A DNA stretch of 22,551 bases from a virus. Shown here one piece after another: positions 1 through 22,551 of the stretch. The notes beneath the pieces were generated by a model. That model was not told where the DNA came from and made no database searches. It was given only the letters and a program-made list of their open reading frames with translations. The stretch is taken from positions 1 through 22,551 of the IMG/VR virus record IMGVR_UViG_3300048597_000678. One strand, given 5' to 3'. Every line of letters begins with the position of its first letter. Position 1 is the stretch's first letter. A program made the position numbers and the translations under genes.

Positions 1-240
1 TCAATCAGGTGGAGCGGGCGACAAGGGGAGGGACGCGATCGCCTCCTCTATCTCCTCCGCCTTGCCGATCTGGTCTGGCGGGATCTGGACGTGCAGCATA
101 CCCGCGATGAGGCTCACAGCGAAGCGCGATCGCCGTGCCGGTTTACCGAAGAATACGATATCTTCAGGGGGCAAGATGGTGGTGATCTCAGCGATCGCCG
201 CGTCAACGCTGCCAGAGTAGGGAATATCGAGTGTGATCAT
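1..240 (-). CDS. Small hypothetical protein downstream of the tail fibre
   Basis: Complete 79-residue ORF with a TGA stop at the window edge and ATG at 240. The sequence looks like a compact alpha/beta protein: a beta-like start (MITLDIPYSG), a helix around residues 12-20, a short VFFGKPARRS loop, and an acidic helix near residues 60-72 before a Pro-rich tail. No signal peptide, membrane segment or catalytic motif is visible, and I do not recognise the family. It follows the tail fibre gene after 7 nt in the same direction, so it is probably the last or next gene of the tail operon. A small fibre-associated or chaperone role is possible by position only. The leader has no purine-rich ribosome site; it reads CCTAAGACACCT directly before the ATG, much like the leader of the gene starting at 3630. 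Confidence 0.6.
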   Translation of the reverse strand: MITLDIPYSGSVDAAIAEITTILPPEDIVFFGKPARRSRFAVSLIAGMLHVQIPPDQIGKAEEIEEAIASLPLSPAPPD

Positions 241-247
241 AGGTGTC

Positions 248-1825
248 TTAGGAGGGGAACATCAGAAAGCCGTAGACGATTGATCCGGCGTTCACGCCAG
301 ACGCGCCGCCGAACGTGTACCAGCGCACCACGTCGCCAGCGGCTAGCACATAGGGCCGGAAACCAGAAGCAATGTAGTTACCATTGGCGACAACGTCAGG
401 GGTTGAGAAGTTCACAGAGTTGACCGTTGCCCCAATCGACAGGCCCGGATCCACACCAGGGCTAAGAAACTGGAGTAGCACCCCAATCACCCACACCCCG
501 CCAAATCCGGCAGGTACGGTAAAGATACCAGTTGCCGGGTTGTAGAAGTTGCCGTTGTCAACGGTTTCGACTCCGGGAATGAACTGGAAAACAGTATAGT
601 CGGGCGTGTAATAGGCAGTATTGAGCCGTGCGAGGAAACCGGGGTTCCGTTCAACCGTGGGCAGGGTTAGGGGATTCCAGGCGACCTGACCGGATCCGTT
701 GGTATTTAACCAAGTATTATTCGGGCCGGGGGCGAGGCTGCTCACCGCCGTATTGCCGCTGTTGATAGCAAAGGGATAGCGGGTTCCGGCATTTGTCCAG
801 GCCGTACCGTTATAAACAGCCCAATTCCCGGCGGGGATACCTGCAACGGTATTTGTAGAGGTGTTGCGCCAGATCTGCCCCGCTTGCGGGCCGGTTGGGG
901 CGGCGTTGGCTGCGATGAAATCACTCCCAAATACTTCAGGGGGGCTGAGGTATTGGGCGTGTGGGTCGGCCGCTCCCAAGTGAGCGGCGATCGCGCCATC
1001 CACATAGGCCGGGGTAGCCGCTCCAATCAGGGAGGGTGGGTAATCGCCAGCAACAGGAGTCACCGCGCCCGATCGCCCGTTGAATGTTGCCACACCTGAC
1101 TGACCCGGCGGCGGCGCGGTTAGGGTCACAGTTCCGGCGCTTGTCCCTACGGTCAGCCCGCCCGCCCCTGCGAGCTGAATTGCGCCGGTCTGACCGTTAA
1201 GGGAACTAACACCCGGCGCACCGTTGGCTAACCCCGTCGCGGTAAAGGTAATGACATTACCGGCCTGGGTAATGTCGATACCCGATCCTTCTGCCAGGGT
1301 GACATTGCCCTGGAGATTGTTGAGTGTGTTGACACCCGCGCCGCTACCGCCTGTAGTGCCTAACTGAGGAGCAGAGGATCCCAGCGATACCCAGGTCGAA
1401 CCATTCCAATAGGCGTAACCGCCGGATGGAATCCCGGCCACGGTTTGGCCGCTGGTATTTTGCCAGATTGTACCGAGTGCTGGATTGGTGGGAGCGGTAT
1501 TACTGGCGATCGCGGTAGGGTTCGGGGCTGTAGTACCCATCAACACCCACTGCGTACCATTCCAATAGGCGTAATTTCCGGCGGGAATGCCGTTGACCGA
1601 TCCAGGCCCCGCATTGAACCACACTGTACCAGGGGGAGGGTTAAGCGGGGGAGTCGAAGAATTGATGATGCCGCCAACAGTCGATCCAACGATCCGGACC
1701 TGGGAGAGGGGGATCGGATCACTCAATACGGTGGGGGTGAGGTAAAGGCGTACACCCACAATTTGAGCGCCGGAACCGTCATAGACCCAAACGCCGGGGT
1801 ACACCCCGCCTTGATACTCAAACAT
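248..1825 (-). CDS. Tail fibre / receptor-binding protein with C1q-like C-terminus
   Basis: 525 residues, Gly/Ala/Thr/Asn-rich and beta-rich, probably a trimeric virion fibre that contacts the host surface. A module with the core GIPAGNYAYWNG occurs three times (about residues 66-95, 117-146 and 316-345), each preceded by an IWxNTS-like segment. Residues 207-217 (SLNGQTGAIQL) and 247-262 (TFNGRSGAVTPVAGDY) match a motif common in phage fibres, and residues 282-292 (HLGAADPHAQY) match the frequent AADPHPQY hinge. The last 130 residues contain VDNGNFYNPATGIFTVPAG (about 422-440) and resemble a C1q/TNF-like jelly roll. The start at 1825 is preferred over an ATG at 1858 because AGGAGG lies 8 nt upstream and the gene then overlaps the preceding one by only 8 nt. 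The fibre assignment is strong; the receptor is unknown. Confidence 0.85.
   Translation of the reverse strand: MFEYQGGVYPGVWVYDGSGAQIVGVRLYLTPTVLSDPIPLSQVRIVGSTVGGIINSSTPPLNPPPGTVWFNAGPGSVNGIPAGNYAYWNGTQWVLMGTTAPNPTAIASNTAPTNPALGTIWQNTSGQTVAGIPSGGYAYWNGSTWVSLGSSAPQLGTTGGSGAGVNTLNNLQGNVTLAEGSGIDITQAGNVITFTATGLANGAPGVSSLNGQTGAIQLAGAGGLTVGTSAGTVTLTAPPPGQSGVATFNGRSGAVTPVAGDYPPSLIGAATPAYVDGAIAAHLGAADPHAQYLSPPEVFGSDFIAANAAPTGPQAGQIWRNTSTNTVAGIPAGNWAVYNGTAWTNAGTRYPFAINSGNTAVSSLAPGPNNTWLNTNGSGQVAWNPLTLPTVERNPGFLARLNTAYYTPDYTVFQFIPGVETVDNGNFYNPATGIFTVPAGFGGVWVIGVLLQFLSPGVDPGLSIGATVNSVNFSTPDVVANGNYIASGFRPYVLAAGDVVRWYTFGGASGVNAGSIVYGFLMFPS
1353..1364 (-). repeat. Dispersed 12-mer GTTAGKCACTAC, copy 1
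   Basis: GTTAGGCACTAC on the minus strand, inside the tail fibre gene, where it is read as Leu-Gly-Thr-Thr. One of nine copies in the window. Confidence 0.8.
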
Positions 1826-2921
1826 TATTCGATCCTCCTGATGATGGCAGAGTGTCACCCCGGCGGATCATTGCCGCCAGGACGTGTTTACAGTAGGCCC
1901 GCCCGTCTTCGTCGGTGGGAGCGCCCGCGTCACTCTCAATCCACACGCGATCGCGCCACCGACTGGGGAACTCGGACGCGGGATCCTGCAACTCGATCCG
2001 GGTGTAATCGGGGCAATTGCATTCATAATGTCTGCGGCCCGGATCCAGGGGGAGGGGCGGATCTTGCGGCGGATCTGGATCGGCTGGATCGGGCGGCGGC
2101 GGATCGGGGTTGGTGGGATCAAAGCCAACGGGGTAGGCGACGGCCTGCAAAGCAACTGAGTCGAAGATCAGGGGTTCAGCGCTGTCGATTGGCATCTCGT
2201 ATTCCACCAGGCCCGCCCCTGAAAACGCTAGCGGCACCGCTTCACCCGGGCGGGGAACGTAGCGATATGTGACTACGACGGTTGCCCGGTTTACCCCCGT
2301 GGGTAATCGTAGGGTGTAAATCATTCCGGCTTGCACCCAATACCCGCCACCCAATTGATTCAGGGTTTGCCCTGCCAATCCGGGCGCGGCCACAATCCTG
2401 AACAGGTTAGGGGCTTCTCTCAGGTCTTGCAGTGTCAAGCCCGCCTGAAATCGGGCCCCCAATAACCAGGGGATATCCAGGATGGTAGACGGCACACCGA
2501 AGCGGATCGCCGCGCTGGAAATGACTACGCGCCCGGTTGCGTCGGTGATTTCAGGGGGTAAACCGGGCTGTAAATCGGAAAGTCGCGCGACAAATACCGT
2601 CGAGGCGGTATTTTGTGGCGGGCCGGGCCGGGGCGGCGGGCCTAATGGATCGGGGGTGGGTGGTGTGGGGAGGGGTGGCTCGTCTTCGTCTACCGTCACA
2701 ACCCAACCGCCGGGGGGCTTGGGAGCGCGATCGCTTGGGAAGAAATACAGCACCCGGCCCGGGCGATCCGACGGAATTTCTTCAATCAGATCCACCAACC
2801 CCGCGGCCGCTTCTAGTCGGATATCGAGTGACTTATAGCGATCGGTTTGCTCTTGGGTGTACGTCACCTTCGTGCCCGGTTTGCGGGGAATGCGGCGGGC
2901 GATGCCTTGAGGCTTTCTCAC
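1818..2921 (-). CDS. Pro-rich virion protein with C-terminal SWIM-like zinc motif
   Basis: 367 residues. Layout: basic N-terminus and helix (1-50), a proline-dense linker (about 81-102), a globular beta-rich region (about 105-262), a second proline/aspartate linker (about 268-294), and a Cys/His tail. The tail has C301-x-C303 and, 40 residues on, C344-K-H346, which fits the CxC...CxH pattern of SWIM zinc fingers. SWIM domains bind zinc and usually mediate DNA or protein contacts, mostly in cellular proteins. The gene lies between a connector-type gene (4-nt ATGA overlap upstream) and the tail fibre gene (8-nt overlap downstream), so a baseplate, tail or adaptor role is inferred from position. 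The insert between the two ligand pairs is long for a SWIM finger. Another SWIM-type protein is encoded at 15620-16120. Confidence 0.65.
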   Translation of the reverse strand: MRKPQGIARRIPRKPGTKVTYTQEQTDRYKSLDIRLEAAAGLVDLIEEIPSDRPGRVLYFFPSDRAPKPPGGWVVTVDEDEPPLPTPPTPDPLGPPPRPGPPQNTASTVFVARLSDLQPGLPPEITDATGRVVISSAAIRFGVPSTILDIPWLLGARFQAGLTLQDLREAPNLFRIVAAPGLAGQTLNQLGGGYWVQAGMIYTLRLPTGVNRATVVVTYRYVPRPGEAVPLAFSGAGLVEYEMPIDSAEPLIFDSVALQAVAYPVGFDPTNPDPPPPDPADPDPPQDPPLPLDPGRRHYECNCPDYTRIELQDPASEFPSRWRDRVWIESDAGAPTDEDGRAYCKHVLAAMIRRGDTLPSSGGSNNV

Positions 2922-3316
2922 TGGCGAATGCTCCCATAGTTCAGGTATTGCCAGTTCTCAGGATTGTTATAGTTTCGCGCTCCCAAGAACCGCGCTAGGC
3001 GGTCAGTTTCGCGGATGTACGCTTTTTCGCGCTGCGACTGGGTGAGGGCCCGGTATTCCACATCGGTATAGTTACGATCGCCGGTCAACACGCGGCGGTA
3101 GGCAATACCAGAGTCCTGCTGATCCGTTTCGGATTCATCGAATGTTTTATCGCACCGATTCAGTAGTTTGAGCGCAAATTGCACCCATTCAAAGGTTTTG
3201 GTGTCATCCAATAGGGAGCGGTTCAGGATCAATTCATCCCCAGCGGGAACGGCGCGGTTGGTATATCCCAGATGATGCCGCGCTCGTTGCTGCTCTGGAA
3301 ATGCGAGGGAGGGCAT
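2918..3316 (-). CDS. Hypothetical head-tail connector-type protein
   Basis: 132 residues, soluble, charged and mostly helical by appearance, with many Arg, Tyr and Glu residues. A central segment (about 30-60) looks like an amphipathic helix pair, and the C-terminus is Tyr/Asn-rich (NYNNPENWQYLNYG). There is no recognisable motif. It is translationally coupled on both sides: its ATG overlaps the TAA of the gene upstream by one base (TAATG at 3318-3314) and its stop overlaps the next start as ATGA. Its position two genes after the capsid region and before tail genes suggests a head-completion or adaptor protein, but this is inference from gene order only. Confidence 0.6.
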   Translation of the reverse strand: MPSLAFPEQQRARHHLGYTNRAVPAGDELILNRSLLDDTKTFEWVQFALKLLNRCDKTFDESETDQQDSGIAYRRVLTGDRNYTDVEYRALTQSQREKAYIRETDRLARFLGARNYNNPENWQYLNYGSIRQ

Positions 3317-3630
3317 TAGGCGATCGCTCCCTCTTTCACGCCCGTTACTGTCCCCTCTTTAGTCATCGTGGCTCTAATGCCGGGGTTGGATTTCGGGGCG
3401 GGCGGCTTTTTGGCCGCGTAGCTCACTTCATGGGGATAGAGAAAATCAGGCAAGCCAGTGATGTCGCCTTTCGGCTGAAAACAGAGGAGATTACCGGAGC
3501 TATCCAGGACAGCATCGACTTCGATCTTTTCGCCCTCGTAATAGATGGAGTCCATGGGGATATCGACGTTGAAATTGCCGAACTGATCCGGCGTGAGAAT
3601 GACAGTGGAGCGGCGGCGTTGTTGTGGCAT
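3316..3630 (-). CDS. Small hypothetical protein of the head module
   Basis: 104 residues, beta-rich, with an N-terminal basic patch (MPQQRRRSTVILT) and a C-terminal KKPPAPK stretch followed by a Thr/Val/Gly-rich end. No transmembrane segment or known motif is visible. It sits in the tightly packed structural operon, 24 nt after the preceding gene and overlapping the next by one base. Its size and position fit a capsid decoration, stabilisation or head-completion protein, but nothing in the sequence proves this. The leader lacks a Shine-Dalgarno site and reads CCTAAGACGCT before ATG. Confidence 0.55.
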   Translation of the reverse strand: MPQQRRRSTVILTPDQFGNFNVDIPMDSIYYEGEKIEVDAVLDSSGNLLCFQPKGDITGLPDFLYPHEVSYAAKKPPAPKSNPGIRATMTKEGTVTGVKEGAIA

Positions 3631-3654
3631 AGCGTCTTAGGTTTTAGGGGTTGG

Positions 3655-4263
3655 CTAGGGGATTAAATCAGAGCGGTAAATCACCTGTAAGGCTTCTTGC
3701 TGTTGGCGACTGAGCATGATGCCATCATCCACAGTGGGCGCTCCTACCCGTTGCTGCCACACGACGCGCACATCAACCCGCACGGGGATAGACTCGGGCG
3801 AATTGCCAGGGGCCACGATCGCGCCTGGCGGGGTTTGGTTTGTACCCTGCAACGTGCGCGTACCGGGATCCGTGTTGTTGCCGTGTAACCACAGTTTGGG
3901 CGTGAAATTGGTGGTTAGGGTGAAATCAGAAAGCTGTTGTTGCCCCTGGTCTACCAAAAACCCGTTGTTATTGACGGGTAGGGACTGCACCACATAGGCG
4001 TTCGTATCGGTCACACTAGCGGCAACCTTCAGGCGATCGCCCGCCGTGCCAATACAGGGTTTATAGAGCGTAAACGCCACATCACGGATCTTATTCCCGG
4101 CGGTCACTACCAGGGGTTGATTTGTACTATCCAGGATCGGCCATTCTTTGGCGGGTTGCCCAATCAGGGCTACCCCGTGCCAAATCACCGTTACCCATCC
4201 GGGATCGGCATGAACTACGGCCACGTTATTGCCGTAAACGACGTTTCCAAAATTGTGAGGCAT
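3655..4263 (-). CDS. Hypothetical structural protein after the capsid gene
   Basis: 202 residues, rich in Val, Thr, Asn and Gln and beta-rich by appearance (for example GWVTVIWHGVALIG and FTLTTNFTPKLWLHG). There is no signal peptide, coiled coil or catalytic motif, and a single cysteine. It lies 39 nt downstream of the major capsid gene in the same direction. Decoration, head-tail joining or tail proteins are common there, and it ends with a helix-forming segment LSRQQQEALQVIYR. I do not recognise the family. The start at 4263 is the only reasonable ATG and has a pyrimidine-rich leader with no ribosome site. Confidence 0.6.
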   Translation of the reverse strand: MPHNFGNVVYGNNVAVVHADPGWVTVIWHGVALIGQPAKEWPILDSTNQPLVVTAGNKIRDVAFTLYKPCIGTAGDRLKVAASVTDTNAYVVQSLPVNNNGFLVDQGQQQLSDFTLTTNFTPKLWLHGNNTDPGTRTLQGTNQTPPGAIVAPGNSPESIPVRVDVRVVWQQRVGAPTVDDGIMLSRQQQEALQVIYRSDLIP

Positions 4264-4302
4264 AGATTTTAGAGAGGGGAGAGAGAGGACAGAGGGAACT
4301 AA

Positions 4303-5397
4303 TTAGTTGGCATAGGTACGAATCTCAACCGAGCATCCAGAAAATTCGTCATCATCGAGCATGTACTCGTACTCTCCGAACATCTGCCAGATAAAAAATT
4401 CATGACGGCCATAATCACGGCCCTCATAGGGACGGACAGAAGGCCCGCGATCTGCGACGACTTGCCCCACTGTGTTAGGGCCAAACGCGATCGCTAGATA
4501 GGCGCGTTGGGTGCCGTTGGCTGTAGTGACTAACTTTGTCGGCAAGGTATTGGTCACGTAGAAGTCGAAATTTTCGTACTGATAAACCACCGGCGGCGGC
4601 GCGTCCATCATCGGCCCGATCCCAGTGGCTAACATTCCGGCATTCGTAGCAGGGCTAACCGTGGGATTCTGCCCCTGCGTGACAGCGCTATTCCCTACCA
4701 GGGCGATCGCGTACTGTTGGAATTCGGGATCTTCGCGTAGATGCCGCATCCAGCGCTCATCACACACGATCCGGCGCTTGCCGTTGGGAAACACGCCCGT
4801 ATTCAGGCGACTCAGTTGCTCATTCACTCGCCGCAAGTCTGCGACCGTAATCTTGTCACTGGCTAGTACGTTCGCGTCCGCTTTTGCACCAGGGTTGTAT
4901 TTGAAAATCGTCCTCATACATTCCATTGCCAGAATGCGATCGTCCAATCTGGCGTAATCGTCGGCTAGGAGCATCGAGCCGATCGAGCGGTGAAACTCTG
5001 CCAATCCACCCACATAATCACCGCGCTGGACACGGCTCCATAGTTCATGCACTGCGAACCGCATATCAGATTCGGTGATATGCAGGCAGGCGGGGAGGCC
5101 GTCAAAGGTAGACGGCCCGGTAAATTCCCGAATTCGCACTTGCCTGATCCGGGGGTCAACGCTCACGGTCCTGTTTGTGCCAATCATCTGATCCGCCTGC
5201 CGGGTGCGCTGCGCCTTGGAGAGGCCGCGATCGCCCAATGTGGGAAACCTTTTGATATCGGCATACTTGCCAAGCGTCGCGTTCGGGTTCCAAATGGGCT
5301 GCACTTCCAGGGCCCGCCGCATTTGATAGAACCCCGTGCGAGTGGGTAGCAGGGAACTAAGGAGGCGGGCCGGTTCAAATCCAGTAGTTTGAGGCAT
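4303..5397 (-). CDS. Major capsid protein, HK97-fold type (N4-gp56-like)
   Basis: 364 residues. The pattern fits an HK97-fold shell protein: an N-terminal arm (1-60), a beta segment leading into LHITESDMRFAV (105-115), a long helix region (about 116-165), a domain with VCDERWMRHL and DPEFQQYA (211-230), the segment YENFDFYVTNTLP (274-286), and a C-terminal piece GEYEYMLDDDEF (341-352). The arrangement and the late FDFY / FGEYEY segments recall the N4-gp56 family of capsid proteins. It builds the icosahedral head around the scaffold. Position is exactly as expected, after terminase, portal and scaffold genes. The leader is pyrimidine-rich with no Shine-Dalgarno. Capsid identity is likely; the exact family is less sure. 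Confidence 0.8.
   Translation of the reverse strand: MPQTTGFEPARLLSSLLPTRTGFYQMRRALEVQPIWNPNATLGKYADIKRFPTLGDRGLSKAQRTRQADQMIGTNRTVSVDPRIRQVRIREFTGPSTFDGLPACLHITESDMRFAVHELWSRVQRGDYVGGLAEFHRSIGSMLLADDYARLDDRILAMECMRTIFKYNPGAKADANVLASDKITVADLRRVNEQLSRLNTGVFPNGKRRIVCDERWMRHLREDPEFQQYAIALVGNSAVTQGQNPTVSPATNAGMLATGIGPMMDAPPPVVYQYENFDFYVTNTLPTKLVTTANGTQRAYLAIAFGPNTVGQVVADRGPSVRPYEGRDYGRHEFFIWQMFGEYEYMLDDDEFSGCSVEIRTYAN
4523..4534 (-). repeat. Dispersed 12-mer GTTAGKCACTAC, copy 2
   Basis: GTTAGTCACTAC on the minus strand within the capsid gene, read as Leu-Val-Thr-Thr. Confidence 0.8.
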
Positions 5398-5453
5398 AGA
5401 GGGAGATGATAGGGGGAGGTTAGCGACCTAAAAAAGATTCGATTAAAACTCGG

Positions 5454-6152
5454 TTAAAACTGAGTCGGCCAATAATCTGATAGAGAGTTCAGGATCCCGG
5501 TTGCAATCACTTCTGAAGGAATCTGATTGAGGGCTTGCAGGGCTGCCCCATCCGGCGGGTTAATCCCACTTTGCAATACTCGTAACGCTTGCGAGTAATC
5601 CGCCCCCTGCAAGGGTTGACCGGGGGCTGTGGGGAATTGCGCCCGTCCGCCGGACTGGGAGATTTGGCGGTCAAATTCGGCTAGTGCCTGTTGGCGGGTT
5701 TGCGGGTTCATGACCGCCTGTAAAAATCCCTGATATTCTTCCTGTAAGCTGACGTACTCCTGATTCAGGGCCGATAGAGTGAGGCCCTGAGAGGCTAAAA
5801 ACTCGTCATTCTGAGGAAAGCCGTTTTCGTCTAGCCGGGGGTCAATCTCACCCTGAGACTCAGTATTCCCGACTTGAGAGTCCGTTGAAGAATTGGAGGA
5901 TGGGGGAGCGAGTGAGGTCGAGGAATCCGCCGCCGCGACGGGTGCTGGCCCCTGGATCGGGGATGGGCCCTGAGTCGATTGGTTGCGCCCGATCAACGTC
6001 TCCACCAGATTGAAGAGGCGATGTTGATACGATTGGTTCGGCATTTCCCCGTTGCTGACTGGCGCGGATGACGGCGGCATTGACAGCGGCGGGGTAGTAC
6101 CGCTCTGCACTGGTTCCGGACTGATTGGGGGGGGAGTTGAATTGCTGTCCAT
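5454..6152 (-). CDS. Candidate scaffold protein, 5' part nested in portal gene
   Basis: 232 residues between portal and capsid genes, the usual place of the scaffold that templates shell assembly. The N-terminal half is Pro/Ser/Gln-rich and disordered-looking. Residues about 125-165 form a Glu/Gln-rich helix (LNQEYVSLQEEYQGFL), followed by Gln-rich helices to the C-terminus. This composition is typical of phage scaffolds, though there is no strong positive C-terminal cluster. The ORF opens 293 bp before the portal gene ends and runs in a different frame. Starts at 6152 (M1), 6080 (M25) and 6044 (M37) are possible. None has a good ribosome site, M37 having only GGGGAA close by, so the true overlap may be 185 bp. 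Scaffold is inferred from position and composition. Confidence 0.55.
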   Translation of the reverse strand: MDSNSTPPPISPEPVQSGTTPPLSMPPSSAPVSNGEMPNQSYQHRLFNLVETLIGRNQSTQGPSPIQGPAPVAAADSSTSLAPPSSNSSTDSQVGNTESQGEIDPRLDENGFPQNDEFLASQGLTLSALNQEYVSLQEEYQGFLQAVMNPQTRQQALAEFDRQISQSGGRAQFPTAPGQPLQGADYSQALRVLQSGINPPDGAALQALNQIPSEVIATGILNSLSDYWPTQF

Positions 6153-7575
6153 AGGCTAGAGCATTGAGGATGAAGGGGATGAAACTTTGGGCGATGGTGA
6201 GGCCGGTTAACGGATCAACATAGGGGGCCCCCGTTGCTGGATCGGTTAGGGCCGTGGCCTGACTGAACATCTGCATGATTTGGGAGAGGTAGCGAATCGG
6301 CACACCGCCAGATCCGACCATCATGTCGATTTCGGCTTCTGTCTTTTCCGGGAAAATCCATTTCATGGTTTCCTTGGCGTTGACTCCAACCTCAGTTAAA
6401 TTCCGCCCCACGATGGAGCGTTTGAGCGTGTCGTCAGCCGTGGGCATGAATACCGATCCAACCCGGTAGGAAACCGAGCGATCGCCCGCCGGGGGAATGC
6501 CTTGTAAACCTTTGGTCGCGACGAATACGGCCTCTTCTGCCAGGATGGCAAAGCTCAAGATCTCACAAATTCCATATTTAAATAGAGCGAGTTGCTTATC
6601 GCGGGCCGTCGCGGCCACCTTGCCGTACACCACGCGGCTCTCAGTTGCCGTCTCAATGCCGCGCTCTAAAATTCCGCCCAATGCTTCACGTAATTGCCGC
6701 TCATAATCCGCCGCGAAAATCTGATGATCCTGCGGAATGGGATTAATCTGGAGTTGCTCTAAGCGATCGTCCGGCTCAAAATCGCCAAACACCTTCTTGA
6801 GCTTACGGAATCGCGGCGGCGGAGCCGTCGGGCCCATCTCAAAACCGCTCATATAGGCGACAGAATTACGCTGATCCGGCGTACTATCCTGGTACATCCC
6901 CTGATACAGCTCACCTGCGCTCTTATTCGTCACCAGGGGGTTGTAGCAAAACTCTAAAATCTTTTCGGCAATGCCGCCGGTCACTTCGTCATGGATCTGG
7001 AGATGCGACTCCACCATTTTGAAGTCCGGATCACCCAACTCACCCCCAGCGGGCGGCGGGTTCAACACCTCCACATAGGGCAGATACCCCAGCGGGTTTT
7101 TAGCGGTCGATTGGGCGGGTATCTCCTGATCTAGATTGGGCTTATTGTCCAAATCGGCAAACTCAATTAACCCAGGTGTTACCCGCAAGCACACCCACTT
7201 CACCCGGGGCGGTGCGCCGGGTTCGATCCGGCGGTAGGGATAGCAGTATTTCGCGGCGGCAATATCGCCATACTCGTCTGCTTCCACCCGGTAACAGTCC
7301 GGGGTGTAGTGCCTAATGCGGTATGGGGTGCGGTGGCTATAGCCGTTTGGGTATAGCTCTAGAAGAATTCGCCCTTTCCCCAGCATGTGGCTGATCATTT
7401 GCGGAATCATCAGATCCAGGCGATTGCCCGTCACCAACGTCTGAATAAAGGCTGATCGCGCTCCACTTGGATCAATCACAGGTAAAAATTCCACCCCTGT
7501 GCCACGGGTGAACGTAATCATCTGCTGTAAATGATTGATTTTTACCTGGGAGTTGTTGAGACTCATGCAAATCAT
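5860..7575 (-). CDS. Portal protein
   Basis: 571 residues following the large terminase gene. Portal proteins form the dodecameric ring at one capsid vertex through which DNA is pumped. Features: an N-terminal region with MLGKGRILLELYPNG and the tyrosine-rich RHYTPDCYRVEADEYGD segment. Next is LGYLPYVEVLNP followed by a helix typical of the portal clip/stem region (HLQIHDEVTGGIAEKILEF), then the helices around YERQLREALGG and RDKQLALFKYGICEILSF. The C-terminus is Pro/Gln/Ser-rich. A start at 7566 (MSLNN) is equally possible; neither has a ribosome site. The last 293 bp also encode the start of the scaffold candidate in another frame. The assignment rests on gene order, size and fold-like features, without a single diagnostic residue. 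Confidence 0.75.
   Translation of the reverse strand: MICMSLNNSQVKINHLQQMITFTRGTGVEFLPVIDPSGARSAFIQTLVTGNRLDLMIPQMISHMLGKGRILLELYPNGYSHRTPYRIRHYTPDCYRVEADEYGDIAAAKYCYPYRRIEPGAPPRVKWVCLRVTPGLIEFADLDNKPNLDQEIPAQSTAKNPLGYLPYVEVLNPPPAGGELGDPDFKMVESHLQIHDEVTGGIAEKILEFCYNPLVTNKSAGELYQGMYQDSTPDQRNSVAYMSGFEMGPTAPPPRFRKLKKVFGDFEPDDRLEQLQINPIPQDHQIFAADYERQLREALGGILERGIETATESRVVYGKVAATARDKQLALFKYGICEILSFAILAEEAVFVATKGLQGIPPAGDRSVSYRVGSVFMPTADDTLKRSIVGRNLTEVGVNAKETMKWIFPEKTEAEIDMMVGSGGVPIRYLSQIMQMFSQATALTDPATGAPYVDPLTGLTIAQSFIPFILNALAYGQQFNSPPNQSGTSAERYYPAAVNAAVIRASQQRGNAEPIVSTSPLQSGGDVDRAQPIDSGPIPDPGASTRRGGGFLDLTRSPILQFFNGLSSREY
7306..7317 (-). repeat. Dispersed 12-mer GTTAGKCACTAC, copy 3 (one mismatch)
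   Basis: ATTAGGCACTAC on the minus strand inside the portal gene. It is in a different frame from copies 1 and 2 and contributes to Arg-His-Tyr-Thr. Confidence 0.7.
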
Positions 7576-7620
7576 ATTAAGACTGTATTAGTTATACCCC
7601 CATAGATGGAGGGAATACCA

Positions 7621-7824
7621 ATGAGTCAATGTTTGGAGAATTGCACCACGTCGGACGCTGCCAGGGAACGGGGCGATCGCTGTTTGGTCGCGTGCTTTTC
7701 TGACTGCTATGCAAAGGAGGGAGCGCGGCTAGATTTCCGTTGCAGCCGCGATAGGGCTATCACCGTCGCATCTGCCAAGTCGTCATGCTCTAGCGTGGTT
7801 CTCAGTAGCTCACTCACAAGCTGA
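7621..7824 (+). CDS. Possible small Cys-rich protein antisense to terL 3' end
   Basis: A 67-codon plus-strand ORF that begins in the 131-bp gap between terL and the portal gene and runs antisense into the last 118 bp of terL. It has the best Shine-Dalgarno context in this neighbourhood: GGAGGG at 7608-7613, 7 nt before ATG. The first 34 residues carry C-x3-C, then 12 residues, then C-x3-C-x3-C (CLENC ... CLVACFSDC), a regular pattern that could bind metal or form disulfides. The C-terminal half is Ser-rich and lies over terL, so it may be only a shadow. No function can be given. It could be a real antisense micro-gene or chance; all neighbours run the other way. Confidence 0.25.
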   Translation: MSQCLENCTTSDAARERGDRCLVACFSDCYAKEGARLDFRCSRDRAITVASAKSSCSSVVLSSSLTS

Positions 7825-9110
7825 TTCATCGGGCGATCGCGATTCAGCACCACCAACCCATTCGCAAATACACCGGAAATGCCTTCTAAGCGCTGATCCT
7901 TATCCCCTTTAGGAATGAACTCCTCGCAGCGCCAACTCAACCGCCGCCGCTTCATTTCGTCGCGCCAATCGCCCGCGAATGATGCCTGGTAGGCGACTCG
8001 CTCCACAATTACCCGGAATTGGCCGTATTTTTTGCGTAGCTCGCAAATGCGGCGGATCTTCTCCAGGTTGCCGGATATCCGCTCTCTGATGGCATCCACC
8101 ACATAGTAGGTATCGCCCGCCCGCCCAATCAGTACCAGGGCGGTATAGTCTCCCTTTTGTCTCTCTGATGCAGCCAAATCCACCCCCATCACCAGATCAT
8201 CGAACTGGTTAGGCACTACACCATACTGAATCCATTCCGCCCTGATAATCGCTTCATCTTGATCTGGCGGGATCTGATTCTGATACTGGTAAGCGAAGGT
8301 GATGGGGTTCGCTTCCTGCAAACCCTGCAAAAATTCCAGCGTGAACCGATCCGGCCAATACGAACAGTCATCTGCGATCGCGCTCTGTTCAATGACATTC
8401 CAGCCATTCTCAGCCGTAAACTTTTTGGCGTGTAAATCATCCCGTCTGAACCGGGTGCCAATGTTCCGCACCCAACCACCGGGGATGAGGGTAGGCATGA
8501 TCACCTCGTCGATGTTGGTGGTCATTTTTTCGCGGATCTCCTCATTCGCGATCGCGGCTGACGACTTAATCAAATCATCGTAAAGAATGAGGCCAGCGCG
8601 GCGGCTAGTGATGGAGCCAGTGACCCCGACCGCGTAAAACGTATAGTCCGAATCCAGGGCACTCACCCCGGCGTGATTCTTGTCAATTTCCCAATCCGTA
8701 TCACTCCACCGCTTACCCGGTCGGATGTGGGGGAATACCTCCTGATATCGGGGTGATTCGATAATTCTCTTGATCACCCGAGACTGTTTGAGTGCGACGG
8801 GTTCCGCATAGCCTACATAAATGATCTGTAGCTCGGGATGCTTGCCAATCATCCACGCAGCGTAGAGCGCCAACCAGGTACTTTTAGCACTGCCCCGCGG
8901 GGCCAAGATGGAAACGTATTGCTCATCACTGCACAGCAACGGAAACCAGGCCCGATGATGGGGGGCGGGAATCTTTCCCGCCACATACGCGCCAAATTCG
9001 CCCAAATCTCGGCGGGCCGCGATCGCGCGATCGCTCACTTGTTGCGGCGGCGGGGTGCTAATTTCCCGCGTCCGAAACTTGGCGCGGGTGTAAGTTGCGA
9101 GAACAGGCAT
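7707..9110 (-). CDS. terL: Terminase large subunit (ATPase and nuclease)
   Basis: 467 residues, the normal length for a large terminase, which cuts concatemeric DNA and pumps it through the portal. ATPase: Walker A APRGSAKST at 70-78, Walker B LILYDD at 174-179, and a coupling-motif candidate NIGTRF at 216-221. Nuclease (RNase H-like): Asp311 in MGVDLAASE, Glu370 in RVIVERVAYQ, and Asp447 in HDDLADA at 442-448, together the acidic triad. All key residues look intact. The ATG at 9110 has no clear ribosome site. The gene faces the plus-strand gene at 9155 across a 44-bp divergent gap, so it is not directly coupled to the small-subunit candidate at 9928-10518. Confidence 0.95.
   Translation of the reverse strand: MPVLATYTRAKFRTREISTPPPQQVSDRAIAARRDLGEFGAYVAGKIPAPHHRAWFPLLCSDEQYVSILAPRGSAKSTWLALYAAWMIGKHPELQIIYVGYAEPVALKQSRVIKRIIESPRYQEVFPHIRPGKRWSDTDWEIDKNHAGVSALDSDYTFYAVGVTGSITSRRAGLILYDDLIKSSAAIANEEIREKMTTNIDEVIMPTLIPGGWVRNIGTRFRRDDLHAKKFTAENGWNVIEQSAIADDCSYWPDRFTLEFLQGLQEANPITFAYQYQNQIPPDQDEAIIRAEWIQYGVVPNQFDDLVMGVDLAASERQKGDYTALVLIGRAGDTYYVVDAIRERISGNLEKIRRICELRKKYGQFRVIVERVAYQASFAGDWRDEMKRRRLSWRCEEFIPKGDKDQRLEGISGVFANGLVVLNRDRPMNQLVSELLRTTLEHDDLADATVIALSRLQRKSSRAPSFA
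8208..8219 (+). repeat. Dispersed 12-mer GTTAGKCACTAC, copy 4
   Basis: GTTAGGCACTAC on the plus strand, antisense to terL; the gene strand reads it as Val-Val-Pro-Asn. It is the one copy running wholly against local coding direction. Confidence 0.8.
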
Positions 9111-9154
9111 ATTCTAGAGTAGACAGACTAGACTCATTTCGAGACTGCCTAATC

Positions 9155-9757
9155 ATGACCTACATCAATGAAACATCATGGAACTACCGTATTGAGCAGC
9201 GCCTTGAACAGTTGCAATCCGCACTCGGGGGTGGCGCGAGCGAGGCCACACAGGATCAAATCCTGATCTCGCTGGTCAATCAAACCACTCAACTGAGTAA
9301 CCTGCTGATTGCTCAGTCGGAGCTACTAGAACAGCAATCTATCCTCTTAGAGCAACTCAAAACAACCTATTCCGAGACGTTAGAAGTTACTGTATCCGGC
9401 ACGAATCAGGCGGTTCATCCGGCTATTTCTAGCACCTATCAAACCTTTGAATTAGTTGCGGTAGATGCCTCTTTTACCGCCGGATCCGAACCCGGCGATC
9501 GCTACCTGGTTCTAGAGCGAGTCAGAGCCGATAATTCAGTGATTGGGGCTAACTGGCAGAGTGCCGCCGTGAGCCCGGGGCAGTCGCGCGGCCTCACATG
9601 GGCAAGGGATGCGGGTAACGACTTCTGGAGTCGAGTAGAGATCCCCCAAATCCCGATCCCGGTAGCCAGTAGCACCCGTTGGCGGATTAGAAACATCGGA
9701 ACGCCCGCCTCTAACGTCCTTTCTGCCACCTTCCTATTCAGAGTCTACAAGGCATAG
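9155..9757 (+). CDS. Coiled-coil protein with beta-rich C-terminal domain
   Basis: 200 residues from the ATG at 9155. An earlier ATG at 9095 would run back into terL on the other strand and is less likely. Residues about 8-75 form a Leu/Gln/Glu-rich coiled coil (RIEQRLEQLQSALG, then LIAQSELLEQQSILLEQL). Residues about 80-200 are a beta-rich domain with PGDRYLVLERVRADN and ending in ATFLFRVYKA. A coiled-coil stalk carrying a small beta domain is typical of short trimeric virion appendages such as whiskers, head fibres or spikes, so a structural role is plausible. It lies on the opposite strand to the head genes, between the terminase genes, with the next plus-strand ORF 2 nt away. There is no clear ribosome site. 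Function is unproven. Confidence 0.6.
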   Translation: MTYINETSWNYRIEQRLEQLQSALGGGASEATQDQILISLVNQTTQLSNLLIAQSELLEQQSILLEQLKTTYSETLEVTVSGTNQAVHPAISSTYQTFELVAVDASFTAGSEPGDRYLVLERVRADNSVIGANWQSAAVSPGQSRGLTWARDAGNDFWSRVEIPQIPIPVASSTRWRIRNIGTPASNVLSATFLFRVYKA

Positions 9758-9759
9758 CC

Positions 9760-9924
9760 ATGAATCCTGCTTGGTCACCCGAACAAAAAGCGCTCTACCG
9801 GCAATTAGTTGCTATCATTTTCGGCAATTTACCCACTTCAACCCCCGTAGAAGTGGCGATAGACATCGCCAAATCTCGCGCCATTCCGCTGATTGAAGAT
9901 TCAGACCTGTTTCCTTCGAGTTAG
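9760..9924 (+). CDS. Small hypothetical protein coupled to the coiled-coil gene
   Basis: 54 residues, beginning MNPAWSPEQKALYRQLVAI and ending in EDSDLFPSS. It opens 2 nt after the stop of the preceding plus-strand gene, so both are probably cotranscribed. It looks like a small three-helix soluble protein, with an amphipathic helix at about 7-22 and another near 29-43, and an acidic end. It has no Cys and no membrane segment. Its TAG stop falls inside a copy of the dispersed 12-mer, which also holds the stop of the convergent gene at 9928. I do not recognise the family. It is short but has sensible composition and tight spacing. Confidence 0.5.
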   Translation: MNPAWSPEQKALYRQLVAIIFGNLPTSTPVEVAIDIAKSRAIPLIEDSDLFPSS

Positions 9925-9931
9925 TCACTAC
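9920..9931 (+). repeat. Dispersed 12-mer GTTAGKCACTAC, copy 5 (convergent stops)
   Basis: GTTAGTCACTAC bridging two convergent genes. The plus-strand gene ends on the TAG within it, and the minus-strand gene ends on the TAG read from the other strand. Confidence 0.8.
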
Positions 9932-10518
9932 ACTTCACTTTCAAGTTTGGCGATCGCCCCTTCTAAAATCCCCTTCACCGCCTCATGGTTGCCCGTGTCG
10001 CGGCTCATCGTGAGGGCGATTTCTGCGAGCCGATATCCGCCGGAGAGGATCAGATCCCGTCTATCCTCTAGCCGCCTTAACGTGTGCAAACTTTGGGCCG
10101 ATTGCCGCTGCTCTCGCAGTAAATCCACTAAGTTCGAGAGTAACGAGGCTGAAACCTCCCTTAATCCCGTCTCCGCGATCGCGCTTTGAATCGAATCAAC
10201 TAGCCGGATCACCGCCGCCAGAGATGCCGCGTGAGCATCTATGCAGTTAATTCCCCGCGATGCTGAGACGAGGGAATTGACCGCCTTAGCATCTGCCCCC
10301 GCGTCATATTCGCGGTTATACCAGGTCATCACGCTGTCATAACTGAGATCCGGGGCAAACTTGATCAGATAACGATGGATATCGGTTCCATTGGCGTGCT
10401 GATCACACAGCGATCGCAAGTAATCTTTCTGCTCAGTCGTGAGTCTTGCGATTACCTTGTCGGTGTTTGTCTGGGGAGTTCTAGCCATATTGGAGGAATT
10501 TCGCGGGGAATGCTTCAT
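9928..10518 (-). CDS. Candidate terminase small subunit
   Basis: 196 residues from ATG 10518; an alternative ATG at 10488 (MARTPQTN) gives 186. The N-terminal third reads as a DNA-binding helical domain: LTTEQKDYLRSLC, then DIHRYLIKF and SYDSVMTWYNREY, the latter resembling a helix-turn-helix recognition helix. The remainder is nearly all helix (SAIAETGLREVSASLLSNLV ... LHTLRRLEDRRDLI), suited to oligomerisation. This layout and size fit small terminases that recognise packaging sites, and it lies upstream of terL in the same direction, though separated by two opposite-strand genes. GGCGGGCGGGGGAGA before 10518 is a purine-rich but poorly spaced leader. It could also be another helical DNA-binding protein. 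Confidence 0.5.
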   Translation of the reverse strand: MKHSPRNSSNMARTPQTNTDKVIARLTTEQKDYLRSLCDQHANGTDIHRYLIKFAPDLSYDSVMTWYNREYDAGADAKAVNSLVSASRGINCIDAHAASLAAVIRLVDSIQSAIAETGLREVSASLLSNLVDLLREQRQSAQSLHTLRRLEDRRDLILSGGYRLAEIALTMSRDTGNHEAVKGILEGAIAKLESEV

Positions 10519-10544
10519 TCTCCCCCGCCCGCCTGGTTCCCAAC

Positions 10545-10569
10545 AAAAAACCCCGGCCTAGAGCCGGGG
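10545..10569 (-). terminator. Rho-independent terminator downstream of the holin-like gene
   Basis: On the minus strand, arms CCCCGGC / GCCGGGG (10563-10569 and 10551-10557) with a 5-nt loop are followed by six T (10545-10550). It ends transcription from the holin-like gene before the terminase candidate. Confidence 0.85.
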
Positions 10570-10635
10570 CGGGTGCATTCACTTCGATCAACCCAATTCA
10601 GTAATCAATTCACCAACAGAGGAACACTAACGAGG

Positions 10636-10830
10636 CTAACGAGTACGGATTGTAGCACTCCGTACCGGCTTACCCACATACCAGGCCACCAACGCCAAAG
10701 CGAACCCCTGACCGGCCTTCACAATGGGCGCAATTTCCGGCGTAATAATTCCGCTCTGGATCGCTCCATCGACAATGAAGCCCACCATTCCCGCCATTCC
10801 CGCGATCGAGGTCAGTTTATCCACGTTCAT
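10636..10830 (-). CDS. Holin-like small membrane protein
   Basis: 64 residues from ATG 10830 (MNVDKLTS); the frame is open further upstream but that part is charged and overlaps the divergent endolysin. Two hydrophobic stretches are visible: about 7-28 (SIAGMAGMVGFIVDGAIQSG) and about 40-53 (GQGFALALVAWYVG), followed by a basic tail KPVRSATIRTR. Small size, two membrane segments, a basic C-terminus and a position next to the endolysin gene fit a holin that opens the inner membrane at lysis. The family is not recognised, so this is inference. The gene points away from the endolysin, with 39 bp between starts, and is followed by its own terminator. Confidence 0.55.
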   Translation of the reverse strand: MNVDKLTSIAGMAGMVGFIVDGAIQSGIITPEIAPIVKAGQGFALALVAWYVGKPVRSATIRTR

Positions 10831-10869
10831 AATGATTTCATCTCTCTCATTCTTAGACTCATAATTCCC

Positions 10870-11535
10870 ATGCCACCTATCAACCTCTGCAACGTCGCGC
10901 GATTTTACCGGGGTCAGGCCCATCAAACCGCCGCGCTCACCTGGTTACAGTCCCAAATTCCCGCCACTACGCTAGAACAATTTGCTGCCCAATGGCGAGC
11001 CGCACCGCCGGATCTAGTCAGCCTGGATGATTTGCTGAAAATTACCACCGTCGCCCCGCGATCGTTGCTAGAAAAATTTGTCACGCCCCTGAATGACGGA
11101 TTCAAGCGGTTTGACGTAGATACCCCGCTACGGGTGTGTCATTTTTTGGCCCAAGTCCTGCACGAATCCGGTGAGCTTCAATATCAAGAAGAGTTAGCCA
11201 GCGGGGCGGATTACGAAGGGCGTAACGATCTAGGCAATACTCAGCCCGGTGATGGGCGGCGGTACAAGGGGCGGGGGCTGATTCAAGTCACCGGGCGATT
11301 CAATTACGCCCAAATTTCCCGCGATTTGGGAGTGGATTACCTGACCAATCCTGAAAAGCTGGCAAACCTACCGGATTGTGTTCATTCCGCTTTCTGGTAC
11401 TGGAACTCTAGAGGGCTGTCAACACTGGCAGATCAGGATAACTTCGAGAAAATCACCCTGATCATCAACGGTGGCTTCAATGGTTGGGACGATCGCCTGA
11501 AATACCTCAAGCGCTGCAAAGATGTGTTGCTGTAG
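10870..11535 (+). CDS. Endolysin, GH19 chitinase-like muramidase/glycosidase
   Basis: 221 residues from ATG 10870. The GH19 fold is clear: VCHFLAQVLHESGELQYQEE at 89-108 with catalytic Glu99 and a second acid candidate at Glu107/108. It continues with GDGRRYKGRGLIQVTGRFNY at 127-146 and NPEKLANLP at 160-168, then SAFWYWNSRGLS and TLIINGGFNGWDDRL near the end. Proteins of this kind (COG3179) are common phage endolysins that cleave the peptidoglycan glycan backbone, although GH19 enzymes are named for chitin. The first 85 residues are a helical N-terminal extension that could bind the wall. There is no signal peptide, so it would need the holin. No ribosome site is visible. A strong terminator follows at 11574. 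Confidence 0.9.
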   Translation: MPPINLCNVARFYRGQAHQTAALTWLQSQIPATTLEQFAAQWRAAPPDLVSLDDLLKITTVAPRSLLEKFVTPLNDGFKRFDVDTPLRVCHFLAQVLHESGELQYQEELASGADYEGRNDLGNTQPGDGRRYKGRGLIQVTGRFNYAQISRDLGVDYLTNPEKLANLPDCVHSAFWYWNSRGLSTLADQDNFEKITLIINGGFNGWDDRLKYLKRCKDVLL

Positions 11536-11573
11536 TACAATCGCCCGGATACTTCATAACGAATTGGACATCC

Positions 11574-11613
11574 GCGATCGCGGGGTTTACTCAGTGCCCC
11601 GCGATCGCTTTTT
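11574..11613 (+). terminator. Rho-independent terminator after endolysin, HIP1 in both arms
   Basis: A perfect 12-bp stem GCGATCGCGGGG (11574-11585) / CCCCGCGATCGC (11597-11608) with an 11-nt loop and five T. Each arm holds a full HIP1 octamer. Confidence 0.9.
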
Positions 11614-11637
11614 CATGGCCGAATTGGGCTATTTAAA

Positions 11638-11670
11638 CTTCCACAGTGCTGGAAGTTGGGGAAAACCCCA
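11638..11670 (-). terminator. Tandem hairpins, possible minus-strand terminator
   Basis: Two adjacent small hairpins: CTTCCA/TGGAAG (11638-11655) and TGGGG/CCCCA with an AAAA loop (11657-11670). On the minus strand they follow the zinc-ribbon frame and lead into TTTAAAT. T-tract is weak. Confidence 0.4.
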
Positions 11671-11696
11671 GAATTTTGAGCGCAAATTACCCCGCC

Positions 11697-11870
11697 CTAC
11701 GCCCCACACTTTTTCACCTTTCCCGGCTTCACCTCTGACCGCTCCTGATAGCCGCAGTGGATACACACGTCGATCAACTGTCGTCTGTCGTTCGGATCGC
11801 GGTTGAGTACTCAGGCGTTAGTACCGCAGTTGGGGCAGTTGGGGTTATCCGATGGGGTGGAAGGATTCAT
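11697..11870 (-). pseudogene. Zinc-ribbon mini-protein gene interrupted by in-frame TGA
   Basis: From ATG 11870 the frame encodes MNPSTPSDNPNCPNCGTNA, then TGA at 11813-11811. It continues in the same frame with VLNRDPNDRRQLIDVCIHCG and 17 more residues to TAG at 11697. Read across the TGA this is a 57-codon protein with C12-x2-C15 and C36-x2-C39, a normal zinc-ribbon spacing with knuckles CPNCG and CIHCG. The two knuckles lie on opposite sides of the stop, so neither half can fold alone. The simplest reading is a recent nonsense mutation; stop readthrough or a base error are alternatives. TGA is used as an ordinary stop by other genes here, so general recoding is unlikely. It overlaps the end of the gene at 11845 by 26 nt. 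Confidence 0.55.
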
Positions 11871-12090
11871 GCTGATCCAGTCCTTCGCAGTAGATCCAGC
11901 CTGTGACCTTTTCCCCGTCATCAAAAGTATCGCTGCCAAAGAAGGCGCACCATTTCTTACTCTCAGTGTCGTAGTAAACGACCTCCCACCAAGTAGACGC
12001 GCCCAGATCGTTAACGCCGTGGATCTGAGCAACTACATGCCTTAAGCCTTCGGGTAAGGGTAGGGGTAGGGACGCGCGAGATCGGGTCAT
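11845..12090 (-). CDS. Small hypothetical protein with WWEVVYYD core
   Basis: 81 residues on the minus strand. The core has the look of a small beta-rich domain: LRHVVAQIHGVND, WWEVVYYDTESKKWCAFFG, then KVTGWIYCEGL near the C-terminus. The pattern of alternating Trp/Tyr strands and a late VTGW resembles small phage proteins of the DUF551 kind, but the match is loose and the name is not assigned. The first 12 residues are Arg/Pro-rich and may not all be translated; no ribosome site precedes ATG 12090. Its 3' end overlaps the zinc-ribbon frame by 26 nt, so the two were probably an operon before the second was interrupted. Confidence 0.5.
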   Translation of the reverse strand: MTRSRASLPLPLPEGLRHVVAQIHGVNDLGASTWWEVVYYDTESKKWCAFFGSDTFDDGEKVTGWIYCEGLDQHESFHPIG

Positions 12091-12110
12091 GGCTGTTTGA
12101 GAAATTCTGA

Positions 12111-12195
12111 GGGGTGCGATCGCTGGCAGCGGATACCATCTGTTCTTTCGACTTAGGACTTACGTCACATCGGTTGTGCAAGCGATCGCACTCCA
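12111..12195. repeat. HIP1-centred inverted repeat with a further copy at 12431
   Basis: GGGGTGCGATCGCTGGCA (12111-12128) faces an inverted near-copy (12178-12195, GGAGTGCGATCGCTTGCA when read from the minus strand). A related direct copy, GGGGTGCGATCGC, lies at 12431-12443, preceded like the first by AATTCTRA. They flank the decayed region. Confidence 0.5.
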
Positions 12196-12200
12196 ATGAT

Positions 12201-12228
12201 AAACCCCCGATCCGAAGATCAGGGGTTT
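12201..12228. terminator. Hairpin terminator, CGAA/TTCG loop
   Basis: Arms AAACCCC and GGGGTTT with an inner GATC/GATC stem, one C-A mismatch and a 4-nt loop. It lies 10 nt past the end of the decayed minus-strand frame at 12239. The plus side has TTTGTTT, so it may work both ways. Confidence 0.6.
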
Positions 12229-12238
12229 GTTTGCGGAA

Positions 12239-12601
12239 TCAGGCCGCGCCCTGGCCTGACCCTGTTTTGCTGTTATATGTCCGCACGACTAAGGGCACCG
12301 TGGGGAACCGTTTCACCTCTGTACTGCCAGAGTTCCCAGCGCAACCCTCGTTAGAGGGGGAAGGGGTATTCCCTACATCTGCAACCCAATCAGCATGAGA
12401 GCTACAGACACGGTTCAACGGGAATTCTAAGGGGTGCGATCGCGCTGCACCGTGCCGCCGTTTAGCAACCGCTTAAGAGCTTGCACCCAGTTAAGGGGAG
12501 AGGCGCGGCTTTACGCTAATTCCGTTATTCGGTGCCCAGTCCTGTGCTGTCTGTGCAAACCACCTGAACAGGGCGCGGCTTGCCACTGGCGCGATCGCTA
12601 C
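12239..12601 (-). pseudogene. Frame-broken coding remnant, possible transposon gene end
   Basis: This is most of the 689-bp stretch without an intact gene (12091-12779). On the minus strand three protein-like segments follow one another in three frames. The first is open from 12601, with ASRALFRWFAQTAQDWAP. The second contains LNWVQALKRLLNGGTVQRD. The third is open from 12472 down to TGA at 12239 and ends STEVKRFPTVPLVVRTYNSK plus eight residues. The last frame has no ATG or GTG near its beginning. A hairpin terminator follows the final stop. The layout suggests the C-terminal end of a decayed gene, perhaps a transposase of the TnpB kind, but that identity is only a guess. From 12602 to 12679 I see nothing coding. 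Confidence 0.35.
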
Positions 12602-12679
12602 TCAGAATTTTAACCCTATTTTGGGTTGCCAGATTCCCGGGCCGCTTCGATTACGCGCCCGCGCCCGCGCGGGGCGTTC

Positions 12680-12707
12680 AAAAAAAAAGACCGGGGCCCC
12701 GGTCTTT
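12680..12707 (-). terminator. Strong terminator of the internal-protein operon
   Basis: A 22-bp perfect palindrome centred on GGGGCCCC (12686-12707), followed on the minus strand by nine T (12680-12688). It ends the operon running from 14785 to 12779. Confidence 0.9.
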
Positions 12708-12778
12708 ACACGTTTCCAATCCAATGATTCAAAGATTATAACCACCGACTTCGACCGAGCCACCCGGTGAGCCTGGTA

Positions 12779-13879
12779 TCAGGTGACGGTCGGAGTCATG
12801 CCAGGGCGGGCAGAGTTAAACAGTCGCATGGCAGCGTCACGCGCCCTTTTTCGTAACTCCTCTTCTGCATTAGCCGCCAACATCGGGCGATCGCGCTCTA
12901 GTTGAACCCGCTCGGTTTGCAGTCGTTCGGTACTGGCAAGCTGCGCCGCCTGTCGATCCGCCGCCGCCTTACTGGCTTCCTTCGCTAAATCCAGGGCCGA
13001 AGTAGTAGGGCCGGAAGTACCAGAAACGCTGGAAGTACCGCCGCCCGTCATGGCAAACGTACCGCCGGATCGCCCGGTCGCCATTGTCGTCACCCCACCT
13101 GATCTAAAGCCACTCGCGCCGCCGCCGGGGGATAGCTGACTCGCCACAATTCGGGCTTGCAGGTTGGCCGCGTTTTGTTCCTGGGTACGCAGCCGGATCG
13201 GAGAGTCTAGATCCCGTTGGCGCTGCATCTGCGTATCGAACTGGTAGCGCTGCATATCCAGGTTCGCCTTAGCGATCCTCTCCTGAGCATCCGCATTGAT
13301 CCGGGCGATATTCGTCCCACCCACCCCGGCCAGTCCAGCGGCGGCAACGGCGGCGGCGGCGCGGGTGGCGTTCGCTCTCTCGTTGGCGGCAATTTGCTCA
13401 CGGCCTAAACCCACCTGTCGCGATTGAGCCCGATCGCTAGCCTCGATCGCCCGTTGTTGAGCGCGATCGGCGGCTGAATTCTGTTGAGCGTTTAGCATCC
13501 TTTGGGCGGCGGCTTGGGCCCGCGTTCCTGCCAGATTGGCTTGAGATCGGGCATCCACGCCCGCGCGATCGCGGCGGATTGCATTACCCGTCGCAATATC
13601 CGCCGCCCGTCGGGCATAGTCGAAATCTGTGTCCATTGCCCGTTTGTAATCCGCGTCACTGTAAACGGGTTTAGGGGCGCGATAGGGGGCGTTCGTAGAG
13701 TAGGGATCCGCCGGTTGGCGGGGAAGGGGTTGGACGCGGGGGACGGCTTGCTGTTGGCGGGGCGCAGTGGCTCGGATTGCGGCGCTCTGAGCCGCACGGG
13801 TGGCGGGGGTGCCGCTATTCATCCGTTGGGAGGGTTGGCGGCTGGGAGTAGGGGCGGGTCTGCGTAGGGGCATTGCCAT
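12779..13879 (-). CDS. Ala/Arg/Gln-rich protein, candidate internal virion protein
   Basis: 366 residues of low complexity. Residues 1-70 are Pro/Arg/Ala/Gln-rich and basic; about 80-260 are long helices very rich in Ala, Arg and Gln (for example ARRAADIATGNAIRRDRAG and QMQRQRDLDSPIR). Then comes a Gly/Ser/Thr-rich flexible stretch (about 265-305) and a final charged coiled coil (LASTERLQTERVQLERDRPM). No catalytic motif, signal peptide or membrane segment. It resembles internal core/ejection proteins of podoviruses in composition and in lying beside a second such protein. GAGG lies 8 nt before ATG 13879; an in-frame ATG at 13873 is possible. It starts 4 nt after the upstream gene and is followed by a strong terminator. 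Role inferred. Confidence 0.6.
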   Translation of the reverse strand: MAMPLRRPAPTPSRQPSQRMNSGTPATRAAQSAAIRATAPRQQQAVPRVQPLPRQPADPYSTNAPYRAPKPVYSDADYKRAMDTDFDYARRAADIATGNAIRRDRAGVDARSQANLAGTRAQAAAQRMLNAQQNSAADRAQQRAIEASDRAQSRQVGLGREQIAANERANATRAAAAVAAAGLAGVGGTNIARINADAQERIAKANLDMQRYQFDTQMQRQRDLDSPIRLRTQEQNAANLQARIVASQLSPGGGASGFRSGGVTTMATGRSGGTFAMTGGGTSSVSGTSGPTTSALDLAKEASKAAADRQAAQLASTERLQTERVQLERDRPMLAANAEEELRKRARDAAMRLFNSARPGMTPTVT

Positions 13880-13883
13880 AGGA

Positions 13884-14582
13884 TCAACCTCGCATCAAAG
13901 CGCCGAATGTGGCAATTCGCGCAGGAGCGCCAGACCAGCGGGCAACCTCGACTGAGCGATCGGCCACATACATATCCCTTCTAGCCCCGATATCCGCCAT
14001 CTTGATCCGCGATCGGTTGGTGTCTCGCAGGCCGTAAAGTTCGCGATCGGCTAAATCAACCCGCGTTCTGTTGGTATCTCTCAATCCTTCCAGTTGGCGG
14101 CTAGTGCTGAGATCTGCGATCTTCAGTTGAGTGTCAAGGCCCCGTGTTCCTAGCCGCTCGTTGGCCGCGATCGCGGTAGTGCCTAACAGGAAATTATTTT
14201 GATTCGCCATCCGTAGGGTTTTCTGGCCCTCGGTAAACATCTCCTGTTGTTTTCGGAGCTGGCGATCCATGAATCCCTCATTTCGCTGCCAGGGCAAGGA
14301 CAGTCCGGGGGAACCGTACATAAAATCCATTTGCTGCTGACTCATGCCGCCAGGGGGAGCGGCGGCTGGAGCTTGCGGCTTGGAGAAGCCGAAGGGTAAA
14401 CCCAGTGCAGTAGCGCCCGCTCCCAGGGCCGGAACAATGAACCCGTACTCTAAAGCCTTTTGCCCTGCCAAGCCGCCGGGAACTTTGCCGCCCGTAAATA
14501 CTGCTTTACCGATGTTACCAGCGCCCTTTAAGCCGATTGAAGCGATCCGCATTGCGACAGGAATAACCGCCATTACCTTCAC
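13884..14582 (-). CDS. Candidate ejection protein with 18-residue helical repeat
   Basis: 232 residues. The N-terminal 66 residues are hydrophobic and Gly/Ala-rich, with a segment likely to insert in a membrane (about 47-66, GFIVPALGAGATALGLPFGF). A Pro/Ala linker (67-80) follows, then helices with MDRQLRKQQEMFTEGQ. Residues about 148-205 contain an 18-residue unit repeated about three times, the last two beginning GLRDTNRTRVDLADRELY and GLRDTNRSRIKMADIGAR. A membrane-active N-terminus joined to repeated amphipathic helices suits a protein that helps DNA cross the cell envelope, as proposed for podovirus internal proteins, but no family match is visible. Its ATG overlaps the stop of the upstream gene (ATGA at 14582-14579). 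Confidence 0.6.
   Translation of the reverse strand: MKVMAVIPVAMRIASIGLKGAGNIGKAVFTGGKVPGGLAGQKALEYGFIVPALGAGATALGLPFGFSKPQAPAAAPPGGMSQQQMDFMYGSPGLSLPWQRNEGFMDRQLRKQQEMFTEGQKTLRMANQNNFLLGTTAIAANERLGTRGLDTQLKIADLSTSRQLEGLRDTNRTRVDLADRELYGLRDTNRSRIKMADIGARRDMYVADRSVEVARWSGAPARIATFGALMRG
14176..14187 (-). repeat. Dispersed 12-mer GTTAGKCACTAC, copy 6
   Basis: GTTAGGCACTAC on the minus strand inside the ejection-protein candidate, read as Leu-Gly-Thr-Thr. It lies 6 nt from a HIP1-type GCGATCGCG. Confidence 0.8.
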
Positions 14583-14785
14583 CGATAATTGTCCCCTCCA
14601 TTTTGCCCCTTTTGAGACTCATTAGACTCTTCCTTGTCGCCTTCCTCTTTTTGCCCGACGATCGCGGCTGCGACAACGCCAGTCCCAAACAAACCCCAAT
14701 AGACATGAGGGGGCAGAACAGACCAGAGCGTTAAAACACAGGTCGCGATGACAAGGTTTAGAGTCCAGGTGGCAATGAATTTCAT
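14579..14785 (-). CDS. Two-helix small membrane protein, holin-like
   Basis: 68 residues: hydrophobic segments at about 4-23 (IATWTLNLVIATCVLTLWSV) and 29-45 (YWGLFGTGVVAAAIVGQ), then a very hydrophilic tail rich in Glu, Lys, Ser, Asn and Gln. Two membrane spans with a charged C-terminus is the layout of class II holins, so this may be a second lysis protein or an antiholin. Its coupling (4-nt ATGA overlap) to the candidate ejection protein could equally mean a membrane partner of the injection apparatus. The other holin-like gene (10636-10830) lies next to the endolysin and is the better holin candidate. No ribosome site is visible before ATG 14785. Confidence 0.55.
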   Translation of the reverse strand: MKFIATWTLNLVIATCVLTLWSVLPPHVYWGLFGTGVVAAAIVGQKEEGDKEESNESQKGQNGGDNYR

Positions 14786-14852
14786 ACTTGGCGGCTCGTT
14801 GAATTCGATAGCTACAAATTAACCGGGGCGATCGCCCGATCCTCAGTCGCGA

Positions 14853-15194
14853 TTACCGCCCCATGTTGACGGGTGCCACACACGCCGATCGCAACAGTTG
14901 ATCACCCGTGTCCTTTGCCAGGGTGAAGGCGGTGCCCTGGTTGTTCGCACCACTGCTTAACCGCCAGCTACCAGACTGACAATTCCCCGCGATCCGCCCG
15001 GTTGAGGTGCCATTCATGCCGTTCACCTGTACCCGAAACGAGATCCGGTTATAGTCACGCGGCGATCGCTTTACATTGTCGATATCAATACTGACTGTAG
15101 AGCCGTCACTTAAGAATGCGGTCGGTTGCCAGAATTCAGCGATCGCGGGTAGAGGGAGCAGGGCAAGGGCGGCGGCAATGAGAACGGTTTTCAT
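14853..15194 (-). CDS. Small exported protein with signal peptide
   Basis: 113 residues with a classic signal peptide: MKTV, then a hydrophobic core, then PAIA|EF, giving likely cleavage after residue 19. The mature part (about 94 residues) is beta-rich (STVSIDIDNV, YNRISFRVQVNG, SGSWRLSSG) and has two cysteines, C72 and C105, able to form one disulfide in the periplasm. There is no lipobox. The fold resembles small periplasmic or surface proteins of unknown function; a superinfection-exclusion or envelope-modifying role for a prophage is conceivable but not shown. The leader is notable: the dispersed 12-mer GTTAGGCACTAC ends exactly 3 nt before this ATG, and no Shine-Dalgarno is present. Confidence 0.65.
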   Translation of the reverse strand: MKTVLIAAALALLPLPAIAEFWQPTAFLSDGSTVSIDIDNVKRSPRDYNRISFRVQVNGMNGTSTGRIAGNCQSGSWRLSSGANNQGTAFTLAKDTGDQLLRSACVAPVNMGR

Positions 15195-15197
15195 GGT

Positions 15198-15209
15198 GTA
15201 GTGCCTAAC
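15198..15209 (-). repeat. Dispersed 12-mer GTTAGKCACTAC, copy 7 (leader position)
   Basis: GTTAGGCACTAC on the minus strand, 3 nt (ACC) upstream of the ATG of the exported protein. Same orientation and spacing as copy 9. Confidence 0.85.
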
Positions 15210-15321
15210 TTTTCTCTTTCAAGATGGCTTAATAATCCTGAATTTTGTCTCAGCAATTTGGCCTAATTGTGTGACGCACTTATGGATCTGCGCCGGCTAC
15301 GCTGCGCCTGGTATAAGCGCA

Positions 15322-15504
15322 TCACGGTTTCACTTCCTGAAATAATTTCACCTCCCCCTTTGCGATCGCGTCTAGCAACTTCCCTGGAGATCCATCACCA
15401 TCGTACAGATAGCCCATTTTGAAGGCTAGCTCTTTTATTACGTCTGGAGTTTCAGCGTCAACGCGGGCGCTAAATTGAGTTCTATTTTCTGGTTTTCTTG
15501 CCAT
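15322..15504 (-). CDS. RHH-type repressor, likely autoregulatory
   Basis: 60 residues from ATG 15504. An upstream ATG at 15570 is unlikely because it would place the promoter/operator inside the gene. The N-terminal strand RTQFSARVDAET followed by helices (VIKELAFKMGYL, then PGKLLDAIAKGEV) is the usual order of a ribbon-helix-helix protein: a beta strand that reads the major groove as a dimer, then two helices. It is divergent from the SWIM-headed operon, and a 22-bp imperfect inverted repeat spans the shared region, with its left arm reaching the ATG. A minus-strand promoter with GATAAT as -10 would leave only about 8 nt of leader. This suggests a small repressor controlling both itself and the plus-strand operon. 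Confidence 0.6.
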   Translation of the reverse strand: MARKPENRTQFSARVDAETPDVIKELAFKMGYLYDGDGSPGKLLDAIAKGEVKLFQEVKP

Positions 15505-15558
15505 TTCTGGTTGACACTTATTATCTAACTCATCTACAATAAGTGTATACCAGAAATG
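15502..15558. promoter_or_regulatory. Divergent promoter inside a 22-bp inverted repeat (operator)
   Basis: Plus strand: TTGACA (15511-15516), an 18-nt spacer, TACAAT (15535-15540), a near-consensus sigma-70 promoter for the operon at 15620. The arms CATTTCTGGTTGACACTTAT (start of 15502-15523) and CAATAAGTGTATACCAGAAA (start of 15537-15558) are inverted copies over 22 positions with three mismatches. They cover the -35 and -10. The minus strand offers TATACA, 18 nt, GATAAT. Binding of a symmetric dimer-pair here would block both directions. Confidence 0.75.
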
Positions 15559-15619
15559 AGAGAGGGGCAACGAACCGCCAAGCTCCCGCCCCTCTCACCC
15601 CAACTACGAGGTAATCAAA

Positions 15620-16120
15620 ATGCTAGCTCAAACCAACACTTTAAACCCCGCTCACGTTAATGCCGCTGCTGCAAAACGGATCCTAGGGCTGCCCCAATCA
15701 CGCCGGATCGAGTTTGCCTACATCGGTACTGATATCGTCGTGATCAAGGATTTGAAAACGGGTGAAGAGCGCTTCATCACCCGTACAGCATTCGCGACTG
15801 AGTTCACCCGTTACCGTCAGGAAGGTGCGAAAGAGTGCATCGCCACACCCCACAAACGCGGTCCCTGGGGTGAAATGTTTGCGGTAGCTGGTCAGCGGGG
15901 CGATGTGTACTATGTCGAAGCATCCGCGTCAGAGTCTACCCTGTCTTGCACCTGCGAAGATTGGGCCAAGCACACAGCCATTTGTAAGCATGGATGGGCC
16001 GTCCTAAACCTGATCGGTGCTTCTAGCCTTGAAACCTATTTTGAAGCTCGTAAGAAAGTTACCTTCATCCCTGAGTACCGTCAGCGGGCGCAAACAATCC
16101 GGGGGGTAAGCATTGAGTAA
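15620..16120 (+). CDS. SWIM zinc-finger protein
   Basis: 166 residues. A clear SWIM motif lies at C110-x-C112-x9-C122-x-H124 within LSCTCEDWAKHTAICKHGWA, the canonical CxCxnCxH zinc site. Residues 1-60 contain a helix (LNPAHVNAAAAKRILGL) and a small beta unit (IEFAYIGTDIVVIKD). The segment ahead of the finger (GEMFAVAGQRGDVYYVEASA) is the beta lead-in usual before SWIM fingers. SWIM proteins bind DNA or partner proteins; in cyanobacteria many small ones are uncharacterised. It is the first gene of a plus-strand operon behind the promoter at 15511-15540, with GAGGT 8 nt before ATG, so it is probably made early and in quantity. Function unknown; an accessory replication or regulatory role is inference. 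Confidence 0.75.
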   Translation: MLAQTNTLNPAHVNAAAAKRILGLPQSRRIEFAYIGTDIVVIKDLKTGEERFITRTAFATEFTRYRQEGAKECIATPHKRGPWGEMFAVAGQRGDVYYVEASASESTLSCTCEDWAKHTAICKHGWAVLNLIGASSLETYFEARKKVTFIPEYRQRAQTIRGVSIE

Positions 16121-16304
16121 ACCCAGCCGCCGGGGGCATGACCCCCGGCAATACCTGAAAGCCTACTTGAGAAGCCAGGATTTACACCGGGCGATCCACA
16201 AGCTAACCAAATTATTTGAATCCGATTCCAGCGACGCAGAGATCACCCGACAGCTCGCAGAATCGCAGGCCCTACTCAATCAAATCTTGGAACTACTGCA
16301 ATGA
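16113..16304 (+). CDS. Small helical hypothetical protein (TTG start)
   Basis: 63 residues starting at TTG 16113 with GGGGGGTAAG immediately upstream as ribosome site. It overlaps the SWIM gene's end by 8 nt and the next gene by 4 nt (ATGA). The N-terminus is basic (SKPSRRGHDPRQYLKAYLRS); the rest is an amphipathic helix pair ending LAESQALLNQILELLQ, which looks like a short coiled coil. The basic first half could contact nucleic acid. No family recognised. Tight coupling on both sides makes it a credible gene despite the non-ATG start. Confidence 0.6.
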   Translation: MSKPSRRGHDPRQYLKAYLRSQDLHRAIHKLTKLFESDSSDAEITRQLAESQALLNQILELLQ

Positions 16305-16516
16305 TCATCCTGATAAATATTCCGGATCACCTGCCTCTACCCTATTTCGAGCTATTCCAGGAAACCGCCGCCGGAACCATCAAGGGGATGATTTGGGATG
16401 ACGAGGATCGGGCGTGGTGCTACGACTTAGGCGGTGCTGAAATTTATTCAGAGCGATCGCTTTTACGACTGATTCAACAATCCCACACACTTCAATTAAC
16501 CAAATCAAAGGACTAA
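16301..16516 (+). CDS. Small hypothetical protein of the early-type operon
   Basis: 71 residues beginning MIILINIPDHLPLPYFELFQ. The body has GTIKGMIWDDEDRAWCYDLG, a pattern of a small alpha/beta or beta-hairpin domain often seen in short phage proteins, and a C-terminal helix ERSLLRLIQQSHTLQL. No catalytic motif or membrane span. It is coupled by ATGA to the preceding gene. It sits in a row of very short overlapping genes, which are usual in phage early operons and often encode host-takeover or anti-defence factors. No specific role can be assigned. Confidence 0.6.
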   Translation: MIILINIPDHLPLPYFELFQETAAGTIKGMIWDDEDRAWCYDLGGAEIYSERSLLRLIQQSHTLQLTKSKD

Positions 16517-16520
16517 TTCA

Positions 16521-16712
16521 ATGAGCAACATTCACGGCAATCACATCATTAGTGATGGTATCAAGATCGCGCTTAGGGATGAGCGGATTGCAATCCGGCA
16601 ATATGACTCGATCGACGGGGATTCAACCATTACCATCTGGGAAGTTAGCGAAGCGTTGAAAATGGCTGAATTGCTGATTCAGTGGGCAAACGAAAAGCTC
16701 AAACAACCATGA
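16521..16712 (+). CDS. Small hypothetical protein of the early-type operon
   Basis: 63 residues. The first half is beta-rich (HIISDGIKIALRDERIAIRQYD, then STITIWEV), the second a helix ALKMAELLIQWANEKLKQP. It has no cysteine, membrane span or recognisable motif. It starts 4 nt after the preceding stop and its TGA overlaps the next ATG, so translation is probably coupled across the operon. AAAGGA lies about 11 nt upstream. Function unknown. Confidence 0.6.
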   Translation: MSNIHGNHIISDGIKIALRDERIAIRQYDSIDGDSTITIWEVSEALKMAELLIQWANEKLKQP

Positions 16713-16888
16713 AACCCGCGATCGCTCAAATAGTTTCCCTGCTTTCCCGGATGGAGGAAATGAGCAACGATTCAGAGCTAACCGAGAACCTAAATGATGC
16801 CGTGATCTCGCTAGAATCCGCGATCGCTCGTCTAACTGAAATTGATCAAGAACTGCAAACTCAAGTAAACCAAATTGAACAGGAGTAA
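16709..16888 (+). CDS. Small coiled-coil protein of the early-type operon
   Basis: 59 residues from the ATG at 16709, chosen because it overlaps the upstream stop as ATGA; a start further upstream would lie within the previous gene. The whole protein is an acidic coiled coil: IVSLLSRMEEMSNDSELTE, then AVISLESAIARLTEIDQELQ. It could be an oligomerisation partner for another operon product. There is no known domain. Its stop is 5 nt before the next gene, and its own 3' end carries that gene's AGGAG site. Confidence 0.55.
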   Translation: MKPAIAQIVSLLSRMEEMSNDSELTENLNDAVISLESAIARLTEIDQELQTQVNQIEQE

Positions 16889-16893
16889 CCACA

Positions 16894-17067
16894 ATGGGAT
16901 TCATCAAAGCGATCGCGATCGAGTTATTAATCTCTCTATTGCTGGAGGTCATTCGCAACACGCGGATCACCTTCGATCCCCCCTCCCTCTACACCCGCTT
17001 GCTATGGTTAGGCATCCTGATCGATGCCGCTGGTGTGCATCTGGAGGTGATTGAATGGCAACCTTAG
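16894..17067 (+). CDS. Tiny hydrophobic protein in the early-type operon
   Basis: 57 residues with an excellent ribosome site, AGGAG 8 nt before ATG 16894. The N-terminal half is strongly hydrophobic (FIKAIAIELLISLLLEVI, about 3-20), probably a membrane or membrane-surface helix. A second hydrophobic patch lies at LYTRLLWLGILIDAAGV (about 32-48). It overlaps the next gene by 13 nt. Small membrane proteins in phage early regions can act on host membrane enzymes or exclude other phages, but no family is recognised and the role is unknown. Confidence 0.55.
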   Translation: MGFIKAIAIELLISLLLEVIRNTRITFDPPSLYTRLLWLGILIDAAGVHLEVIEWQP

Positions 17068-17624
17068 AACACGTTGAACCCGTTGCCCGCCTGATTGCGG
17101 CCATCACCCAACAGACCTTGGTGTTAATGCAGATTCAGGCGGCATTAGACAAGCCCCAACTCGGTTTGTTAGTCACTACGCCCGGTACAGTTCGGGTTTA
17201 CTGCAACCGCGATCGCTGTCCTGGCGCGTTGTGGTACACCGTTCCCAATGGCGAACCCGTCCCCCTGGATGCAAAAGCCATCCGTGGCTATGTCCGGGAT
17301 CTCCGGTTTGAGCAAGTCGAGCGCCGTGGGAAACCCACCTGGAAGCTGTACACCTTCATTGATTGCGGCGGCTCATCCTATGAACTGGAGTCCGGGCATG
17401 AATCCGTATTCAGCAAGGGATTGTTAAGCGCGATCGCCAGCATGGAGCCGTCCCGCCTATCGCAGCCGCTATCAGTTGGGGTAGCGCCGGGTGATGATGA
17501 GTCCGTTTTGCTCTGTCGGGTGTGGGGGCCAGATAACGCCCCAATCTTTGCCCGTTGGGATGAGGGGGCAGACTGGAGAGCGATCGCGCAGCGGGCGATC
17601 GCCGTCGTCAAGCAAAGCGCATAA
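17055..17624 (+). CDS. Hypothetical protein, last gene of the early-type operon
   Basis: 189 residues. Residues 1-35 form an amphipathic helix (RLIAAITQQTLVLMQIQAAL). Next comes a beta-rich central part with VRVYCNRDRCPGALWYTV and YVRDLRFEQVERRGKPTWKL, a segment SSYELESGHESVFSKGLLSA, and a strand pair SVLLCRVWGP. The basic beta strands followed by a helix and further strands could be an OB-like nucleic-acid-binding fold (a single-strand binding role would suit the operon), but there is no diagnostic motif, so this is only a suggestion. It starts within the preceding gene (13-nt overlap) and is followed 5 nt later by a bidirectional terminator. Confidence 0.6.
   Translation: MATLEHVEPVARLIAAITQQTLVLMQIQAALDKPQLGLLVTTPGTVRVYCNRDRCPGALWYTVPNGEPVPLDAKAIRGYVRDLRFEQVERRGKPTWKLYTFIDCGGSSYELESGHESVFSKGLLSAIASMEPSRLSQPLSVGVAPGDDESVLLCRVWGPDNAPIFARWDEGADWRAIAQRAIAVVKQSA
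17168..17179 (+). repeat. Dispersed 12-mer GTTAGKCACTAC, copy 8
   Basis: GTTAGTCACTAC on the plus strand in sense direction, read as Leu-Val-Thr-Thr in the gene at 17055. Confidence 0.8.
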
Positions 17625-17629
17625 AAAAT

Positions 17630-17668
17630 CCCCTGGCAGTTCGTCACGCTGTCAGGGGTTGGTGTTTT
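17630..17668. terminator. Bidirectional terminator between convergent operons
   Basis: A 10-bp stem CCCCTGGCAG (17630-17639) / CTGTCAGGGG (17649-17658) with one G-T pair. TTGGTGTTTT follows on the plus strand and TTTTTT on the minus strand. It separates the operon ending at 17624 from the gene ending at 17711. Confidence 0.85.
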
Positions 17669-17710
17669 CTGATTTGTTAGGAGTACATCTACCGGGCTTA
17701 TTTTAGCCCC

Positions 17711-18046
17711 CTAACCGCGATCGCGTCGTTCAAAAGCAGTATTTTTCACAAGCCACCCTTCTAGCTCGTTGATCCGCCCCTCATGCCGCTTATCCGCGTC
17801 GTTCAGACGGATCGAGCGATGATCAATTAATTCTTTGAGGCCATTCACACCCAAAGTCACCTTATCGTCAAGGTTTTCCACTTTGGATGTGAGCATATCC
17901 AGGCGGTGATTAACCTCCTGGATTTGGTCGGTCATGCGTTCACGCAGGCTCGACAATTTCCAGAGAGCCGTAACAATCGGCAAGCCAAACGTTACCGCCG
18001 TCCCCAACACACCTAAAACGATTAACACCACATCATTCTGATTCAT
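17711..18046 (-). CDS. Membrane-anchored coiled-coil protein
   Basis: 111 residues. One N-terminal membrane helix (about 6-29, VVLIVLGVLGTAVTFGLPIV) is followed directly by a long coiled coil (about 32-75: LRERMTDQIQEVNHRLDML, SKVENLDDKV) and a charged C-terminal helix. N-in anchor plus coiled coil is reminiscent of phage lysis-associated or spanin-like proteins and of small membrane proteins in prophages, but there is no outer-membrane partner gene here. It could also tether a complex at the membrane. It is separated from the upstream operon by a 73-bp gap with hairpins and ends before the bidirectional terminator. Confidence 0.6.
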   Translation of the reverse strand: MNQNDVVLIVLGVLGTAVTFGLPIVTALWKLSSLRERMTDQIQEVNHRLDMLTSKVENLDDKVTLGVNGLKELIDHRSIRLNDADKRHEGRINELEGWLVKNTAFERRDRG

Positions 18047-18060
18047 GCCCCGATTTTAAC

Positions 18061-18114
18061 CGCTGTGATCAGGGTTTCAGCCCCCAATCACAGCGCCGTG
18101 CAACACACCCTGAT
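18061..18114. other. Pair of overlapping inverted repeats between minus-strand genes
   Basis: CGCTGTGAT / ATCACAGCG (18061-18069, 18087-18095) and ATCAGGGT / ACCCTGAT (18068-18075, 18107-18114). The arms share two bases. No T-run follows, so this is an operator or attenuator candidate rather than a terminator. Confidence 0.4.
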
Positions 18115-18119
18115 GGTAC

Positions 18120-18752
18120 TTATGATTCCCGCTCACTCTGGAGAATCGCGATCGCGGCCTTAAGTGCCTTGAGTTTGCGACCATTGGCGATTCGTTCTTG
18201 CAAAACTGGCACATCCTCAGCGTCAACATATTCCGGCTTTTTCCCAGTAGCAGCACCGAAATGCAGCCGGTGATATTCAGATAAAACCTTTCCGTCCTTA
18301 TTTTTCCTGAACCAACTTTTGAGCCAGCAATCGGTCAGGGCTGTACTACGAAGCTTAGTACACTGCCTTTCAAGCACTGCGATCGCTGTTTGTAGGCCGT
18401 CAAGGTCTGCTGTAGACCGTGCAGGACTGCCATTTTGTAGGCCGTCAAGGTCTGCTGTAGACCGTGCAGGACTGCCATTTTGTAGGCCGTCAAGGTCTGC
18501 TGTAGACCGTGCAGGACTGCCATTTTGTAGGCCGTCAAGGTCTGCTGTAGACCGTGCAGGACTGCCACTAGAAGGCGTAGGGATATGAGCAATATCTTTA
18601 GGGTCGAAACAAACTGTTTTCCCGGTAGCGTCAGACCTGACCGCTATCCTGTCCCCTCGCCATTCAACAACCTCGCCCGTTCTACCCTGACTTGGCCCTA
18701 CCTTCACCCTGACCCGATCGCCCGGTTGCAGCAACAGATCCAACAAATCCAT
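18120..18752 (-). CDS. KOW-like protein with four 15-residue tandem repeats
   Basis: 210 residues. Residues 9-55 (GDRVRVKVGPSQGRTGEVVE and onward) have the strand-loop pattern of a KOW/SH3-like domain, which binds RNA or protein in NusG- and ribosome-type factors. Residues 63-121 are the 15-residue unit GSPARSTADLDGLQN, repeated four times. The C-terminal part contains DCWLKSWFRKNKDGKVLSEY and a helix of Ala/Lys/Leu (KALKAAIAILQ). The repeats are nearly identical at DNA level, so they arose recently and their number may vary between strains. AGGGGG lies upstream of ATG 18752. It is the last gene of the minus-strand operon, 3 nt after its neighbour. Function unknown; KOW similarity is by eye. 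Confidence 0.6.
   Translation of the reverse strand: MDLLDLLLQPGDRVRVKVGPSQGRTGEVVEWRGDRIAVRSDATGKTVCFDPKDIAHIPTPSSGSPARSTADLDGLQNGSPARSTADLDGLQNGSPARSTADLDGLQNGSPARSTADLDGLQTAIAVLERQCTKLRSTALTDCWLKSWFRKNKDGKVLSEYHRLHFGAATGKKPEYVDAEDVPVLQERIANGRKLKALKAAIAILQSERES
18391..18567. repeat. 45-bp tandem repeat, four copies (last one short)
   Basis: Units at 18391-18435, 18436-18480, 18481-18525 and 18526-18567 are essentially identical; each includes GGTCT and AGACC arms able to form a small hairpin. Length is a multiple of three, so the coding frame is kept whatever the copy number. Confidence 0.95.
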
Positions 18753-18755
18753 TCC

Positions 18756-19007
18756 CTACAAATCCCCCTGATACCGTTCGATTAACTGAGCTAAAAACTG
18801 TATTCTTTCCGGCGGGCTAAACCGATCCAACCGTCCACATAAGTCACGAAACAGTAATTCCAGTAGGAGCGATCGCGGGTTCACCCCCTGCTTCTCGCAA
18901 TCTGCCAGCACTCCAGTTACCAACGCTTCAACGCGATCGCTCTTAGCGGCTCGTTTTGGTTGTGGGGCAGGGGTCGATTCAATCTCAATCAGGTTTAGTT
19001 GCTCCAT
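18756..19007 (-). CDS. Small helical hypothetical protein
   Basis: 83 residues. A Pro/Lys/Ala linker (PAPQPKRAAKSDR) joins a short N-terminus to a mainly helical domain: VEALVTGVLADCEKQG, LLLELLFRDLCGRLDRF, and PERIQFLAQLIERYQ. No motif is recognised. AGGGG lies about 7 nt upstream of ATG 19007, and the gene is packed between the HNH gene (1 nt) and the KOW-like gene (3 nt). It may be a protein-protein interaction module serving its neighbours. Confidence 0.6.
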   Translation of the reverse strand: MEQLNLIEIESTPAPQPKRAAKSDRVEALVTGVLADCEKQGVNPRSLLLELLFRDLCGRLDRFSPPERIQFLAQLIERYQGDL

Positions 19008-19008
19008 C

Positions 19009-19377
19009 TCACACCCCTAAATTCAATTGGCCTAACCGTTCCGCCTTGAGCCGCTTCTTAAGTGCCATTGCTGCCAGGTCGTAACGGCAATGACAGGGAG
19101 CGCACAACGCCCGCAAATTTGCGCGATCGCAGTTTTGCGGCTGGTGATCCAAATGAGCCACGGTCAACACATAGCGAGTCGGCTTATCCAGCACATCGCG
19201 CACAATTTCACATTCACTCATCCGCCCCGTTTTCACCCGTTCGCAGAACAGTGCGATCGACTCCCCCGGCATCCGACAGGGGCGGCGGCACTCTTCGCAC
19301 TTCCACCCGGCCTCATCCTTCACCGCCCTGGCAATATCTGCCCAGTTTTCGGGATAAAGCCGTTTATCCATTGGCAT
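19009..19377 (-). CDS. HNH endonuclease
   Basis: 122 residues. A zinc-stapled HNH nuclease: C27-E-E-C30 and C92-A-P-C95 form the metal site. The catalytic core is AHLDH (H75, D77, H78), N87 in DRANLRALC, and H96 in CHCRYD. An insertion with two further cysteines (34-56) separates the first CxxC from the core. HNH enzymes nick or cut DNA; in phages they support packaging, act as homing enzymes, or aid recombination. Here it lies in the early-type operon, not beside the terminase. ATG 19377 and an in-frame ATG at 19371 are both usable. All key residues appear intact. Confidence 0.85.
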   Translation of the reverse strand: MPMDKRLYPENWADIARAVKDEAGWKCEECRRPCRMPGESIALFCERVKTGRMSECEIVRDVLDKPTRYVLTVAHLDHQPQNCDRANLRALCAPCHCRYDLAAMALKKRLKAERLGQLNLGV

Positions 19378-19379
19378 CG

Positions 19380-19640
19380 CTACAAATCCCCTATTTTTTC
19401 AAGCGATACCCGATTCGCAGTTAAAAACTGTCTCAATTCCCGCCGGGTGAGATCACTGCAATCAGCCGCCGCGTCTGCCCATGTGGGCGATCGGCCGTTT
19501 TCGTTGGCGAAATGGATTTGATAAAACAGTGAGTCTCGATTGTGTGGCAGCTCTGCCCCATGCGCGGCATCTGCACAAATTGGGCACTTGCCAGGGGCCG
19601 GGGGCAGTAGCTTAAAAGTTTTGCCATCTTGAATTTCCAT
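19380..19640 (-). CDS. Cys/His phage protein, PTWADA type
   Basis: 86 residues. Residues 19-40 read CPICADAAHGAELPHNRDSL, then FYQIHFANENGRSPTWADAA and a late Cys (ADC). This matches by memory a widespread phage protein of unknown function with the pattern CPxCxxxH...PHxxxSLxYQ...GRxPTWxDAxxHC. The usual final His-Cys is here Asp-Cys. The C/H residues probably bind one zinc. The rest is a helix LTRRELRQFLTANRVSLE that could resemble a helix-turn-helix. It is packed 2 nt from the HNH gene. Role unknown; zinc binding is inferred. Confidence 0.65.
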   Translation of the reverse strand: MEIQDGKTFKLLPPAPGKCPICADAAHGAELPHNRDSLFYQIHFANENGRSPTWADAAADCSDLTRRELRQFLTANRVSLEKIGDL

Positions 19641-19657
19641 GTATCGTTACCCAATTT

Positions 19658-20320
19658 TTAACTGAACTCTACTTTTTTCCTTCCCATGCCCTGCCAATGG
19701 GGGGGGGAGCCGCCTGGATACCAAACCTTTGAGACGGGTAACTGGGTGACGCAATTGTGAGTAAGCCACTGATACCGGATCGATACCATTCCCGGCACCT
19801 CATGAGGAATGCGTACCACCTCAATCACCGCCCGCCGCCCCCAGCGAGGCCAAGCACACGCGGATGATTGAGTATCACTCTCAATCACCGTGCCGTAATG
19901 CGGCCCCTCCATCCCTCCCAGTTCGCAGGTAAAACACACCCAATCCCCGATCGCGAATTGCCGCCCCATCACCCGATCCGGCTTGATCCGCGTCTCCGAT
20001 ATCAGGCCCCGTTGCTTGAGGCGAATAGTCAACCATTTCCCATCCCACCCGGCGATCGCGCCCTTTTCCGGCCCCCTAACTCCCTGAAACCAGATATCAG
20101 TCCCAACCGGGAATAGTGGGGCAGTGGGGAGAGGGAGAGGCGCGATCGCGGGTGGGATGGTTGCATCCGGCGGCGGCGGAATTGGGGCAGACACCCCAGC
20201 GGCGGCTTCAGTGCCCAAATGCTGGATCACCCGTTGCCGCACCTTCCCGCCCTCGCGGTAGTTCTCCACTAACTGGAGATAAACCTTACCTTTAACCTTT
20301 TTGCGCCGGATGAATGCCAT
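19658..20320 (-). CDS. Protein with transposase-like N-terminus and beta-barrel-like body
   Basis: 220 residues. The first 37 residues (MAFIRRKKVKGKVYLQLVEN, then YREGGKVRQRVIQHLG) closely resemble the N-terminal beta unit of IS1634/IS4-type transposases, typically YxxLVESYRxxGKVRQRV. No DDE catalytic domain follows. Instead there is a Pro/Ala-rich linker (about 42-68) and then beta-rich segments with GTDIWFQGVRGPEKGAIAGW and GDWVCFTCELG, resembling SH3/KOW-type barrels, ending in Gly/Pro/Trp-rich sequence. It may be a domesticated DNA- or RNA-binding fusion. The gene overlaps the LuxR-type gene by 29 nt. Identity of the N-terminal segment is fairly clear, the overall function is not. Confidence 0.6.
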   Translation of the reverse strand: MAFIRRKKVKGKVYLQLVENYREGGKVRQRVIQHLGTEAAAGVSAPIPPPPDATIPPAIAPLPLPTAPLFPVGTDIWFQGVRGPEKGAIAGWDGKWLTIRLKQRGLISETRIKPDRVMGRQFAIGDWVCFTCELGGMEGPHYGTVIESDTQSSACAWPRWGRRAVIEVVRIPHEVPGMVSIRYQWLTHNCVTQLPVSKVWYPGGSPPHWQGMGRKKVEFS

Positions 20321-20510
20321 AGTCCAAAACTAACGAGACTGCCAACTGCACCCGGTTTTTCGCCCCGCCCGCTCGCTCTCGCAAGTGCTGAATGTAGTTC
20401 TTCACGGTGGAGATATCCAGGTACAGCGTTGCTGCGATTTCCTGATTACTAGCCCCGTTGACCAGCAATTGAGCCACTTCTTTCTGACGGGGTGTAAGTA
20501 CTTGCTTCAT
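20292..20510 (-). CDS. LuxR/GerE-type HTH regulator, stand-alone
   Basis: 72 residues, nearly only a LuxR-type DNA-binding domain: LTPRQKEVAQLLVNGASNQE (5-24), then IAATLYLDISTVKNYIQHLR (25-44) including the recognition helix, then AKNRVQLAVSLV. All canonical positions (LTxRExEVxxLL, SNxEIAxxL, STVKNxIxxI) are kept, with Gln in place of the usual Glu in the first motif. Without a receiver or sensor domain it probably acts as a constitutive regulator of phage or host promoters. Its leader is exactly the dispersed 12-mer plus AAA before ATG. It overlaps the following gene by 29 nt. Confidence 0.85.
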   Translation of the reverse strand: MKQVLTPRQKEVAQLLVNGASNQEIAATLYLDISTVKNYIQHLRERAGGAKNRVQLAVSLVLDYGIHPAQKG

Positions 20511-20513
20511 TTT

Positions 20514-20525
20514 GTAGTGACTAAC
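20514..20525 (-). repeat. Dispersed 12-mer GTTAGKCACTAC, copy 9 (leader position)
   Basis: GTTAGTCACTAC on the minus strand, 3 nt (AAA) before the LuxR-type gene's ATG; its TAG is also the stop of the preceding gene. Confidence 0.85.
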
Positions 20526-20805
20526 GCCGTAGTAATCGCCCTATTAATCGACCGAACCAACCCCGGCGGGGTGCATCAAACCGGATCATATTTCCGGTGG
20601 TTTGATTGAAAACAAGTGGAGGCGCTGACTCAGATTTCTTGTAACCCGGTAATTCTTGGCAGTGTTGAACAGCCATAACGATCGCACTCGCGATCGCCAG
20701 CGCCCCGGCCTCGTCTGTCGTCATCTCTTTGCCATTGATAGAAATTGTGATCACGGCTCTGCCATCATTCAGCAATTGCCCTTCAATTTCCGCCCCGTGC
20801 ATCAT
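20521..20805 (-). CDS. Small hypothetical protein, first gene of the minus operon
   Basis: 94 residues. Beta-rich start (IEGQLLNDGRAVITISINGK), helix DEAGALAIASAIVMAVQHCQ, then a segment PPLVFNQTTGNMIRFD and a strongly basic C-terminal tail RRGWFGRLIGRLLRR. The basic amphipathic tail could bind membrane or nucleic acid. No motif is recognised. The stop codon lies inside the 12-mer ahead of the LuxR-type gene, 10 nt away, so these are cotranscribed. ATG at 20805 or 20802 are both possible; there is no good ribosome site. Confidence 0.6.
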   Translation of the reverse strand: MMHGAEIEGQLLNDGRAVITISINGKEMTTDEAGALAIASAIVMAVQHCQELPGYKKSESAPPLVFNQTTGNMIRFDAPRRGWFGRLIGRLLRR

Positions 20806-20829
20806 CTCAATCCCTCAAATAGTGGACAT

Positions 20830-20866
20830 AAAAACAGCGATCGCAGTAGCCCCGCGATCGCTGTTT
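20830..20866 (-). terminator. Terminator with HIP1 in both arms
   Basis: A 13-bp perfect stem AAACAGCGATCGC (20832-20844) / GCGATCGCTGTTT (20854-20866), 9-nt loop, with a run of T on the minus strand. It ends transcription of the RHH/coiled-coil pair just 2 nt past its last stop, before the operon at 20805. Confidence 0.85.
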
Positions 20867-20868
20867 GT

Positions 20869-21252
20869 TTATTCGATATCACCCTCATGATGTCCCAACC
20901 CTGACAACCGATCCTCTAACTCAGCAATCCGACCTAAAGCCCGTTTCCGTTCCCGCTCGTACCATTGCAGGCACTCATCAGCGTTTTGCAGCTTCTCTCT
21001 TTCCTGCTCAAGGAAAAGCTTCAGGATTCCCCCGATAGTGGAATCACCTCGAAATTGCCCGCCCCTAACTCGTTGAGGAAGGCGTTCACGCTCAACCCGA
21101 ACGACTGAGCTAGTGCCTTCAGTCCCTCCCTCGAAGTCTCGCTCACCTTCGCGTTGATCTGAACTTCCTGGTTGTATTTGCCGTGGCTCGCCTTCAGGTA
21201 TCGGCCCGCCTTGTCCTTGTCCTTTTCGCTCATTTGAATCACTGGAACTCAT
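20869..21252 (-). CDS. Coiled-coil ORF whose 5' part overlaps an RHH gene
   Basis: 127 residues from ATG 21252, which has the strong ribosome site GGAG 8 nt upstream. The N-terminal 75 residues are hydrophilic and low in complexity, rich in Gly, Glu, Arg, Gln and Ser (for example SSSDSNERKGQGQGG). The C-terminal 53 residues are a coiled coil (GILKLFLEQEREKLQNADE, WYERERKRALGRIAELED). The 5' part is read in another frame by the RHH gene at 21021-21233, and its odd composition suggests that it is either overprinted or not translated. No ATG exists between the RHH stop and the coiled coil, so the coiled coil can only be made from this ORF or by frameshift from the RHH frame. Confidence 0.45.
   Translation of the reverse strand: MSSSDSNERKGQGQGGPIPEGEPRQIQPGSSDQREGERDFEGGTEGTSSVVRVERERLPQRVRGGQFRGDSTIGGILKLFLEQEREKLQNADECLQWYERERKRALGRIAELEDRLSGLGHHEGDIE
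21021..21233 (-). CDS. RHH-type DNA-binding protein nested in the coiled-coil ORF
   Basis: 70 residues from ATG 21233; an in-frame GTG at 21242 would add three. The sequence EVQINAKVSETSREGLKALA, then QSFGLSVNAFLNELGAG, shows the beta-strand, helix, helix of ribbon-helix-helix proteins, preceded by a Lys/Asp-rich tail such as those of plasmid ParG/CopG types. Codon choice here is ordinary for this genome, which supports this frame over the overlapping one. It has no ribosome site of its own, but the GGAG at about 21261 could serve through coupling. Upstream lies a set of 12-bp half-sites, a fitting target for autoregulation. Confidence 0.65.
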   Translation of the reverse strand: MSEKDKDKAGRYLKASHGKYNQEVQINAKVSETSREGLKALAQSFGLSVNAFLNELGAGNFEVIPLSGES

Positions 21253-21268
21253 TTCTTAATCTCCAAAT

Positions 21269-21357
21269 CTTATAGAAAATACTAGCAAACATCTTCTATA
21301 AGTTGTATGGTTTTACTACACATCTTCTATAAGATATGGTTTATCTTATAGAAGATG
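21269..21357. promoter_or_regulatory. Operator array of ATCTTCTATAAG half-sites, divergent promoter region
   Basis: Half-sites: inverted with one mismatch at 21269-21280, direct at 21291-21302 and 21322-21333, inverted at 21345-21356. The last two extend to a perfect 16-bp inverted repeat, CATCTTCTATAAGATA (21321-21336) with TATCTTATAGAAGATG (21342-21357), 5-nt centre. The TATAAG cores overlap possible -10 elements in both directions. It lies between the RHH pair (minus) and the gene at 21442 (plus). Confidence 0.7.
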
Positions 21358-21378
21358 GCTTACGAACTGCATCCAATA

Positions 21379-21406
21379 AACGATCGCTCGTCACACAGCG
21401 ATCGTT
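21379..21406 (+). other. HIP1-type hairpin in the leader of the gene at 21442
   Basis: A 10-bp perfect stem AACGATCGCT (21379-21388) / AGCGATCGTT (21397-21406), 8-nt loop, no T-run. Possible attenuator or simply a leader hairpin. Confidence 0.45.
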
Positions 21407-21441
21407 CTTCTCTAAAACCTGAAAGAAAGGGCTAAAGATTA

Positions 21442-21741
21442 ATGAAACCAGTGTTAATCACAACCGACTCTGATCGGCGGGGCGTGTTTTTTGGTTATAC
21501 GGAATGTGATCTAGAGAAGGCGATCGATGCAGGAGTGATCGATCTAGTCGGTTTTAGAAACTGCATCTATTGGTCTAGATCTGTTGGGGGCGTGTTTGGC
21601 CTTGCAGAATCCGGCCCTAGCCTAGACTGCAAAATCGGGGCAAAGGTTGACAGGCGGGCTTACTTTAACGGGGTCACGTTTGTTTCCGAGGTTTCAGATA
21701 TTGCCGTCCAAGCGTGGGAGAGCGCCCCATGCGTCGAATAG
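21442..21741 (+). CDS. DUF6948-type small phage protein
   Basis: 99 residues. Key pieces: KPVLITTDSDRRGVFFGY at the start, FRNCIYWSRSVGGVFGLA in the middle, GP and CKIGAKVD next, then ITSV-like VTFVSEVSDIAVQAWESAPC. This pattern (RGVFFGxL, RNCIYW, LAxxGP, CxxG, AxxxW) is one I recall for a small phage protein family of unknown function, annotated DUF6948. It is probably a compact beta-rich protein. The leader contains GAAAGG upstream of the ATG. It overlaps the Gly-X gene by 13 nt, an association I also recall from other phages. The role is not known. Confidence 0.7.
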   Translation: MKPVLITTDSDRRGVFFGYTECDLEKAIDAGVIDLVGFRNCIYWSRSVGGVFGLAESGPSLDCKIGAKVDRRAYFNGVTFVSEVSDIAVQAWESAPCVE

Positions 21742-22046
21742 GTCAAATTAACGACGGCTACGGCTTCGGCGACGGCGACGGCTTCGGCTTCGGCTCCGGC
21801 GACGGCTACGGCTCCGGCGACGGCTACGGCTCCGGCGACGGCTACGGCGACGGCTACGGCTCCGGCTACGGCTCCGGCTACGGCGACGGCTACGGCTCCG
21901 GCTCCGGCTACGGCGACGGCTCCGGCTACGGCTACGGCGACGGCTCCGGCTCCGGCTACGGCGACGGCGACGGCTCCGGCTCCGGCTACGGCTACGGCGA
22001 CGGCGACGGCTACGGCTACGGCGACGGCGACGGCGACGACCAATAA
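21729..22046 (+). CDS. Gly-X repeat protein (X = Tyr, Asp, Ser or Phe)
   Basis: 105 residues from ATG 21729, a start nested 13 nt inside the preceding gene (an ATG at 21714 is less plausible). After MRRIGQIND there are 47 consecutive Gly-X pairs, X being Tyr, Asp, Ser or Phe only, then DQ. Such a chain cannot form a normal globular fold; it is probably flexible, acidic (about one Asp per three pairs), and may phase-separate, bind metal or sugars, or act as a silk-like filler. Every X codon has the form NNC (TAC, GAC, TCC, TTC), each reachable from another by one base change. Phages are known to carry similar proteins, usually unannotated. Function unknown. Confidence 0.65.
   Translation: MRRIGQINDGYGFGDGDGFGFGSGDGYGSGDGYGSGDGYGDGYGSGYGSGYGDGYGSGSGYGDGSGYGYGDGSGSGYGDGDGSGSGYGYGDGDGYGYGDGDGDDQ
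21756..22037 (+). repeat. Hexanucleotide repeat GGCNNC, 47 units
   Basis: 282 bp made only of GGCTAC, GGCGAC, GGCTCC and GGCTTC in irregular order. All six frames except those with chance stops stay open, which explains antisense Ala-Val frames here. Confidence 0.95.
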
Positions 22047-22049
22047 CTT

Positions 22050-22082
22050 GATCGGGCTACTACGGCCCGATCGCTCTTTCTC
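22050..22082 (+). terminator. Weak terminator after the Gly-X gene
   Basis: Stem GATCGGGC (22050-22057) / GCCCGATC (22065-22072), 7-nt loop, followed by GCTCTTTCTCTC. Pyrimidine-rich rather than T-rich. Confidence 0.5.
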
Positions 22083-22097
22083 TCACCTGAATCACCT

Positions 22098-22331
22098 ATG
22101 CAAACTACTGACATCCAACTATCACCGCCCAACATGACGAAAATCACCACCGCGCTGATTAAAGCCGGGTTTCACATCGAGCGAAAGCCGACCGAACCCG
22201 AACGGCTTTACATCGCAGGCGAAAACTACACCATTACCTGCTACTGGGATGAGGATCTTCAGCAATGGCGGCTCTATCCCTACGACGATCGCGTTTCTCG
22301 CACCGTCAGAGAGGCATTAACCGATGAATAA
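22098..22331 (+). CDS. Small hypothetical protein
   Basis: 77 residues: a helix MTKITTALIKAGFHIERKP, then a beta hairpin LYIAGENYTITCYWDEDLQQ followed by WRLYPYDDRVSRTVREAL. This is a small alpha/beta domain of the kind common in phage accessory genes. No motif is recognised. It overlaps the next gene by 8 nt, so they are coupled. The start has no clear ribosome site; the ATG follows a pyrimidine-rich leader just after the hairpin at 22050. Function unknown. Confidence 0.55.
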   Translation: MQTTDIQLSPPNMTKITTALIKAGFHIERKPTEPERLYIAGENYTITCYWDEDLQQWRLYPYDDRVSRTVREALTDE

Positions 22332-22551
22332 ATACAGCACCTTTCAGACCCTTGATCTTCCGTGGCGGGTGTGGCGGCTGCACTCCGGCGGACGCTCCCA
22401 GGCGGGCGATTACCACACCCGGGCAGAAGCGGATCGAGCTATTAGCCGCCAACTCCGGCCCCTCTCTCCCGGTTCCGCGTTCCAAGTGGAGTTCATCGGG
22501 GAATACATGGGAGGGGCGGACACTGATATCACCTGGAGGGGGACGCGATGA
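22324..22551 (+). CDS. Small hypothetical protein, ends at the window edge
   Basis: 75 residues, complete: TGA occupies the last three bases of the window. The sequence has LPWRVWRLHSGGRSQAGDYH followed by a helix TRAEADRAISRQL and a beta segment FQVEFIGEY. A Trp/Arg-rich strand followed by a helix starting with TRAEAD (the usual DEEEA-type helix of small phage beta-alpha-beta proteins) suggests a compact domain that may bind nucleic acid or protein. No known family. It overlaps the preceding gene by 8 nt. It is probably followed by further accessory genes outside the window. Confidence 0.55.
   Translation: MNKYSTFQTLDLPWRVWRLHSGGRSQAGDYHTRAEADRAISRQLRPLSPGSAFQVEFIGEYMGGADTDITWRGTR

Follow-up and report, generated by a model that had tools for sequence, protein, structure and literature searches.

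RHH repressors of the CopG, Arc, and Mnt type have multi-site operators before their own genes, and partition proteins of the ParG and omega type are RHH proteins with iterated DNA sites. We know of no frameshifted coiled-coil form or overlapping frame described for CopG, Arc, or Mnt, and no frameshifted or dual-coded RHH regulator was found in the open-access literature that we searched. To our knowledge, very little has been learned about repressor-operator systems in temperate phages of cyanobacteria. FseA, a frameshifted regulator to which we return below, is not known to be an RHH protein. As described in an excerpt of PMC5009743, −1 frameshifting fuses a regulator ORF to a downstream domain in elements of the IS1/IS3 type, FseA (msi172-msi171), an ICE excision activator, is made through a +1 frameshift, and −1 frameshifting occurs in cro, a lysis-lysogeny regulator gene of Lactobacillus phage A2.

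The window analyzed here is a 22,551-base virus record given in full (G000). Four 14-bp near-palindromes with the consensus ATCTTCTATAAGAT lie at 21267-21356, two per strand and each with 0 or 1 mismatch (1, 1, 0, and 0 from left to right); as read from the sequence, each copy is itself a near-palindrome with 6 of 7 base pairs. The site closest to the RHH gene (ATTTTCTATAAGAT; 21267-21280, minus strand) is followed by ATCTTCTATAAGTT (21291-21304, plus strand) and by two exact copies of ATCTTCTATAAGAT (21322-21335, plus strand, and 21343-21356, minus strand), which provide the left and right arms of a perfect 16-bp inverted repeat (21321-21336 and 21342-21357; arms 100% complementary, gap of 5 nt). 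A preliminary description had reported a four-site array with a perfect 16-bp inverted repeat and half-sites twice direct and twice inverted; all four 14-mers, their orientations, and the complementary arms were recovered, and the location given (21269-21357) was right, with coordinates off by up to 2 bases. Site centers are 22, 31, and 23 bp apart, near 2, 3, and 2 helical turns, a pattern that is suggestive only.

With up to 2 mismatches, ATCTTCTATAAG matched the window 8 times versus 0.90 expected, a count reached in 0 of 100 shuffles; two of these 8 matches are the same near-palindromic sites on the opposite strand, and two lie elsewhere in the window. The upstream-region repeat count (4 sites) was also matched by 0 of 100 dinucleotide shuffles, and a chance origin of the four-site array is excluded. 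Within the record, the array motif at up to 1 mismatch is restricted to the array (4 places). The array fills the space from which the leftward RHH gene (ATG at 21233) and a rightward DUF6948 gene (21442) diverge, and a scan of 20700-22200 found no sigma-70-like promoter. A search of viral contigs for CTTCTATAAG-N(0-30)-CTTATAGAAG returned 5 stretches, all within the ORFs of other proteins, which we judged to be chance occurrences.

The DUF6948 gene (21442-21741, plus strand; Pfam PF22253, E 6.1e-13) is the first gene beyond the array and is followed by an ORF of glycine-alternating repeats (GDGYGSG...; 21714-22046, plus strand). The window shares this succession of DUF6948 and a Gly-alternating repeat ORF (GDGYGSGYG...) with 14 of 16 IMG/VR loci (L018-L033), one of the two misses having just 34 bases beyond the gene, and the pair appears to form a conserved two-gene cassette in varied phages. 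An RHH-profile check of the 16 DUF6948 neighborhoods gave no match, and DUF6948 was not named in the open-access literature searched. Elsewhere in the window, the gene at 18120-18752 contains several copies of the in-frame repeat NGSPARSTADLDGLQ (18335-18592). A second RHH gene has its own operator-like inverted repeat at 15502-15558 (21-nt arms, 90% complementary), and this repeat differs from the array, as the preliminary description had said. In this second RHH region (15322-15558), the repeat overlaps TTGACA (15511-15516) and, 18 nt further on, TACAAT (15535-15540), a strong-looking candidate for a rightward promoter of the genes from 15620.

The likely ligand of the array is the 70-aa product of the adjoining RHH gene (21021-21233, minus strand; ATG at 21233, stop TGA at 21023-21021), whose GC content by codon position (0.54/0.38/0.76) is the pattern of a coding frame. 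Alone, this protein scored below all Pfam cutoffs (NikA-like, E 0.011), and its single-sequence model (strand 23-26, helices 35-44 and 49-57, pLDDT 69.7) had 0 PDB matches at an E value of ≤0.001 in a Foldseek search. A six-frame search of 386 cyanobacterial genomes identified a cellular relative that is 35% identical and has a perfect 32-bp palindrome in front, and profiles derived from the hits then recovered many more genes of the family. Family profile A3 matched the CopG structures 2cpg and 1b01 with a modest E value of 2e-4, two low-complexity or designed chains scoring equal or higher, and 6 of 13 family members matched Pfam RHH_1. On the basis of these profile matches, we assign the window protein to the RHH (MetJ/Arc/CopG) family. 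No close relative was found among the viral contigs, genome contigs, or phages searched, a plasmid search yielded two weak Calothrix matches, and the RHH gene is absent from the two nearest viral relatives of the window (IMG/VR contigs, 76% in terminase). The ends of a 23.4-kb relative (G002; L010 and L011) overlap, with 796 of 830 positions equal without gaps, which suggests that the genome, of about 22.5 kb, is circular or circularly permuted.

The RHH genes of the window and of its best cellular relative end alike, with GGGGGAATCCT and with AAG one base later, and in both, the −1 frame past this shared end reads GGILK and continues into a coiled-coil-like tail. The putative slippery heptamer of the window, G_GGG_GAA (21027-21033, minus strand), is in the RHH frame just before the stop, being followed by TCC TGA. 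A possible stimulatory hairpin (AGCTT...AAGCT; 20990-21020, minus strand) begins 6 nt past the heptamer and is modest (z −1.45). The tail occupies the −1 frame at 20869-21026 (minus strand; stop at 20869-20871), and the predicted frameshift product has 121 aa.

About 15 of 61 short-tailed genes in a first set had the same heptamer layout. In a sample of 91 short RHH genes, 54 had an in-phase heptamer near the stop, whereas each of the other two phases had it in one gene. The sample consisted of distinct, short-tailed, profile-selected genes, and 54 of 91 is not a prevalence or natural frequency because the collecting profiles favor the frameshift type; the contrast between phases is independent of this bias. 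Duplicates and genes with >45 residues beyond the RHH domain were left out of the counts, and the loci fetched by hand were picked from profile match lists mostly for short open frames. The 54 heptamers were GGGGGAA (33), GGGAAAA (14), GGGGGAG (3), GGGAAAC (2), GGGAAAG (1), and AAAAAAG (1). L118 (heptamer AAATTTA, with a tail unlike the others) and L081 (−1 frame blocked right at the stop) are probable chance inclusions, each in its set of 54. By our own reasoning, GGGGGAA is one base off the strict X_XXY_YYZ form and would involve G-U re-pairing, whereas GGGAAAA is canonical. Gly-Glu and Gly-Lys pairs near the end of the 54 genes are written almost only as GGG GAA (38) or GGA AAA (14), a codon-pair bias that the 37 other RHH genes do not have.

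The tail is conserved as well: a profile built from the other tails found the tail of the window with an E value of 3.2e-8, the best of 535 window frames (32.2 bits, versus 0.3 for the reversed sequence and 17.3 for the top of 200 shuffles). A hairpin with a 7-bp stem starting 6 nt past the heptamer is common to seven members, with 87.8% of cells paired and 5 cells changed on both sides; its covariation score of 0.245 was reached by 0 of 500 shuffles and fell when the partner was slid. These seven members were chosen for a visible hairpin, L102 among them is misaligned at its loop, which is longer, and since the hairpin arms are also coding, amino acid conservation may supply part of the covariation signal. 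No clear hairpin was found in the GGGAAAA group, and that of the window is weak. Taken as sequence patterns, these features point to apparent −1 frameshifting in the window RHH gene and its kin. That the frame break stems from a G run misread during sequencing or from decay of a former single RHH-coil gene might be suspected from the G5 run in the heptamer and from the metagenomic source of the contig, but we give this almost no credence, as the same-phase break recurs in 54 genes from many genomes and with several heptamer types.

We also detected a second open frame across the RHH gene. In the window, a 127-aa ORF in the −1 frame (20869-21252, minus strand) encloses the entire RHH gene out of frame, and its ATG at 21252 is preceded by GGAG (21261-21264). 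The −1 frame is free of stops across the whole RHH gene in 42 of the 54 heptamer genes versus 0 of 37 others; no gene of the final set has an open +1 frame. Among the genes of the first set, the −1 frame was open in 14/14, compared with 0/26 control RHH genes. Under synonymous shuffling, the probability of an open −1 frame ranged from 0 to 0.037 per gene for these first 14 genes, with a log10 sum of −31.7 that combines nonindependent genes and leaves out L060 (ATG not found). A −1-frame start is present at most 31 nt upstream in 39 of the 42 open-frame genes and in 2 of the 37 others; with a Shine-Dalgarno (SD)-like motif, the counts are 33 of 42 and 0 of 37. These SD-like starts lie 7 to 22 nt upstream of the RHH start, and the RHH ATG has an SD-like motif of its own in 10 of 42. 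In L069 and L097, conservation across the overlap is 0.33 in the −1 frame versus 0.75 in the RHH frame. It appears that the openness of the −1 frame and its start are kept while its residues are nearly free, and that the RHH gene is apparently dual coded.

The open frame could also be explained by two overlapping genes with no frameshifting, the 127-aa ORF being translated from its own start and the RHH protein from an internal ATG, so that the heptamer would merely reflect conserved residues (Leu-Gly-Glu/Lys in one frame and Gly-Gly/Lys in the other). The open frames and the contrast in SD-like motifs between the two starts are what such an arrangement would lead one to expect. Against it, stops interrupt the −1 frame inside the RHH gene in 12 of the 54, almost all of which retain the heptamer and tail, glycine is encoded nearly always by the slippery codons, the covarying hairpin sits at a fixed distance, and the residues of the overlap are poorly conserved in the −1 frame. 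We therefore regard two independent genes as unlikely and favor −1 frameshifting; the overlapping product is kept in the explanation because frameshifting alone requires neither an open −1 frame nor its start.

Arrays in the same upstream position accompany the kin of the window gene. At least 3 upstream sites were found for 30 of the 54 heptamer-type RHH genes, for 4 of the remaining 37, and for 11 of 168 random pieces; by the same fixed statistic, 24 of the 54 have fewer than 3. In the first set, scored with 12-mers at up to 2 mismatches, 12 of 15 genes had at least 3 sites versus 1 of 26 controls. The motifs differ from gene to gene as private repeats, and below 70% identity, array likeness rises weakly with RHH similarity (Mantel rho 0.13, 2/500 permutations; 52 members having both an ATG and a GGG heptamer, of which 50 entered the permutation), compared with a rho of 0.02 (121/500 permutations) for a control region. 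This pattern resembles a private operator sequence per element, as in prophage immunity modules, and the likeliest role of the window array is that of the 70-aa RHH protein's own operator. The preliminary description had likewise attributed an operator-like array to the adjoining 70-residue RHH gene, and the arrays of the kin bear it out.

Other DNA-binding genes lie close by, among them a small LuxR/GerE-type protein a few genes downstream of the RHH gene (20292-20510; Pfam GerE, E 7e-13), and the array might be bound by this protein, by the second RHH protein, or by a host protein. We consider this quite improbable, given that the arrays accompany this RHH type in many different neighborhoods, that they vary, albeit weakly, with RHH similarity, and that the second RHH gene owns a different repeat. 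The array repeats also fold well as a single strand (−18.1 kcal/mol, z −6.1), and replication genes occur near some kin, as might be expected of replication-origin iterons or a cruciform; the arrays track the RHH gene amid varied neighbors, which makes a role of that kind very improbable.

An RHH protein with iterated sites beside its gene is also the arrangement of type Ib partition systems, and the preliminary description had offered a plasmid-like partition locus (ParG/centromere) as one possibility, while noting that no ParA-type ATPase was seen. That observation held: PF13614 (ParA-type) matched 0 of 3 records (the window and its two relatives) versus 14/14 control genomes, the only Walker-A-like motif in frames of >100 codons is in the terminase (TerL), and ParA was likewise missing from the ten kin neighbors tested in Pfam. 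The absence is not absolute because the record is incomplete, but with no ParA-type gene found, partition is unsupported and, in our assessment, very improbable. The earlier interpretation thus stands as to an RHH operator array and falls as to partition, and it had overlooked the −1 frameshift signal and the reading frame overlapping the RHH gene.

Among 14 larger kin contexts, one of two integrase clusters (Pfam Phage_integrase) is present in 10 and a D5_N/DUF3854-type cluster in 3, and the ten kin neighbors tested in Pfam include integrases, primase-helicase, DnaB, amidase, KGK, and IS110-like proteins. In 6 of the 14 (L078, L120, L121, L122, L123, and L125), the frameshift-type RHH gene has an IS110-like transposase gene within a few kilobases. 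A Desmonostoc contig (74,298 bases), of which the heptamer-type RHH gene L102 was read as part, encodes relatives of the window terminase (49%), portal (28%), capsid (26%), and HNH (52%) proteins. Because this contig bears both phage-protein relatives and an RHH gene, cyanobacterial genomes carry relatives of the window phage. None of 4 further IMG/VR RHH loci and none of 6 named records from phages or plasmids has the frameshift-type gene, so that among the virus records examined it occurs only in that of the window; a frameshift tail of the window type is absent from Planktothrix phage PaV-LD and from the five RHH genes of plasmids. At L162 (G565:C427, entered under L141), four tandem RHH matches lie in about 1.4 kb, at least 3 of them with the heptamer, and RHH pairs also occur at L143, L148, L150, L168, and L170.

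We think it probable that the array is the operator of the left-hand RHH regulator, that this regulator comes in two lengths through frameshifting, and that, in a cyanobacterial phage, the module acts as an early switch or as one controlling lysogeny. With RHH dimers bound to the four near-palindromes, the regulator would repress its own leftward gene and, probably, the divergent DUF6948 operon. Normal decoding would yield the 70-aa RHH protein, a −1 ribosomal frameshift at G_GGG_GAA would yield the 121-aa RHH protein with its coiled-coil-like tail, and initiation at the ATG at 21252, with its upstream Shine-Dalgarno-like motif, may give a third product read in the −1 frame throughout. More tentatively, we speculate that one mRNA gives rise to an RHH repressor, a frameshifted RHH-coil repressor, and an overlapping-frame coil protein that is possibly an antirepressor, an elaboration that we find doubtful but plausible. 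The overlapping-frame protein would be a coil with a free-running N terminus and no DNA-binding domain, and it could act as an antirepressor by forming mixed coils. If such a dual-coded switch exists, lysogeny and immunity in many prophages of cyanobacteria would be governed by the frameshift rate and the choice of start.

This type of RHH gene, with its operator array, is recognizable, directly testable, and present in many cyanobacterial genomes. It appears to be a rare case of conserved −1 frameshifting in a transcription regulator, and a second frame open over the whole DNA-binding domain would be a natural dual-coding sequence under measurable selection. Like CopG, Arc, and Mnt, the window has a small RHH protein adjoining repeated near-palindromic sites. 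The iterated sites are shared with ParG and omega, whose ParA partner was not found in the window or its two relatives. The frameshift in cro of phage A2, according to the excerpt of PMC5009743, was seen with Escherichia coli decoding, yields a product only 12 aa shorter, and is apparently irrelevant to infection of Lactobacillus casei, unlike the switch proposed here. FseA, in the same excerpted source (PMC5009743), is similarly a transcription regulator of a mobile element made via frameshifting, but it is an activator made by a +1 shift, whereas the window candidate is an RHH protein with a putative −1 shift. As in the IS1/IS3-type elements of that excerpt (PMC5009743), a domain would be added by the frameshift; instead of a transposase domain, the window gene would add a coiled-coil-like tail, and unlike in those elements, its whole first ORF is also open in a second frame.
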